This document shows positions 1 to 64,000 of a DNA stretch of 64,000 nucleotides, piece after piece. This DNA is from Rhodopseudomonas palustris (GTDB taxonomy: Bacteria > Pseudomonadota > Alphaproteobacteria > Rhizobiales > Xanthobacteraceae): the NCBI RefSeq assembly GCF_003591005.1, contig NZ_QYYD01000020.1:1-64000 (forward strand), written 5' to 3'. Both the position numbers and the translations under genes were made by a program. The first letter of the stretch is position 1; every line of letters begins with the position of its first letter. Under the pieces are notes generated by a model. It made no database searches, had not been told where the DNA came from, and worked only from the letters and a program-made list of their open reading frames with translations.

Positions 1-133
<133 letters not shown>

Positions 134-140
<7 letters not shown>

Positions 141-222
141 CCGGAATCTCGGCACCGCTCGGTCGGCCACCATCTCGGGATTCCGGATCGGCGCGCTGCG
201 CGCACCGTCCGGAATGACGGCG
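134..222. repeat. Diverged copy of palindromic repeat family B
   Basis: This stretch has a GAACCCGGAATC arm and ends in CGGAATGACGG. The same arms occur in the better preserved copies at 50.5-51.0 and 53.0-53.6 kb. The middle is diverged, so this is a decayed member of the family. Confidence 0.45.
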
Positions 223-319
223 TGTGCGGCGAGCGGCCCGGCCATGACGCGTGGAGGCGTCTTTTGTTCACAGCCGCCGCAGCGAAGTGTCGAGCGCCGT
301 TACCGCGCGCGTAATCGCC

Positions 320-673
320 TTACTGCCCGCAATTCCACACCGGTCCGATCGGCGTCTGTGTCCAGCACGGCCCGATGCTGCCGCCGTTGTAGCGGCCGCG
401 GTAGAAGCCCGGCCGGCCGAGATAGCGCCAGTCGCCGTTCCAGCGTGGATAGTCCGGCGTCGGGTCGATGTACCACGGCCGCGGCTTGTGCAGCAGCGCC
501 AGCTGCGCGCGCGACAGTTTTTGCATGAACAGCGGCACCGAATTGCTCGGCGGCTGCACATAGCCGGGCAGGCCGCTGCTCTGCACGCGCTTGGCCTTCT
601 TGGAGGCCGCCGAAGCGGTGAGGGGAACGAGCGCGAGCGTGGCGGCGAGCGTGAGGGAGGTGAGGCGGGTCAT
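320..673 (-). CDS. Small exported protein of unknown function
   Basis: A 117-residue protein starting MTRLTSLTLAATLALV, with a hydrophobic signal peptide and a likely cleavage after TASA (about residue 22). The mature part is rich in Pro, Trp, Tyr and Gly (YPRWNGDWRYLGRPGFYRGR) and has two cysteines near the C-terminus, so it is probably secreted or periplasmic. I recognise no catalytic motif. Proteins of this size and composition are common lineage-specific periplasmic proteins in Bradyrhizobium relatives. It stands alone on the minus strand, with repeats on its upstream side and no operon partner in sight. Confidence 0.7.
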   Translation of the reverse strand: MTRLTSLTLAATLALVPLTASAASKKAKRVQSSGLPGYVQPPSNSVPLFMQKLSRAQLALLHKPRPWYIDPTPDYPRWNGDWRYLGRPGFYRGRYNGGSIGPCWTQTPIGPVWNCGQ

Positions 674-730
674 GGCGGGAGTTTAGACAAGCGGGGGCGG
701 GAGGGCGAGACACATTCGGGTGCAACAGGC

Positions 731-907
731 CGTAGCCAGCATGAAGCGAAGCGGAATGCGGGGGTCTTTGACCTACCAGCCCCGGATTGCGCTTCGCTCC
801 ATCCGGGCTACGCTCGCTTTGAACAGTGCTCGTCCGTAGCCCGCATGAGCGAAGCGAGATGCGGGAGCGCTCAGGCCCCGGGTGTCGCTTCGCTCACCCG
901 GGCTACG
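731..907. repeat. Cluster of short palindromic repeats (family E)
   Basis: Four related arms alternate orientation here: CGTAGCC.GCATGA.GCGAAGCG twice and CCCCGG..T.GCTTCGCT..CCGGGCTACG twice. Each contains GCGAAGCG or its complement inside a CGTAGCC...GGCTACG palindrome. They resemble REP-like elements that fold into hairpins. The 3' end of the frameshifted gene to the right reads into this cluster. Confidence 0.7.
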
Positions 908-1858
908 CTTGCTAGCTTGTTTTCATGTACTGAAGGAATGTGAATGCCACCGAGGTCGTCAATTTGCTGTTCACCAAGTTGATAGTATGTGAACCATGGT
1001 CGCATATCTGGAAATTTCCATGTTTCATTTTCCCTCATCATCTCGGCGAGCTTTCCAATATCGGGATGCTCGCTCATTCTCTGTATGATGTGGGGGTCGT
1101 GAAACTCCGCGTCGCTCGAAAGATAGCTGAGGAAGACGTCGTTTTCGCTTTGCCGCAGAAGGAACGGATGGATCAACCCACCGCGACTGCCGACTTCCGA
1201 GGCTATACGTGCCATCAATATTGGAATGAGCGAAATCTGCAAATTGGCGCTCCAATTTTAAAGTGCAGGCGCGGCGGATATTTTCGTCTAGGACCAGAGC
1301 CACGCCATTTGCAATTACTTCCCATACAGGGCGATCATTGTACTGTTTGCCCTCCCAGTATCGCGAAATCCATTCGAGGCTATCGATTGGTATCCGCCCA
1401 GACTTGTCCACTTCTGCAAAAGTGATCCAATTCGCGTCCACGACAGTCGGCATTTCGTCGCAATGCAAATCGAATTCGACCAGATTCTCAGGCTTAAAGT
1501 AGGCCGGCCAATCGGCGTCGTTGATCCGTGCTTCAGCTTCAGCGCGAGATCCAAAAAAATACATTCCTCGCATTCGCGATTGATTCTTCTGAAAATTCTT
1601 CTGTCGATACAGCTCGATGATTGCTTCGTTGAAAAGACGGGCATTGTTGCCAGCAGCAACTATGCCCGCTTGCATAAAAGAAACGAACCCCTCTGAATCA
1701 GAAACGTGAGAAGAGGACACGAGCATTCCTCTCATCACTGCCCACTGGACGGCAGGATGATCTACATCCAAGAAGGCGTATACACTTCCTATGCTTTGAA
1801 GAGATTCAAACGGAAGCGCTGTGTTGTCTGCCGATTCCAAGTCTAACGACGACGACAT
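871..1858 (-). pseudogene. Frameshifted low-GC gene of unknown function
   Basis: Two minus-strand frames join into one protein of about 330 residues. The first starts at 1858 (MSSSLDLESADNTALPFESL) and is sensible down to about 1243. The second takes over from about 1242 to 871 (SLIPILMARIASEVGSRGGL onward). Past the switch point the first frame turns Arg/Pro/Ser-rich and loses sense, so one extra base (or two missing) lies near 1240-1255, possibly in the AAAA run. The coding sequence is clearly less GC-rich than its neighbours, which suggests recent acquisition. I recognise no domain. The final residues read through a repeat. It is either a decayed gene or an intact gene with one sequencing error. 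Confidence 0.55.
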
Positions 1859-1864
1859 AGCAGC

Positions 1865-4900
<3,036 letters not shown>

Positions 4901-4977
4901 GCAGGGTGTCCAGGCGCGGCAGGCGCGCGAGTTGGGGCGCCGTCGCACACGGGCCGACGCCGAAGGGAGCTTTGCTG

Positions 4978-4992
4978 GAACATAGGAAGAAC
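4978..4992 (-). promoter_or_regulatory. SOS (LexA) box of uvrA
   Basis: GAACATAGGAAGAAC is an exact GAAC-N7-GAAC, read as GTTC-N7-GTTC on the uvrA strand. This is the direct-repeat SOS operator known for alphaproteobacterial LexA. It sits 78 bases before the uvrA start. The ssb gene has an equivalent site. Confidence 0.85.
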
Positions 4993-5143
4993 GGCGATGG
5001 ATTTCCAGTGGTCGGGCGCCGCCATCAACCGATTGTTGCGCACGGTCGGCAATGCCGGAGCGGGGGGCGATGTTCCGGAGGGCGTGGCAGAAGCATCAGG
5101 GTGCGGCTGGCACTTCCGCCCCGCCCATCTTCTCTGGGGTACT

Positions 5144-5173
5144 GGGTCCTCCGCTTGCTGCGGAGGATGACGG
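5144..5173. repeat. Short hairpin GTCCTCCGC-N5-GCGGAGGAT
   Basis: A 9-bp inverted repeat with a 5-base loop ends in GATGACG, like the other REP-type hairpins in this genome. The rest of the 4901-5310 gap shows nothing else convincing apart from the SOS box. No T-run follows, so a repeat is more likely than a terminator. Confidence 0.5.
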
Positions 5174-5310
5174 CTGGCGGCAGTGGCGAGCCGGTGCTTT
5201 GCGACCGGCCCCCAATGCTGCCCCGTCACCGATCGTCGTCGCCCGCTTGTTGGGGCGAGTCAGTATCGCAAAGCGCAGGCTGCTTAATGCGAGGTCTTGG
5301 CCACGGAGCC

Positions 5311-5339
5311 AAAAAATAGGCCGGCGCGAGGCCGGCCTT
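5311..5339 (-). terminator. Rho-independent terminator of the first beta-barrel gene
   Basis: On the minus strand, GGCCGGCCTCGCGCCGGCC is followed by TATTTTTT. This is a strong GC stem with a U-tract 25 bases after the stop codon of the beta-barrel gene at 5365-6174. The same stem sequence ends the second beta-barrel gene. Confidence 0.88.
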
Positions 5340-5364
5340 GGAAAGCTCCTGGAGTTCGGCCCAC

Positions 5365-6174
5365 TCAGTACTTGGCGAGGATCGGGCCGCCCCAGCGATA
5401 GTTGATGCCAACGCGGACGAGATCGCCGCTGGTCTTCCAGTCATACGCGACCTGGAAGGGCGGATTGGCCGGGATCGGGTTGGCAATCGTGCTTTCGTTG
5501 CCGAGGTCGTAGTGCAGATATTCGAGCTTCGCCGACCAGTTCGGCGCGAACGCCCACTCGGCGCCGGCACCGACGGTCCAGCCCACCTTGGTCTTGGAGA
5601 ACGAGGTCGGATACTGGATCGTGCCAATCGGCAGGAAGCTGGTGTTGGCGGCATATTCGACTTCGCCATAGGCGAGACCGCCGGTGGCGTAGAGCAGCAG
5701 AGTGTCGGTGGCGGTGAAGCCGGCGCGGCCACGGACGGTGCCGAACCATTTGATCTTCTCGGAGGTCGCCAGATACGAACCGGCGCCGAACGGCGCCAGA
5801 TTGTTGGCGATGATCGGGGTGACGATGGCGTCGGCGCGGATATCCGACCACTGGATATCGGCTTCGAGGCCGCCGACAAAAGCGCCCGACTGCCAGTTGT
5901 AGCCGGCCTGACCGCCCGCGAGCGCTCCCTTCGGCTTCAGCCCGAGCGTGGTCGGCGCCAGATCGATGAAGGCGACGGGGTTCGGCAGCGGGTCGTAGTT
6001 GGTGTCTCCCGTGCCCCAGCCGTAGCCCGCGTTGGCGCCGAGATAGAACCCGGTCCAGTTGTAGGCCACCACCAGCGGAGGCGGGGCCTTGTAGGGACGG
6101 GGAGCAAGATCCGCAGCGACGGCGGGAACGGCGAACGCGACTGCGGCGACGCCGGTGAGCAACAGCCTTTTCAT
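5365..6174 (-). CDS. Outer-membrane beta-barrel protein (Omp25/31 type)
   Basis: A 269-residue outer-membrane protein. The ATG at 6174 begins a clear signal peptide (MKRLLLTGVAAVAFAVPAVAA), and an upstream extension lacks this character. The mature N-terminus (ADLAPRPYKAPPP..YNWTGFYLGANAGYGWG) is the hallmark of the Omp25/Omp31/RopB-like family of Rhizobiales. Alternating amphipathic strands follow, and the end INYRWGGPILAKY carries the aromatic C-terminal residue used for BAM insertion. These proteins act in envelope integrity or as small porins; the substrate is unknown. A second family member follows in the same orientation (6791-7537), suggesting an old tandem duplication. The pair sits between uvrA and ssb. 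Confidence 0.92.
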   Translation of the reverse strand: MKRLLLTGVAAVAFAVPAVAADLAPRPYKAPPPLVVAYNWTGFYLGANAGYGWGTGDTNYDPLPNPVAFIDLAPTTLGLKPKGALAGGQAGYNWQSGAFVGGLEADIQWSDIRADAIVTPIIANNLAPFGAGSYLATSEKIKWFGTVRGRAGFTATDTLLLYATGGLAYGEVEYAANTSFLPIGTIQYPTSFSKTKVGWTVGAGAEWAFAPNWSAKLEYLHYDLGNESTIANPIPANPPFQVAYDWKTSGDLVRVGINYRWGGPILAKY

Positions 6175-6718
6175 AGCATTCTCCACTGAAAGATTCGGAC
6201 TTCCAGTTGCAACGATAGTCGAGCACCGAACCAAGCGCTGTAACGCGGCCGCAACAGTTGGTTCCAAAATACAATCAGTAGTTTTACTTGAGCAGAAATG
6301 CACAACGTATACGAGTACCGCAGGGAGGCTTGGTTCGAGGCTGGCCCGGCATTGCACGCGGGCGCAGCTCACGCTGGAGCCTATTCTCCCCGCTGCAGTA
6401 GGTGTCGACGCTATCCGCCACCCGGCGAACCATCGTTCGAGGCCTCATCTCCAGGGCGCCAGGCCGCCGGAGGTGGCCGTGCGCAGATCTTGCCAGCGCG
6501 CGGCTGGCAGCCGCTGGGCCAATGGAGGTGCACCGCTCCGAGCGTCAGATGGTGGATGCGATCAAGGTGCCGTCGGCCGGAAAGTGCCTCAGAGCGGGGT
6601 ACGATGTCCGATCGAGCCGCATCGACCGTCCCGGCGGCGGCCAATCGCGCTACATATGTGCGTCCGGCTGCGAAGCCGCATTCGAAACCAGCAACGCGTC
6701 CAAAGCAAGCAACGCATT
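6175..6718. other. Intergenic region between the two beta-barrel genes
   Basis: About 540 bases without a convincing gene. Open frames here have poor composition and no ribosome-binding site. The right part (near 6660-6720) is relatively A-rich and runs into the terminator of the second beta-barrel gene. The promoter of the 5365-6174 gene should lie near 6180-6300 but I cannot assign its boxes. Confidence 0.5.
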
Positions 6719-6721
6719 CAA

Positions 6722-6751
6722 AACAAAAAGGCCGGCGCGAGGCCGGCCTTC
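6722..6751 (-). terminator. Rho-independent terminator of the second beta-barrel gene
   Basis: On the minus strand, GGCCGGCCTCGCGCCGGCC is followed by TTTTTGTTTT, 40 bases after the stop codon of the gene at 6791-7537. The stem is identical to that of the neighbouring beta-barrel gene, consistent with duplication of gene plus terminator. Confidence 0.88.
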
Positions 6752-6790
6752 CGTGGGTCGATGATCGTCTCTCGAAAGAGAAACCTGATC

Positions 6791-7537
6791 TCAGTACCTC
6801 GCGACTACCGGGCCGCCCCAGCGATAGTTGATGCGGGCGGTGACGATGTCGGCGTCCTGCTTGATGCGGTCGACGGTGGTGGCGGGCGACGTGAAGGTCA
6901 CGTCCTTGCTGTCCAGGAACAGATGGTTGTACTCGACCGCGAACGACCAGTTCGGAGTGAAGCCGTATTCGAAGCCGGCGCCGACCGTCCCACCCCAGCG
7001 GGTCTCCGACGCGGTACCCGTCGTCAGGCCGCCGAGCGTGGTGTAGTAGTTGTACTTGTCGCTGACCACCGCCGCGCCGCCCTTGGCGTAGAGCAGGGCG
7101 TTGTTCCAGGCATAGCCGATGCGGCCGGTAAACAGGCCGAAGGCCTCGATCTTGGACTCGTTGGTGAAGCCCGGGAACAGCGTGCTGACGTTCGAGCCCT
7201 TGAAGTCGGCCCAGTTGCCCTGCGCTTCGATGCCGAACACCCAGGTGGAGAACTGCCAGTTGTAGCCGATCTGACCGCCCGCGGTGGCCCCCGACGCGTC
7301 ATGGCAGCCTTCGCCGATATTGGTGACGAGGGGAGCCGCGGCCGTACCCGCATAGTCCCAGCACTTGCGGCTGGTACCCCAGCCGCCGTTGCCGCCGATG
7401 TAGAAGCCCGTCCAGTCATACACCACCGGGATGATCGGCGGAGCCTTGGTGTAGGGACGGGCGGCGAGATCCGCCGCCATCGCCGGCGCCGCGCCCAAAG
7501 CAATCAGTGCAACTGTACCCAGGAAAAGCTTTTTCAT
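6791..7537 (-). CDS. Outer-membrane beta-barrel protein (Omp25/31 type), paralogue
   Basis: A 248-residue protein with signal peptide MKKLFLGTVALIALGAAPAMAA and the family N-terminus ADLAARPYTKAPP..YDWTGFYIGGNGGWG. The barrel ends INYRWGGPVVARY. I chose the ATG at 7537 because it begins the signal peptide. Two cysteines early in the mature chain (KCWDYAG and EGCHDA) could form a surface-loop disulphide and are absent from the neighbouring paralogue. The overall design is shared with the 5365-6174 protein but the loops differ strongly, as expected for surface-exposed regions. Confidence 0.92.
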   Translation of the reverse strand: MKKLFLGTVALIALGAAPAMAADLAARPYTKAPPIIPVVYDWTGFYIGGNGGWGTSRKCWDYAGTAAAPLVTNIGEGCHDASGATAGGQIGYNWQFSTWVFGIEAQGNWADFKGSNVSTLFPGFTNESKIEAFGLFTGRIGYAWNNALLYAKGGAAVVSDKYNYYTTLGGLTTGTASETRWGGTVGAGFEYGFTPNWSFAVEYNHLFLDSKDVTFTSPATTVDRIKQDADIVTARINYRWGGPVVARY

Positions 7538-7819
7538 CTGAAAACCCCATCCAGCTGGAGCCTGCTGTGTCATCCCCGTCGCAGGTCAGGCTCGGCGCGA
7601 GCGCCTTCTCAATTCATGATGGAACTATACCGTGTTCCGCGGAAAACGCAGTCGCTGAAAAGTCACACTCGCTAACCAAGTTGAAACTGGAACGTCCTGA
7701 AATCCCACAGACAATTCCTGGCAGGAATGGCATTTTGTTACCGGCGCGCCGCCTGCTGTCGGATTAGCCGCGCTCCAGAGACAGAAACGCCAAAGTATCC
7801 GACGGTTGGGTCTTGCGAA

Positions 7820-7834
7820 GAACAAAACTGGAAC
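7820..7834 (+). promoter_or_regulatory. SOS (LexA) box upstream of ssb
   Basis: GAACAAAACTGGAAC is an exact GAAC-N7-GAAC, the alphaproteobacterial LexA operator. It lies 158 bases before the ssb start. With the matching site before uvrA it puts both flanks of the beta-barrel pair under likely SOS control. Confidence 0.8.
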
Positions 7835-7991
7835 ATAACTTGGAGCGATCCCGGTGGATAACGGGGGCAGCGCCGTGGTTTCCCGGCCCTGGAGGATGGG
7901 CGCCGCGTGGCGGACAGCGTAAGCGCTAGGGCATCAAGACTTGCGCGCGCGCGGCAGGCCCGGCGCGACGATCGATTCGAAGGAGACGGCG

Positions 7992-8519
7992 ATGGCTGGA
8001 AGCGTGAACAAGGTGATCCTGATCGGCAATCTCGGCGCCGATCCCGAGATCAAGCGGACCCAGGATGGCCGGCCGATCGCCAATCTGCGCATCGCCACCT
8101 CGGAGAGCTGGCGCGATCGCGCCACCGGCGAGCGTAAGGAAAAGACCGAGTGGCATCGCGTCGTGATCTTCAATGAAGGGCTGTGCAAGGTCGTCGAGCA
8201 GTACCTCAAGAAGGGCGCCAAGGTTTATATCGAGGGCCAGCTGCAGACGCGCAAATGGACCGACCAGAGCGGCGCCGAGCGCTACAGCACCGAGGTGGTG
8301 CTGCAGAACTTCAATTCGGTGCTGACCATGCTGGACGGCCGTAGCGGCGGCGGCAGTGGCGGCGGTTACGGCTCGGACGATGCGGGCGGCGATTTCGGCT
8401 CGGGCGGTCCGTCGGGGGGCGGCTATAGCTCCGGCGGCCAGTCGCGCCGGCCGGTCGCGGCCAGCGGCGGCGGTGGCGGTGGCCGCGCCAGCGACATGGA
8501 CGACGATATCCCGTTCTGA
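7992..8519 (+). CDS. ssb: Single-stranded DNA-binding protein
   Basis: SSB coats single-stranded DNA during replication, recombination and repair. The 175-residue product has an N-terminal OB fold ([48 protein letters not shown], about residues 1-112). A Gly/Ser-rich flexible linker follows, then the acidic tip MDDDIPF, which recruits partner proteins. The ATG at 7992 follows GAAGGAGACGGCG, a good ribosome-binding site, and gives the standard family N-terminus. An SOS box lies upstream and a strong hairpin terminator follows. Confidence 0.97.
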
Positions 8520-8542
8520 GGTTGTCAGCGGGTGGGGAAGGC

Positions 8543-8579
8543 GCGGCCGCTCGGGCAACCGGGCGGCCGCTGCCGTTTT
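8543..8579 (+). terminator. Rho-independent terminator of ssb
   Basis: GCGGCCGC-TCGG-GCAA-CCGG-GCGGCCGC forms a long GC stem with a GCAA tetraloop, followed shortly by GTTTT. It begins 24 bases after the ssb stop codon. Confidence 0.8.
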
Positions 8580-8595
8580 GGCGGGGCGCTTGGGA

Positions 8596-8957
8596 TCAGT
8601 CGCGCAGCAGCGCGTGGCCGAGCAGCAGCTGGCCTGCGGCGAACAGCGTGCCGAAGATGCGCTGATTGTGGCGGGCCAGCCAGCGCGGCAGCCAGATGTC
8701 GAAATTGTCGGCGCGATCAGTGGTGTAGCGCGCCGCGATGTCGGTCAGCGGACAGCGCATGCGGTTGAGCAGCAGCACCAGCACTTCGCCCCAGACGAAC
8801 ACGCTCATCCATAGTGCGGCGACAAATTCGCCGCGCAGCGTGGCGATCGGGATCAGCACGATCGATCCGGCAAAGAACGCCAGATCGCCGTGTGCGCCGC
8901 GCGCACCGCCGTCAGCGCCCGGGCGCGGCTGTGCGCCGAGCCTGCGGACGACGTCAT
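8596..8957 (-). CDS. Small membrane protein, apparently frameshifted
   Basis: From about 8890 down to 8596 the frame encodes a convincing protein with two hydrophobic segments (DLAFFAGSIVLIPIATLRGE and ALWMSVFVWGEVLVLLLNR) and the end LLLGHALLRD. Its frame has no credible start upstream. An ATG at 8957, overlapping the stop of the CNNM/CBS gene as ATGA, starts a second frame (MTSSAGSAHSRARALTAVRAAH) that would join the first if one missing base were restored near 8887-8895. I therefore read this as a translationally coupled gene of about 120 residues broken by a 1-base deletion or a sequencing error. The function is unknown. Confidence 0.55.
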
Positions 8958-10249
8958 GCCGCCGCCTCGATCTCGGCGATCCGGGTGGCCATGATCTTGT
9001 CGATCCGCCGGCCATCGAGATCGAGGATCTCGAGCTGCCAGCCCTGATACTCGAACTTGTCGCCGATGTTCGGCAGCGCGCCGTAGTGCTGCAGCACCAG
9101 GCCCGCGACGGTGTGATAGTCGCGATGCTCGGGAATCGACACCGGCAGCAGATCGCCGAATTCGTCGACCGGCATCCAGCCTGCGATCAGATACGAGCCG
9201 TCCTCGCGACGCACCGCGGCGGGCTCGGGCGGGCCTTCCTCATTGCCGAACGCGCCGACGATCGATTCCAGAATGTCGGCGGTGGTGACGACGCCTTCGA
9301 AGGCGCCGAACTCGTCATAGACCAGCGCCATGTGCACCGACGATTGCCGCAGCGTCGCCAGCACGTCGCGGGCGTCGGCCGAGGACGGGATGATCGGGGC
9401 TTCGCGCACCAGCGCGCGCAGGTCCGGCTTGTCGCCGCGCAGATACACTTCGAGCAGGTCCTTGGCCTGGATAATGCCGATCGGATCGTCGCGATTGCCG
9501 TCGGTCACCGGAAGCCGCGAATGCGGGCTGGTGAGGAAAGCTTCGCGGATGTCCTCCAGCGAGTCGCCGAGGTCGACCAGATCGACCTCCGGCCGCGGCG
9601 TCATCACCGCGCCGACCGGGCGGTCGCCGAGCCGCATCACGCCGGCGATCATCTCGCGCTCGCCGGGTTCGAGCACGCCGGCGGTCTCGGCTTCCATCAC
9701 CAGATTGTGGATCTCCTCCTCGGAGATCTTGTCCTGCATCACGCCGCTCTGCCCGAGCAGGCTGAGGATCGCCTTGCCGGAGAAATCCAGCACGAACACC
9801 AGCGGCCGCGAGATCTTGGCGATCAGCGCCATGGCGGGCGCGACCTTGGCGGCGATGCCTTCGGGATTGCGCAGCGCGACCTGCTTGGGCACCAGCTCGC
9901 CGACGATCAGCGTCGCATAGGTGATCAGCGCCACCACCAAACCGAAGCCCAGGATGTCGGGAAACGGCACCGACAGGGCTGTCAGGTATTCGGTTAGTCG
10001 TTGGCCGAGCGTGGCACCGGAGAAGGCGCCTGACAGCACGCCGACCAGCGTGATGCCGATCTGCACGGTGGACAGGAACTTGCCCGGGTCTTCAGACAGT
10101 TTCAGCGCCTGCTTGGCGCCGCGGACGTTCTTCTGGGCGAGCAGAGCCAGCCGGGCCGGGCGGGAGGAGACAATCGCCAGCTCAGACATCGCGAGCAACC
10201 CGTTGGCGACGATGAGCGTCACCACGATTGCCAATTCCACCGATAGCAT
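8954..10249 (-). CDS. CNNM/CBS-domain hemolysin-family membrane protein (TlyC/CorC type)
   Basis: This 431-residue protein has the three-part CorC/CNNM layout. An N-terminal DUF21 transmembrane region (MLSVELAIVVTLIVANGLLA onward, about residues 1-175) is followed by a tandem CBS pair (VMTPRPEVDLVDL..LPVTDG and IIPSSADARDVLATL..DEFGAFEGVVTTADI) and a C-terminal CorC_HlyC domain (about residues 350-425). Family members are linked to Mg2+/Co2+ efflux; the older name hemolysin is historical. The ATG at 10249 is chosen because AGAGGAGG precedes it on the minus strand and the membrane domain starts there. The downstream small membrane gene overlaps its stop codon. Confidence 0.92.
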   Translation of the reverse strand: MLSVELAIVVTLIVANGLLAMSELAIVSSRPARLALLAQKNVRGAKQALKLSEDPGKFLSTVQIGITLVGVLSGAFSGATLGQRLTEYLTALSVPFPDILGFGLVVALITYATLIVGELVPKQVALRNPEGIAAKVAPAMALIAKISRPLVFVLDFSGKAILSLLGQSGVMQDKISEEEIHNLVMEAETAGVLEPGEREMIAGVMRLGDRPVGAVMTPRPEVDLVDLGDSLEDIREAFLTSPHSRLPVTDGNRDDPIGIIQAKDLLEVYLRGDKPDLRALVREAPIIPSSADARDVLATLRQSSVHMALVYDEFGAFEGVVTTADILESIVGAFGNEEGPPEPAAVRREDGSYLIAGWMPVDEFGDLLPVSIPEHRDYHTVAGLVLQHYGALPNIGDKFEYQGWQLEILDLDGRRIDKIMATRIAEIEAAA

Positions 10250-10333
10250 GGCGCCTGCGCCGCCTCCTCTGCTGCTTACACCGGCGCTGAACATAGGGCG
10301 TCCCACGCCCGACCGGAACCAGCCAAGGCAGCT

Positions 10334-11167
10334 TTATCTCGCTTGCTCGTCGGCTTCGTCGGCTTTCGCCTCGTTCCACAGTGCATCCATCTCGGCCAGC
10401 GTCGCGGCCTGCGGCGAGCGGCCGCGGGCGGCGAGGGCGCGTTCGATGTAGGCGAAGCGGCGCTCGAATTTGGCATTGGTGCCGCGCAGCGCCATTTCCG
10501 GGTCGGCGCCGGTGTGGCGGGCGAGGTTGACCAGCGCGAACATCAGATCGCCGGTCTCCTCCGCCATCTCGCTCTTGTCGCCTCGGTCGAGAGCGGCCTC
10601 GATCTCGTCGGCCTCCTCGCGGATCTTGTTCAGCACCGCGCGCGGATCGTTCCAGTCGAAGCCGACCTTGGACGCTTTGCGTTGCAGCTCCATGGCGCGC
10701 GACAGCGCCGGCTGCCCGGCCTTGACGCCCGCCAGCACGGAATTCGCCGGCGGCTCGACGTGGCCGCGGCGGGCGGCGCGCTCGGCCTTTTCCTCGGCCT
10801 TGATGCGGTCCCACACGCCCTCGACATGCGACGGCGCGATATTGCCGTCGGCGTCGGCGAAGACGTGCGGATGGCGGCGGATCATCTTAGCCGTGACCGC
10901 CTCGACCACGTCGCCGAATGCGAACGCGCCGCGCTCCTCGGCGATCCGCGAGTGAAACACCACCTGCAGCAAGAGGTCGCCAAGCTCGTCGCGCAGATCC
11001 TCGAGATCGCCCCGGGCGATCGCCTCGGCGACTTCGAACGCCTCCTCGATGGTGTAGGGTGCGATCGTCGTGAAGTCCTGTTCGAGGTCCCATGGACAGC
11101 CGGTGCCGGGCGTGCGCAGCTGGGCCATGATCTCGATCAGGCGGGCGATGTCGCGGGAAGGGGTCAT
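10334..11167 (-). CDS. mazG: Nucleoside triphosphate pyrophosphohydrolase MazG
   Basis: MazG hydrolyses (d)NTPs to monophosphate and pyrophosphate and limits aberrant nucleotides. The 277-residue protein has the two tandem MazG helical repeats. The N-terminal one shows TPGTGCPWDLEQDF, EEAFEVAEAI and the metal-binding ELGDLLLQVVFHSRIAEE. The C-terminal one shows KVGFDWNDPRAVLNKIREE and EETGDLMFALVNLAR. The length matches the usual E. coli-like form. It runs in the same direction as the CNNM/CBS gene 84 bases downstream, and its start region faces the plus-strand queC. Confidence 0.96.
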   Translation of the reverse strand: MTPSRDIARLIEIMAQLRTPGTGCPWDLEQDFTTIAPYTIEEAFEVAEAIARGDLEDLRDELGDLLLQVVFHSRIAEERGAFAFGDVVEAVTAKMIRRHPHVFADADGNIAPSHVEGVWDRIKAEEKAERAARRGHVEPPANSVLAGVKAGQPALSRAMELQRKASKVGFDWNDPRAVLNKIREEADEIEAALDRGDKSEMAEETGDLMFALVNLARHTGADPEMALRGTNAKFERRFAYIERALAARGRSPQAATLAEMDALWNEAKADEADEQAR

Positions 11168-11277
11168 GGCAAGATCCGGTCGTGAGGCTGTGCCTTCCTA
11201 TGCCGTATGCGCGCGGCGCGGCCCAGCAAAAATCAGCGTGATTGGCTGCGGCGCCGCGCGGTGCTAGAGCCAGCCGC

Positions 11278-11991
11278 ATGACCGAACCGACATCCGATAA
11301 AACCGCGCTGGTGCTGTTCTCCGGCGGGCAGGACTCCGCGACGTGCCTGGCGTGGGCGCTGGCGCGGTACGCCCGCGTCGAGACCATCGGCTTCGACTAC
11401 GGCCAGCGCCACGCCATCGAGCTCGATTGCCGGGCCAGACTGCTCGACGGTTTTCGCGCCATCGATCCGGCCTGGGCCGCCAGCTTCGGCGACAGCCATA
11501 CGCTGTCGATCCCGACGCTGAGCGCGATCTCCGACACCGCGCTGACGCGCGACGTCGAAATCGCGATGGGGGCGGACGGCCTGCCCAACACCTTCGTGCC
11601 CGGCCGCAACCTGATCTTCCTGACGTTTGCGGCGGCATTGGCCTATCGCCGCGGCATCGCCGACATCGTCGGCGGCATGTGCGAGACCGATTATTCCGGC
11701 TATCCGGATTGCCGCGACGACACCATCAAGGCACTGCAGAGTGCGATCAGCCTCGGCATGGCGCGCGACGTCACGCTGCACACGCCGCTGATGTGGCTGG
11801 ACAAAGCCGCGACCTGGCGACTGGCGCGTGACCTCGGCGGCAATGCGCTGGTCGATCTGATCCGCGAGCATTCGCACACCTGTTATCTCGGCGAGCGCGG
11901 CGCGCGCCACGACTGGGGCTATGGCTGCGGCGAATGCCCGGCCTGTGCGTTGCGGGCCAAGGGCTGGCGCGAGTATCAGGCGAGGGCGTAG
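11278..11991 (+). CDS. queC: 7-cyano-7-deazaguanine synthase QueC
   Basis: QueC converts 7-carboxy-7-deazaguanine to preQ0 with ATP and ammonia, on the route to queuosine in tRNA. The 237-residue product has the PP-loop SGGQDS at residues 15-20 and the zinc-binding C-terminal block [25 protein letters not shown] with four cysteines. The substrate loop [13 protein letters not shown] and [15 protein letters not shown] also match QueC. The start at 11278 ([13 protein letters not shown]) is preferred over an upstream in-frame ATG with an Arg/Ala-rich extension. No other queuosine gene is in the window. Confidence 0.96.
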
Positions 11992-12184
11992 CTCACGCAG
12001 ACGTCATCGAAATCACACTTGGGTATGATGGAATGCGAAGCGCTCGGTCGTAATGATCGGAGCTGTGTCGGCTGCAGTTTCATTCGTTGTTCGAACGGAC
12101 GGTCCTTGCATTGAGCACTGAGTCATTATCCTGAGAGCCTGGCCGGAAATGCCGCCATTAAGTTCGGGCACTTCCCTCTCCCCG

Positions 12185-12313
12185 CGTCATGCCCGGCCTT
12201 GTGCCGGGCATCCACGCCTTGCGGCCGGAAATCCAGAAAAGCCGTGGATGGCCGGGCCTTTGCCGCGCCGAAGCGGCTTCGGCCGCGCAGGCGGGACAAG
12301 CCCGGCCATGACG
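12185..12313. repeat. Palindromic repeat family A, copy 1 (long form)
   Basis: CGTCATGCCCGG..CCGGGCATCCACGCC on the left pairs with GGCGTGGATGGCCGGG..CCCGGCCATGACG on the right. An extra CTTTGCCGCGCCGAAGCGGCTTC insert sits in the right arm, as in the copy at 33.3 kb. The start codon of the following hydrolase lies in its last bases. The preceding part of the gap (11992-12184) shows nothing I can identify. Confidence 0.85.
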
Positions 12314-13597
12314 GAATTGATATCGCGCCCCGCGTCGCGCCTCGTCATCGCGGCGTGCGCACTCCTTTCGTTGGTTGCGCCGGTCGCCGCGGCGGATTGC
12401 GACCCGGGCGCGACGGCGCCGGCGTATGGCCGGTTCAAGGCCGTCACCGCTTACTTCGACAACGAGATCGCCACCGGCAAGCTGCCGGGTGCGGTGGTGC
12501 TGATCGAACAGCGCGGGCATCCGCGCTATCTGCAGTGCTTCGGCTATCGAACGCCGGCGCGCACGCAGCCGATCACGCCGGACACGCTGTTCGCGCTGCA
12601 TTCGATGACCAAGCCGATCACCAGCGTCGCCGCGATGATGCTGATCGACGCCGGGAGGCTGTCGCTGCAGGATCCGGTGTCGAAATACATTCCGGCCTTC
12701 GCCGATGTGCAAGTCGGCGTCGAGAGCAAAACGGAGGACGGCAAGCCTGTGCTGAAGCGCGTGCCGCCGGACCGGCCGGTGACGGTCGAAGACCTGATGC
12801 GGCAGACCTCGGGGATCACGTATAGTTATATCGGCGGCGAGCTGATCCGGCAGGCCTATGCGGATGCGCATATCTTCGACGGCGCGTTCGACAATGCCGC
12901 CTTCGCCGAGCGGATCGCGCGGCTGCCGCTGGCGCGCCAGCCCGGCACGCTGTGGCGCTACGGCCATTCTACCGACGTGCTCGGCCGCATCATCGAGATC
13001 CTCTCGGGGCAGACGCTATACCAGTTCGAGAAGCAGCATTTGTTCGATCCGCTCGGTATGACCAGCACCAAGTACGTGCTGGAAACCGATGACGAGCGGG
13101 CGCGGATGGCCGAGCCGTGGCCCGACGATGTGGTGCTGGGCCGCGCCGAGCGGCTGCGGCGGGCGCATCCGGAGTGGCAATCCGGCGGCGGCGGGCTGGT
13201 CTCGACCATCACCGACTACGCGCGTTTCGCCCGCATGATCCTCAACGGCGGCGAACTGGACGGCCGGCGCTATCTCAGCCCAGCGGCGTTCGCGGCGATG
13301 ACCACCGACCACATCGGCCCGGGCTCGGGCGTCGAGCGCGATTACTTCTACTTTCCGGGCGATGGGTTCGGCTACGGTTACGGTTTCGCGGTCCGCACTG
13401 ATCCGGGCGAGGCCAAGCCGCCGCCGCCGGGCTCACTCGGCGAGCTGAAGTGGGACGGTGGCGCCGGCACCTATTTCGGTGTCGATCGCAAGCTCGGGCT
13501 GATCTACATTTTGATGGAGCAGACCGAAACCGAACGCGGCCGCGTCGGCCCGGCGTTCAAGAAGCTACTGTATGAGGGGCTGACGGGGCGGGACTGA
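12308..13597 (+). CDS. Exported serine hydrolase, class C beta-lactamase/esterase family
   Basis: A 429-residue secreted hydrolase of the penicillin-binding-protein fold. A signal peptide (RLVIAACALLSLVAPVAAA) is followed by the SxxK nucleophile motif in LHSMTKPITS, the second motif as YGHS (usual YxN position, typical of EstB-like esterases) and GGAG in place of KTG near the C-terminus. Length and motifs fit the beta-lactamase-related esterase or D-aminopeptidase group; the substrate is unknown. The ATG at 12308 is the last plausible start before the signal peptide, and it lies inside the right arm of a palindromic repeat (GGCCATGACGG), so the repeat may have supplied the start region. No clear Shine-Dalgarno sequence precedes it. 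Confidence 0.88.
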   Translation: MTELISRPASRLVIAACALLSLVAPVAAADCDPGATAPAYGRFKAVTAYFDNEIATGKLPGAVVLIEQRGHPRYLQCFGYRTPARTQPITPDTLFALHSMTKPITSVAAMMLIDAGRLSLQDPVSKYIPAFADVQVGVESKTEDGKPVLKRVPPDRPVTVEDLMRQTSGITYSYIGGELIRQAYADAHIFDGAFDNAAFAERIARLPLARQPGTLWRYGHSTDVLGRIIEILSGQTLYQFEKQHLFDPLGMTSTKYVLETDDERARMAEPWPDDVVLGRAERLRRAHPEWQSGGGGLVSTITDYARFARMILNGGELDGRRYLSPAAFAAMTTDHIGPGSGVERDYFYFPGDGFGYGYGFAVRTDPGEAKPPPPGSLGELKWDGGAGTYFGVDRKLGLIYILMEQTETERGRVGPAFKKLLYEGLTGRD

Positions 13598-13694
13598 TCG
13601 CAACTCCAACCGCGTCGTACCGGGAGAGATGGTGTGCGACCTCGGAGCCTGACCCAAGCTCAGCCCTGTAAAATTGGGCCTTTTCGTATCCACG

Positions 13695-13785
13695 CGTCAT
13701 GCCCGGCCTTGTGCCGGGCATCCACGCCTTGCGGCCGGAAATGCAGAAAAGGCGTGGATGGCCGGGACAAGCCCGGCCATGACGG
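13695..13785. repeat. Palindromic repeat family A, copy 2
   Basis: CGTCATGCCCGGCCTTGTGC at the left is mirrored by the CGTGGATGGCCGGGACAAGC and GGCCATGACGG segments at the right, around a short A-rich centre. It is the standard length of the family, in the gap after the serine hydrolase. Confidence 0.85.
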
Positions 13786-13842
13786 GCGGAGAGGGCGGTG
13801 TGTTGATGAGAGCTTTTGACTAATCAGAGCCTTTGACTTCTG

Positions 13843-13924
13843 CGTCATTGCGAGCGAAGCGAAGCAATCCAGGGGCCGCAAAGTCGTTCTGGATTGCTTC
13901 GTCGCTTCGCTCCTCGCAATGACG
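13843..13924. repeat. Palindromic repeat family C, copy 1
   Basis: CGTCATTGCGAGCGAAGCGA is mirrored by TTCGCTCCTCGCAATGACG around a GCAATCCAG..CTGGATTGC core. It is a full element. A half copy closes the window at 63,957. A further small hairpin (GAGGCGCGC..GCGCGCCTC, about 13,980-14,012) lies between it and the nitrile hydratase genes. Confidence 0.85.
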
Positions 13925-14064
13925 ACGTTCAAGGCCTGCTTTCACCGTTCGAAGTTCTGGCCAGAGACTGTGGCCGCATCCTTCGAGGCGCGCTGCGTGC
14001 GCGCCTCAGGATGACGGCGCTGTGCTTCTGTCAGGGGCATTGATTCAACCGGGAGCTAAGCTCG

Positions 14065-14457
14065 CTATTGCCGCGGACAAAAATCATCCGGCGTCAGTTC
14101 GATCGGCCTTCCATGCGGCGTGCGGTCGGCGGCGCGGTCCCAGGCGTTGCGGTAGTGGGCCTGGGTGTCGGCGCTGGCGATGCCTTTGGCGGCGAGCATG
14201 TGCTCCAATGTCGCCAGCCAATGCTGGTAGTAAGTCTCGCCGGTGTCCGGATCACCGCCTTGCTGTGCACGGACAATCTGTTCGGCAAGCGCCGCCGCCC
14301 ATTCCGGCCAGGTGAACAGCCCGCGGGCGTGCAGCGTCACCGCCATGGCGAAGGCGTGCGCCTCCCACGGCTCGCGGAACACCGGGCCGTCATGATCGCG
14401 CGGCAGATCCGGCAGCGCGTCGGCGGCGAGCGCGGCGGCGCGGGCATCGGGCGTCAT
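14065..14457 (-). CDS. Nitrile hydratase accessory protein
   Basis: A 130-residue protein that resembles the N-terminal half of the nitrile hydratase beta subunit (VFREPWEAHAFAMAVTLHARGLFTWPEWA, YYQHWLATLEHML). This family is the small activator needed to load metal into the alpha subunit and mature the enzyme. It is the last gene of the alpha-beta-accessory operon, and its ATG overlaps the stop codon of the beta gene as ATGA. That gives translational coupling and a fixed ratio of activator to enzyme. Confidence 0.93.
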   Translation of the reverse strand: MTPDARAAALAADALPDLPRDHDGPVFREPWEAHAFAMAVTLHARGLFTWPEWAAALAEQIVRAQQGGDPDTGETYYQHWLATLEHMLAAKGIASADTQAHYRNAWDRAADRTPHGRPIELTPDDFCPRQ

Positions 14458-15113
14458 CAGGCCGGCTCCAGATAGCTGTCCCAGGCGTCGACCGAGACGC
14501 GTAATCCCGGCTCGGCGTCGTCACCCCAGATGTCCCGGCCGTCGAACGTGACGGTGTACAGCCACTGCGGCTGCTCGCCCTGGCCGAGCGCATTGCTGTC
14601 GGGAAAGACGTGGGCGCCGTGCAGCAGCTCGATCACCCCGACATGGCCGCGGACGTAGCGCGGCAGCCGCGTATGAGTGCGCGGATGCATCGTTTTGGTG
14701 CGAACGCGGTCGCCGACCTTGAACCTAGCAGCGGCCGCGGCCGGCCGGTCGGTCGGGCCGCCGCGCGCCAGCATCGGGCCGACTTCGCTGGCCCCGAGCG
14801 CCGGGATGTCGCGGCGGCGATGCAGCGGCTTTCCGGCTTCGATTTCGTCTGCCGTCACCAGCTCGCGCTCCGCCATCAGCTGTTCGAGCCCGGCGATCCA
14901 GATCTGGTAGTAGCTCTTGCTGAGATAGTCGGCCGGCGAACGGTTTTCGCGGGCGAACCGCGTCATGTCGAGATTCCAGCCGCCGTGCCGGGCCATCGCC
15001 AGCGTGATGGCGAAGGCGCGGCGCTCCCAGGGGGCGTGAAACGCCGGCTCGTCCGGCTCCGGGACCACCGGGCCGAAGCCATCCATCCCGCCCATGTCAT
15101 GCGCGCCATCCAT
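14457..15113 (-). CDS. nthB: Nitrile hydratase beta subunit
   Basis: This 218-residue subunit forms the alpha/beta nitrile hydratase that hydrates nitriles to amides. It begins [16 protein letters not shown], the conserved start of beta subunits. It continues with an HAPWERRAF helix region, SKSYYQIWIAGLEQL, and the C-terminal barrel VGDRVRTKTMHPRTHTRLP..GHVGVIELLHGAHVFPDSN. The ATG at 15113 overlaps the alpha stop codon (ATGA), so expression is coupled to the alpha subunit. The family start motif settles the start choice. Confidence 0.96.
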   Translation of the reverse strand: MDGAHDMGGMDGFGPVVPEPDEPAFHAPWERRAFAITLAMARHGGWNLDMTRFARENRSPADYLSKSYYQIWIAGLEQLMAERELVTADEIEAGKPLHRRRDIPALGASEVGPMLARGGPTDRPAAAAARFKVGDRVRTKTMHPRTHTRLPRYVRGHVGVIELLHGAHVFPDSNALGQGEQPQWLYTVTFDGRDIWGDDAEPGLRVSVDAWDSYLEPA

Positions 15114-15751
15114 CACGCCACCTCGGCAGGCGAGCGGGCGAGGCCGGTGCCGATCATGCTGTCGCGGGTGACGAGATCGGCGAGGCGGTCTTCGCTGAGG
15201 CCTTCGGTGCCTGCCGGGCGCATCGGCACCACCAAGTAGCGGATCTCCGCGGTCGAATCCCAGACGCGGATGGCGGTCTCGTCCGGCAGCGTCACGCCGA
15301 AATCGGCCAGCACCGCGCGCGGCTCCTTGACGGTACGCGAGCGATACGGCGCCGATTTGTACCAGACCGGCGGCAAGCCGAGCACGGACCACGGATAACA
15401 GGAGCACAACGTGCAGACGACCATGTTGTGGGTCGCCGGCGTGTTCTCGACGGCGACGATGTGCTCGCCCTGGCGGCCACTGTAGCCGAGCTCGGCGATC
15501 GCCGCGGTGGCGTCCTTGAGCAGCCTCTCGCGATAGGCCGGATCGTTCCACGCTTTGGCGACCACGCGCGCCCCATTGCGCGGCCCGACCTTGGTCTCGT
15601 AGGTCTCGATCAGCACGTCGAGCGCTGCCGGATCGACATAGCCTTTCTCGGTCAGGATGGTTTCGAGCGCGCGGACGCGCAGCTCGGTGTCCGACAGATC
15701 GGAATGGTCGTGGTCGTGATGATGCGCGTGCACGTCTTGATCATTGCTCAT
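15113..15751 (-). CDS. nthA: Nitrile hydratase alpha subunit, cobalt type
   Basis: The catalytic subunit (212 residues) carries the metal-claw motif [10 protein letters not shown], with Cys113, Cys116, Ser117 and Cys118. Thr at position 114 is the signature of cobalt (non-corrin) enzymes; iron enzymes have Ser. The N-terminus is His/Asp-rich ([15 protein letters not shown]), a feature seen in some rhizobial enzymes that could help metal capture. I chose the ATG at 15751 over one 12 bases upstream because MSNDQD leads directly into the His-rich tail; either is possible. It is the first gene of the operon, divergent from an enoyl-CoA hydratase with about 90 bases between starts. No amidase gene is present in the window to use the amide product. 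Confidence 0.95.
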
Positions 15752-15841
15752 GCGAAGCAACATAGAGTGGAAAAGATTGCGCTGTCGAGCCGGGAAGCTG
15801 GTAGCCTGCGGCCAAATCAAGAACGACCACCGGGAGGCAGC

Positions 15842-16648
15842 GTGACTGTTTTGGTGAGCATTGAACGCGGCCTCGGACCAGAGGGCCGCGTTGCCGTGGT
15901 GCGGTTTGATCGCGGCGATGGGCTCAACGCCTTATCGCCGGAGGCGATGCGGCAATTGACTGACGCGGCGCGTGGCTTCGAGGACGATGCGGAAACCTCC
16001 GTGGTGGTGCTCACCGGCAGCGCCAAGGCGTTCAGTGCCGGCTTCGACCTCAAGGACGCCGAGGGCCGCAGCCGCGCCGAGATGGACCTCGGCACGCTGC
16101 GCCGGCACCTCAAGCTCGGGCCGCGGCTGACGCGAGCCTGGCAGGAGTTGGAGCAGGTCACCATCGGGGCGATCGAGGGCTTTTGCGTCGGTGGCGGCGT
16201 GGCGCTCGCGGTCGCACTGGATTTCCGGGTGATGGCGAGGGACGCGCACATGCGGGTGCCCGAGATCGGGCTCGGCATGAACATGAGCTGGCAGAGCGTA
16301 CCGCGGATGCTGCATCTGATCGGGCCGGCGCGGACCAAGCAGGCGGTGATCCTCGCAGACGATCGGATCGGCGCGCGCGAAGCCTACGAATGGGGACTGG
16401 TCGAGCACCTTGCCAAGCCGGGGCAGGCGTTTGCGGGCGCGATGGCGCTGGCCGAGAAGGTCGCGGCGCAGCCGCCGATCTCGGTGGCGATGACCAAACT
16501 CACCGTCAACCGGCTGGCCCACGCGCTCGACGATCTCGCCAGCCATATGGATCTCGATCAGTTCGCGCTCGCCGGGCTGACCGAAGACCACAAGGAGGGC
16601 GTCGCCGCGTTTCTCGATCGGCGCAAGCCGCGGTTTCGCGGGCGCTAA
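15842..16648 (+). CDS. Enoyl-CoA hydratase/isomerase family protein
   Basis: A 268-residue crotonase-fold protein. The oxyanion-hole segments are visible as [13 protein letters not shown] and [21 protein letters not shown], followed by the active-site region [19 protein letters not shown]. Crotonases act on acyl-CoA esters; the exact reaction (hydratase, isomerase or other) cannot be read here. A GTG start at 15842 is preferred because GGGAGGCAGC precedes it directly and the sequence upstream belongs to the divergent nitrile hydratase leader. A small YdhR/ABM-like gene follows 22 bases downstream and is probably co-transcribed. Confidence 0.9.
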
Positions 16649-16670
16649 TTTGCACCGTCAAGAGAGAGCC

Positions 16671-17012
16671 ATGATCACCACCATCGTGCAGTTCGCTCTG
16701 GCCGAGCCGATCAGTCTTGAAGCTGCCGCGAAGCTGTTCAAGAGCAGCGCGTCAAAGTATCAGCAGATGCCGGGCCTGATCCGCAAATACTACATCCGCT
16801 CCGAGGATGGCCGCACCGCCGGCGGCGTGTATTTGTGGGAGTCGCGGCAGGCGGCCGAAGCCGTCTATGCCGGCGAATGGCGAGCCCGCGTTGCGCAACT
16901 TTACGGTGCCGAGCCGGTGATCTCGTGGTTCGACAGCCCGGTGATCGTCGACAACGCCGCCGGCGGCGCGATCAAGACGGCGCTCTCGTCGCATGCCGGG
17001 TCGTCATCGTGA
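16671..17012 (+). CDS. Small dimeric alpha/beta-barrel (YdhR-like monooxygenase) protein
   Basis: A 113-residue protein starting MITTIVQFALAEPISLEAAA, preceded by AGAGAGAGCC. The pattern of a short strand, a helix (AAKLFKSSASKYQQM) and PGLIRKYYIRSEDGRTAGGVYLWESRQAAEAVYAG matches the YdhR-like ferredoxin-fold family, grouped with putative monooxygenases and stress-response dimeric barrels. It has no cofactor motif. Co-transcription with the upstream enoyl-CoA hydratase is likely from the 22-base spacing. The substrate is unknown. Confidence 0.82.
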   Translation: MITTIVQFALAEPISLEAAAKLFKSSASKYQQMPGLIRKYYIRSEDGRTAGGVYLWESRQAAEAVYAGEWRARVAQLYGAEPVISWFDSPVIVDNAAGGAIKTALSSHAGSSS

Positions 17013-17080
17013 GTGCGCGCAGCGCCGCGGACAGGGACTTCGAAAGACGCGTTCAGACCTTCGCGAACTCGCCACCACGA

Positions 17081-17164
17081 GTCATGCCCGGTGCCGGGTA
17101 TTCACGCCTTGCTGACGGAAATGCACAAAAGCGTGGATGACCGGGACAAGCCCGGCCATGGCGG
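17081..17164. repeat. Palindromic repeat family A, copy 3
   Basis: GTCATGCCCGGTGCCGGGTATTCACGCC pairs with GCGTGGATGACCGGGACAAG and CCCGGCCATGGCGG. It is slightly diverged (CATGGCGG in place of CATGACGG) and lies between two small genes. Confidence 0.8.
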
Positions 17165-17238
17165 AATTTGTCGCGAGCTTAGCGAGCTTCAACGGTCGCT
17201 TTGCAGACATCGCATCAATTCGATCGATTGAATTTTCC

Positions 17239-17457
17239 TTATCCGCTCAGGGCGCGGCCGAGTGCGAGGCCGAGGCCGACGATCAGGCAGCCGCCCGCAG
17301 CATAAGCGAGGTATTCCGGTTGATTGCAGAACAGCGGCGAGGCGCCGCAGACTTGGCTTGCCCAAGACGCCCCGTAGTAAAGCTGGCCGTGCGCCGTATG
17401 AAACACAGCCGCCGCAGCACCGAGCGCCGCGGCTGCAAAAATGAAGAACGATGCCAT
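17239..17457 (-). CDS. Small two-helix membrane protein of unknown function
   Basis: A 72-residue protein starting MASFFIFAAAALGAAAAVFH. It has two hydrophobic helices (about residues 2-17 and 48-68), with a loop containing YYGASWASQVCGASPLFCNQ and two cysteines that may form a disulphide if the loop is periplasmic. The ATG at 17457 gives a clean first membrane segment, while the upstream extension is Arg-rich and belongs to the helicase shadow. It lies 88 bases after the helicase gene in the same direction and may be in its transcript. I do not recognise the family. Confidence 0.7.
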   Translation of the reverse strand: MASFFIFAAAALGAAAAVFHTAHGQLYYGASWASQVCGASPLFCNQPEYLAYAAGGCLIVGLGLALGRALSG

Positions 17458-17545
17458 CCAGAAATCCCCGAATCGTCTCGGGAGTTTCCGGGGCAGTGCG
17501 CCGCGGGATCTTTGATCCAAATCAATTCGCGCGCGGCGGTTGCGT

Positions 17546-19603
17546 TCAGCGCCACATCCCGCGCATTCGCGCCCCGATGTCGATCGGCGGCGCCTTGCGG
17601 GTCGGGTAGCCGGGCGTCGCACTGGGCTTCGGCCAGCTGACGCGCTCGAACGCGCCGAGCAGGCGATCGGGGATGAAGCGGCTGCGCGAGGCGTAGACGT
17701 GGCGGTCCCCCATCGCGGCCTGGCCGTGGACGAAGAAGCGCTGCGGCACGACGAGGTGCAGATCGTCCTTGGCGCGCGTCATTGCGACATAGAGTAGGCG
17801 GCGCTCTTCCTCGATCTCGGCCGAACTGCCGGTGCCGAGATCGGACGGCATGCAGCCGTCGACGACGTTGAGCACGAATACCGACTTCCACTCCTGGCCC
17901 TTGGCGGAGTGGATGGTCGACAGGATCAGATAGTCCTCGTCCAGCATGGGTACGCCGGCCTGGTCGGAGGTCGCGTCCGGCGGATCGAGCGTCAGTTCGG
18001 TGAGGAAGCGCTCGCGTGACGGATAGCCCGATGCGATCTGCGCCAGTTGCACCAGGTCGGCGCGGCGCGTCTCGGCGTCGTCGTGGATACGGTCGAGATG
18101 CGGCTCGTACCACTGCCGCGCGAATTCGATTTCGGCCGGCCAGCCGGCGCCGCCGCTGCGCAATTCGCCGATCGCCTCGACAAAGCTGCGCCAATCGCCG
18201 GCGCGCGGCGGCGCCGGCAAATCCGCGAGGGCGCCGAGCGGATCGGCGGCGGTGCCGATGGCATCCAGTACTTTCTGCGCGGAGGCCGGGCCGACGCCCT
18301 GCATCAGCAGCAGCACGCGGAAGCCGGCAACGCGATCGCGCGGGTTCTGCACGAAGCGCAGCAGCGCCAGCATGTCCTTGACGTGGGCGGCGTCGAGGAA
18401 TTTCAGGCCGCCGAATTTGACGAACGGGATGTTGCGCCGGGTCAGCTCGAGTTCGAGCGGCGCCGAATGCGACGAGGTGCGGAACAGCACCGCCTGCTGC
18501 TTCAGCGTCGCGCCGCCTTCGCGATTGTCGAGCACGCGCTCGACGATGTAGCGCGCCTGATCGGCCTCGTCGCGAACGCCGACGAGCTGCGGCGGCAAGC
18601 CGGCGGCGCGGTCGGTCCACAGGTTCTTGGTGAAGCGCTCTTTGGCGAGATCGATGACCGCATTGGCGGCGCCGAGGATCGCCTGGGTCGAGCGATAGTT
18701 GCGGTCGAGCGTGATCAGCCGCGCCGGCGGGCTGAAGGCTTTCGGGAAGTCCAAGATGTTGCGCACCGTGGCGGCGCGAAACGAATAGATCGACTGGGCG
18801 TCGTCGCCAACGACGGTGAGGCCGTGGCCGTCGGGTTTGAGGCCGAGCAGCACCTGCGCCTGCAGCGCGTTCGTGTCCTGATACTCGTCGACCAGCACGT
18901 GATCGAAACGGTCGCCGATCTCCTCGGCCAGTCCCGGCTCCGCCATGGTCTGGGCCCAGTACAGCAGCAGGTCGTCATAATCGAGCACGTTGTGGCGCTG
19001 CTTGGCGTCGACGTAGCCGGCAAACAGCTGCTTCAGCTCGTTCGCCCAGCCGGCGCACCACGGATAGTTGGCGCCGAGCACCTGATCGAGGGCCTGGCCG
19101 GCGTTGACGCAGCGCGAGTAGATTGCAAGGCACGTGCCTTTGGTCGGAAACCGGCTCTCGGTCTTCGAGAAGCCGAGATCGTGCCGCACCAGATTCATCA
19201 GGTCGGCGGAATCTTCGCGGTCGTGAATGGTGAAGGCGGGATCGAGCGCGAGCCGCTCGGCATATTCGCGCATCAGCCGGGCGCCGATGCCGTGGAAGGT
19301 GCCGGCCCAGCTCAGTGCGCCGGTGAGGGCGCCGGCGCGGTCGCCCATCACCTTGCGGGCGATGCGCTCGACGCGGCGGGTCATTTCGGCAGCGGCGCGG
19401 CGCGAGAACGTCATCAGCAAAATGCGATGCGGATCGGCGCCGTTCAGCACCAGATGCGCCACACGGTGCGCCAATGTGTTGGTCTTGCCGCTGCCGGCGC
19501 CGGCGATCACCAGCAGCGGCGGACACGCTGCGCCGATGCCGTGCTCGACGGCACAGCGCTGCTCCGGATTGAGGCTCTCAAGATAGGTGGCGGTAGCGGG
19601 CAC
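17546..19603 (-). CDS. UvrD/Rep-family ATP-dependent DNA helicase
   Basis: A 685-residue superfamily 1A helicase, with all canonical motifs in order: [12 protein letters not shown] (about residues 34-44), [60 protein letters not shown] and [21 protein letters not shown]. It is close in size to Rep/UvrD (about 670-720 residues) and probably acts in repair or replication restart. An upstream GTTC-N8-GTTC resembles an SOS box but has the wrong spacing. Which SF1A subfamily it belongs to (UvrD, Rep or PcrA-like paralogue) is not settled by motifs alone. Confidence 0.95.
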
Positions 19604-19843
19604 GAATCAGCGTCTGTCTGGATGAGGACCGACGCTCCCAGATTCCTGCTTTGTTCGCAACGGCGTTCTGCCGCGCGCCGGCAAGGGCCCACCGCCGTCC
19701 TCGGGTGCCGCGACGGCGTGAACAAAATTGTCACGGACTGCCGGCTATGCTGCTGCCGATGTTGGGTTATGCTTCGACAAGGTCGCGGGCGGTCTGCGAT
19801 CGGCGGCAAGGCGGCGGATGCAACGCCGCGAGAGGGGAACTGG

Positions 19844-20395
19844 ATGTTGCGAGGATCGATAGTTGTTGCGGCTGCGATTGCGGTGATGACCTCGGCGAGC
19901 GCGCAGGCGCTCGATCTCGACACGGTTGCGATCCAGAGCGGCAAGCTGGTGATCACCGGCAAGACCACCAAGCCCGGCCAGGAGGTCGAAGTCGTCGGCC
20001 CCGGCGACAAGGTCAAGAGTTCGTCCTCGCGCCGCTTCCGGTTCTCGCTCAGCTATCTGCCCGAAACCTGCAAGATCGACCTGAAGTCCGGCGAGGAAGT
20101 CGCCAAGGACCTGATCGTCGCCAATTGCGGCACGCGCGGCCCGAAGGGTGAGCCCGGCGCTGCAGGCATGGCCGGCCCCGCCGGCTCGCGAGGTCCAGCC
20201 GGCGCTGTCGGTCCGAAGGGTGAGGCGGGTCCCGCTGGTCCGGCAGGCCCAGCCGGTCCCGCAGGCCCGGCGGGCCCGAAGGGCGACACCGGTCCCGCAG
20301 GGCCGAAGGGCGAGGCAGGTCCGGCCGGCCCAAAGGGTGACACCGGCCCCGCCGGCCCGAAGGGCGAGGCCGGCGAAGCCGCGCCAAAGAACTAA
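19844..20395 (+). CDS. Exported collagen-like protein
   Basis: A 183-residue protein in three parts. The signal peptide is residues 1 to about 22 ([17 protein letters not shown]). A compact N-terminal domain (about residues 23-95) contains [22 protein letters not shown] and ends with a cysteine pair, Cys77 and Cys95. The tail is 28 uninterrupted Gly-X-Y triplets (residues 96-179), rich in GPA, GPK, GEA and GDT, before the end APKN. KGE/KGD triplets stabilise collagen triple helices without hydroxyproline in known bacterial collagens, so a trimeric rod outside the cytoplasm is likely. The ATG at 19844 follows GAGAGGGGAACTGG, a good ribosome-binding site. The domain may resemble SH3-like or Ig-like folds; its function is unknown. 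Confidence 0.88.
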
Positions 20396-20541
20396 CGCAC
20401 GGCGATACCTCGGCTGTGGCCCTGAGCGTCGCACGCTGTCGGAGCCGGGCCGGATGAACGAAAGCTGCCGGCGCGGTTTATCCGTGCCGGCAGACGCGTT
20501 TGTGCGGCGACGCGGGCCGCTGCACCAACAAGGATGGTCCA

Positions 20542-21240
20542 ATGAAACCTCACGTCACCTGCCTGATGGCCTCCAGCGTCGACGGCCGCACGCTGCATAG
20601 CCGCTGGCGGCCCAAAGGCACCGCCGGCGACCTGTTCGAGCAGGTTCACGACGAACTCGGCGGCGACGCCTGGCTGATCGGCCGCGTTACCGGCTCGGAA
20701 TTCGCCAAGGGCCAGCCGTATCCGACCGGCACGGCGCAGCGCTATCCGCGCGAGCACTGGCTGCCGAAGCGCGACGCAGACAGCTACGGCATTGTGCTCG
20801 ACGCGCACGGCAAGATCGGCTGGGGCCGCTCCGACATCGGCGGCGATCCGATCGTGGTGGTGCTGACTGAGCAGGTCTCCGACGCGCATCTCGAAGGGCT
20901 GCGCGGCGAGGGCGTCTCTTACATCTTCGCCGGCACACGCGAGATCGATCTGGCGCTGACACTCGACATCCTCAATCGCGAGCTCGGCATCGAGCGGCTG
21001 CTACTCGAAGGTGGCGGCGGCACCAATGGCGCGTTCCTGCGCGCCGGCATGGTCGACGAACTGCAGCTGATCCTGTGCCCGGCCATCGACGGCGCAAAGG
21101 GGGCGCCGTGCGTGTTCGACTCGGCGGAGGACCAGAGCGAGCAGCGCGCGCCGGTCACCGCCATGACGCTGGAAAGCACCCGCCCACTCGACGGCGGCGC
21201 GCTGCTGCTGACCTACCGGATCGAGAACGGAGGCGCCTGA
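20542..21240 (+). CDS. RibD C-terminal/dihydrofolate reductase-like protein
   Basis: A 232-residue protein of the RibD_C (DHFR-like) fold: MKPHVTCLMASSVDGRTL at the N-terminus, DAWLIGRVT, LTLDILNRELGIERLLLEGGGGTNGAFLRAGMVDELQLILCPAIDG. This fold binds NADPH and reduces pterin- or flavin-precursor-like substrates. Here the deaminase half of RibD is missing, so a stand-alone reductase of unknown substrate is more likely than riboflavin synthesis. ACAAGGATGGTCCA precedes the ATG at 20542. The ThDP enzyme gene begins 58 bases downstream, and the two may be co-transcribed. Confidence 0.88.
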   Translation: MKPHVTCLMASSVDGRTLHSRWRPKGTAGDLFEQVHDELGGDAWLIGRVTGSEFAKGQPYPTGTAQRYPREHWLPKRDADSYGIVLDAHGKIGWGRSDIGGDPIVVVLTEQVSDAHLEGLRGEGVSYIFAGTREIDLALTLDILNRELGIERLLLEGGGGTNGAFLRAGMVDELQLILCPAIDGAKGAPCVFDSAEDQSEQRAPVTAMTLESTRPLDGGALLLTYRIENGGA

Positions 21241-21297
21241 AGGAACCGACGCTGCGACCGCTGGTTGGACCGGCGTTCAACCTTCCGGAGCAGCGCC

Positions 21298-23073
21298 TTG
21301 AAAGTCAGCGATTTCATCGTCGAGCGGCTCCACGCCTGGGGCGTGCGGCGGATCTACGGTTACTCCGGAGACGGCATCAACGGCGTGCTCGGCGCGCTGC
21401 AACGCGCCGGCACCATCGAGTTCGTGCAGGCGCGGCACGAAGAGATGGCGGCGTTTATGGCTGTGGCGCACGCCAAGTTCACCGGCGAGATCGGCGTCTG
21501 CCTGTCGACCGGCGGGCCGGGCGCCACCCATATGATCACCGGCCTGTACGACGCCAAGCTCGACCACGCGCCGGTGCTGGCGATCTGCGGGCAGGCGGAG
21601 GCGACGGTGCGCGGCGCCAGCTATCAGCAGGAGCTCAATCTCGACCGGATGTTCGCCGACGTCGCCGACTTCGCGCAGGAGCTGTCGGCGCCGGCGCAGG
21701 CGCGGCATCTGGTCGACCGCGCGGTGCGGATCGCCACCGCACGCAACGGCGTGTCGGTGCTGGTGCTGCCGAAGGACATTCAGGATCAGACCTACGAGGA
21801 GCCCCAGGTCGCGCACGGCTTCACCCGCTCCGGCATCGGCTACACGCGGCCGCGCGTGGTGCCGTATCCTGAGGATCTGCAGCGCGCCGCTGACGTGCTC
21901 AATGCCGGCGAGAAGGTCGCGATCCTGGTGGGCGCCGGCGGGCGTGGCGCGGCGAACGAACTTATCGCGGTCGCCGATGCGCTCGGTGCCGGCATCGCCA
22001 AGGCGCTGCTCGGCAAGGATGTGCTGCCCGACGATTTGCCGTTCGTCACTGGCGCGATCGGACTGCTCGGCACCGAGCCGAGCTGGGACCTGATGCAGAA
22101 CTGCGACACGCTGCTGATGGTCGGCACCGGCTTCCCCTGGGCGGAGTTCCTGCCAAAAGACGGCAAGGTGCGGGCGGTGCAGATCGACATTGAGCCGGCG
22201 ATGCTGTCGCTGCGCTATCCGGCCGAAGTCAACCTGCACGGTGACGCCGCGGAGACGCTGAAGTTGTTACTTCCGCTGCTCAAGCCGAAGACCGACGGCA
22301 AGTGGCGCAAGACCATCGCTGGAGGGCTCGACGCATGGTGGAAGAAGCTCGAGGCGCGCGCGATGACGGCAGCCAAGCCGGTCAACCCACAGCGCGTGGT
22401 GTGGGAGATGTCGCCGCAACTTCCGGCCGACGCCATCATCACGAGTGACAGCGGCTCCTGCGCCAACTGGTACGCGCGCGATTATCGCGTCAAGCGCGGG
22501 CAGGCGGCGTCGCTGTCGGGCGGGCTGGCGTCGATGGGCGCGGCGGTGCCGTATGCGATCGGCGCCAAGTTCGCGCATCCAACGCGGCCGGTGGTGGCCC
22601 TGGTCGGCGACGGCGCGATGCAGATGAACAACCTCGCCGAGCTGATCACCGTGCAGAAGTACTGGCGGCAATGGGCCGATCCGCGCTTCGTGGTCTGCGT
22701 GTTCAACAACGAGGACCTCAACGAAGTCACCTGGGAGCAGCGGGTGATGGAAGGCAACCCGCGGTTCGACGCGTCGCAGTCGATCCCGAATTTTGCCTAC
22801 GCCAAATTCGCCGAGCTGCTCGGCTTCACCGGCATCTATGTCGACAATCCTGACGCGCTTTCGGCGGCGTGGCATCGCGCGCTGGCGAGCGACCGCCCGG
22901 TGGTGATCGAGGTGAAGACCGACCCCGACATCGTGCCGCTGCCGCCGCACGTCACGCTCAAACAGGCGCGCGGCTTTTTATCGTCGATCGTCAAGGGGGA
23001 TCCGGGGAGCGGAAGCGTCATCGCCGAGACCGCGGCGCAGTTGCTGAACGCGGTGGTGCGGAAGAAGGAGTAG
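21298..23073 (+). CDS. Thiamine-diphosphate-dependent enzyme (pyruvate oxidase/acetolactate synthase-like)
   Basis: A 591-residue ThDP enzyme with the three-domain POX/ALS layout. The N-terminal pyrimidine domain carries the activating Glu in ARHEEMAAFMAVAHAKFTGE, followed by GGPGATHMITGLYDAKLDHAPVLAI. A central domain contains GAGGRGAANELI. The C-terminal domain has the ThDP/Mg motif GDGAMQMNN..NNEDLNEVTW. I chose TTG at 21298 because GGAG lies 8 bases before it and it yields the family start MKVSDFIVERLHAWGV. Membrane-linked pyruvate:quinone oxidase and a decarboxylase are both possible; no acetolactate synthase small subunit is adjacent. Confidence 0.9.
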   Translation: MKVSDFIVERLHAWGVRRIYGYSGDGINGVLGALQRAGTIEFVQARHEEMAAFMAVAHAKFTGEIGVCLSTGGPGATHMITGLYDAKLDHAPVLAICGQAEATVRGASYQQELNLDRMFADVADFAQELSAPAQARHLVDRAVRIATARNGVSVLVLPKDIQDQTYEEPQVAHGFTRSGIGYTRPRVVPYPEDLQRAADVLNAGEKVAILVGAGGRGAANELIAVADALGAGIAKALLGKDVLPDDLPFVTGAIGLLGTEPSWDLMQNCDTLLMVGTGFPWAEFLPKDGKVRAVQIDIEPAMLSLRYPAEVNLHGDAAETLKLLLPLLKPKTDGKWRKTIAGGLDAWWKKLEARAMTAAKPVNPQRVVWEMSPQLPADAIITSDSGSCANWYARDYRVKRGQAASLSGGLASMGAAVPYAIGAKFAHPTRPVVALVGDGAMQMNNLAELITVQKYWRQWADPRFVVCVFNNEDLNEVTWEQRVMEGNPRFDASQSIPNFAYAKFAELLGFTGIYVDNPDALSAAWHRALASDRPVVIEVKTDPDIVPLPPHVTLKQARGFLSSIVKGDPGSGSVIAETAAQLLNAVVRKKE

Positions 23074-23088
23074 TTCGCTCCCGATTTC

Positions 23089-23179
23089 CGTCATGGCCGG
23101 GCTTGTCCCGGCCATCCACGCCTTTGCTGAACGCTGGCCTCCAAGACGTGGATGCCCGGGACAAGCCCGGGCATGACGG
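23089..23179. repeat. Palindromic repeat family A, copy 4
   Basis: CGTCATGGCCGGGCTTGTCC is mirrored by CCCGGGACAAGCCCGGGCAT around a short centre. It lies between the convergent ends of the ThDP enzyme gene and the Mrp operon and may help separate the two transcripts. Confidence 0.85.
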
Positions 23180-23223
23180 GGAGGGACCTGTTTCCAAAAT
23201 CGAAGGACGATGCCGCGCGTCGT

Positions 23224-23589
23224 TCAGTCTTCCTTGCGCCGTCCGGCCGGCGGTGGCGGCACTCCGTCGCGGCCTTCGGCGGTGTCGCGGAACAGGGCGG
23301 CGCGCGTCAGCAGCATCAGCGTGACCGGCGTGGTGATGGTGACGAAGCCGAGGATCAGCACCTCGTGCAGCAGCGGCCGTGCCTCCAGCATCGAGAAGCA
23401 CAGCATCGAGGCGCCGCAGATCAGCGCGGTGCCGAGCGAGGTGCCGAGCGTCGGCGCATGCGCGCGCTGATAGAAGCCGTCGAGCCGCAGCAGCCCGAGC
23501 GAGCCGACCAGCGTGATGCCGGCGCCGAGCAGCAGCAGCAGCGCGACGGCCCATGCCGCCCACGCCGGAAGATCCGCGGCGTGGCTCAT
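23224..23589 (-). CDS. mnhG: Mrp Na+/H+ antiporter subunit G
   Basis: The 121-residue subunit has three transmembrane helices (WAAWAVALLLLLGAGITLVGSL, TALICGASMLCFSMLE, EVLILGFVTITTPVTLMLL) and the family motif LGLLRLDGFYQRAHAPTLGTSLG. MrpG is a small essential subunit of the hetero-oligomeric cation/proton antiporter. It is the last gene of the operon, and its ATG overlaps the stop codon of the F gene. The C-terminal tail is Pro/Arg/Lys-rich and probably cytoplasmic. Confidence 0.93.
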   Translation of the reverse strand: MSHAADLPAWAAWAVALLLLLGAGITLVGSLGLLRLDGFYQRAHAPTLGTSLGTALICGASMLCFSMLEARPLLHEVLILGFVTITTPVTLMLLTRAALFRDTAEGRDGVPPPPAGRRKED

Positions 23590-23867
23590 TCGATCACCTC
23601 GCCGCGCATCAGGAATTTGGACAGCGCCACGGTGCCGACGAAGCCAAGCAGCGCGATGATCAACGCCGCCTCGAAGTACACGTTGCTGCCGGTGCGGATG
23701 CCGATGGTCAGCATCAGCAGCATAGCGTTGACGTACATCGTGTCGAGCCCGAGCACGCGATCCTGCGCGCGCGGACCGTTCAGCATCCGATACGCCGCAC
23801 AGGCCATGGCAAGGGCCAGCATGCCCTGCGCGATCCCGATCGACCAGATCAATACCAAGCTGCTCAT
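23586..23867 (-). CDS. mnhF: Mrp Na+/H+ antiporter subunit F
   Basis: A 93-residue subunit with three helices. It contains NGPRAQDRVLGLDTMYVNAMLLMLTIGIRTG, the conserved MrpF segment with Arg/Asp charges at a membrane boundary, and ends YFEAALIIALLGFVGTVALSKFL. The start at 23867 gives the usual family length, while a longer reading adds an unrelated Arg-rich leader. Its ATG overlaps the stop codon of the E gene and its stop overlaps the G start, so the operon is tightly coupled. Confidence 0.93.
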   Translation of the reverse strand: MSSLVLIWSIGIAQGMLALAMACAAYRMLNGPRAQDRVLGLDTMYVNAMLLMLTIGIRTGSNVYFEAALIIALLGFVGTVALSKFLMRGEVIE

Positions 23868-24352
23868 TCGAAGATCTCCAACAGCAGACGCTCGTAGCGG
23901 TTCTTGATGCGGTCGATCCATTCGGTTTCGTCGACCAGGTCGAGGACGTGGAGCTGCAGGATTCCGGAGTCGAGATTGTAGTTCACCCACAGCGTGCCGG
24001 GTGTCGAGGTGATGATGCAGGCCAGGATCGCCAGGCCCTGCCGGCTGCGCAGATCGAGCGGGATGTCGACGAAGCCGGACGTGATGTTATGGCGCTGGCC
24101 GCCGAGAATGATCGCGGCGACGGCGATGTTGGAGCGGATCACGTCGACCAGCACCAGGCCGGCGAGCCGGACGATCGCGACCGGATTGCGCACCGCCTTG
24201 GCGTCGGGCTGCAGCATGCGCAGCAGCCAGCCGCCAAGTACGGCGAACAGGCTGCCGAGCAGGATCGGGCCGAGCGCCAGCGACTGGCTCAGCCACAGCC
24301 ACATCGCCAGCAGGCACAGCGAGATCAGCGGGAAGGGGAGCACTCTTGTCAT
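23864..24352 (-). CDS. mnhE: Mrp Na+/H+ antiporter subunit E
   Basis: A 162-residue MrpE. Two hydrophobic N-terminal segments (LPFPLISLCLLAMWLWLSQ; LGPILLGSLFAVLGGWLL) are followed by RLAGLVLVDVIRSNIAVAAIIL and the typical soluble part SRQGLAILACIITSTPGTLW, LQLHVLDLVDETEWIDRIKNRYE. The ATG overlaps the D stop as ATGA. MrpE stabilises the complex and is needed for full activity. Confidence 0.93.
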   Translation of the reverse strand: MTRVLPFPLISLCLLAMWLWLSQSLALGPILLGSLFAVLGGWLLRMLQPDAKAVRNPVAIVRLAGLVLVDVIRSNIAVAAIILGGQRHNITSGFVDIPLDLRSRQGLAILACIITSTPGTLWVNYNLDSGILQLHVLDLVDETEWIDRIKNRYERLLLEIFE

Positions 24353-25980
24353 GAGCCACCCCCGGCTTTCACGCGGGTGTCCGCCGGCGCCAGCACGCTG
24401 TCCGTGTACGCGGCCGGCGCGTGCAGCGAATTGGCGGCGCCCTGCATATAGCTCATCACCGGCTGCGCCCGCACCGTCATGGTCGCGCATCCGAGCAACA
24501 GCAGCACGATCGGCAGGATCTCCACCAGCCGCACCCGCGGATCGGCACGCTCCAGCGGCGTCCACAGCGTGCGGATGCCGGCGCGGGTCATGGCGATCAG
24601 CATGGTCAGGCCGGACAGCATCAGCAGCGCCAACAGAGCCCAGTGCAGCGCCGAGATGTGTCCCGCCGAATCCTCGCCGACCAACGCGGTCAGCATGGCG
24701 AATTTGGCGATGAAGCCGGACACCGGCGGCAGCCCGGCGATCACCGCGGCGCAGCCGACGAAGCACCAGCCGAGGATCGCCATCGAGGCCGGAATCACCA
24801 GGCCGATCTCCTCGGCATCGGGATCGTCCGGCGCGCCTTCGCCATAGGCCTCGCGCGTCACCGCGAGCATGTCGGCGCCGGGATCGCGGCCGCGCTCGAG
24901 CAATTCGATCAGCATGAAGAAGGCCGAGATCGCCAGCGTCGAACTCACCAGATAGAACAGCGCGGACGCAGTCACGGCGGACTTTCCGGCGGCGGCCGCG
25001 ACCGCCAGCACCGTCCCCGACGACACCAGCACCGCGTAGCCGCCGAGCCGAGAGATCTCCTGCGACGCCAGCGCGCCGATCAGGCCGAACACGATCGTCG
25101 CCATACCGGCCGCGATCATCACGTCGTGGCCGAACAGCGCCGATCCGCCGCTGCCGGCGCCGAAGAACAGCAGCGACAGCCGCAGCAGGATGTAGACGCC
25201 GACCTTGCTCATGATCGCGAAGATAGCCGCCACCGGTGCCGCGGCCGCCGCGTAGGTGGTCGGCAGCCAGAAGCACAGCGGCCACATCCCGGCCTTGACC
25301 AGGAACGCGACGCCGAGCACCGCGGCGCCGGCTTCGAGCAGCGCGCGGTCCTGCGGCGCCACCTGCGGGATGCGGACCGCGAGATCCGCCATGTTGAGCG
25401 TGCCGGTCACCGCGTAGATCAGACTGACCCCGATCAGAAACAGCAGCGAGGCGGCAAGATTGATGGCGATGTAGTGCAAGCCGGCCCGAACGCGCGCGGG
25501 GCCGGAGCCGTGCAGCACCAGGCCGTAGGACGCGGCCAGCAGCAGTTCGAAGAACACGAACAGATTGAACAGATCGCCGGTCAGAAAAGCGCCGTTCAGC
25601 CCCATCAGCAGGAACTGAAACAACGAATGGAAATGCGCGCCGCCGCGGTGCCAGCGCGCCAGCGCGAAGGTGGCGGCCGCGAAGGCCAGCACGCTGGTGA
25701 GCGCCAGCATCAGCGCCGACAGCCGGTCCGCGACCAGCACGATCGCGAACGGCGCCGGCCAGTCGCCGAGCCGATACACGCCGATCGAGGCCACACCCGC
25801 CGCCGTCGGCGCATCCGCGGCGCGCATCAGCAGCAGTGCGACGATGCCCATGACCAGGATCGAGGCGAGATTGGCCGCGGCCTTGACCTGCTGGTAACGC
25901 TCGTCGATCAGCACCAGCGCGGCGCCGACGAACAGCGGCAGCAGAATCGGCAGGATGATGAGATGGTCGATCCAGTTCAT
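24349..25980 (-). CDS. mnhD: Mrp Na+/H+ antiporter subunit D
   Basis: A 543-residue polytopic membrane protein of the complex I NuoM/NuoN (Proton_antipo_M) family, with about 14 helices. The ion-path residues appear in FVFFELLLAASYGLVL (Glu) and FLVKAGMWPLCFWLPTTYAAA (Lys), with GGYAVLVSSGT and VSGFIAKFAMLTAL further on. MrpD and MrpA are the two proton/sodium-translocating subunits. The segment DPGADMLAVTREAYGEGAPDDPDAEE is an acidic cytoplasmic loop. Start and stop overlap with the C and E genes. Confidence 0.95.
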   Translation of the reverse strand: MNWIDHLIILPILLPLFVGAALVLIDERYQQVKAAANLASILVMGIVALLLMRAADAPTAAGVASIGVYRLGDWPAPFAIVLVADRLSALMLALTSVLAFAAATFALARWHRGGAHFHSLFQFLLMGLNGAFLTGDLFNLFVFFELLLAASYGLVLHGSGPARVRAGLHYIAINLAASLLFLIGVSLIYAVTGTLNMADLAVRIPQVAPQDRALLEAGAAVLGVAFLVKAGMWPLCFWLPTTYAAAAAPVAAIFAIMSKVGVYILLRLSLLFFGAGSGGSALFGHDVMIAAGMATIVFGLIGALASQEISRLGGYAVLVSSGTVLAVAAAAGKSAVTASALFYLVSSTLAISAFFMLIELLERGRDPGADMLAVTREAYGEGAPDDPDAEEIGLVIPASMAILGWCFVGCAAVIAGLPPVSGFIAKFAMLTALVGEDSAGHISALHWALLALLMLSGLTMLIAMTRAGIRTLWTPLERADPRVRLVEILPIVLLLLGCATMTVRAQPVMSYMQGAANSLHAPAAYTDSVLAPADTRVKAGGGS

Positions 25981-26321
25981 CAGTCGTGATCCCGGCCGTC
26001 GACGTGATCGGTTCCGGTCAGGCCGCGCGACGCCAGCAGCACCACCAGGAACAGCGCCGTGGTGGCGAAGCCGATCACGATCGCGGTCAGCACCAGCGCC
26101 TGCGGCACCGGATCGGTGAGCCGGGCCGGATCGACGGCCTGGCCCTTTTCCAGGACAGCGGCGGCACCGACCCGCAGGCGGCCCATGCTGAAGATGAACA
26201 GATTGACCGCATAGGACAGCAGCGCCAGGCCGATGATCACCTGGAAGGTGCGCGGCCGCAGCAGCAGCCAGACTCCGGAGCCGGTCAGCGCGGCGATGGC
26301 GAGCGTGACGATCAATTCCAT
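25980..26321 (-). CDS. mnhC: Mrp Na+/H+ antiporter subunit C
   Basis: The 113-residue subunit is a NuoK homologue with three transmembrane helices: LIVTLAIAALTGSGVWLLL, FQVIIGLALLSYAVNLFIFSMG and ALVLTAIVIGFATTALFLVVL. The segment DPVPQALVLTAIVIG is diagnostic of MrpC. Its ATG shares one base with the stop codon of the fused AB gene (TGATG). Confidence 0.94.
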   Translation of the reverse strand: MELIVTLAIAALTGSGVWLLLRPRTFQVIIGLALLSYAVNLFIFSMGRLRVGAAAVLEKGQAVDPARLTDPVPQALVLTAIVIGFATTALFLVVLLASRGLTGTDHVDGRDHD

Positions 26322-29239
26322 CAGTTCGCCTCGGGCGTGGAGGCGCGCGCGCCGGGCGGCTGGCGATGACCGCGGATCGACTGGTGCGCCAGCGCGATCA
26401 GCATCAGCGTGGTGGCGCCGACCACCAGCGCGAACACGCCGAGGTCGAACAGCGCGGCACTGGCGAGCGGTACTTTGCCAATCCAGGGAATGTTCGCATA
26501 GGCGAACGCCGAGGTGAGGAACGGCTGCGCGAACGGCAGCGCCGCTGCGCCGGTCGCGAGCGCCAGCAGCAGGCCGCTGCCGATCCAGCGCAGCGGATGC
26601 ACGCGCAGCCGCGCCTCGAGCCAGCGGGTGCCGCCGGCCATGTATTGCAGGATCAGCGCTGCCGCCATCGCGATGCCGGCGACGAAGCCGCCGCCCGGCT
26701 GGTCGTGGCCGCGCAACAACAGATACATCGCGGCGATGAAGATGAACGGGAACAAGAGCTGCATGATCACCGACGGCACGGCGAGATAGTCCGCTGCCGT
26801 GTCGCCCCGGCGGCGGCCCTCGAGTGCGTCGTCGTGCTCGTCCTGCAGCCGCTGCTGCTCGGGCAGATCGACGCTGTCGGCAGCGGGACGGAAGCGGCGC
26901 AGCAGCGCGAACACGGTCAGAGCCACCACCGCCAGCACGGTGATCTCGCCGAGCGTATCGAAGCCGCGGAAGTCGACCAGGATGACGTTGACGACGTTGG
27001 TGCCGCCGCCGTCGCTGTAGGCGTGGCGCACGAAGAATTCCGAAATGCTGTTCGGCGCCGCGCGGGTCATCGCCGCATAGGCCAGCAGCGACACGCCAGT
27101 GCCGGCGGCCGCCGCTACCGCCATATCGCGCAGCCGCTGCGTACGCAGGATCAGCGGACGCGCCGCGGTGTGTTCGCCGCTCTCGATCTGCTTCGGCAGC
27201 CAGCGCAGGCCGAGCAGCAGCAGCACGGTGGTGACGATCTCGACGCCGATTTGGGTCAGCGCCAGATCGGGCGCCGAGAACCACACGAAGGTGAGGCATG
27301 TGGTCAGCCCCGAGCCGCCGATCAGGATCAGCGCCGCCAGCCGGTGGAATTTCGCCACCGCGGCACCGCCGAGCGCGCAGGCGATGCCGACCGCCCATAC
27401 GGCGGCCAGCACCGGGTCGATCGTGTCGAATCTCACCGGCGCCAGCCGCAGCCCGTGATCGATCGCCGCCCAGGCCGCGCCGAATAGCGCCACACAGATC
27501 AGAAGCAGCAATTGCGGCTGCAGCCGGCGGGTGCCGATCACCTGCTCGATCGCGCGGGCCCAGCGCCACGACACCGTCACCAGCACGCGGTCGAAGATCC
27601 GCTGGGTCTTGAACCGGCCGTTGAACAGCGAACTGGTCAGCCCCTCCTGCAGCGGCTTGCGCAGCATCATGTACAGCAGCACGCCGCCGACCAGCGCGAT
27701 CACGCTCATCATCAGCGGCCAGTTGAGGCCGTGCCACACTGCAAGGCTGTAGTAAGGCGTCGCGGTGCCCATCACCGACTCCACGGCGACGTGCAGGAAC
27801 GGCCCGATCGTCAGCGACGGCACGATGCCGACGACGAGACAGGTCAGCACCAACAGTTCGACCGGAAACCGCATCCAGCGCGGCGGCTCGTGCGGCACGC
27901 GCGGCAGGTCGACCGGCGGCGGGCCGAAGAACACCTCGCGGACGAAGCGCAGCGAATAGGCCACCGTGAACATGCTGGCGAGGGTGACGATATAGGGCAG
28001 GGCGTCGTCGAGCATCGAGCCGTCATGGGTCTCGATGGTCTCGGCGAAGAACATCTCCTTGGACAGGAAGCCGTTGAGCAGCGGCACGCCGGCCATCGAC
28101 GAGGCCGCGACGATCGCCAGCGCGCCGGTCTTTGGCATGAACTTCCACAGCCCGCTGAGCCGGCGCAGATCGCGCGTGCCAGTCTCGTGGTCGATGATGC
28201 CCGCCGCCATGAACAGCGACGCCTTGAAGGTGGCGTGGTTGAACAGATGGAAGATCGCCGCGACCAGCGCCAGCGGCCGGTCGAGCCCGATCAACAGCGT
28301 AATCAGGCCGAGATGGCTGATGGTCGAGTAGGCCAGCAGGCCTTTGAGGTCTCGCTGGAACACCGCCAGATAGGCGCCGATGATGAAGGTGGCGAGACCG
28401 GTGGTGCCGACGAACCACAGCCACTCGTTGGTGTTGCCCATCACCGGCCACAACCGCACCAGCAGAAACACGCCGGCCTTCACCATGGTGGCGGAGTGCA
28501 GATAGGCCGAGACCGGTGTCGGCGCCGTCATCGCCCGCGGCAGCCAGAAGTGAAACGGAAACTGCGCGCTCTTGGTCAGCGCGCCGAGCAGAATCAGGAT
28601 CAGCGCCGGCACATACAGCGCGTGGTCGCGGATCTGGTCACCGGCCGCCAGCACCGCACCGAGGTCGTAGCTGCCGACGATATGGCCGAGAACGATGACG
28701 CCGGCGAACAGACACAGGCCGCCGGCGCCGGTGACGGTCAAGGCTACGCGGGCACCTTCACGCGCCGCCGCGTTGTGGTGCCAGTAGCCGATCAGCAGGA
28801 ACGAGAACAGGCTGGTGAGTTCCCAGAAGAACACCAGCTGGATCAGATTGCCCGACAGCACGATGCCCAGCATCGCGCCCATGAAACCCTGCAGAAACGA
28901 AAAGAACCGCGGCACCGGGTCGGACGGCGACATGTAGTAGCGCGCATACAGCACGACCAGCGCGCCGATGACCGTGACCAGGCAAGCGAACGCCCAGGCA
29001 AAGCCGTCGAGCCGCAGCGTGAAGGTCAGGCCGAACTGCGGCAGCCAGGCGAACTGGTGCAGGATCGGAGCGCCCGAGGCGCCGGGATACAGAAACGCCA
29101 GCAGCGCCAGGCAGCCGAGCGCGACCAGCGCGGCGAGCCAGGCTTCGGCATTGCGGGCATTGGCGGGCAGGAGGGCGGCCAGCAGGCTGCCGGCGAAGGG
29201 GAGGAGGAGAACCGCAAGAAGATAGACGTTCTGCGGCAT
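26321..29239 (-). CDS. mnhA: Mrp Na+/H+ antiporter fused subunits A and B
   Basis: A 972-residue protein combining MrpA (NuoL-like, about residues 1-800) and MrpB (about 820-960). The NuoL part shows the Glu-containing LVFFWELTSLFSFLLIGYWH and the Lys-containing ALTKSAQFPFHFWLPRAMTAPTPVSAYLHSATMVKAGVFL. The MrpA C-terminal domain has APDLALTQIGVEIVTTVLLLLGLR and VNVILVDFRGFDTLGEITVL. The B part starts near PSVIMQLLFPFIFIAAMYLLLRGHDQPGGGFVAG. AB fusion is typical of the rhizobial Pha/group 2 antiporters for pH and Na+/K+ tolerance. I place the start at 29239 (MPQNVYLLAV) because AAAGGAGCCGGA precedes it; the ATG 15 bases upstream would place the ribosome site inside the gene. Confidence 0.95.
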   Translation of the reverse strand: MPQNVYLLAVLLLPFAGSLLAALLPANARNAEAWLAALVALGCLALLAFLYPGASGAPILHQFAWLPQFGLTFTLRLDGFAWAFACLVTVIGALVVLYARYYMSPSDPVPRFFSFLQGFMGAMLGIVLSGNLIQLVFFWELTSLFSFLLIGYWHHNAAAREGARVALTVTGAGGLCLFAGVIVLGHIVGSYDLGAVLAAGDQIRDHALYVPALILILLGALTKSAQFPFHFWLPRAMTAPTPVSAYLHSATMVKAGVFLLVRLWPVMGNTNEWLWFVGTTGLATFIIGAYLAVFQRDLKGLLAYSTISHLGLITLLIGLDRPLALVAAIFHLFNHATFKASLFMAAGIIDHETGTRDLRRLSGLWKFMPKTGALAIVAASSMAGVPLLNGFLSKEMFFAETIETHDGSMLDDALPYIVTLASMFTVAYSLRFVREVFFGPPPVDLPRVPHEPPRWMRFPVELLVLTCLVVGIVPSLTIGPFLHVAVESVMGTATPYYSLAVWHGLNWPLMMSVIALVGGVLLYMMLRKPLQEGLTSSLFNGRFKTQRIFDRVLVTVSWRWARAIEQVIGTRRLQPQLLLLICVALFGAAWAAIDHGLRLAPVRFDTIDPVLAAVWAVGIACALGGAAVAKFHRLAALILIGGSGLTTCLTFVWFSAPDLALTQIGVEIVTTVLLLLGLRWLPKQIESGEHTAARPLILRTQRLRDMAVAAAAGTGVSLLAYAAMTRAAPNSISEFFVRHAYSDGGGTNVVNVILVDFRGFDTLGEITVLAVVALTVFALLRRFRPAADSVDLPEQQRLQDEHDDALEGRRRGDTAADYLAVPSVIMQLLFPFIFIAAMYLLLRGHDQPGGGFVAGIAMAAALILQYMAGGTRWLEARLRVHPLRWIGSGLLLALATGAAALPFAQPFLTSAFAYANIPWIGKVPLASAALFDLGVFALVVGATTLMLIALAHQSIRGHRQPPGARASTPEAN

Positions 29240-29453
29240 TCCGGCTCCTTTCAATCGTGCGTCGTCTTCCGCTGCCCCCGTTGGCGACGTGCGTCGTCCG
29301 CCTTTATGCGGCCGGGCGGCTGTGTGAGCAAGCGCGATGGAAGATTTCAGAGATTATCGATCGAAACATTGATTGTCGGCAGCGCAGACTGCGACAAATT
29401 GAGCCGATGCTGATCACGCGCGATCAAATTTCGGCAGGCTGGCGCAAGCGGCG

Positions 29454-30368
29454 TCAATCGAGCGCGGCGGCCACGCTCTGCAGCTGGTCGCGCAGCCATT
29501 GGTGCCCGGGGTCGGTGGTGTGGCGCGGATGCCAGTACATGGCTTCGTGAATATCCGGCACCGCGATCGGCGATTCCAGAAGTTTGATGTCGGCGCTTCC
29601 CAGCAGGCGCTCCGCGGCCCGCTGCAGCACCAGGCTGACCAGGCGCGTGCCCTCGATCATGAACGGGTTGAGCAGGAAGCTCTCCACGGTGACTTCGATT
29701 CGGCGACGAATGCCGAGATCGGCGAGGTGCTGGTCAGCCAGATTGAGCTGCCGATCATTGCCGATGCCGTAGACCAGATGCGGCAGCCCGAGGAAGCACT
29801 GCTCGGTCAGGACGTCGCCACGGATGTCGGGATGGTGGGCGTCGACCGCGCACAGCCAGCGATCGGTCAGCAGCAGTGAACTCGGGTAGTCGCTATGCCC
29901 GAACAGTTCGACCGGCTCGATGACGATGTCGGCCTGGTTGGTGTGCAGCACCCGCGCGGCGTCGCGCGCCCGCGGCAAGAGATGGATGGTGACGTTCGGC
30001 GCCTCGTTGGCGATCATCCGCACCAGCGGCGTCAGCAGGATCAGCCCGGCGTAATCGGAGGCGCTGACCGAGAACGTCCGCGCGTCGGTCGCCGGGTCGA
30101 AGCCCGGGCGGCGCATCAGCGTCTGCTCGATCTTGCCGAGCGCCTCCTTGAGCGGAACGATCAGATCCTCCGCGTTCCGCGTCAGCACCAGATCGCGCCC
30201 GACGCGGACCAGCAGCGGGTCGTGGAAGATGTCGCGCAGTCGGGCGAGCGCGGCGCTCATCGCCGATTGGCTGAGCCCGATCCGCTCGCCGGCGCGGCTG
30301 ACGTTCCGCTCCGTCAGCAGCGCATCGAGGATGACGAGCAGATTGAGGTCGACGTTTCGCAGGTTCAC
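29454..30368 (-). CDS. LysR-family transcriptional regulator (NodD-like)
   Basis: A 304-residue LysR regulator. The N-terminal winged helix-turn-helix reads NLRNVDLNLLVILDALLTER, then VSRAGERIGLSQSAMSAALARLR, then HDPLLVRVG. The effector-binding domain follows from about residue 90. The VDLNLLVILDALL opening is typical of the NodD/SyrM-like branch. I chose GTG at 30368, preceded by ACGGGGAAATTC, because it starts exactly at the domain; a longer reading from 30446 is possible. It is divergent from the flavin reductase/monooxygenase operon and is its likely regulator, responding to an aromatic or related inducer (inference). Confidence 0.9.
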   Translation of the reverse strand: MNLRNVDLNLLVILDALLTERNVSRAGERIGLSQSAMSAALARLRDIFHDPLLVRVGRDLVLTRNAEDLIVPLKEALGKIEQTLMRRPGFDPATDARTFSVSASDYAGLILLTPLVRMIANEAPNVTIHLLPRARDAARVLHTNQADIVIEPVELFGHSDYPSSLLLTDRWLCAVDAHHPDIRGDVLTEQCFLGLPHLVYGIGNDRQLNLADQHLADLGIRRRIEVTVESFLLNPFMIEGTRLVSLVLQRAAERLLGSADIKLLESPIAVPDIHEAMYWHPRHTTDPGHQWLRDQLQSVAAALD

Positions 30369-30446
30369 GAATTTCCCCGTGCAGGCGAGGTCGAAGCGTA
30401 ACAACTTGCCTGGCGATCCGCTACCGAGCGCGGTGGTTCGCCGCAA

Positions 30447-30682
30447 TCCAATCGCTCGGCTTTAAATTTCTTGCATCGCGAAGCCGCTGGCCTGCCGACG
30501 ATTTGCGCGGTTTGCACACGGCCTGGGCTGGGACTGACGTGTTGCTACGCATCATGCGGTTTTGGCGTGCCTCGCGCGGTGCGCAATCGATGCCACGGAT
30601 AGTTAGGATACAGATTATCGATTAGACCGAGACGACGCACGCCTCTTAGCTTCGCAGCAACAACGTCGCAAAGAGGCGCGCC
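30447..30682. promoter_or_regulatory. Divergent lysR/monooxygenase promoter region with AGATTATCGAT motif
   Basis: This 314-base gap (from 30,369) between divergent starts is AT-richer than its surroundings. It contains AGATTATCGAT at 30,612-30,622. The same 11-mer recurs at 29,351-29,361, between mnhA and the 3' end of the LysR gene. ATC/GAT half-sites are typical of NodD-like LysR regulators, so it is a candidate operator. This is inference from position and repetition. Confidence 0.4.
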
Positions 30683-31240
30683 ATGACGGCAGCAGAAGCG
30701 GGCACCGCGAGCCCCGGAAATCATCTCCCCGTGCAGTCCGGCCCGACTGCGCCGGTGTTTCGCAGTGCGATGCGCCAGTTCGTCGGCAGCGTCAGCGTCG
30801 TCACCACGTGGCACGGCGACCGGCCATGGGGCATGACGATCAGCTCGTTCACCTCGGTGTGCATCGACCCGCCGACGATCCTGGTCTGCCTCCACGGCAG
30901 CACGGTGACGGCCTCGCATGTGCGCGGCTGCGGCCGGTTCGGCGTCAATCTGCTCGGCCGCGATCAGCATCATCTGTCCGAGCTGTGCGCGAAGCCGCAG
31001 GCCGACAAATACATCGACGACTACGTCGTCTCATCCTGCAATGGCTCGAAGGAGCTGAGCCCGCCGCGGCTGGCCGGCTCGCCGGTAGTGTTGGCTTGCC
31101 GCACCATCGAACAGCTCAGCGTCGGCAGCCATCTCGTGGCGATCGCCGCCGTCGAAGCCGTCGACCTGCCCGACGCGGCGGCGCCGCTGCTTTACGGACA
31201 GGGGCGCTACATGCACGGCGTCGACCTGGTGCGGGCATGA
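30683..31240 (+). CDS. Flavin reductase component of a two-component monooxygenase
   Basis: A 185-residue FMN-binding flavin reductase (HpaC/RutF type). It contains FRSAMRQFVGSVSVVTT, WGMTISSFTSVCIDPPTILVCLHGSTVTASHV and FGVNLLGRDQHHLSELCA, the standard split-barrel motifs, ending LLYGQGRYMHGVDL. It would use NAD(P)H to supply reduced flavin to the HpaB-like oxygenase two genes downstream. The sequence upstream of the ATG (AAAGAGGCGCGCC) holds a fair ribosome site. Its stop codon overlaps the next start (ATGA). Confidence 0.92.
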   Translation: MTAAEAGTASPGNHLPVQSGPTAPVFRSAMRQFVGSVSVVTTWHGDRPWGMTISSFTSVCIDPPTILVCLHGSTVTASHVRGCGRFGVNLLGRDQHHLSELCAKPQADKYIDDYVVSSCNGSKELSPPRLAGSPVVLACRTIEQLSVGSHLVAIAAVEAVDLPDAAAPLLYGQGRYMHGVDLVRA

Positions 31241-31626
31241 CCGCGCAATCGACCGACCACGACATCGCCCGGCAGCTCTACGCCGCCTATGACGACCACG
31301 ACGCGGAGGCGATCGAGCGGCTGTATCACGCCGATGCGACGCACGACGAGATCGCGCAGCAGCGCAGCAAGCGCGGCGCCGGAGAGATCGCCGCCGGCAT
31401 GCAGAAGCTGTTCGGTTGGCTGCCCGATGTCCGCTGGCAGATCGGATCGATCGTGGCCGGGCAGGAGGGCACCGTCGCGGTCGCTTACGAGATGCGCGCC
31501 ACGGCGCCCGGCAAGGGCAGCAGCGTGTCGCTGCGCGGCGTGCAGCTCATCACCATCGACGCCGGGCGGATCCGCCACAGCGAAGATTACTGGGACGCTA
31601 CGACGTTCCAGCGGCAAATTTCCTGA
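31237..31626 (+). CDS. SnoaL/NTF2-like protein
   Basis: A 129-residue protein of the NTF2-like cone fold, SnoaL-type. MTAQSTDHDIARQLYAAYDDHDAEAIERLYHADATHDE is the usual first helix and strand, followed by GEIAAGMQKLFGWLPDVRW and GRIRHSEDYWD at the end. Such proteins act as small isomerases, cyclases or dehydratases, or as accessory folds. Its position, coupled by ATGA to the flavin reductase and 19 bases before the oxygenase, suggests it handles an intermediate of the same pathway; the substrate is unknown. Confidence 0.87.
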   Translation: MTAQSTDHDIARQLYAAYDDHDAEAIERLYHADATHDEIAQQRSKRGAGEIAAGMQKLFGWLPDVRWQIGSIVAGQEGTVAVAYEMRATAPGKGSSVSLRGVQLITIDAGRIRHSEDYWDATTFQRQIS

Positions 31627-31645
31627 CAACAGAGGAGGACTGACG

Positions 31646-33226
31646 ATGAGAACCGGTGCGGAATATCTACAATCGCTGCGTGACGGCCGACGCGTCTATG
31701 TCGGCGGCGAACTGATCGAGGACGTGACTACCCATCCGATGACCAAGGGCTACGCGCACGCCATCGCTGAGTACTACGACCTGCATCTCGACCCGAAGAA
31801 CCAGGACATTGCGACCTTCGTCGACGACAGCGGCCAGCGCCAGTCGATGCACTGGTTCCTGCCGCGGTCGAAGGCCGATGTGGTCAAGCGCCGGGAATAT
31901 TGCGATTTCCTGTGCCGGCACTTCAAGGGCGGCATCTTCACCAGGCCCCCGGCCGGCATGAACGTGGTGATGTTCACCCAGGTCGACGACCAGAAGCCGT
32001 GGTCGGAGAATTCGCGCTTCAGCGGCACGCCGCGTGATCTGTCGGGCAACATCCAGCGGCAATGGGAGGAGGTGACGTCGCAGGATCTGGCGATTTCGCC
32101 GATGTTCCTCGACGTCCAGTTCGATCGCGGCCGCGACAATGCGATGGCCGAGACGCCGATGCTCAAGATCATCGAGGAGCGCGACGACGGCATTTTGGTG
32201 CGTGGGTGGAAAGCGATCGGCACCTCGGTCCCGTTCGTCAATCATCTCTTGATCGGCAACCTGTGGCGCCCGGGCCAGACCGCGGAGCAGACCGTCTACG
32301 CGCTGGTGCCGATCGCCACCAAGGGCATCTCGGTGGTGGCGCGCAAGTCGAACGCCCAGCCGGATGCCGATCCGTACGACCGGCCGCTGGCGACGATCGG
32401 CGACGAGCTCGACGCCATGGTGTATTTCGACGACGTGCTGATCCCGTGGGACCGCGTCCAGCATATCGGCAATCCGGACCACGCCAAATGGTATCCGCAG
32501 CGCCAGTTCGATTGGGTGCATCTCGAAACGCAGATCCGGCATTGCGTCCACGCCGAGCTGATGGTCGGTCTGGCGCTGTTGCTGACGCAATCGCTCGGCA
32601 CTGCGACCAGCCCAGTGGTGCAGGCCCAGCTCGCCGAGCTGATCCGTTTCCGCGAGACCTGCCGGGCCTTCATGATCGCGGCGGAAGAAACCGGCTTCGC
32701 GACGCCGGGCGGGCTGTTCAAGCCAAACAACATCTACATCGATTTCGGCCGGGCCTATTATCTTGAAAACCAGAACAAGATGGTCAACACGCTGATCGAT
32801 TTCTGCGGCCGCGGCGTGGTGATCCAGCCGTCGAAGCGCGAGATGGAGGATCCCTATCTCGGGCCGAAGCTCGCGGAAGCGCTGCGCGGTGCCGAGATCA
32901 GCGCCTACGACCGCATCAAGATCTTCCGCCAGATCAGCGAGCGCTTCCTGACCGAATGGGGCAACCGCCACGAGATGTTCGAGAAGTTCAACGGCACGCC
33001 GCTGTATCTGATCAACCTGCTGACGATGCAGCGCACCGAGTATCAGGTCGACGGCCCGCTGACCGAACTCGCCCGCCAGGTGCTCGGCTTCGGCGACACC
33101 GCCGAACTCGGCAAGCGGGCGCAGGAGGCGGAGAAGAATTCGCACTATGCGAGCGTGCGTTTCCAGCCCGACTACGCCAAGGCGCAGGACGTGCAGAAGG
33201 GCTACATGAACGAAGCGGCCGAGTGA
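31646..33226 (+). CDS. 4-hydroxyphenylacetate 3-hydroxylase family oxygenase (HpaB-like)
   Basis: A 526-residue flavin-dependent monooxygenase of the HpaB/PvcC/acyl-CoA dehydrogenase-like fold. Visible family segments include TGAEYLQSLRDGRRVYVGGELIEDVTTHP at the N-terminus, FVDDSGQRQSMHWFLPRSKADVVKRREYCD, KAIGTSVPFVNHLLIGN, DDVLIPWDRV and GRGVVIQPSKREMEDP. It uses reduced FAD from the co-transcribed reductase to hydroxylate an aromatic or related substrate. GAGGAGGACTGACG before the ATG at 31646 is a strong ribosome site. No ring-cleavage genes follow, so biosynthetic hydroxylation, or another substrate, is as likely as 4-hydroxyphenylacetate breakdown. Confidence 0.92.
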   Translation: MRTGAEYLQSLRDGRRVYVGGELIEDVTTHPMTKGYAHAIAEYYDLHLDPKNQDIATFVDDSGQRQSMHWFLPRSKADVVKRREYCDFLCRHFKGGIFTRPPAGMNVVMFTQVDDQKPWSENSRFSGTPRDLSGNIQRQWEEVTSQDLAISPMFLDVQFDRGRDNAMAETPMLKIIEERDDGILVRGWKAIGTSVPFVNHLLIGNLWRPGQTAEQTVYALVPIATKGISVVARKSNAQPDADPYDRPLATIGDELDAMVYFDDVLIPWDRVQHIGNPDHAKWYPQRQFDWVHLETQIRHCVHAELMVGLALLLTQSLGTATSPVVQAQLAELIRFRETCRAFMIAAEETGFATPGGLFKPNNIYIDFGRAYYLENQNKMVNTLIDFCGRGVVIQPSKREMEDPYLGPKLAEALRGAEISAYDRIKIFRQISERFLTEWGNRHEMFEKFNGTPLYLINLLTMQRTEYQVDGPLTELARQVLGFGDTAELGKRAQEAEKNSHYASVRFQPDYAKAQDVQKGYMNEAAE

Positions 33227-33327
33227 TAGCGGCCCGGAGCGCGGATAACGGTCCGCGCTACGGCTGTTCTTTCGAAGGCGACCCAAAACAAGGCGCGCTT
33301 AGCGAGTCCCTGAAATAGTTTTTAGTT

Positions 33328-33457
33328 CGTCATGGCCGGGCTCGTCCCGCCTGCGCGGCCGAAGCCGCTTCGGCGCGGCGAAGGCCCGGCCATCCACGCC
33401 TTTTCCGCGTCTCAATCAGCAAGGCGTGGATGCCCGGCACAAGGCCGGGCATGACGA
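33328..33457. repeat. Palindromic repeat family A, copy 5 (long form)
   Basis: CGTCATGGCCGGGCTCGTCC opens the element and GGCACAAGGCCGGGCATGACG closes it. The left arm holds an extra block with GCGGCCGAAGCCGCTTCGGC, the inverse of the insert in the right arm of copy 1. It lies between the oxygenase and the convergent EcsC gene. Confidence 0.85.
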
Positions 33458-33507
33458 GCTGAGACGAAAATGCCTGATTGCATTGGCCGCATTCCCGGGG
33501 CTGGCGC

Positions 33508-34404
33508 TTAGGACAGCGTCGTGCTCGCCGTGAGATCGAGCGAGGGCGGCGGCGGGGGCTCGCGGCCGGCGATGCGGTCGTATTCGGCGCGGATGGCCTG
33601 TTTGCCGTAGATGCGCTCCAGCCGGCGCACGATGAAGTGGCCGCGGGCGACATCCTGGAAGTGATCGATGAACGCGTAGTTGATGGCGGCGCCGCCGATC
33701 GCGCCGGCGACCGGAAGCGCCTGCGCAGCGACTTTCTGCGACACCACCATGCCGAACCGCGCCGCCACCTGGCTGACGAATTTGACCAGGATCGACGCGC
33801 CCTCGTTGGCGAGGCCGCGCTCCGCGATCAGCCGTGCGGCTTCCGACACCGTCTTGGCCAGCACCGCGCGGGTGGCGAAGTAACCGCTCTCCGCCGCGTC
33901 GGTCGAGCCGGCGCGGCCGCCCAGCGCGAACACCTCGACGCAGGCAAGGGCGGCTTCGGGATCGGCGAGGTCTTCGCCTTCGCTTTTGGCAATCTCGGCG
34001 ATCGCGCGCAGCATGATGACGGTGGAGACGGGCAGCTCGACCGGCAGCGCCGCTAGCCCAAAGCTGCCGCCGACCGCGCCCGACGCTGCTGCCAGCGCGC
34101 GGTGCAGGCGCGGCGACCCCGACGCGCGCGACGCCGGCAGCGTGCGCAGCGCCACCTTCAGCGCGGCTTCCAGACCTTTTGAGGTCGCCGACGAGATCGC
34201 CTTGGCGACCGTGGCGGGCAGGGCGAAGCCGATCAGTTCGACCGGCCTGCCGGCGAGACTGGTCAGCCGGCCGGCAAGGCTCGGATGCTCGAGCAGACCG
34301 ACGGCGCGGCGCAGCGCCTCGTGGTCATCCGGGGTGAGGTCGGGGGCGTTTTGAAGGGAGGGGGTGGTTTGAGGAAGCAATGCGGTCCGTCCTGAAGGTT
34401 CCAA
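33508..34404 (-). CDS. EcsC-family protein
   Basis: A 298-residue protein matching the EcsC family: DDHEALRRAVGLLEHPSLAGRLTSLAGRPVE at the N-terminus, Ala-rich helices such as ALKVALRTLPASR, AAASGAVGGSFGLAALPVELPVSTVIMLRAIAEIA, and VSQKVAAQALPVAGAIGGAAINYAFIDHFQDVARGHFIVRRLER. The family is linked in name to the Bacillus Ecs transporter/secretion locus but its molecular role is unclear. The start is uncertain: TTG at 34404, or TTG at 34380 (LLPQTTPSL) which follows AGGACGG. The C-terminus has a proline run (GREPPPPPSLD). Confidence 0.87.
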   Translation of the reverse strand: MEPSGRTALLPQTTPSLQNAPDLTPDDHEALRRAVGLLEHPSLAGRLTSLAGRPVELIGFALPATVAKAISSATSKGLEAALKVALRTLPASRASGSPRLHRALAAASGAVGGSFGLAALPVELPVSTVIMLRAIAEIAKSEGEDLADPEAALACVEVFALGGRAGSTDAAESGYFATRAVLAKTVSEAARLIAERGLANEGASILVKFVSQVAARFGMVVSQKVAAQALPVAGAIGGAAINYAFIDHFQDVARGHFIVRRLERIYGKQAIRAEYDRIAGREPPPPPSLDLTASTTLS

Positions 34405-34444
34405 GACAAACGAAACCAGGCTGCGGCGGTTCCCTCGGCCCGGT

Positions 34445-34864
34445 TCAGCGCAGCCGCGCCAGCGTCGCCGTGTCCGGGCCGTCCGGGTAGAACGCCGCGA
34501 CGGCTTCGCCGAACAGCGGCTCGCTCGAGACCGCAGCGAACAGCGTCATGCTCGAGCGAAATTTCATGTCGTCCGGTGAACCAAGGATCGCGCCGATCGG
34601 CTTGCCGCGCGCCGCCAGTACCAGCCGGGTGCATTCGATCAGCCGCGGCCCCAGCACTTCGTGGGCCAGATAGGCGGCGGCCTGTGCGCGCGAGCCGATC
34701 GCGAAGCGCTGCGCCATCGGGCTCAACCCGAGGCCGGCGATCTGCGGGAAGATAAACCACATCCAATGCGAGGCCTTACGGCCCCGCGTCAGTTCATCGA
34801 CGACGCGGCGGTACACCGGGTTCTGGGCGTCGACGAAGCGCTGCAGGTCGAACGGGTCGCTCAC
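34445..34864 (-). CDS. DUF1810 family protein
   Basis: A 139-residue DUF1810 protein: FDLQRFVDAQNPVYRRVVDELTRGRKASHWMWFIFPQIAGLGLS, LGPRLIECTRLVL and FRSSMTLFAAVS are the family blocks. The family is widespread, soluble, single-domain and functionally uncharacterised. The GTG start at 34864 is well supported by GGAGG 8 bases upstream. It is divergent from the sirtuin gene, with 76 bases between starts, so the two may share a regulatory region. Confidence 0.93.
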   Translation of the reverse strand: MSDPFDLQRFVDAQNPVYRRVVDELTRGRKASHWMWFIFPQIAGLGLSPMAQRFAIGSRAQAAAYLAHEVLGPRLIECTRLVLAARGKPIGAILGSPDDMKFRSSMTLFAAVSSEPLFGEAVAAFYPDGPDTATLARLR

Positions 34865-34940
34865 GCGTCATTCCTCCCATGGCGCCGGCCCGTCCTGCTG
34901 CCGTGGCGGCGCGGATCGGGACTGCCTATCTACATCGCAA

Positions 34941-35747
34941 ATGGCAAACAACGATCTCAGGTCCTTCATCGAAGACCACCAGCGGCTGTTCGTGCTGACC
35001 GGTGCGGGCTGCAGCACCAATTCGGGCATTCCCGATTATCGCGACACCGACGGCAGCTGGAAACGCACGCCGCCGGTGCGGTTTCAGGCGTTCATCGCCG
35101 ACGACGCCACCCGGCGCCGCTATTGGGCCCGCAGCATGATCGGCTGGCGCCGGTTCGGGCAGGCCAAGCCGAACGACACCCATCACGCGCTGGCGCGGCT
35201 CGAGGCCAGCGGCCGCAGCCGGATGCTGCTGACGCAGAATGTCGACCGGCTGCACCAGGCGGCCGGGCACCGCGACGTCGTCGACCTGCACGGCCGGCTC
35301 GATCTGGTGCGCTGCCTTTCGTGTGATGCCAGTATCCGCCGCGCCGATTTCCAGGCCGAGCTGACGCGGCTCAACGCCGCCTGGGCCGACCTCGATGCCG
35401 CGGCGCTGCCGGACGGCGACGCCGAGCTGGATGATCAGGATTTTTCCAGCTTCGTCGTCCCGGACTGTCCGCGCTGCGGCGGCATGATGAAGCCGGACGT
35501 CGTGTTCTTCGGCGAAGCCGTGCCCAAGGACAAGGTCACCACGGCGATGGAGCAGCTCGGGCAGGCTGATGCCTTGCTGGTCGTCGGCTCGTCGCTGATG
35601 GTGTATTCGGGCTACCGCTTCGCCCGCGAGGCGGCGCGGCTCGGCATTCCGATCGCCGCGGTCAATCTCGGCCGCACCCGCGCCGACGATCTGCTGACCC
35701 TCAAGGTCGAGGATCGCTGCGAGAAAGCGCTCGCGTTTCTGCTGTGA
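34941..35747 (+). CDS. SIR2-family NAD-dependent protein deacetylase
   Basis: A 268-residue sirtuin. The NAD-binding motif GAGCSTNSGIPDYR is at residues 21-34, TQNVDRLHQAAG and the catalytic His in DLHGRLDLVRC follow, and the zinc ribbon is made of CLSC and CPRC. GSSLMVYSGYRF closes the Rossmann fold. Sirtuins remove acyl groups from lysine and in bacteria typically control acyl-CoA synthetases; an acyl-CoA synthetase occurs at 48.9 kb but is not adjacent. The spacing between the two zinc cysteine pairs is longer than in CobB because of an acidic insert (LDAAALPDGDAELDDQD). Confidence 0.95.
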   Translation: MANNDLRSFIEDHQRLFVLTGAGCSTNSGIPDYRDTDGSWKRTPPVRFQAFIADDATRRRYWARSMIGWRRFGQAKPNDTHHALARLEASGRSRMLLTQNVDRLHQAAGHRDVVDLHGRLDLVRCLSCDASIRRADFQAELTRLNAAWADLDAAALPDGDAELDDQDFSSFVVPDCPRCGGMMKPDVVFFGEAVPKDKVTTAMEQLGQADALLVVGSSLMVYSGYRFAREAARLGIPIAAVNLGRTRADDLLTLKVEDRCEKALAFLL

Positions 35748-35867
35748 GGCCCTCCGATCCGCGATCGGCGACTGCGACGAGCCGCGCGTCCTCCTCGGCT
35801 TCCGGATGATTACGTAAGTGTCCGCCCTGCATTGTGCGGGAGCATCGCGCGTGCTTAACGGGCGAAT

Positions 35868-36040
35868 GGACCGGTGCCTCTCGCAAGAGGGGTGAAACGG
35901 GAATGCGGTGCGGGGCTTCGCCCCAACGCCGCGGCTGCCCTCGCAACTGTGGGCGGATTGGAGCGTCCTCGATGCCACTGGCCTGCGGGCCGGGAAGGCG
36001 GACGTCTCCACACATCCGCGAGCCAGGAGACCGGCCGGTC
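35868..36040 (+). ncRNA. Cobalamin riboswitch upstream of btuCDF
   Basis: The conserved elements appear in order: CCGGTGCC; GTGAAACGGGAATGCGGTG; GCCGCGGCTGCCCTCGCAAC; TGCCACTGG; CCGGGAAGGCGG; and the B12 box GCGAGCCAGGAGACC. It ends about 45 bases before the strong GGAGGA ribosome-binding site of the btuC leader. Binding of adenosylcobalamin should repress the downstream B12 uptake genes. Confidence 0.95.
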
Positions 36041-36082
36041 CTTGCGAAACTCGTTCGGCGATGGGCCGACGGAGGACCGACC

Positions 36083-36133
36083 ATGAAGATGTTGGATGCG
36101 CCGCTGCGCGGCGTGGGTTGTCGTGCGCGCTGA
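36083..36133 (+). other. Short 16-codon reading frame at the btuC start
   Basis: An ATG at 36083 has the best ribosome-binding site of the region (GGAGGACCGACC) but its frame stops at 36133 after MKMLDAPLRGVGCRAR. Deleting one G from the GTGGGTTG stretch (about 36,112-36,119) would fuse it to btuC as MKMLDAPLRG-VV-VRADRAVL. It is either the true btuC start broken by an indel or a short leader peptide translationally coupled to btuC. Confidence 0.45.
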
Positions 36134-37127
36134 TCGGGCTGTCCTGCCGATCCTGGCGTGCATCGTCGCCGTGCTGTTTCTGCTGTCGCTCGGCATCGGC
36201 CCGGTGCGGCTGTCGATCGGCGCGGTGATCACCGCGCTGTTCGGCGGCGGCAGCGACGCAGAGCGCTCGATCGTCCAGGATATCCGCCTGCCACGCGCCA
36301 TCCTCGCGCTCGCGATCGGCGCCATGCACGGCCTTGCCGGCGCGGCGCTGCAGGGGCTGCTCCGCAATCCGCTGGCAGCGCCGTCGCTGTTCGGCGCGCC
36401 GCAGGCCGCGGCGTTCGGCGCCGTGCTGGTGATTGCGCTCGGGCTCGCCGATGCGCTGTCGTTCCTGCTGCCGCTTTCGGCGATCGCAATGGCGTTCGTC
36501 TCGGTGTTCATCCTGATCGCGGTCGCCGGGCGCAGCGCCAATCTGCTGCTGCTGATCCTCGCAGGCCTTGCATTGTCGAGCCTCGCCGGCGCGGCGACCT
36601 CGCTGGCGCTCAATCTCGCCTCCAATCCGTTTGCCGCGCTGGAGATCTCGTTCTGGCTGCTCGGCTCGCTCGAGGACCGCAGCTTCCAGCACGTCGCGCT
36701 GGCGTTGCCGTTCATCGTCTGCGGCGCGGCGCTGCTGCTGACGCGCGGCGAGGCGTTTCGCGTCCTCAGCCTCGGCGAGGAGGCTGCGCAGAGCCTCGGT
36801 GTCGACGTCGACCGGCTGCGCCTCCAGGTGATCCTCGGCGTTGCGCTGGGCGTCGGCGCCGCCGTCGCCGTCTCCGGCACGATCGGCTTCATCGGCCTGG
36901 TGATCCCGCATCTGATGCGGCCGCTGGTCGGGCACGATCCTGGCCGCCTGATGCTGCCGAGCGCGTTCGGCGGCGCGGCGCTGCTGCTTGCCGCCGATAT
37001 CGCGGTGCGCCTGATCCCGTCGAGCAGCGGCATCAAGGTCGGCGTGCTGACGGCGCTGATCGGCGTCCCGTTCTTTCTCTATCTGGTGGTGCGCGAGCGC
37101 CGCGCACTGGGCAGCAGCATGACATGA
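36096..37127 (+). CDS. btuC: Cobalamin ABC transporter permease BtuC (FecCD family)
   Basis: A permease of the FecCD/BtuC family with about ten transmembrane helices, the inner-membrane channel of the B12 importer. Family segments visible are DIRLPRAILALAIGAMHGLAGAALQGLLRNPLAAPSLFG, the conserved SGTIGFIGLVIPHLMRPLVGHDPGRLMLPSAFGG and a C-terminal IGVPFFLYLVV. The in-frame ATG at 36096 gives MRRCAAWVVVRADRAV, but a better ribosome site serves an ATG in another frame 13 bases upstream, so the true N-terminus is in doubt. The stop codon overlaps the btuD start. A cobalamin riboswitch lies upstream. Confidence 0.9.
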   Translation: MRRCAAWVVVRADRAVLPILACIVAVLFLLSLGIGPVRLSIGAVITALFGGGSDAERSIVQDIRLPRAILALAIGAMHGLAGAALQGLLRNPLAAPSLFGAPQAAAFGAVLVIALGLADALSFLLPLSAIAMAFVSVFILIAVAGRSANLLLLILAGLALSSLAGAATSLALNLASNPFAALEISFWLLGSLEDRSFQHVALALPFIVCGAALLLTRGEAFRVLSLGEEAAQSLGVDVDRLRLQVILGVALGVGAAVAVSGTIGFIGLVIPHLMRPLVGHDPGRLMLPSAFGGAALLLAADIAVRLIPSSSGIKVGVLTALIGVPFFLYLVVRERRALGSSMT

Positions 37128-37912
37128 TCCAGGATGATTACTTCGTGGTCGACCAACTGCAGGTCAGTCTGGGCGGCCGCCTGCTGGTGCAACCGATCTC
37201 ATTCGGTCTGCCGCGCGGCTGTATGGCGGCGGTGGTCGGGCCGAGCGGAGCCGGCAAGACCACGCTGCTGCGCGCGCTCGCCGGTCTCGTGCCGGGCGAG
37301 GGGCAGGTGCTGATCGGCGGTCAGGATGTTGCCCGGATGCCGGTGCGGCAGCGCGCCCGGCAGCTGGCTTATGTGCCGCAAGGCGAGGCGGTGCACTGGC
37401 CCCTGCCGGTACGCGACGTCATCGCGCTCGGCCGCTATCCGCATGGCGGCGCGGATCTGCGCCAGCTGGCGGCAAGCGACCGCGAGGCAGTCAGCCGCGC
37501 CCTGAACGACGTCGACCTCGAGCCGTTGCAGCATCGTGCCGTGACGGAGCTATCCGGCGGCGAGCGGCGGCGCGTCGCAATCGCGCGGGCGCTGGCGACC
37601 GCCGCGCCGGTACTGCTCGCCGACGAGCCGATGGCTTCGCTGGATCCCTACTTCCAGCTCTCGGTGATGGCGCTGCTGCAGCGTCAGGCCCGCGCCGGCG
37701 CGCTGGTGATCGTCGTCACCCATGACATCGGCCTCGCCGCCCGGTTCGCCGATCAGGTGCTGATGCTGCGCGACGGAAGGCTCGCCGCGAAGGGGCCGCC
37801 GAGCGCCGTGCTGGGGCCGCCGAAGCTCGCCGAAGTATTCACGATCGATGCCTACCGCGCCGATCACGAGGCGCAGCCGGTGCTGGTGCCGTGGGCGATG
37901 CGGAGCGCGTGA
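37124..37912 (+). CDS. btuD: Cobalamin ABC transporter ATP-binding protein BtuD
   Basis: A 262-residue ABC ATPase with Walker A GPSGAGKTT (about residues 39-47), Q-loop in VPQGEAVHWPL, signature LSGGERRRVAIARALA, Walker B VLLADEPMASLDP and the switch His in VVTHDIGLAARFADQ. It powers B12 uptake through BtuC. Its ATG overlaps the btuC stop (ATGACATGA region) and its stop overlaps the btuF start (TGATG), so the three genes are one coupled operon. Confidence 0.95.
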   Translation: MIQDDYFVVDQLQVSLGGRLLVQPISFGLPRGCMAAVVGPSGAGKTTLLRALAGLVPGEGQVLIGGQDVARMPVRQRARQLAYVPQGEAVHWPLPVRDVIALGRYPHGGADLRQLAASDREAVSRALNDVDLEPLQHRAVTELSGGERRRVAIARALATAAPVLLADEPMASLDPYFQLSVMALLQRQARAGALVIVVTHDIGLAARFADQVLMLRDGRLAAKGPPSAVLGPPKLAEVFTIDAYRADHEAQPVLVPWAMRSA

Positions 37913-38784
37913 TGCGGAAGTGGCTCTTCGTTGTGGCGATCAGCTGCGTGGCGCTAATCGCCGCGCCCTCGGCCGCGGCCGCCGCGGTCAAGCGCATCGC
38001 GTCGATCAATATGTGCACCGATCAGTTGCTGCTGGTGTTGGCCGATCCCGATCAGATCGTCGGGCTCGGACCCTATGCGCGCGACCGGCATCTGTCGTGG
38101 CTGGCCGAACAGGCCCGGCACTATCCGCGGCTCTCGGGGGAGGCGGAAGACCTCTTGATGCTGGCGCCCAATATCATCCTGGCCGGTCGCTACGGCAAGC
38201 GCGCCACGCGTGAGATCCTGCGCGCGAAGAAATTGAAGGTCGAGGAATTCGACACGCCGCGCAGCGTCGACGACGTCAAGGCGCAGATCGCACGAGTCGG
38301 TGGGTTGGTCGGGCATCCGGACCGGGCCGATGCGGTGATCGCCGAACTCGACCGGGCGATGACGCGCGCGCGGCGCGCTGCTTCGAGGCATCCGGCGCGC
38401 GTGCTGGCGTTGTCACGGCGCGGCTGGGTGACAGGCGGCGACAGTCTGTTGAGTTCGCTGCTGCAGACGGCGGGCCTGTCCAACGCCGCAACCGACCTCG
38501 GCTACGCCTATGGCGGTTTCGCGTCGCTGGAAACCATCGTCGCGGCGCGGCCGGACCTGCTGCTACTCGCCGAGGATCAGCCCGCGGCCGAGGATCAGGG
38601 CAAGGCGCTGCTGCTGCATCCGTCGATCCAGCGTGCCTATCCGCCGAACCGGCGCATCGTCATTCCGGAGCCGCTGACGATCTGCGGCGGCGCGATGTTC
38701 GCGGTGGCGCTGGACCGGCTGGTCGAGGCGATCGAACGCATCGATCCAGCGCGGCGGACGCCGGACGCCAGCGTGAGCCAGTGA
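37912..38784 (+). CDS. btuF: Cobalamin-binding periplasmic protein BtuF
   Basis: A 290-residue substrate-binding protein of the BtuF/FhuD fold. A signal peptide (KWLFVVAISCVALIAAPSAAA) leads into VKRIASINMCTDQLLLVLADPDQIVGLGPYARD, the typical first lobe. RVLALSRRGWVTGGDSLLSSLLQTAGLSNAA and YAYGGFASLETIVAARPDLLLL lie in the second lobe. The single-helix linker between lobes fits residues about 130-150. The start at 37912 is preferred because it begins the signal peptide and overlaps the btuD stop codon. Specificity for B12 is inferred from the riboswitch. Confidence 0.93.
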   Translation: MRKWLFVVAISCVALIAAPSAAAAAVKRIASINMCTDQLLLVLADPDQIVGLGPYARDRHLSWLAEQARHYPRLSGEAEDLLMLAPNIILAGRYGKRATREILRAKKLKVEEFDTPRSVDDVKAQIARVGGLVGHPDRADAVIAELDRAMTRARRAASRHPARVLALSRRGWVTGGDSLLSSLLQTAGLSNAATDLGYAYGGFASLETIVAARPDLLLLAEDQPAAEDQGKALLLHPSIQRAYPPNRRIVIPEPLTICGGAMFAVALDRLVEAIERIDPARRTPDASVSQ

Positions 38785-38824
38785 TGCCATGAGCACTTGC
38801 GCCACCAGCAGATCGATCGCTGGC

Positions 38825-39154
38825 TCATTGCTCGGACGATGCCTCTTTGATCCGCCTGGGATCCTGCGCGCGGCCGTCCCAGATCCGCGGCTTCTCCAGC
38901 CAGCGCTGAATGAAATTCCAGGAGCGACGGTAGCCGTTATGCGGCAGCGTGCACGCGCTGCAGTCCTTGCGCAGCATGCCGTTGCGGTCGGTGAAGACCT
39001 GATAGGGCCCCGGGCACTCATAGGCGATCAGCGGGCAGTAGCAGAACAGGCAGTTGAACTCGCGCTCGACGCCGCTGTGGCACGGCAGGAACGGGCAGGC
39101 CTCGTTGGTGAAGCCCTTGAAGGCTTCGTTAGTCGTGGTGTCTTTCGGTTGCAT
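38825..39154 (-). CDS. Cysteine-rich small-domain protein (cobalamin-associated zinc-finger family)
   Basis: A 109-residue protein with eight cysteines, at 20, 25, 35, 38, 40, 47, 65 and 68. The core ACPFLPCHSGVEREFNCLFCYCPL is the hallmark of the Cys_rich_small family, found near cobalamin biosynthesis genes in many bacteria and archaea and presumed to bind metal. Its role is not established. I chose the ATG at 39154 because the upstream extension overlaps the leader RNA. A cobalamin riboswitch lies directly upstream on the same strand, so this gene alone is predicted to be turned off by B12. Confidence 0.85.
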   Translation of the reverse strand: MQPKDTTTNEAFKGFTNEACPFLPCHSGVEREFNCLFCYCPLIAYECPGPYQVFTDRNGMLRKDCSACTLPHNGYRRSWNFIQRWLEKPRIWDGRAQDPRRIKEASSEQ

Positions 39155-39351
39155 GATATCTCGACGGCAGGCGCCGTCCGCGGCGCGCGCAGGCGAGGCG
39201 GCGCAGACCGACGGCGATCGACGCCGTGGTGCGGCGTCAGCACAGATCAGTGGGGAGGCGGCGCACGAGGCGCCCGGCACGTGCCGCTTAGTCGACCGCT
39301 GTCATCGCGTGCTCCTGTTATCGACCCACCGTCGATCCGGGTTGAACCACG

Positions 39352-39530
39352 CCTGCGGCCGGTCTCCTGGCTCGCGGATATCGTCCGGATCGCCTTCCCG
39401 AGTCGCCTTGCGACGCAGTGGCCTTTTGATCCGAACAGATCCGCTTACAGTTGCGGGGGCAGCTGCGGCATGGGCGATCTCTCGCCGCACCGCATTCCCA
39501 GTTTCACCTCTCATCCGAGAGGCACCGTAG
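39352..39530 (-). ncRNA. Cobalamin riboswitch upstream of the cysteine-rich gene
   Basis: On the minus strand the elements run GGTGCC; GTGAAACTGGGAATGCGGTG; GCCGCAGCTGCCCCCGCAAC; GGCCACTGCG; CGGGAAGGCG; and the B12 box GCGAGCCAGGAGACC. It ends about 200 bases before the gene at 38825-39154. The 39,155-39,350 spacer holds no other gene and could house the expression platform. Confidence 0.94.
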
Positions 39531-39601
39531 GCAGCGCGAAGCACAGCACGCCGCGCGGCGGCACGCAAGACCAAAGCGAACCGTCTTGTCTGTTGGTCGA
39601 A

Positions 39602-40117
39602 CTACGCCGAGCGACCGAGTGGCAATTCGAACGGCGGCACCTCGCCATCGACCTCCTGGCCACGGCCGATCGCCGCGATGGCGTCGACCATGCGCCCGCT
39701 GCGGCCGAGCAGGTCGTCGGCGAGGGCGACGATCAGTTTGTTCGGCGTCGCGGTCGGCGCGGCGCGGCGCAGCGCGTTGGCGATGATCACTTCGTCGCCC
39801 GGCGCGCGTTCGCACGCCATCACATAGGCGGCTGCCGGCGAGCGGCTGACGCCCATCCAGCAATGCACCAGCACGTCATCCTCAGCGTTGCAGCCGCGCG
39901 CGAACTCGATGATCCGGCACACGATCGCATCGTCCGGCGCAACGTGGACCGAGCCGGCGACGTCGACATCGTTGAACGCGAGGATCAGGCGGTCGGCCGG
40001 CAGCCAGCTTTCGTCGAACACGACGTGCTGCCACGGCGCCATCAACGACAGCGATCGCACCGGACGGCGCTCGGCGACAAGGCGAGGGGCGTGATCGAGC
40101 GCGCTGACGATGATCAT
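39602..40117 (-). CDS. Tyrosine-phosphatase-like protein
   Basis: A 171-residue protein carrying the cysteine phosphatase P-loop HCWMGVSRS (Cys86, Arg92; CX5R) and a candidate general-acid loop near FDE/FNDVD. The size and the layout DDVLVHCWMGVSRSPAAAYVMACE fit the stand-alone bacterial tyrosine phosphatase group found close to cobalamin genes in some alphaproteobacteria. Its substrate is unknown. It is divergent from cobQ with a 58-base gap, upstream of the minus-strand riboswitch, and so is probably not itself under that riboswitch. Confidence 0.82.
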   Translation of the reverse strand: MIIVSALDHAPRLVAERRPVRSLSLMAPWQHVVFDESWLPADRLILAFNDVDVAGSVHVAPDDAIVCRIIEFARGCNAEDDVLVHCWMGVSRSPAAAYVMACERAPGDEVIIANALRRAAPTATPNKLIVALADDLLGRSGRMVDAIAAIGRGQEVDGEVPPFELPLGRSA

Positions 40118-40175
40118 AGCGGCGTCCTATCCGGCACGGCGCGACCGCCGTCAAGTTCACCAACCGAGTATAGCC

Positions 40176-41789
40176 ATGACCGTCGACGTCGATGACCTGA
40201 TTGCACGTATCCACTATACGCCGCGCCCCGACACCGGCCCGCGGTGCGCCCGCGCGCTGATGATCCAGGGCACCAGTTCGGATGTCGGCAAGAGCATGGT
40301 GGTGGCCGGGCTGTGCCGCGCCTATGCGCGCCGCGGCCTCGCGGTGCGTCCGTTCAAGGCGCAGAACATGAGTAACAACGCGGCCGTCGCGGCGGACTCC
40401 GATCTGCCGCCGGGACCGGAAGGCACGGCGCCGCGCGGCGAGATCGGCCGCGCGCAGGCGCTGCAGGCACGGGCCTGCGGCGTGGCGCCATCGATCCACA
40501 TGAACCCGGTGCTGCTCAAGCCGCAGAGCGAGATCGGCGCGCAGGTGGTGCTGCGGGGGCGGGTGCTTGGTAACTGCCCGGCGCGGATCTATCACCACAT
40601 GCGGCAACGGCTGATCCCGGCAGTGCTCGACAGTTTCGAGCGCGTCGCCGCCGAGTCCGATCTGGTGCTGGTGGAGGGCGCCGGCAGCGGCGCCGAGGTG
40701 TATCTGCGCGCATCCGATATCACCAATATGCGGTTCGCCGAGGCGGCCGATCTGCCGGTCGTGTTCCTATCTGATATCGACCGCGGCGGCACCATGGCGG
40801 CGCTGGTCGGCAGCTATGTGCTGCTCAGCGAGAGCGATCGGGCCCGCGTCGCCGGCTATCTGATCAACAAATTCCGCGGTGACTTCTCGCTGTTCGAGCC
40901 AGGCTGCCGCACCATCACCGACGAGACCGGCTGGCCGTTCCTCGGCGTGCTGCGCTGGTTTCCCGGCGCCGACCGGCTGCCGGCCGAGGACTCGCTGGCG
41001 CTCGAGCGTGCCGCCGCGGCGAGCCGCGGCCGGCTCAAGATCGCCGTGCCGCGGCTGGCGCGGGTCGCCAATTTCGACGATCTCGATCCGCTCGTCGCCG
41101 AGCCCGATGTCGATCTGCGCTGGATCCAGCCCGGTTCGCCGATCCCGGCCGATATCGACGTCGTAGTCCTGCCGGGCTCCAAGGCGACGCGCAGCGAACT
41201 GGACCTGATCCGGCGTGAAGGCTGGGACATCGACATCCGCACCCATGTCCGGCGCGGCGGCCGCGTGGTCGGGCTGTGCGCCGGCTTCCAGATGCTCGGC
41301 CGCGTCGTCCGCGATCCGCTTGGCCTCGAAGGTCCGGCCGGCGAAACCGCCGGGCTCGGCCTGCTCGATATCGAGACCGAGATCTCCGGCGACAAGCGCC
41401 TGGTCGAGATCGACGCGTTGGACCGACGCAGCGGTTGCCGGGTGACAGGATACGAGATGCACATGGGCCGGACCACCGGCGCCGGCCTGGCGCGGCCATG
41501 GCTGACGCTGGACGACGGCGCCGGCCTGGCGCGGCCATGGCTGACGCTGGACGACGGCGCCGGCGGGCCTCGGCCCGAAGGCGCGATGTCGGCCGACGGC
41601 CGCGTCGTCGGCGGCTATCTGCACGGCATCTTCGGCGGCGACGATTTCCGGTCTGCCTGGCTGGGGCAGGTCGGCGCCGCGACCTCCGGCCTCGATTTCG
41701 AACGCCGCATCGACGACGCGCTCGAGGCGCTGGCAGACCATTGCGAAAGCAATCTCGACCTCGACGCGCTGCTGGCGCTCGCGCGGTGA
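40176..41789 (+). CDS. cobQ: Cobyric acid synthase (glutamine-hydrolysing)
   Basis: CobQ amidates four side chains (b, d, e, g) of adenosylcobyrinic acid a,c-diamide. The 537-residue protein has the synthetase P-loop QGTSSDVGKS at residues 31-40, then FKAQNMSNNAAV, and a triad glutaminase domain with Cys in GLCAGFQMLG and His in YLHGIFGGDDF. It is slightly longer than usual. A 39-bp in-frame direct duplication (41,478-41,555) repeats GAGLARPWLTLDD inside the glutaminase domain after YEMHMGRTT. The start MTVDVDD lies 58 bases from the divergent phosphatase gene. Confidence 0.95.
   Translation: MTVDVDDLIARIHYTPRPDTGPRCARALMIQGTSSDVGKSMVVAGLCRAYARRGLAVRPFKAQNMSNNAAVAADSDLPPGPEGTAPRGEIGRAQALQARACGVAPSIHMNPVLLKPQSEIGAQVVLRGRVLGNCPARIYHHMRQRLIPAVLDSFERVAAESDLVLVEGAGSGAEVYLRASDITNMRFAEAADLPVVFLSDIDRGGTMAALVGSYVLLSESDRARVAGYLINKFRGDFSLFEPGCRTITDETGWPFLGVLRWFPGADRLPAEDSLALERAAAASRGRLKIAVPRLARVANFDDLDPLVAEPDVDLRWIQPGSPIPADIDVVVLPGSKATRSELDLIRREGWDIDIRTHVRRGGRVVGLCAGFQMLGRVVRDPLGLEGPAGETAGLGLLDIETEISGDKRLVEIDALDRRSGCRVTGYEMHMGRTTGAGLARPWLTLDDGAGLARPWLTLDDGAGGPRPEGAMSADGRVVGGYLHGIFGGDDFRSAWLGQVGAATSGLDFERRIDDALEALADHCESNLDLDALLALAR
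41478..41555. repeat. 39-bp in-frame tandem duplication in cobQ
   Basis: Two identical 39-base units (41,478-41,516 and 41,517-41,555) encode GAGLARPWLTLDD twice. The units show no differences, so the event is recent or kept by slippage. It adds 13 residues near the glutaminase active-site region. Confidence 0.92.
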
Positions 41790-41794
41790 TGCGA

Positions 41795-41831
41795 GGCGCC
41801 GTCGCGGTCAGCCGAGCATTGCGACGGCGCA
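41795..41831 (+). terminator. Hairpin after cobQ
   Basis: GCGCCGTCGC and GCGACGGCGC form a perfect 10-bp stem with a 15-base loop immediately after the cobQ stop codon. No T-run follows, so it may be a factor-dependent terminator or an mRNA end stabiliser. Confidence 0.45.
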
Positions 41832-41921
41832 CCGCCAGGCCGAGTTGTTGGCAGGCTCGTGCTGCGGTTTGGCTCAAGCGGTGTGGACGAGGCCGAGGGG
41901 CTTAGCGTTTGGGAGAACCGA

Positions 41922-42057
41922 TGTCGCTCACCCCAAAAGAGCGCTGTCCCGTCAAGAATTTTCCAATGATCTCAGGAAGGTTCCACCCATAAAGCTGCCG
42001 CGGTTCACCCCATAAAGACGTCGCATCGAGGCTCAAGAACCCTATAAGTACGTCGCG
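41922..42057 (+). repeat. Left end repeats of the mobile unit
   Basis: Four CACCCC-like motifs lie at 41,929, 41,984 (CACCCATAAAG), 42,006 (CACCCCATAAAGACGTCG) and about 42,040 (CCCTATAAGTACGTCG). They point inward and probably are transposase-binding sites. The remainder to 42,123 is AT-rich noncoding DNA. Confidence 0.75.
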
Positions 42058-42123
42058 TTTTTGACTTTTGCCGCTCCTTTGAGTTGCAGTTTTTAGCCAC
42101 CGCTGTTAGCGCAAGATTGCGAT

Positions 42124-42864
42124 CTAGGTTTGTGCCCTCGGAACCGCGTCGAAGGCTTGCGCCAGTCCAGTGATCGCTTCGTCGAGTGCACGCCGGATGA
42201 GTAGGTCGCTAATGCCCGGCACTTGGCATGCGAGCAACATCAGTTCTCGGGTGTCCTCCGTGACCCTTTGGGCGTGCGCGTCCCGATATCCGAACTGCGA
42301 CAGAATCTTGTCATCGTCACGGAGCACGACGACTTCCGCCGGTATGTCTATCGGCGACGAAGCGCCGATCGGAGTGATGCGCTCGCCCTCCACGGCGACG
42401 TCTAGCCTGACGTCGCCGGCCAGCGCTCCGCAATCGAAAGCGCCCAGCGGCACCAGCGTGCGGACCGCCACGATATTGACGAGGTTCACCGCGGCAGGAA
42501 GCGGTGGTAACGGCCGAATGATTTCGCCGGCTAGATAGCGTTGGATCAGGCCCTGGGTCGACGGCGGCGTGCGGTCGACGTTGAGGCCGATCTGACGATA
42601 GAACGCCCGGTAGGCGGCGATCTCGGGCGTCTGCGCAATCGCACTGCGTCCGGTCCCACACCAAACCCGGTGCAACGCCTCCCATTGCTCGGCAAGGTCC
42701 AGAACGCTCGTGCTCCGTCCGAGTCTCAGGCGGGCAGACCGGACATATACGCCGGGATACATTTCAGAAAACATCGGCGTTGCCGCCAGCAAAGGATAGG
42801 AGGCTTGTCGGCCTCTTTGCGCCAGGTCGTCCGTGGACGTTTCAACTGGCTCACACTTATTCAT
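42124..42864 (-). CDS. Stand-alone B3/4 tRNA-editing-like domain protein
   Basis: A 246-residue protein of the B3/4 family, the domain that in phenylalanyl-tRNA synthetase beta subunits removes mischarged amino acids. Diagnostic segments are AAYRAFYRQIGLNVDRTPPSTQGLIQRYL, LPAAVNLVNIVAVRTLVPLGAFDCGAL, VVVLRDDDKILSQFGYRD and VTEDTRELMLLACQVPGI. No catalytic or tRNA-charging domain is attached. I chose the ATG at 42864 (MNKCEPVETS) because GGAG lies 8 bases upstream. It is last in the AraC-MFS-B3/4 set inside the mobile unit. Trans-editing of mischarged tRNA or handling of an amino acid is a hypothesis. Confidence 0.87.
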   Translation of the reverse strand: MNKCEPVETSTDDLAQRGRQASYPLLAATPMFSEMYPGVYVRSARLRLGRSTSVLDLAEQWEALHRVWCGTGRSAIAQTPEIAAYRAFYRQIGLNVDRTPPSTQGLIQRYLAGEIIRPLPPLPAAVNLVNIVAVRTLVPLGAFDCGALAGDVRLDVAVEGERITPIGASSPIDIPAEVVVLRDDDKILSQFGYRDAHAQRVTEDTRELMLLACQVPGISDLLIRRALDEAITGLAQAFDAVPRAQT

Positions 42865-42930
42865 GGTAACATCTCCATCAGTCGGAAGGTCGATTGAGAG
42901 CGATCTGAATCTCGTCGTCAACGCGTGCCT

Positions 42931-44184
42931 CTACGCCTCATGACGTCGCACGAGAGAACCGATCGAAGTCGCGGCTTGCGCACCTTGCCGACTGGTCAAT
43001 TGATCACCGAACAGGAAAAGCAGGGCACTCGTGCCCAGCGCGGCAAACAGCGAGGCGACGCCGTAGCAGAGCGCGTCATCGACACCGATCCGCAGCAATC
43101 CGCCGAACATGACCGGGCCGAATACGAGACCCGCATAGGCTGCGCTCAGCATGCCGCCGGTCACTTCCGAAGCGCGGCCAGTGGGAGCTATGCGTGCAAC
43201 CTCTGCCAGAAAGACGCCGTTCCACCCTGTCGCCGAGAACCCGACGAGCACGCAAACCGACATGATAACCATCATCGAAGCTTCGATCCGGAGCATGGCG
43301 AGGCCGGCGGTGCCGAGCGTCATCAGAATCCCGACACCGACCAGAACCGATCGCGCTCCGAACAGCCGATCAGCGGCGATGCCCTGGACGAGGCGGCCTG
43401 CGATGCCGGCGATCTGGGCGACGGCGAGCACGGCTCCCGCCGAAGCCACGGATTGTCCGAGGTGATGCACCAGATAGACGACGAGAAAGGCGTTGAAACA
43501 TTGCTGCAGGGCCGAGAAGCAGAAGGCGGTGGCGGCCAGGCTGCGCAACGAAGTCGAATGCAGAACGAGCCTTAAGGACTGCTTCAACGCCATTGGACGG
43601 ATCGTCACGGTCGGATCGCGGTCCGTGTCGTATCTGACGTGGAGACGCTGCAGGGATATCGAGAGCGCCAGGGTCGCAACCGCGATGGCGGTGAGCGCAG
43701 CTCTCCAGCCGTATAGTTCGAGGAGTAGCGGCATCAACAGACCCGCCGCGATACCCCCGATCTGCATCCCGCTCTGCTTGATCGAGAACAGCAAGGCCCG
43801 GTTGCCGGGTGCGATGACGCGCGCGAGAAGATGTGAGGCGGCCGGCGTCTCCGGCCCGAAGGCAAGACCAAGCGCCACAGCCGACAGGGCGACCGGAACG
43901 ACTGATCCCGTTGCAGCGAGAAGGGCGGCTGCCGCGCCGACGACAAGGCAGATTTGTCCGGTTCGTACGGCACCCCATCGTGCAACGACGGCACCCGCCG
44001 CCAGCGCAGACATGATGGCACATCCGGAAATCGACGCGGAGTACGCACCGATCCATGAGGGATCGAGACCCATGTCGGCCGCAGCTTGCGGAGCGATCAC
44101 CGGCAGAGCGAACAGGTTCATCGACAGAGCGGCGATGATCGACGTCGTCGCAATCATCGGAAGCATCGGACTGAGACGCGGCAT
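42931..44184 (-). CDS. MFS transporter
   Basis: A 417-residue major facilitator with 12 predicted helices, beginning IATTSIIAALSMNLFALPVIAP. The loop-2/3-like sequence appears as AGAVVARWGAVRTGQICLVV, a central cytoplasmic loop is near DTDRDPTVTIRP, and GRLVQGIAADRLFGAR is the mirrored motif in the second half. The PETPAASHLLARVIAPGNRALLFSIKQSGMQIGG segment is characteristic of the CynX/NimT-like and related families. The substrate is unknown. It lies between the AraC gene (114 bases) and the B3/4 gene (66 bases), which suggests a regulator-transporter-enzyme cassette. Confidence 0.92.
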   Translation of the reverse strand: MPRLSPMLPMIATTSIIAALSMNLFALPVIAPQAAADMGLDPSWIGAYSASISGCAIMSALAAGAVVARWGAVRTGQICLVVGAAAALLAATGSVVPVALSAVALGLAFGPETPAASHLLARVIAPGNRALLFSIKQSGMQIGGIAAGLLMPLLLELYGWRAALTAIAVATLALSISLQRLHVRYDTDRDPTVTIRPMALKQSLRLVLHSTSLRSLAATAFCFSALQQCFNAFLVVYLVHHLGQSVASAGAVLAVAQIAGIAGRLVQGIAADRLFGARSVLVGVGILMTLGTAGLAMLRIEASMMVIMSVCVLVGFSATGWNGVFLAEVARIAPTGRASEVTGGMLSAAYAGLVFGPVMFGGLLRIGVDDALCYGVASLFAALGTSALLFLFGDQLTSRQGAQAATSIGSLVRRHEA

Positions 44185-44298
44185 GAGGGCTCGCCTTGTG
44201 GATTCATGAAGTGGCGGAATCGCCGCCTCTTGGGCACGAGCAAGACTGCCACGGAGCGATCCATGGTGATTGAACGTTATTGCTGTGTGCTCGGGACG

Positions 44299-45126
44299 TT
44301 ATTGCCCGGCGGCGATCCAACGTCCGGGCGAAACGCCATAGGAGCGCTTGAACAAGCGGCTGAGGTGGGCTTGGTCGGCAAACCCGACCGTGATCGCCAC
44401 CTCGGCGATCGGCTGTCCCTCGCGGAGCATGTTTCGGGCGCGCGCGAGCCGGAGTTGCACCTGATAGGCGTGCGGCGGCAACCCCGTCGCCGCGCTGAAA
44501 CTGCGCAAGAAATGGAATCGACTGATGCCCGACATCTCAGCAAGATGATCGAGTGATACGTTCTGATCGCTACAGCTGTTGAGATAATCGATACTGCGGA
44601 GGATCGCGCCGGGAAGGGGCTTTGCGGTTTGCGGTCCGGTCAGATCAGTGTGGTGACGGACGAGCCATGCCAGCGTCTCGACCAGATTGGTCTCGCATTC
44701 GAGGCGCGAAGTCGGCCTCATGAACGATGCAAACATCCGCCGCAGCAGTCCCGCTGCCACGACGTCGTCAATGACGCTCGAATGCAATTCGGGAAGTTGC
44801 ATCGGCCTATCGTAGAGGTCCTCAGCAACCCGCGTCAGCGTTTCTGCGGATGGAAAGAAATTCCAATAAGTCCAGCCGTCGGATCCTGGGTCACCGGTGT
44901 GGATTTCGCCCGGATTGACTGCGCAAATGCAGCCAGCGGGAGCGATCCGTTTCTCACCACGGTGAAGAAAGGTGTTGGCCCCGCGTTCGACAAGGCCGAT
45001 CGAAAACGTTTCGTGGCTGTGCTTCGCAAATTGATGCGTCGCGTAAGTTGCGTATACGAATTCGAGTTCGTCGAGCTGTGCCAAACGCCGATAGTCGACC
45101 TTGTCTTCAACTCGTGGTGCTCCCAT
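44299..45126 (-). CDS. AraC-family transcriptional regulator
   Basis: A 275-residue regulator with an N-terminal cupin sensor (YATHQFAKHSHETFSIGLVERGANTFLHRGEKRIAPAGCICAVNPGEIHTG) and a C-terminal double helix-turn-helix (SLDHLAEMSGISRFHFLRSFSAATGLPPHAYQVQLRLARARNML, and IAEVAITVGFADQAHLSRLFKRSYGVSPGRW). This N-terminal type senses small molecules and is common next to amino-acid exporters. It is the first gene of the cassette, and its start faces the right end of the mobile unit, so any promoter lies within 45,127-45,435. Confidence 0.93.
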   Translation of the reverse strand: MGAPRVEDKVDYRRLAQLDELEFVYATYATHQFAKHSHETFSIGLVERGANTFLHRGEKRIAPAGCICAVNPGEIHTGDPGSDGWTYWNFFPSAETLTRVAEDLYDRPMQLPELHSSVIDDVVAAGLLRRMFASFMRPTSRLECETNLVETLAWLVRHHTDLTGPQTAKPLPGAILRSIDYLNSCSDQNVSLDHLAEMSGISRFHFLRSFSAATGLPPHAYQVQLRLARARNMLREGQPIAEVAITVGFADQAHLSRLFKRSYGVSPGRWIAAGQ

Positions 45127-45436
45127 ACGACAGCTCCAATGTGCGTCTGAGCGCTACCAGGACCAGAGGTCGCAAATTCCCGAACGGAGCCTCCTGAGGT
45201 TTCCAGAAGAGACCCCGAAGCGCTGCTGTGAGAATAGGGTGGTCTCAGCCAATTTTCACCCAGAATCGCGAAGGGGGCGCTTGTATCACCACCTCAGTGT
45301 GGTCAAGAGGGCCTTTGCCCATGGCCCGAAGTCCGATTTGGGAGCTCATTTAAAGCTCCAGACAGAGAGAGCCGAAGAAGCAGATCATTCTCCCGCAGCC
45401 TCGGCCGTCGCAAAACGGGCCGAGAGCACGACATGC

Positions 45437-45496
45437 ATATGGGGTGAGTGACGACGTTGATATGGGGTGAAATGCAAGTTTATGGGGTGTCCGACA
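45437..45496 (-). repeat. Right end repeats of the mobile unit
   Basis: Three TATGGGGTG motifs (at about 45,438, 45,461 and 45,481) are the inverted match of the left-end CACCCCATA copies. ACGACGTTGATATGGGGTGAA is the inverted counterpart of the left TTCACCCCATAAAGACGTCG. The outer tip is CCGACA at 45,491-45,496. Between 45,127 and 45,436 I see no gene that I trust. Confidence 0.75.
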
Positions 45497-45640
45497 ACCG
45501 AAGCTCATGGGACTGGCCCATCGCCATATCCGTGATTCGCATAAGGTATATTATGGAATATATAGATGTAGCTTTTTAATCAATACGTTGCGCGAGTTTG
45601 CGCATGTTGGCGTTGCCGGGCCTGCGCAGCGGTGCGTCGT

Positions 45641-45723
45641 CGTAGGATGGGTTGAGCGAAGCGAAACCCATCGACGACGTGCAAGACTCTTGATGGGTTT
45701 CGCTGCGCTCAACCCATCCTACG
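45641..45723. repeat. Palindromic repeat family D
   Basis: CGTAGGATGGGTTGAGCGAA and its exact mirror TGCGCTCAACCCATCCTACG enclose GAAACCCATCGA.CGAC..TTGATGGGTTTCGC. It is an isolated full copy in the leader region between the mobile unit and the TRAP operon. The remaining spacer 45,502-45,640 is unusually AT-rich (TATATTATGGAATATATAGA) and holds no gene. Confidence 0.85.
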
Positions 45724-45917
45724 CTCGCTGGCCGTCACGCCGTCCGTGTCCCGGACAAGGCGCAGCGCGAAGCGCTGGGCCGCACCGGGACAACTCCGGC
45801 GGCGCCGGTCCGCGCGCCTGAAATTGCTTGACCGGCTGGGCCGAAATGATGACCAAAGGCGCGTCGACTTTTCGGGTCGGGTCGCAGAAAACAAGAAGCG
45901 TTATTGGGAGGAAGCAG

Positions 45918-46937
45918 ATGAGCGTTTCGCGCAGGATGGTGTTGAAGGCATCGGCGGCGGCGGCCGTTATGAGCGGCGTCGGGGCGCCGTGGGTGGCGCG
46001 CGCGGCGGAGGCCGAGTTCGTCTACAAATATGCCAACAACCTGCCCGACAGCCATCCGCTCAACGTCCGCGCCCGCGAGATGTCGGCGGCGATCAAGACC
46101 GAGACCAATGGCCGGGTCGACCTGCAGGTTTTCCCGAACAACCAGCTCGGCTCCGACACCGACGTGCTGAGCCAGATCCGCTCCGGCGGCGTCGAGTTCT
46201 TCACGCTGTCCGGCCTGATCCTGTCGACGCTGGTCCCGGCCGCGTCGATCAACGGCATCGGCTTCGCGTTCCCGGACTACGACACGGTCTGGAAGGCCAT
46301 GGACGGCGAGCTCGGCGCGCATGTCCGCGGCGAGATCAACAAGGCCGGCCTGATCGTGATGGACAAGATCTGGGACAACGGCTTCCGCCAGACCACGTCG
46401 TCAACCCGGCCGATCAACGGCCCCGAGGACTTCAAGGGCTTCAAGATCCGCGTGCCGGTGTCGCCGCTGTGGACCTCGATGTTCAAGGCGTTCGATGCGG
46501 CGCCCGCCTCGATCAATTTCAGCGAGGTCTATTCGGCGCTGCAGACCAAGGTGGTCGAAGGCCAGGAAAATCCACTGGCGCTGATCTCGACCGCCAAGCT
46601 GTACGAAGTGCAGAAGTACTGCTCGCTGACCAACCACATGTGGGACGGCTTCTGGTTCCTGGCCAACCGCCGCGCTTGGGACCGGCTGCCGGCGGACGTG
46701 CGCGAGATCGTCGCCAAGAACATCAACGCCGCGGCCGTCAAGGAACGCGAGGACACCGCCAAGCTCAATGCCACCGTCAAGGAAGAGCTGACCGCCAAGG
46801 GCCTGATCTTCAATCAGCCGACGGTGACGCCGTTTCGCGACAAGCTGCGCAGCGCCGGCTTCTACGCCGAATGGAAAGGCAAATACGGCGACCAGGCGTG
46901 GTCGCTGCTGGAAAAGTCCGTCGGCAAGCTGGCGTAA
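45918..46937 (+). CDS. TRAP transporter substrate-binding protein (DctP family)
   Basis: A 339-residue periplasmic receptor. The N-terminus MSVSRRMVLKASAAAAVMSGVGAPWVARA carries a twin-arginine-like motif (SRRMVLK) and a signal peptide. The mature part shows YKYANNLPDSHPLNVRAREM, VDLQVFPNNQLGSDTDVLSQIRSGGVEFF and the ligand-clamp region GFKIRVPVSPLWTSMFKAF, all standard for DctP. The start at 45918 is supported by TTGGGAGGAAGCAG. It precedes the fused permease by 6 bases. Ligands in the family are C4-dicarboxylates and other organic acids; the exact one cannot be told. Confidence 0.94.
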   Translation: MSVSRRMVLKASAAAAVMSGVGAPWVARAAEAEFVYKYANNLPDSHPLNVRAREMSAAIKTETNGRVDLQVFPNNQLGSDTDVLSQIRSGGVEFFTLSGLILSTLVPAASINGIGFAFPDYDTVWKAMDGELGAHVRGEINKAGLIVMDKIWDNGFRQTTSSTRPINGPEDFKGFKIRVPVSPLWTSMFKAFDAAPASINFSEVYSALQTKVVEGQENPLALISTAKLYEVQKYCSLTNHMWDGFWFLANRRAWDRLPADVREIVAKNINAAAVKEREDTAKLNATVKEELTAKGLIFNQPTVTPFRDKLRSAGFYAEWKGKYGDQAWSLLEKSVGKLA

Positions 46938-46943
46938 GCCACT

Positions 46944-48827
46944 ATGGCGCACGCCCCGGTCTCCGAACTGACGGCTGCCGAGCCGCTGGTGCTGCCGACG
47001 CGCCGGTCGCTGATCGGCACGCTGGAGGCCGGGCTTGGCCGGCTGGTCGAAATCCCCGCGGCCATCCTGGTGGTCGCGGAGATCGTCGTGCTGTTTGCCG
47101 GCGTGGTGTCGCGCTACGTATTTCACAGCCCGCTGATCTGGTCGGACGAACTCGCCTCGATCCTGTTTCTGTGGCTGGCGATGTTCGGCGCGGCGGTCGC
47201 ATTCCGCCGCGGCGAACACATGCGGATGACCGCGCTGGTGGCGAAAGCATCGCCGCGGCGCCGGGCGTTTCTCGATCTGGTGGCGATCTGCGCCGCGCTG
47301 GCCTTCCTGCTGCTGATCGCGGCGCCGGCGGCCGAATACGCTTACGAAGAGAGCTACATCACCACGCCGGCGTTGTCGCTTGCCAACAGCTGGCGCGCTG
47401 CGGCGCTGCCGGTCGGCACCGCGCTGATGGCGGCGTTCGCGCTGCTGCGGCTGATCCGGTTCGGCGACTGGAAGCTGGTCGGTACGGCCGCCCTCACCGT
47501 CGCGCTGCTGATCGGCGCGTTCTGGCTGGCGCAGCCAGTGTTCAAGCCGCTCGGCAACATCAATCTGCTGATCTTCTTCGTCGGCGTCGCGGGCTGCTGC
47601 GTGTTCGCCGGCGTGCCCATTGCTTTTGGATTCGGGCTGTCGATCTACGGCTATCTGGCGCTGACGACGCGGACGCCGCTGATGGTGCTGGTCGGCCGGA
47701 TGGACGAGGGCATGAGCCACCTCATCCTGCTGTCGGTGCCGCTGTTCGTCTTCCTCGGCCTGCTGATCGAGATGACCGGCATGGCGCGGGCGATGGTGGC
47801 GTTTCTGGCAAGCCTTTTGGGCCATGTCCGCGGCGGACTGCATTACGTGCTGGTCGGCGCGATGTATCTGGTGTCGGGCATTTCCGGCTCGAAGGCCGCC
47901 GACATGGCGGCGGTGGCGCCGGTGCTGTTTCCGGAGATGAAGGAGCGGGGCGCCAAGCCGGGCGATCTCGTCGCCCTGCTCTCCGCCACCGGCGCGCAGA
48001 CCGAAACCATCCCGCCGAGCCTGGTGCTGATCACCATCGGCTCGGTCACCGGCGTGTCGATCTCGGCGCTGTTCACCGGCGGCCTGCTGCCGGGCGTGGT
48101 GCTGGCGATCACGCTGTCGGCGCTGGTGTGGTGGCGCTATCGCGGCGAGGACCTCAGCCACATCAAGCGCGCCTCGGGCGCCCAGATCGGCAAGCTGCTG
48201 ATCATCGCCCTGCCCGCATTGGCGCTGCCATTCGTGATCCGCGCCGCCGTGGTCGAAGGCGTCGCCACCGCGACGGAAGTCTCTACTATCGGCATCGTCT
48301 ATGCGGTGCTGGCCGGCCTGCTGATCTATCGCCGCTTCGATTGGAAGCGGGTGCTGCCGATGCTGATCGAGACCGCGGCGCTGTCCGGCGCCATCCTGCT
48401 GATCATCGGCACCGCCACCGGAATGGCGTGGGGCCTGACGCAGTCCGGATTCTCCCGGTCGCTGGCCACGGCAATGACCGGCCTGCCCGGCGGCGCCGGC
48501 ACGTTTCTCGCGGTGTCGATCGTCGCCTTCGTCATTCTCGGCAGCGTGCTCGAAGGTATTCCGGCGATCGTGCTGTTCGGGCCGCTGCTGTTTCCGATCG
48601 CCCGCACCGTCGGCATCCACGAAGTGCATTATGCAATGGTCGTGATCCTGGCGATGGGCATCGGATTGTTCGCACCGCCGTTCGGCGTCGGCTATTATGC
48701 GGCCTGTGCGATCGGCCGGGTTGATCCGGCCGAGGGCGTGCGCCCGATCTGGGGTTATCTGCTGGCGCTGATGGTCGGCCTGATCATCGTCGCGGCGGTG
48801 CCGTGGATTTCGATCGGATTCTTGTAA
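46944..48827 (+). CDS. Fused TRAP transporter permease (DctQM)
   Basis: A 627-residue membrane protein fusing the small DctQ subunit (about residues 30-165, ending near LIRFGDWK) to the large DctM subunit (about residues 180-627). The Q part holds VLFAGVVSRYVFHSPLIWSDELASILFLWLAMFG, and the M part LLSVPLFVFLGLLIEMTGMARAMVAFLASLLGHVRGGL, the re-entrant GATGAQTETIPPSLVLITIGSVTGVS and GIGLFAPPFGVGYYAACAI. Q-M fusions are known in this family. The short 6-base gap to the binding-protein gene shows a single operon. Uptake is driven by the Na+/H+ gradient. Confidence 0.94.
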   Translation: MAHAPVSELTAAEPLVLPTRRSLIGTLEAGLGRLVEIPAAILVVAEIVVLFAGVVSRYVFHSPLIWSDELASILFLWLAMFGAAVAFRRGEHMRMTALVAKASPRRRAFLDLVAICAALAFLLLIAAPAAEYAYEESYITTPALSLANSWRAAALPVGTALMAAFALLRLIRFGDWKLVGTAALTVALLIGAFWLAQPVFKPLGNINLLIFFVGVAGCCVFAGVPIAFGFGLSIYGYLALTTRTPLMVLVGRMDEGMSHLILLSVPLFVFLGLLIEMTGMARAMVAFLASLLGHVRGGLHYVLVGAMYLVSGISGSKAADMAAVAPVLFPEMKERGAKPGDLVALLSATGAQTETIPPSLVLITIGSVTGVSISALFTGGLLPGVVLAITLSALVWWRYRGEDLSHIKRASGAQIGKLLIIALPALALPFVIRAAVVEGVATATEVSTIGIVYAVLAGLLIYRRFDWKRVLPMLIETAALSGAILLIIGTATGMAWGLTQSGFSRSLATAMTGLPGGAGTFLAVSIVAFVILGSVLEGIPAIVLFGPLLFPIARTVGIHEVHYAMVVILAMGIGLFAPPFGVGYYAACAIGRVDPAEGVRPIWGYLLALMVGLIIVAAVPWISIGFL

Positions 48828-48874
48828 GCGCCGCGGGCTGGGCCAGTGGCGCGACGTGACGGAAGAGGTTAGTC

Positions 48875-50524
<1,650 letters not shown>

Positions 50525-50558
50525 CTATCGCAACCCTCCCGCTCCTCTGCCCAAGCCC

Positions 50559-50700
50559 CGTCATTCCGGGGCGCACTACCGGCCAGCCGGCCGGTGGTGC
50601 GAACCCGGAATCCCGACGTTGCTGTGCGCGGCTTCCGCCACACCGTGCCAGCGGCAGATTCCGGGTTCGCTCGCTACGCTCGCGCCCCGGAATGACGAGG
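50559..50700. repeat. Palindromic repeat family B, copy 1
   Basis: CGTCATTCCGGGGCGCAC at the left is mirrored by GCGCCCCGGAATGACGAGG at the right, with GAACCCGGAATCCCGACGTT and AGATTCCGGGTTCGC inside. It is a full-length copy. Bases 50,701-50,848 between copies hold nothing recognised. Confidence 0.88.
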
Positions 50701-50848
50701 CTGCGGGTGTGTCGCGGCTGGAGATCGATCACGTGTTGAGCAGCGGTCGTGAAGATGATGTCGATGGTGTTGAGCCTATGTGTTGAACGGCGAGGTCGCA
50801 AGTTGACGTCGATGAGATCGAGCTCGCTGCACCCTTTCGACCCCACGA

Positions 50849-50990
50849 GGTCATTCCGGGGCGCACTACCGGCCAGCCGGCCGGTGGTGCGAACCCGGAA
50901 TCCCGACGTTGCTGCGCGCGGCGCCCGCCACGCCGTGCCCCTGGCAGATTGCGGGTTCGCTCGCTGCGCTCGCGCCCCGGAATGACGAGG
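50849..50990. repeat. Palindromic repeat family B, copy 2
   Basis: Nearly identical to copy 1, 150 bases away in the same orientation (GGTCATTCCGGGGCGCACTA at the left; CGCCCCGGAATGACGAGG at the right). It ends 20 bases before the 3' end of the convergent EAL gene, so these repeats separate converging transcripts. Confidence 0.88.
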
Positions 50991-51010
50991 CTGAGGGCGT
51001 GGCTACGCGC

Positions 51011-52795
51011 TCAGGCGCGCAGGCCGTAGCGGCTGAGCGCGGCGGGTCCGCGGTCCGTGTGCTCCATTTCATGATGCAGCATGCGGAGCTGGGCGACGGC
51101 CACGGCAGCTGGCAGTTCGGCGGCCGGCACCGGCCGTGCGAAGTAGTAGCCCTGGAACGTCGTGCAGCCGCGCGACAGCAGATGCCGCACCTCCTCCTCG
51201 CGCTCGGCGCCTTCGGCCAGAACGTTGATGCCGAGCCCGCGCGACAGCACGATCAGCGCGTCGCAGATTGCCTGGCTCTCGCCGGAGCGGTCGACGTGAT
51301 GCACGAATTCGCGGTCGATCTTGAGTTTGTTGAACGGCAGCTTGCGCAGGTAGCTCATGCTCGCATAACCGGTGCCGAAATCGTCCAGCGCGATGCCGAC
51401 CCCGAGGTCGCGCAGCGCTGTGAACACACGCCTGGTGTGGGCATGGTCGGCCATTGCGGCAGTCTCGGTGAGCTCGATTTCCAGCCGGTCGGGACTGATC
51501 CCGGCCGCCTCGATCGCGGCGCGGACGTGCGGGACCAGATCCTTGTCGAGGAATTGCCGAGCCGACAAATTCACCGCGAGCCGGATGTCGCCGAACTCCG
51601 TGTCCGACCACTCCCGGATCTGCATGCAGGCGCGCGACAACACCCATTGGCCGATCGGCTGGATCAGGTCGGTCGACTCGGCCAACGGAATGAACTCGGC
51701 CGGCGAGACCATGCCGCGCCTCGGATGCTGCCAACGCAGCAGCGCTTCGGCCCCGATCACGCTGTGGTCGGCGAGATCGACGATCGGCTGGTAGTGCAGA
51801 TCGAGCTGGCCCTCCGGCAGCGCGCGCCGCAGGTCGTGCTCGAGCTCGAAGCGCGATCGCGCAGCGCGCGTCGCCGCCGCCGAATGCAGCACCAGGGGCG
51901 CGGCGGGCCCACTTTGCGTCGCTGCGGCAGCCGCGGCATCGAGCAGCTTCTCGGCGCTGGCGCCGTCAGCCGGATAGAACGCAAGACCGGATTGGAGCGT
52001 CGGCTCCAGCACGATGCCGCCGATCGCGAATTCGCCGGACGATGATTTGACGACGTCGCGGATGCGGAAGGCGAGCGCCGCCTGGGTCGCAGCATCGTCG
52101 CGCGTCGTTCCGAAGATCGCCAGTTCGGCGCGGCCGGGGCGCGCCAGGATCTTGCCCTCGGCAACGAAGGAGCCGATCCGCCGCGCCAGGATCGCCATCG
52201 CGCGTTCGGCGGCGGCGTTGCCATAGGCGTTCTTGACGCGGGCGTGATCGGCGAAGCGCACCACGGCAAGAGCCACCGCTGTCCCCTGCTCGATCGCCTC
52301 AGTCATTGTTGCGAGCAGCTGCCGGCGGTTCGGCAGGCCGGTGGCCTCGTCGACGTGTTCGAGACGATCGAGCGTGGTCTTGAGATGGTCGATCGTTTCG
52401 GCCGCGCAGGCCATCAGCCGCCCGGCCTCGTCGGTGTAGTGGCGCGGTAGCTCGCCCAGGCTGCGGTCACGCCTGAAGCCTTCGAGCGCCTGCGCGGTCA
52501 GCAGGACCGGGCTTAACAATTTGTTCAGCACGAACAGCGTGAGCCCCGTCCCAAGCAGCGTTGCCAGCAGTGTGACTACCAGAGTCCCGATAAACTGGCT
52601 CCAATTCTCCGCATTGAGTGCGGCAATGTAGAGAACGACGGCGATCAGCGGAACGTGGATGCCGAGAAAAGCAACCAGCATGATCTTCAGCCGGTAGCTC
52701 AGCACTCCTACTCGCGACATCCGATCGTACAGCCAAAGGTCCGGCACCTCGGTCTCCGTGCACACTCCGCATTTTGCGTAGTATGGACGGATCAA
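51011..52795 (-). CDS. EAL-domain cyclic-di-GMP phosphodiesterase with degenerate GGDEF domain
   Basis: A 594-residue membrane-anchored protein. Two hydrophobic helices near the N-terminus (IMLVAFLGIHVPLIAVVLYIA; LVVTLLATLLGTGLTLFVL) are followed by a HAMP-like stretch and a GGDEF-like domain (DEATGLPNRRQLLATM) that lacks the GGDEF signature. An EAL domain with an intact catalytic motif GAEALLRWQHP comes last, with ALDDFGTGYASMSYLRKLPFNKLKIDREF and LAEGAERE. It probably hydrolyses c-di-GMP, with the GGDEF part as sensor or scaffold. The N-terminus MIRPYYAKCGVCTETEV is an odd cysteine-containing cytoplasmic lead; a start at MSRVGVLSY (52720) is equally possible. Confidence 0.9.
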   Translation of the reverse strand: MIRPYYAKCGVCTETEVPDLWLYDRMSRVGVLSYRLKIMLVAFLGIHVPLIAVVLYIAALNAENWSQFIGTLVVTLLATLLGTGLTLFVLNKLLSPVLLTAQALEGFRRDRSLGELPRHYTDEAGRLMACAAETIDHLKTTLDRLEHVDEATGLPNRRQLLATMTEAIEQGTAVALAVVRFADHARVKNAYGNAAAERAMAILARRIGSFVAEGKILARPGRAELAIFGTTRDDAATQAALAFRIRDVVKSSSGEFAIGGIVLEPTLQSGLAFYPADGASAEKLLDAAAAAATQSGPAAPLVLHSAAATRAARSRFELEHDLRRALPEGQLDLHYQPIVDLADHSVIGAEALLRWQHPRRGMVSPAEFIPLAESTDLIQPIGQWVLSRACMQIREWSDTEFGDIRLAVNLSARQFLDKDLVPHVRAAIEAAGISPDRLEIELTETAAMADHAHTRRVFTALRDLGVGIALDDFGTGYASMSYLRKLPFNKLKIDREFVHHVDRSGESQAICDALIVLSRGLGINVLAEGAEREEEVRHLLSRGCTTFQGYYFARPVPAAELPAAVAVAQLRMLHHEMEHTDRGPAALSRYGLRA

Positions 52796-53029
52796 GTATT
52801 AGCAAATTGCGAACGCTACCCGCACAACCTCGTGTCCTCCGGCATAGCAAGTATCTTGCTACGCGAACTGCGACGCCGCAGCGCGTAGTCGGCGAGTAGA
52901 GCCACGACGAGTAGGCATCAACAGCGCCGAGTTCCGAAATGGAACTTCACACGATTGCGACAGTCACGGCCGTTTCGGGATGCCTGAAGCACTCCGGCTC
53001 GCCGATGACAGTTCCCGCGCGAAACGAAG

Positions 53030-53118
53030 CTCGACGTTGGTATGCGCGGCGTCTCCCACGCCGCGCCCGCGGCGGATTCCGGGTTCGCTCGCTGCGCTCG
53101 CGCCCCGGAATGACGAGG
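53030..53118. repeat. Palindromic repeat family B, partial copy 3
   Basis: The right half is intact (GGCGGATTCCGGGTTCGCTCGC, then CGCCCCGGAATGACGAGGCTGA), but the left arm is replaced by CGACGTTGGTATGCGCGGCG. It is a truncated copy at the start of an 825-base gene-free stretch (52,796-53,620) made largely of such repeats. Confidence 0.75.
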
Positions 53119-53234
53119 CTGAGGGTGTGGCACGGCTTGAGTTCAACTGTGTCTTTGGCGCCATCACGTCGAACACGTCGATGAAGTAGGTCACGTCGAT
53201 GACATGGAGCCACGTTGCGCCTCTCCGCCCACCC

Positions 53235-53376
53235 CGTCATTCCGGGGCGCACCATCGGCCGAACGGCCGGTGGTGCGAACCCGGAATCCGGAGGTTGGTA
53301 TGCGCGGCGCCCGCCACGCCGTGCCAGCGGCAGATTCCGGGTTCGCTCGCTGCGCTCGCGCCCCGGAATGACGAGG
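53235..53376. repeat. Palindromic repeat family B, copy 4
   Basis: A full-length copy: CGTCATTCCGGGGCGCACCA at the left, AACCCGGAATCCGGAGG and AGATTCCGGGTTCGCTCG inside, and CGCCCCGGAATGACGAGG at the right. Confidence 0.88.
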
Positions 53377-53425
53377 CGGGAAGGCGCGGCAGCGAGTCTT
53401 GCATGCGCCTTCGCCTCCGCGCCCG

Positions 53426-53550
53426 CCGTCATTCCGGGGCGCGCGCAGCGCGAACCCGGAATCCAGAGGTTGGTATGCGCGGCGCCCGCCACGGCGTGCC
53501 CGCAGCAGATACCGGGCTAGCTCGCTGCGCTCGCGCCCGGAATGACGAGG
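53426..53550. repeat. Palindromic repeat family B, copy 5 (short form)
   Basis: CGTCATTCCGGGGCGCGCGCAGCG at the left lacks part of the variable region. The right arm reads TACCGGGCTAGCTCGC..CGCCCGGAATGACGAGG with a few changes. The nearest gene end is the MBL hydrolase stop at 53,621. Confidence 0.85.
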
Positions 53551-53620
53551 CTGAGGGTGTGGCGCGCCCGGAAATACGGGGCTACGGGTCAACAGGCCAC
53601 GGAACGACGGACTGGATTGA

Positions 53621-54421
53621 TCAGCCCGCGATGTCGAGACGCATGCCGTCGAAGCCGGGTACAACGCCGTCGGGCAGTTCACTCAGCAGCGTCTCGTAGT
53701 CGATATCGGCGTGCATGTTGGTGATCACCGCGCGCTTCGGCTTGAAGCGCGCGATCCACTTCAGCGCGGTCTCGACGTTGAAATGGCTGCCATGGTGCTT
53801 GTAGCGCAGGCCGTCGATGATCCACAGCTCGAGGCCTTCGAGTTGCGCAAAGCTCTCGGGCGGGATGTCGTGGACGTCGGGCGTGTAGGCGGCGCCGCCG
53901 ATGCGATAGCCGAGTGCCGGAATATCACCATGCTGGACCAGGAACGGTGCCAGCGTCAGTGCTCCGCCTGCCCCGGCGATCGTGCGGGTTTCGCCGGCCT
54001 CGATGCGGTGCTCGTCCAGGATCGGCGGATAGGAGCTGCCGGGCGGCGTGACGAAGCAGTAGTTGAAGCGGAAAACGACGTGGTCGGCGGTCGACTGGTT
54101 GAGATAAACCGGAATTCGCCGTCGCATGTGCATCGCCACCGAACGCAGATCGTCGATGCCGTGGGTCTGGTCGGCGTGCTCGTGGGTCAGGAACACTGCG
54201 TCGAGATGGTCGACGTCGGCGTCGATCAGTTGCTCGCGTAGATCCGGCGAGGTGTCGATCAGCACGCGAGTGATGCCGTCGGGCGTGACGCGCTCGGCGA
54301 GCAGCGAGCAGCGGCGGCGGCGGTTCTTCGGGTTGGACGGATCGGCGGCGCCCCAGCCGAGCGCCGGGCGCGGCACGCCGGCGGACGAACCCGAGCCGAG
54401 GATGGTGAGCGTCAGCGTCAT
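53621..54421 (-). CDS. MBL-fold metallohydrolase (PhnP-like)
   Basis: A 266-residue metallo-beta-lactamase-fold enzyme beginning MTLTLTILGSGSSAGVPR. The metal site motif is FLTHEHADQTHGIDDLRSV (His-x-His-x-Asp with Gln in the usual second-His position, as is common in this subgroup), followed by SHFNVETALKW and ITNMHADIDYETL. The relatives are phosphodiesterases such as PhnP, which cleaves cyclic phosphates, and metal-dependent nucleases. It is the last gene of the tatD/metG cluster, 22 bases after tatD. Its exact substrate is not evident. Confidence 0.92.
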   Translation of the reverse strand: MTLTLTILGSGSSAGVPRPALGWGAADPSNPKNRRRRCSLLAERVTPDGITRVLIDTSPDLREQLIDADVDHLDAVFLTHEHADQTHGIDDLRSVAMHMRRRIPVYLNQSTADHVVFRFNYCFVTPPGSSYPPILDEHRIEAGETRTIAGAGGALTLAPFLVQHGDIPALGYRIGGAAYTPDVHDIPPESFAQLEGLELWIIDGLRYKHHGSHFNVETALKWIARFKPKRAVITNMHADIDYETLLSELPDGVVPGFDGMRLDIAG

Positions 54422-54443
54422 GCGGACTCCGTCGCGAATTGAA

Positions 54444-55235
54444 TCAGGCAGCGGCGGGCGCCGGCACCTTGCCGAACAGGCGGAAGAAGTTCTCGGTGGT
54501 CTGCTGCGCGAGTTCGTCGAGCGTCACGCCGCGCGTCTCCGCCAGCACCTTGGCGGTCTCGACCACGTAGGACGGCTCGTTGCGCTTGCCGCGATATTTG
54601 CCCGGCGCCAGATACGGCGCGTCGGTCTCGACCATGATGCGATCGGCCGGCAGCTCGGCGGCGAGGTCGCGCAGGCTTTGCGATTTCTTGAACGTCACGA
54701 TGCCGGTGAACGAGATCAGCAGTCCGAGATCGATGGCTTTCATGGCGAGCTCGCGGCCTCCGGTGTAGCAATGCAACACCGCGCGAAAAGCTCCCCTCCC
54801 CATCTCGTCCTCGAGGATGCGGCCGCAATCCTCGTCCGCCTCGCGGGTGTGGATCACCAGCGGCAGGCCGGTCTCGCGCGCCGCCGCGATGTGGGCGCGA
54901 AAGCCCCGCTCCTGCGCGTCGCGCGAGCCGTGCTCGTAGAAATAATCGAGCCCGGCCTCACCGAACGCCACCACTTTCGGATGCTGCGCCAGCTTCACCA
55001 GTTCGTCCGTCGTGATGCCGTCTTCCTCGTCGGCGTGATGCGGATGGGTGCCGACCGAGCAGTACACGTTGGGGAATCGCTCGGCGATCGCCAGCAGATC
55101 AGGGAGCTTCCTGACCCGCGTCGAAATCGTCACCATCCGCCCGACAGCGCTGGCCTCGGCGCGGGCGACAATGCCGGCGAGATCGTCGGCAAAGTCGGGG
55201 AAGTCGAGATGGCAATGGCTGTCGACCAGCATCAT
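54444..55235 (-). CDS. tatD: TatD-family metal-dependent deoxyribonuclease
   Basis: A 263-residue TIM-barrel hydrolase. Metal ligands appear in [43 protein letters not shown] and [19 protein letters not shown]. Family members are 3'-exonucleases or quality-control nucleases; this branch often sits next to metG and holB. The ATG at 55235 starts [10 protein letters not shown] and overlaps the metG stop codon (ATGA), indicating coupled translation. Confidence 0.94.
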
Positions 55236-56776
55236 GCGGTCGCCGGCTCGACATAGCGCGGGAAGATCGGCGCCGGCGCGGGCAGCGGCGTGCCCGGCAC
55301 GATCCGCGTCGGAAGCGCAGCAAAGTCGCGCGCATCCGCAGCGATGCCGAGGATGTCGAGCAGCTTCGCCGCTGCGGTCGGGATTGCCGGCTGCGCCAAA
55401 ATCGCGATCTGCCGCAGCACCTCGGCGGTGACGTAGAGCACCGTCTTCTGCCGCGCCGGATCGGTCTTGGCGAGCGCCCACGGCGCCTCGCCGGCGAAGT
55501 AGCGGTTCGCCTCGGCCACCACCGCCCACACCGCGTTCAGCGCCTGATGGATCTGCTGCGTCGCCATCGCGCTGCGCGCCTGATCGACCATGCCGTCGGC
55601 CATCGCCAGCATCGCCTTGTCGGCTTCGCTGAATTCGCCATGCGGCGGCACCTGGGCGTCGCACTGCTTGGCCACCATGGTCAGCGAGCGCTGCGCCAGA
55701 TTGCCGAGGTCGTTCGCGAGGTCGGCGTTGATGCGGTTGACGATCGCCTCGTGATTGTAGCTGCCGTCGGAGCCGAACGGCACCTCGCGCAGGAAGAAAT
55801 AACGCACCTGATCGACGCCGTACTGGTCGGCGAGGTTGAACGGGTCGACGATGTTGCCGACCGACTTCGACATCTTCTCGCCCTTGTTGAACAGAAAGCC
55901 GTGGGCGTAGACGCGCTTCTGGATCGGGATGCCCGCCGACATCAGGAACGCCGGCCAGTACACCGCGTGGAAACGGATGATGTCCTTGCCGATGACGTGG
56001 ACGTCGGCCGGCCAGTAGTGCCAGTTCTTGTCGGCTTCGTCCGGGAAACCGACGCCGGTGATGTAGTTGGTCAGCGCGTCGACCCAGACATACATCACGT
56101 GCTCGGGATCGTTCGGCACCTTGACGCCCCAGTCGAAGGTGGTGCGCGATACCGACAGATCCTTAAGGCCGCCCTTGACGAAGCTGATCACCTCGTTGCG
56201 GCGTGCGTCGGGGCCGATGAAATCCGGCTGATCTTCGTACAGCTTCAGAAGTTTGTCCTGATAGGCCGACAGCTTGAAGAAGTAGCTCTTCTCCTCGACC
56301 CATTCGACCGGCGTGCCCTGCGGGCCGCGGCGCACCTGATCGTCGCCGACGACGGTCTCGTCCTCGGCGTAATAGGCCTCGTCGCGGACCGAGTACCAGC
56401 CCGCGTAACTGTCGAGATAGATGTCGCCGTTCTTCTCCATCCGCTTCCAGATCTCCTGGACCGAGCGGTGATGGGCCTCTTCCGAGGTACGGATGAAGCG
56501 GTCGTAGGAGATGCCGAAGCGGTCGTCCATGTCGCGGAAGCGGCCGGCGTTGCGGGCGGCGAGCTCGGCCGGCGTCAGGCCCTCGCGCTGCGCGGTCTGG
56601 ATCATCTTCAGGCCGTGCTCGTCGGTACCGGTCAGGAAGAACACGTCCTTGCCGTCGAGCCGCTGGAAACGCGCCAGCGCGTCGGTCGCGATTGCCTCGT
56701 AGGCGTGGCCGATATGCGGCGCGCCGTTCGGATACGAGATCGCCGTGGTGATGTAGAATGACTTTCGCTGCGCCAT
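55232..56776 (-). CDS. metG: Methionyl-tRNA synthetase
   Basis: A 514-residue class I synthetase that charges tRNA-Met. The HIGH motif is in [18 protein letters not shown] and the KMSKS loop in [18 protein letters not shown]. The zinc-binding cysteines of the E. coli-like type are absent ([24 protein letters not shown]), as in the zinc-free type found in alphaproteobacteria. The C-terminal dimerisation domain of some MetG proteins is also missing. It lies between holB and tatD in the usual cluster order. Confidence 0.96.
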
Positions 56777-56857
56777 GTGCGCGGACGCCTTTCAATGATC
56801 GATCGTTTGAAAGCGGCGGCGAAGACCATCAGCCGGCAAATCGCGGCCGAAACGGCG

Positions 56858-57898
56858 TCAGCGCACCGCCTCCGCGAGCTGCCCGAACACCGAGAAAACC
56901 AGCGGCTTGCGCTCGAGATTATAGGCTTCGGTGTCGCGCGCGGCGCGGCCGATCTTTTCCCACACCTCCGCCAGCCGTGCAAGGCGCGGCAGTTCCGCGT
57001 TGGCGTCGGGTGTGCGCAGCCGGCCGGCGACCCAGCGGTCGACGCTGTCGACGAAGGCCTGCAGCGTGGCGCGGTCGGTGCCGCCGATCGCCTCGCCGAG
57101 CGCATGCAGCGCGCGCGGATCGACGTTCGGCAGGCTGTCGAGCAGCGCTGTGGTTTTCTGGTGCAGCGTCAGCGCGTCGCCGCCAAGCAGCGCCAGCGCG
57201 CGTGACACGCTGCCTTCGGATGCGGCTGCGGCGTCGGCGAGTTTGGGATCGTCCGCCTCGAGGTCGGTCGCAGCGACCGCGGCGCTGATCACGTCGTCGG
57301 TCGCCAGCGGCCGCAGCATCAGTTTGCGACAGCGCGACAGGATGGTCGGCAGCACCCGCGCCGGCGAATTGCTGATCAACAGAAACAGCGAGCGCTGCGG
57401 CGGCTCCTCGATCACCTTCAAGAGCGCGTTGGCCGAGGAGGCGTTGAGGTCGTCGACGGTATCGACGATGCAGACGCGCCAGCCTTCCACTGCCGCGGTC
57501 GAGCCGAAGAAGCCAATGGTCTCGCGCGACTCGTCGACCGTGATGACGTTGCGCAGCACGCCCTTGTCGTTGAGCGAGCGCTCCAGCGTCAGCAGTCCGC
57601 CATGCGCCTCGGCTGCAACGAGACGGACGATCGGATGCTCGGGGTCAAGACCAAGCGTGGCCGCGCCCTGCACCGCGTCGTCCTGTGGATCGCGATGCGC
57701 GAGCACGAAGCGCGCCATCCGATAGGCCAGCGTTGCCTTGCCGATGCCCTGAGCGCCGCCGAGCAGCCAGGCATGGGCGATGCGGCCACTGCGATAGGCG
57801 TCGAGCAGCGCCTGCTCGGCGGCGGTATGGCCGAACAACGCCGTGGTCTCGCGCGGCGGGCGGGCGACGATGTCAGTGGCGACCTTGCGAGCACTCAT
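56858..57898 (-). CDS. holB: DNA polymerase III subunit delta'
   Basis: A 346-residue clamp-loader subunit. It has an AAA+ fold with a P-loop-like GGAQGIGKATLAYRMARFVL, then RVCIVDTVDDLNASSANALLKVIEEPPQRSLFLLISNSPARVLPTILSRCRKL, which holds the SRC motif. The delta' subunit helps open and load the beta clamp. The residues preceding the P-loop (ELFGHTAAEQALLDAYRSGRIAHAWLL equivalent) are standard. Its ATG overlaps the tmk stop codon (ATGA), so it is coupled to tmk. Confidence 0.95.
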   Translation of the reverse strand: MSARKVATDIVARPPRETTALFGHTAAEQALLDAYRSGRIAHAWLLGGAQGIGKATLAYRMARFVLAHRDPQDDAVQGAATLGLDPEHPIVRLVAAEAHGGLLTLERSLNDKGVLRNVITVDESRETIGFFGSTAAVEGWRVCIVDTVDDLNASSANALLKVIEEPPQRSLFLLISNSPARVLPTILSRCRKLMLRPLATDDVISAAVAATDLEADDPKLADAAAASEGSVSRALALLGGDALTLHQKTTALLDSLPNVDPRALHALGEAIGGTDRATLQAFVDSVDRWVAGRLRTPDANAELPRLARLAEVWEKIGRAARDTEAYNLERKPLVFSVFGQLAEAVR

Positions 57899-58662
57899 AC
57901 CGGCCGCACCTTGGTTTTAACTTTGGCTTTGGCTTTGGTCTTGGCCCTATTCGGAGTGGACTTCGCCTTCGCAGCGTCATTCGGTGTTGCCTGCGGCCAG
58001 CCAAGCAGCCGCTCTTGCACGGCCAGCCAGATCCGATCGGCGACCACCTTCGGTTCGCCTTGCGCATCGACCAGCACGCATCGCTCCGGCTCGGCGGTCG
58101 CGATCTGCCGATAGGCGTCGCGTAGCCGGCGATGGAAATCGGCATTCTCGCCCTCGAACCGGTCCGGCGCCGCGGTGCCGCGGCGGACAGCGGCACGCTG
58201 CAGCCCGATCTCGACCGGAATATCGAGGATCACAGTAAGGTCTGGCTTCATCGCGCCGATGGTGACGTCCTGCAGCGCGTTGAGCAGCGACGGGCTGACG
58301 TCGCCGAGTTTGCCTTGGTACACGCGCGTGGAGTCGTAGAAGCGGTCGCACAGCACCCAGACGCCGCTCGCCAGCGCCGGCTCGATCAGCGTGCGGACGT
58401 GATCGTCGCGCGCCGCGGCGAACAGCAGTGCTTCGGCCTCCGACCCGCCGATCAGCCTGCCGATGCCGGCCAGCAGCAAGTGCCGGATGATCTCCGCGCC
58501 GGGCGAGCCGCCCGGCTCACGCGTCACCAGCGTTTCGAGCCCGGCCTTCTGCAGCCGTTCCGCCAGCAGCCTGATCTGGGTCGATTTGCCGGCGCCCTCG
58601 CCGCCTTCGAATGTAATAAAGCGGCCGCGAGTCGAGGCGGTTCTAAAGGTTTGTTCCACCAT
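57895..58662 (-). CDS. tmk: Thymidylate kinase
   Basis: A 255-residue enzyme that phosphorylates dTMP to dTDP. It has P-loop FEGGEGAGKSTQIRLLAERL (about residues 18-37), TREPGGSPGAE, the DRFYDST motif and the LID segment RRGTAAPDRFEGENADFHRRLRDAYRQIA. The last 25 residues (NDAAKAKSTPNRAKTKAKAKVKTKV) form a Lys/Ala-rich tail not normal for the family, encoded by a repetitive tract. The stop codon overlaps the holB start. The start gives the family length. Confidence 0.95.
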   Translation of the reverse strand: MVEQTFRTASTRGRFITFEGGEGAGKSTQIRLLAERLQKAGLETLVTREPGGSPGAEIIRHLLLAGIGRLIGGSEAEALLFAAARDDHVRTLIEPALASGVWVLCDRFYDSTRVYQGKLGDVSPSLLNALQDVTIGAMKPDLTVILDIPVEIGLQRAAVRRGTAAPDRFEGENADFHRRLRDAYRQIATAEPERCVLVDAQGEPKVVADRIWLAVQERLLGWPQATPNDAAKAKSTPNRAKTKAKAKVKTKVRPV

Positions 58663-58664
58663 TC

Positions 58665-59921
58665 TCAGAGCTTCGCTATGCCGGCGCGAAACACTCCGAT
58701 GACCAGCTCGCTGGCGCCATCCATCGCGCGCCGCATCGTCGAGCCGACCGGGTTGGCCTCGGCGGCCTGCAGCGGAATCTCCACCGCCAGCGCCTGACCG
58801 CGCCACACCCGCACCACGCCGATCCGGCGGCCCGCTTCGACCGGCGCGGCCACCGGGCCGGTATAAACGACCCGGGCGATCAGCTTGTCGCTGCCGTTCT
58901 TGCGCACCATCACCCGCACCGGCTCGGCCGGCGTCAGCGGCACGTAGCGCTTCTCGCCGCCGAAGACGCGCGCATAGCCGACAGTCGCGTCGGAGGCGAA
59001 CAGCGGGCGCGATTCGAAGTTGCGAAAACCCCATTCCAGCAGCTTCTTGGCTTCAGTGGCGCGATCGTCGATGTCGTCGACACCGTTGACCACCACGATC
59101 AGCCGCATACCGCTCTGCACCGCGGAGCCGACCAGGCCATAGCCGCCGTCCTTGGTATAGCCGGTCTTCAGGCCGTCAGCGCCGGGCATCAGATTGAGCA
59201 GAGGATTGCGGTTGGTCTGGCGGATCTTGTTCCAGGTGAATTCCTTTTCGCCGAACAGCTTGTAGTAGTCCGGGTAGGTCAGAATAATGTGGCGCGCGAG
59301 CCGGCCGAGCTCGCGCACGGTCATCCTGTTGGCCGGGTCCGGCAGGCCGTTGGAGTTGGCGAAAGTCGACTGCGTCAGGCCGATCTCGCGCGCCCGCTTG
59401 TTCATCCGTTCGACGAAAGCCTGCTCGGTGCCGGCGATGCCTTCGGCAAGCGCGATACAGCTGTCATTGCCGCTCTGGATGATGGCGCCCTTCAGGAGAT
59501 CCTCGACCGCGACCCTGCTGTGGATCTCGGCGAACATCGTCGAGTTGCCGGCAGGGGCGCCGCCGCGCCGCCAGGCATATTCGCTGATCTTGTATTCGTC
59601 GCTGAGTTTGATCTCGCCCTTGGTCAACAGGTTGAACACCAGCTCGACCGTCATCAGCTTCATCATGCTGGACGGCGGCCTCAGCTCGTCGGCGTTCTTT
59701 TCGAACAGCACGCTGCCGCTCTCGGCGTCGAGCAGGATCGCGCTCGGCACGTCGGTGTCGTAGCCGCCGACAACCTCTTCCTTCTTGGCGCCCTGCACGC
59801 TTTGATTGGCTGCCAGCACCGGGCCGGTGCCGATCGCCATCGCCAGCACGCCGGCCAGCAGCGCGCGCCACGGCGCGGCGGGGCGCGAGCGAAAACGAAT
59901 CGGCGACGTCAGCAAAGCCAT
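58665..59921 (-). CDS. D-alanyl-D-alanine carboxypeptidase (DacC/DacA family)
   Basis: A 418-residue exported penicillin-binding protein that trims the terminal D-Ala of peptidoglycan stem peptides. The signal peptide (AAPWRALLAGVLAMAIGTGPVLA) is followed by the active site SMMK (Ser85, Lys88), SGN in QSGNDS and KTG in DGLKTGYTKDGGYG. A C-terminal all-beta domain (from about residue 290) and an amphipathic end close the protein. Its stop is 2 bases before the tmk start, in the same cluster. Confidence 0.94.
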   Translation of the reverse strand: MALLTSPIRFRSRPAAPWRALLAGVLAMAIGTGPVLAANQSVQGAKKEEVVGGYDTDVPSAILLDAESGSVLFEKNADELRPPSSMMKLMTVELVFNLLTKGEIKLSDEYKISEYAWRRGGAPAGNSTMFAEIHSRVAVEDLLKGAIIQSGNDSCIALAEGIAGTEQAFVERMNKRAREIGLTQSTFANSNGLPDPANRMTVRELGRLARHIILTYPDYYKLFGEKEFTWNKIRQTNRNPLLNLMPGADGLKTGYTKDGGYGLVGSAVQSGMRLIVVVNGVDDIDDRATEAKKLLEWGFRNFESRPLFASDATVGYARVFGGEKRYVPLTPAEPVRVMVRKNGSDKLIARVVYTGPVAAPVEAGRRIGVVRVWRGQALAVEIPLQAAEANPVGSTMRRAMDGASELVIGVFRAGIAKL

Positions 59922-60088
59922 CGAGCAACTTCCGGAAGTGGCGCTTCGGACCAGGGTGCGGGCGTTGCCACGGCAGGTTCGGACAGCATGTCGCGGGCCG
60001 TTTTCGTTTGTGGTGACGCAGCATCGATCCTATCGTGAGCGCCGCTGCGCTTCCAGATAAACTCCAATCAATTCAGGGCGGGAACGAC

Positions 60089-61036
60089 ATGGAATTGACC
60101 AAGACCGTCGCGGTCAACGGCATCGAACTGTTCGTGCGCGAGCGCGGCGAAGGTCCGCTGGTGCTGCTGTGCCATGGCTGGCCGGAGCTGTCGTATTCGT
60201 GGCGCCACCAGATCGGTGCGATCGCGGAAGCAGGCTTCCGCGTCGTCGCCCCCGACATGCGCGGCTTCGGCCGTTCCAGCGCGCCGCAGCCGATCGAGGC
60301 CTACAGCATCTTCGATCTGGTCGGCGACATGGTCGCGCTGGTCGCCGCCATGAACGAAACCAAGGCCATCATTATCGGGCACGATTGGGGCGCGCCGGTC
60401 GCCTGGCACGCGGCGCAGTTCCGGCCCGATCTGTTCACCGCGGTCGCCGGCCTCAGCGTACCGCCGCCATGGCGCGGAAAGGGCCGGCCGCTCGATCTGC
60501 TGCAGGCCGCCGGCATCTCGAACTTCTATTGGCAGTATTTTCAGAAGCCGGGCGTCGCCGAGGCGGAGTTCGAGCGCGATGTGGCGGCGACGATTCGCGG
60601 TATGCTGTGCGGTGGGTTTGCCGATCCGGCGCGGTCGCTGTTCGTCCCGGAAGGCCGCGGCTTCATCGGCCGCTCCGCGGCGACGCTGCCCCTGCCCCCT
60701 TGGCTGAACGAGACCGAGCTGGCCTACTTCATTGAACAATATAAGAAGAGCGGCTTCCGCGGCGGGCTGAACTGGTATCGCAATATCGATCGAAACTGGG
60801 ATCTCACCGCGCCCTGGCAAGGCGCGCAGATTCTTCAGCCAGCGCTGTTCATCGCCGGCGCCACCGACCCGGTGATCTCCGACAAGATGAACGGCAAGCA
60901 CGTCGCCGCGATGGAGAAGGTACTGCCCAATCTCAAGAACAAGCTGATCATCCCCGGAGCCGGCCATTGGATCCAGCAGGAGAAGCCCGCCGAGGTGAAC
61001 GCGGCGCTGATCGAATTCTTGGAGCAGGTGAGCTGA
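60089..61036 (+). CDS. Alpha/beta hydrolase, epoxide-hydrolase/haloalkane-dehalogenase-like
   Basis: A 315-residue alpha/beta-fold protein with an oxyanion-hole motif CHGWPE (residues 28-33), an aspartate nucleophile in GHDWGAP (Asp99) in place of a serine, and the catalytic His in PGAGHWIQQEKP. That places it with soluble epoxide hydrolases and dehalogenases rather than esterases. The ATG at 60089 follows CAGGGCGGGAACGAC. It lies on the plus strand between rlpA and the dac gene, interrupting the minus-strand cluster, and is followed by a family A repeat. Confidence 0.92.
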   Translation: MELTKTVAVNGIELFVRERGEGPLVLLCHGWPELSYSWRHQIGAIAEAGFRVVAPDMRGFGRSSAPQPIEAYSIFDLVGDMVALVAAMNETKAIIIGHDWGAPVAWHAAQFRPDLFTAVAGLSVPPPWRGKGRPLDLLQAAGISNFYWQYFQKPGVAEAEFERDVAATIRGMLCGGFADPARSLFVPEGRGFIGRSAATLPLPPWLNETELAYFIEQYKKSGFRGGLNWYRNIDRNWDLTAPWQGAQILQPALFIAGATDPVISDKMNGKHVAAMEKVLPNLKNKLIIPGAGHWIQQEKPAEVNAALIEFLEQVS

Positions 61037-61082
61037 GCGCTCTCCGACACGCGGCTGACGCGACGAAGCACAATCCTCTCCC

Positions 61083-61170
61083 CGTCATGCCCGGGCTCGT
61101 CCCGGGCATCCACGCCTTGCGGCCTACGCAAGAAAAGGCGTGGATGGCCGGGACGAGCCCGGCCATGACG
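61083..61170. repeat. Palindromic repeat family A, copy 6
   Basis: CGTCATGCCCGGGCTCGTCC pairs with GGGACGAGCCCGGCCATGACG around a centre with TTGCGGCCTACGCAAGAAAA. It sits between two convergent genes, the hydrolase and rlpA. Confidence 0.85.
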
Positions 61171-61235
61171 AAAACTGCAATGATCTACAATGTCTAAGGA
61201 GTTGCCTCGGACGCGACCGGAGTCGTCGACGAGGC

Positions 61236-62180
61236 TTAGTACAAGCCGCGGGCCGACAGCAGGCTGCCGATCTCGTCCTTGGCGCGTGGGGCGCTTTCGA
61301 CGGGGGCTGGCTCGGCCGACGCGTAGTTGCCGTCCTGGTCGTAGGACACGGCGCGCATGTTGCGGGCGAGCGGTCGACCGCTGCTGCGCGCGCGCGAGGC
61401 AGAAATTTCCGAGGTGGCGCTGACCGAGGCGACGTCGACCGCGGTGTTGCCGAGGGAATACGGGCGCCCCTCCGGCATCGGCACGTCGCCGCGGATCGCA
61501 CGGCTGGCGATGCCGCCGCCCTGCATGTCAGGTACAAAGGCGCGGGCCGAAGCGATCCGCACCGACGATGGCGCAGGCGCCGGCTCGTTCATCCGGAGCG
61601 TCGCCAGCAATTGACGGTCGTCGGAGCCTTCGAGTGGTGCGCGGCCGACATATTCGACCCGCACGCGCGCCGTGCCTTTATGTTTGAATTCAAGTAGTTC
61701 GGCGGCCTTGTTCGAAACGTCGATGAGCCGATTGCCATGGTACGGACCGCGGTCGTTGATACGGACGACCAACGACCGGCCATTGCTCAGATTGGTGACG
61801 CGCGCGTAAGACGGGATCGGCAAGGTTGGATGCGCGGCCGATAGCGAGGCCATATCGAACACTTCGCCATTGGCCGTCAGCCGGCCATGGAAGTCGTTGC
61901 CATACCAGGACGCCAAACCTTCGGCGCGGTAGCTGGGGTCTTCCTGGGGGACATAGACACGGCCAGCGACCGTATAGGGCTTTCCGACTCGATAGGTGCC
62001 GCCACCTTTTGGCACCGGCTCGCCGGGGCCGACAACGCGAGGGCTGGAGGAAACCCCGTATTTCGGATCGACGCGGCTGAACGTGCCGTTCTGGGCGCAA
62101 TTGGCAAGAGCCAGGCACGCCCCCGCCGCAGCCACCACACGTGCGGCGCGGCCCAACGATTCTCGCTCGCGAATCCCCAT
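61236..62180 (-). CDS. rlpA: Septal ring lytic transglycosylase / rare lipoprotein A
   Basis: A 314-residue lipoprotein. The signal sequence ends in a lipobox LALANC (acylated Cys28), and the double-psi beta-barrel domain reads YRAEGLASWYGNDFHGRLTANGEVFD, AAHPTLPIPSYARVTNLSNGRSLVVRINDRGPYHGNR, DVSNKAAELL. RlpA binds or cleaves denuded glycan at the septum. The C-terminal third is a disordered Ala/Pro/Ser stretch without an evident SPOR domain. I chose the ATG at 62180 because GGGGATCT precedes it and it starts the lipoprotein signal. Confidence 0.93.
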   Translation of the reverse strand: MGIRERESLGRAARVVAAAGACLALANCAQNGTFSRVDPKYGVSSSPRVVGPGEPVPKGGGTYRVGKPYTVAGRVYVPQEDPSYRAEGLASWYGNDFHGRLTANGEVFDMASLSAAHPTLPIPSYARVTNLSNGRSLVVRINDRGPYHGNRLIDVSNKAAELLEFKHKGTARVRVEYVGRAPLEGSDDRQLLATLRMNEPAPAPSSVRIASARAFVPDMQGGGIASRAIRGDVPMPEGRPYSLGNTAVDVASVSATSEISASRARSSGRPLARNMRAVSYDQDGNYASAEPAPVESAPRAKDEIGSLLSARGLY

Positions 62181-62406
62181 AGATCCCCAAATATCATGAT
62201 CATGGTCAGCCGCCCGTTTCGGACCTGCGCGAGCCATGATATCGCCACCACCCCACAACGGCAGCGAAGCGTGACCATATCGCAGAGCGATCAAGGCGAA
62301 AATGGGGAGACGCGCTTCATGGTTAACGGATGCTCTGGTCGGCAGCGCGGCGGAGTTCACCGCTCCGCTTGCGTCGCACGTCATTTGACGGAATGCTCGG
62401 CTGACC
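62181..62406. promoter_or_regulatory. Divergent promoter region of rlpA and the PerM-family gene
   Basis: A 226-base gap between divergent starts. No small gene is convincing. The promoters of both genes must lie here, but I cannot assign individual boxes. Confidence 0.4.
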
Positions 62407-63603
62407 GTGTCAGAGGAATCGTCCGTGACCATCCCCGTTTTCGATCGCGTGCAGAACCGCAATGACCTCGCATGGGCGATCGCCGTCGGCGGCATCAGTA
62501 CGGTGGCGTTCGGCGCCCTGCTCTACGCGTCGTGGCATTTTGCCGGCACGCTGTTTCTGATCTTTGCCGGCATTCTGTTCGGCGTCTTTCTGAACGCGCT
62601 GACCGATCTGCTCGGAAAGGTCGTCGGAGGCCCGCACGGTGCACGGCTGACGCTGGTGTGTATCCTGCTGGCGGCGGTGTTCGTCGGCATTGCGGCGCTC
62701 GGTGGCAGCACCATCGCTCAGCAGGCGACGGCGCTGTCCGGCACGATCAAGACTCAGATCGTCAACGTCAAAAACTTCCTCGAGCGCCAAGGCGTCGATA
62801 CCAGCTTCATGGAGCTTAGTGCGGTCACCAACGCCGCCAACACCGCCAGTGCCGGCAGCACCGCCGCCGAGCCGCAGCCAGCGCCGCAGCCGCGTAATTT
62901 GCCGAGCGCCGGAGAGATCGCGTCCGGCGGCGGCGCGATCGTCAGCCAGACGCTGAAACTGATCCTCGGCACCATCGGGGCGGTCGGCAACTTCTTCATC
63001 GTGCTGTTTCTCGGTCTCGCCTTCGCGGCGCAGCCGGACGTCTATCGCCGCGGCCTCGAACGGGTCGCGCCGCTGCGCTACCGCTCGCAGGCCAGCGCCA
63101 TCGTTACCGATACCGGCGACATGCTGAAGCGCTGGCTGCTGGCGCAGCTGATCACCATGACGGCGGTGTTTGCGGTGACGGCGACCGGGCTCACATTGAT
63201 CGGAATTCCCGGTGCCTTCATCCTCGGCATCCAGGCCGGGCTGCTCGCCTTCATCCCGACGGTCGGCGCCATCCTCGGTGGGCTGATCATCGTACTGGCG
63301 GCGATTGCCTCTGGCTGGTTTGCCGTGGTCAGCGCCATCGTGCTGTTTCTCGGCGTGCACGCGCTGGAGAGCTACATCCTGACGCCGCTGATCCAGCGCC
63401 AGGCAATCGACATCCCGCCCGCGACACTGTTCGCGATGCAGATCCTGCTCGGCATCATCTTCGGCCTGTGGGGGCTGGCGATGGCGCTGCCGCTGATGGC
63501 CATCGGCAAGGTGGTGATCAATCACCTCCGTGCCGAAGGTCCCGGTCAGGACGTGGTCACCGCCACGCCGCCGATCGTGCTGGCACCTAGCCCGGAATCG
63601 TGA
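62407..63603 (+). CDS. AI-2E transporter/PerM family membrane protein
   Basis: A 398-residue polytopic protein of the AI-2E transporter (PerM) family with about seven or eight helices. It opens DLAWAIAVGGISTVAFGALLYA and continues FAGILFGVFLNALTDLL. A Pro/Ala-rich cytoplasmic or periplasmic insert (AAEPQPAPQPRNLPSAGE) precedes the family core PGAFILGIQAGLLAFIPTVGAILGGLIIVLAAIASG and HALESYILTPLIQRQAIDIPPATLFAMQILLGIIFGLWGLAMALPLMAI. Family members include YdgG/TqsA and Na+/H+ antiporters; the substrate is unknown. The GTG start at 62407 gives SEESSVTIPVF. Its 3' end overlaps the convergent ABM gene by 17 bases. Confidence 0.9.
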   Translation: MSEESSVTIPVFDRVQNRNDLAWAIAVGGISTVAFGALLYASWHFAGTLFLIFAGILFGVFLNALTDLLGKVVGGPHGARLTLVCILLAAVFVGIAALGGSTIAQQATALSGTIKTQIVNVKNFLERQGVDTSFMELSAVTNAANTASAGSTAAEPQPAPQPRNLPSAGEIASGGGAIVSQTLKLILGTIGAVGNFFIVLFLGLAFAAQPDVYRRGLERVAPLRYRSQASAIVTDTGDMLKRWLLAQLITMTAVFAVTATGLTLIGIPGAFILGIQAGLLAFIPTVGAILGGLIIVLAAIASGWFAVVSAIVLFLGVHALESYILTPLIQRQAIDIPPATLFAMQILLGIIFGLWGLAMALPLMAIGKVVINHLRAEGPGQDVVTATPPIVLAPSPES

Positions 63604-63889
63604 CCACCGTGTTGGTGTGCTCGACCTCGGGCGGCGCCGCGAAGTAATCGCTGACCAGCCCGCGCCATTCGGTGAAGTTCTCCGAGCCGCGGAAGTCCAC
63701 GGTGTGGTTCTCCAACGTCTCCCACTTCACCATCAGCCGGTAGCGCTGCGGCTTCTCGATCGAGCGGTGCAGTTCGAAGCCGTGAAACCCCTTGGAGCGG
63801 CCGAACGCGGCGCCGGCCTTGGCCACGGCGGCTTCGAAGTCGGATTCGCTGCCCGGCTTGATGTCGATCTGGGCGATTTCGGTGATCAT
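63587..63889 (-). CDS. Antibiotic biosynthesis monooxygenase (ABM) domain protein
   Basis: A 100-residue protein of the ABM/dimeric alpha-beta barrel fold: ITEIAQIDIKPGSESDFEAAVAKAGAAFGRSKGFHGFELHRSIEKPQRYRLMVKWETLENHTVDFRGSENFTEW matches the fold across its full length. Such proteins oxidise small polycyclics or degrade haem, and many have no known role. GGAGCGCTC lies upstream of the ATG. Convergent with the PerM-family gene, with a 17-base overlap of coding ends. Confidence 0.87.
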   Translation of the reverse strand: MITEIAQIDIKPGSESDFEAAVAKAGAAFGRSKGFHGFELHRSIEKPQRYRLMVKWETLENHTVDFRGSENFTEWRGLVSDYFAAPPEVEHTNTVVTIPG

Positions 63890-63956
63890 GAGCGCTCCCT
63901 CGCGGTGTGTGAGGCCACGAGCCTTATCGCAGAGCGTGCCGCAAATGAAGCGGGTC

Positions 63957-64000
63957 CGTCATTGCGAGCGAAGCGAAGCAATCCAGCTTTGTGCAAGGAG
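63957..64000. repeat. Palindromic repeat family C, copy 2 (cut by window end)
   Basis: CGTCATTGCGAGCGAAGCGA followed by AGCAATCCAG matches the left half of the element at 13,843. The right half is outside the window. Confidence 0.8.

Follow-up and report, generated by a model that had tools for sequence, protein, structure and literature searches.

How does a mobile unit that encodes no transposase come to lie where it does, and which machinery recognises its ends? The question is raised by a unit of Rhodopseudomonas palustris found in the stretch of 64,000 nucleotides analysed here (the window), which carries three cargo genes between inverted multi-repeat ends (Table 1). A first-pass annotation of this DNA had described the ends, together with their internal repeat copies, as intact and flanked by an exact ACCGA duplication; its coordinates were confirmed to the base, both copies of the duplication are present, and Pfam domains bore out its description of a unit without transposase carrying B3/4, MFS and AraC genes. 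At up to one mismatch, the ACCCCATANNNACGTCG repeat occurs four times in the window, two copies per end and all pointing inward, compared with a mean of 0.00 copies in 100 dinucleotide shuffles of the window. The TGT...ACA termini and the 5-bp target duplication are both as in Tn7-like transposons.

Table 1. Features of the window, and insertions with such ends beside dif (distances from the right end to dif)
Feature	Positions	Strand	Distance to dif	Details
Target duplication, left copy	41917..41921	.		ACCGA, 5 bp
Left end: terminal TGTCGNNNACCCC and three spaced internal repeats (~41984, 42007, 42039)	41922..42055	+		
B3/4-domain protein	42124..42864	-		246 aa; PF03483, E 6.9e-17
MFS transporter	42931..44184	-		417 aa; PF07690 (MFS_1), E 6.4e-31
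AraC-family regulator	44299..45126	-		275 aa; PF12833, PF02311
Right end: three closely packed repeats	45429..45496	-		Matches right ends of other elements
Target duplication, right copy	45497..45501	.		ACCGA, 5 bp
Chromosomal dif site GATTCGCATAAGGTATATTATGGAATAT	45534..45561	+	37 nt from the unit's right end	
Window unit	41922-45496		37 nt	3,575 bp; duplication ACCGA
G004, complete element			36 nt	33,481 bp; duplication CCGAG
G002, complete element			35 nt	31,040 bp; duplication ACATC
G065, complete element			39 nt	31,163 bp; duplication TTAAG
G088, transposase-less unit			35 nt	No duplication found
G002, older transposase-less unit			32 nt (by subtraction from the sequence)	No duplication found

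The same annotation had suggested looking for an empty site in a related genome and for other copies with matching ends but different cargo, and relatives provide both. In genome G012 the site is uninterrupted and carries a single ACCG(C), and the window flanks, when joined at one ACCGA, align with it through the junction. As for the cargo, the AraC-family protein probably senses, and the MFS transporter probably exports, a small molecule, judging by the names of their families. Relatives of the B3/4-domain protein at E≤1e-30 were absent from 396 other genomes of the order; among plasmids, 14 records from Streptomyces and kin encode relatives, with 29-31% identity among the ten matches listed of these 14.

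Related Rhodopseudomonas and Tardiphaga host complete elements with matching ends (G002, G004 and G065). The left end of the window unit aligns with the left ends of all three, and its right-end matches in other elements are flush with the terminus in four of six cases. These TnsB-bearing elements encode a TnsA-like protein, TnsB, TnsC and two TniQ proteins in an operon, the companion domains including TnsC/TniB and TniQ. A profile of their TnsB matched PseCAST TnsAB (E 1.2e-65), Tn6677 TnsB (5.4e-50) and Tn7 TnsB (8.5e-18) in the PDB. The weak predicted model of the TnsA-like protein had Tn7 TnsA entries as its top PDB matches, none of them at E≤0.001; in what we take to be its catalytic triad, E and K are replaced in 6/6 cases, both being kept in Afipia birgiae. 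Neither this protein nor a 214-aa companion matched Pfam at E≤1, and the latter yielded a predicted structure of mean pLDDT 35.5 and nothing useful in a sequence comparison with the PDB.

The right end of the unit points to a conserved sequence nearby that is 28/28 identical to the published dif of Bradyrhizobium japonicum USDA 110, as printed in PMC2731167. Chromosome dimers are resolved at dif. At up to three mismatches, exactly one copy per genome was found in 16/16 genus genomes searched, and in 5/5 single-contig genomes its distance from dnaA equals 56-58% of the chromosome. The GC skew within the window is by itself not strong enough to reveal a terminus, and the analysis was therefore extended in G004 to the 200 kb flanking dif on each side: the skew switches sign at dif (+0.025 to -0.014), and 54 GGGNAGGG octamers point toward the site and 2 away from it. 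Two other candidate targets were rejected. The TRAP gene dctP was dropped as an attachment gene because the invariant 27-mer upstream of it turned out to be dif, and an RNA gene because Rfam gave nothing beyond miRNA matches below threshold, located on a palindromic repeat.

The right-end pattern (up to three mismatches) occurs at nine places in 8/296 family genomes, whereas its reversed version, used as a control, occurs at none. In three genera, a total of six insertions bounded by ends of this kind are found 32-39 nt away from dif, all on one and the same flank and with the right end facing it: three complete elements of 31-33 kb and three transposase-less units (Table 1). The latter (window, G088 and older G002 units) all differ from one another, each carrying a regulator together with transporter or detoxification cargo, and the left termini of the G088 and older G002 units are degenerate. 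Within the stretches retrieved, the match in G010 and a second match in G004 have no dif alongside. Occupancy of dif is rare: of 43 dif sites inspected, ends of this kind flank those of G002 and G004 only.

With its ends, its duplication, the empty site, the matching ends of complete elements and their common position and orientation relative to dif, the window unit is very probably a non-autonomous, cargo-only member of a dif-homing Tn7-like family, placed by such machinery and now stranded. Its ends would be the TnsB-binding arrays of this family, which would home to the chromosomal dif. Machinery guided by TniQ would place an element on the XerC-arm side of dif, at a distance of about 32-39 nt and with the right end facing dif, and create the 5-bp duplication; the position of the insertions suggests that TniQ may recognise dif either alone or with XerC/XerD bound. 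The compact unit would then have been moved in trans, or a fuller copy would have inserted and lost its tns genes, leaving the unit stranded in a host where no TnsB was found. As the window lacks TnsC and TniQ and the unit's own genome lacks TnsB, the unit is to be regarded as a non-autonomous derivative rather than a full member. A bolder version, which we consider unlikely, holds that the family senses XerCD- or FtsK-loaded dif via its two short TniQ proteins and, with an inactive TnsA, transposes replicatively, its cointegrates being resolved with the help of the recombination-rich terminus, while cargo-only satellites ride in trans to form a swappable slot beside dif.

In the second of these routes, the tns genes would have disappeared in situ from a complete Tn7-like element already inserted at dif, without the compact unit as such ever transposing. 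We give somewhat less than an even chance to this route, which falls within the preferred explanation. It would fit the finding that an exact sister copy of the window unit was not encountered in the 296 family genomes searched, and G010 offers a TnsB-less relative that still retains companion genes (214-aa and FtsH-like). However, tblastn with six companion proteins of a complete element (TnsA-like, TnsC, two TniQ, FtsH-like and 214-aa) revealed no remnant in the window. The presence of three different transposase-less units of similar make-up at dif also argues against this route, as does the near-identity of the right ends of the window and older G002 units (27/28 over the first 28 bases).

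Insertions might also pile up beside dif without being targeted there by the machinery, simply because they do no harm at this spot. The site is indeed intergenic and repeatedly occupied, but six insertions on one side, in one orientation, all 32-39 nt from dif and across three genera make this highly improbable, and two related elements with another type of TniQ (a single long one) occupy a fixed place of their own behind the gene for the B12-dependent ribonucleotide reductase.

The first-pass annotation had read the ends as IS21-type and proposed that a host IS21-like transposase mobilises the unit in trans. Its mobile unit stands, being transposase-less with intact ends, a duplication, an empty site and sister units, whereas the IS21 attribution is not supported. 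IS21 cargo units share multi-repeat ends and a short duplication with the window unit, and a TG terminus, several repeats per end and a duplication of 5 bp are all compatible with such an origin; they differ in transposase lineage and target selection, a fixed position and orientation beside dif not being known for IS21. Movement by host IstA/IstB is extremely improbable given the Tn7-like gene content (TnsB, TnsC/TniB, TniQ) of the complete elements found to have ends matching those of the unit. Moreover, the search for istAB elsewhere in the genome that the annotation had suggested found no IstB, although it detects IstB in 13/14 control genomes, and neither end of the unit matched any of 72,556 plasmids at E≤0.1; the right end of another element gave chance matches only. 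A TnsB relative was likewise absent from the unit's own genome, a 91-contig draft, at E≤0.001. Mobilisation in trans is therefore impossible at present, unless the genes hide in the gaps of this draft.

IMEX and pdif modules integrate by XerCD into dif itself and are not known to produce a 5-bp duplication. That the unit is such a Xer-borne element recombined into dif can practically be discounted: it adjoins dif and shares an association with it with these modules (a passage of PMC12907356), but its junction lies 37 nt off dif with a 5-bp duplication, its borders are Tn7-type TGTCG repeats with ACCGA rather than dif-like sites, and its genome has one dif only (up to three mismatches), which is uninterrupted.

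The complete elements resemble known Tn7-like transposons in their TnsB and TnsC homologues, their TniQ, the defence genes among their cargo (CBASS-like in the G002 element), their asymmetric end-repeat arrays, their 5-bp duplication and their insertion at a set distance from a conserved site of the host and in a set orientation to it. They differ in having two short TniQ proteins, a TnsA-like protein without two presumed catalytic residues and a non-coding recombination site, dif, as their home, and the window unit in lacking any tns genes. Tn5053 and Tn402 are TniQ-bearing res-site hunters that seek serine-resolvase res sites, mostly on plasmids; like them, the family described here would consist of TniQ transposons seeking a site-specific recombination site, but this site is the tyrosine-recombinase dif of the chromosome, found at a near-fixed distance. 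According to passages of PMC8649781, PMC10293859 and PMC11406308, Tn7 and Tn7-like transposons home to glmS, tRNA genes, comM and parE. The Tn7-like Tn6022 targets comM with TnsF, which selects the target and is a relative of the tyrosine recombinases, similar to XerH (a passage of PMC10293859), whereas no tyrosine recombinase match was obtained here in 27 scanned proteins, which are part of the elements' cargo. Text retrieved from the top-ranked literature matches contained neither a Tn7-like element homing to dif nor a description of a non-autonomous Tn7-like element.

To our knowledge, nearly all bacterial chromosomes have a dif site, which marks the terminus, so a dif-homing transposase would find a landing place that is available almost universally, does no harm and is easy to predict. 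Cargo-only Tn7-like units such as those found here are invisible to surveys anchored on tnsB; that of PMC8649781, for instance, would miss them because tnsB was a minimal requirement there. If the proposed homing is true, it would be the tyrosine-recombinase counterpart of res-site hunting, and what a short TniQ reads would become a directly testable question.

The segment that the first-pass annotation had described as an IS21-like cargo unit at 41917-45501 does carry both the inverted multi-repeat ends and the 5-bp duplication claimed for it. With up to one mismatch allowed, the window contains four copies of ACCCCATANNNACGTCG, a pair at each end and all pointing inward, whereas 100 dinucleotide shuffles contain none. 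The cargo, all on the minus strand, comprises genes for an AraC regulator, an MFS transporter and a B3/4-domain protein. Judged by the B3/4-domain protein, the cargo probably came from elsewhere: a search of 396 further genomes of the order gave no relative at E<=1e-30. The empty site that the annotation had suggested looking for exists in the related genome G012, where cobQ and the TRAP-transporter gene dctP, the left and right neighbours of the unit, adjoin: the window flanks, fused at one ACCGA, align across this uninterrupted junction, which holds a single ACCG(C).

When 296 family genomes were searched with the whole unit, six right-end matches were obtained besides weak cargo matches, four of them flush with the unit's last base (G014, G088, G142 and G002) and two stopping 7-8 nt before it (G289 and G010). 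A right-end pattern allowing up to three mismatches was found at nine places in eight of the 296 genomes, and its reversed control at none in the same set. Similar ends thus occur elsewhere, as had been anticipated, and include those of complete elements in G002 and G004, which are flanked by exact duplications and each have an operon with genes for TnsB, TnsC, a pair of TniQ proteins and a TnsA-like protein. Domain matches in G002 comprise both TniQ (E 2.5e-14 and 2.6e-14), a TniB-type ATPase (1.2e-17) and a Mu-type transposase C-terminus (9.9e-5). Run against solved structures, a profile built from six TnsB sequences matches TnsB of PseCAST (E 1.2e-65), Tn6677 (5.4e-50) and Tn7 (8.5e-18), as well as other entries labelled TnsB (9e-42), which we take to be ShCAST. 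On these operon domains and profile matches, the family whose ends match the window unit is assigned to the Tn7-like elements. The IS21 attribution is not supported: IstB is missing from the unit's own genome, a search of 72,556 plasmids gave nothing similar to its ends, and the complete elements found with matching ends are Tn7-like. TnsB relatives (E<=1e-20), most with ~30% identity, are present in 36 of the 296 genomes. Five loci came from a pattern-based scan in which a single genome represented each species; they belong to Rhodopseudomonas, Afipia, Tardiphaga and a Hyphomicrobiales MAG.

The claimed lack of a transposase holds as well. No match to the TnsA-like, TnsC, two TniQ, FtsH-like or 214-aa proteins of a complete element was found in the window (tblastn, E<=1e-3), nor any to TnsB in the entire host assembly (E<=0.001); the unit is therefore immobile in its present host, barring tns genes missed in gaps of the assembly. 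Two further transposase-less units have end repeats of the same type with degenerate left termini. One, in G088, in which TnsB was not found, carries a LysR regulator together with a glutathione S-transferase. The other, an older one in G002, carries a TetR regulator, an RND pump and cytochrome b561, and matches 27 of the first 28 bases of the window right end.

The elements at this locus end a few tens of bases before an invariant sequence that is detectable (<=3 mismatches) in 212 of the 296 family genomes and is single-copy in all 16 genomes of the genus. Together with its preceding base, it is identical at 28 of 28 positions to dif of Bradyrhizobium japonicum USDA 110 as tabulated in PMC2731167. 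Two independent checks support this identity. The distance from the site to dnaA is 56-58% of chromosome length in all five single-contig genomes. In G004, GGGNAGGG octamers, presumably the KOPS motif, were counted over 200 kb on each side, skipping the 33-kb element: 54 are directed at the site and two away from it. GC skew switches sign there over the same span. The target beside the elements is dif, and all six insertions have their right end toward it, on its XerC side.

Positions and lengths of the elements at dif and of associated genes (L-numbers denote loci fetched from related genomes)
Feature	Position	Length	Target duplication	Last element base to dif (nt)
Window unit, element proper	41922-45496	3,575 bp	ACCGA, both sides	37
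G004 complete element		33,481 bp	CCGAG	36
G002 complete element		31,040 bp	ACATC	35
G065 complete element		31,163 bp	TTAAG	39
G088 unit		~2 kb	none found	35
Older G002 unit		~6.4 kb	none found	would be 32 (subtraction from printed sequence)
TnsA-like, two presumed catalytic residues lost	L133 5576-6166
TnsA-like, as above	L134 9397-9987
TnsA-like, as above	L135 9396-9986
TnsA-like, as above	L136 9396-9986
TnsA-like, as above	L095 10685-11275
FtsH-like AAA/M41 protein	L095 12082-14121
214-aa protein	L095 14437-15081

Occupancy of dif was seen in three of the 13 genus genomes with visible flanks (all 16 except G006, G010 and G014). The end motif was flagged at three of 43 dif sites, a count that excludes the separately inspected window, G065 and G088: those of G002 and G004 are true ends, and a lone motif in G015 (L012) is counted as chance. 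In G002, the complete element later inserted at the right-end border of the older unit (L073 7731-7735); immunity therefore did not prevent the two from lying side by side. The right-end match in G010 (G010:C17:34672, L074), a genome in which TnsB was not found, and a second one in G004 (G004:C1:2463143, L146) have no dif alongside within the stretches fetched and are possibly decayed copies. In G009, ~8.5 kb of other genes separate cobQ from dif (L038 2100-10600), and a pattern search found no right end in that genome. A long imperfect palindrome at window 45641-45723, of which related genomes contain numerous similar copies, is probably a REP-type repeat.

A second homing site, used by related elements with one long TniQ, is the gene for B12-dependent ribonucleotide reductase: the right ends in G014 and G142 lie 13 and 11 nt behind its stop codon (L069 7811 and L071 10536), and these genomes encode a single TniQ of 535 and 527 aa. 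End and operon of G142 lie on separate contigs and probably belong together, since the left-end flank is similar to its counterpart in G014. A search for an exact duplication in G014 found none. Each of the three complete elements at dif has two TniQ (315-358 aa, mechanical starts); G109 also encodes a pair, of which the second is truncated where the contig ends, and is counted at neither site. Target and TniQ type are thus correlated over three elements at dif and two at the reductase gene.

The TnsA-like protein has no Pfam match and a weak structural model (pLDDT 62.9), whose three best PDB matches are Tn7 TnsABCD and TnsA/TnsC entries (E 3.5e-3 to 1.1e-2, none reaching 0.001). The Afipia birgiae homologue (L137) keeps the presumed catalytic residues E, D and K, and all six others compared with it have lost E and K. 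As described in PMC8649781, mutations in the tnsA catalytic site stop cut-and-paste and spare replicative transposition; read beside such mutants, the loss of E and K offers a lead rather than a result. The tns operon is accompanied by the FtsH-like protein and the 214-aa protein, the latter devoid of a Pfam match, with homologues of both in G002, G014, G065, G109, G142 and, distantly, G218; G004 retains just part of the former and has no match to the latter. The complete G002 element also holds a CBASS-like pair of CD-NTase (SMODS) and patatin, together with a TPR/PIN protein (L096 7789-10596).

Known homing sites of Tn7-like elements, in the sections cited here, are glmS, tRNA genes, comM and parE (PMC8649781, PMC10293859, PMC11406308). 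The term "dif" is absent from the main text of PMC10293859, and in the portions of the open-licence literature covered we found no Tn7-like element described as homing to dif. Most likely, TnsB would bind the end repeats and TnsC with TniQ would select the target. What the machinery reads would most likely be dif, either bare or bound by XerC/XerD. The window unit may have been moved by such Tn7-like machinery in trans or may have come in longer and shrunk; of the two, we lean towards its use of the machinery in trans.
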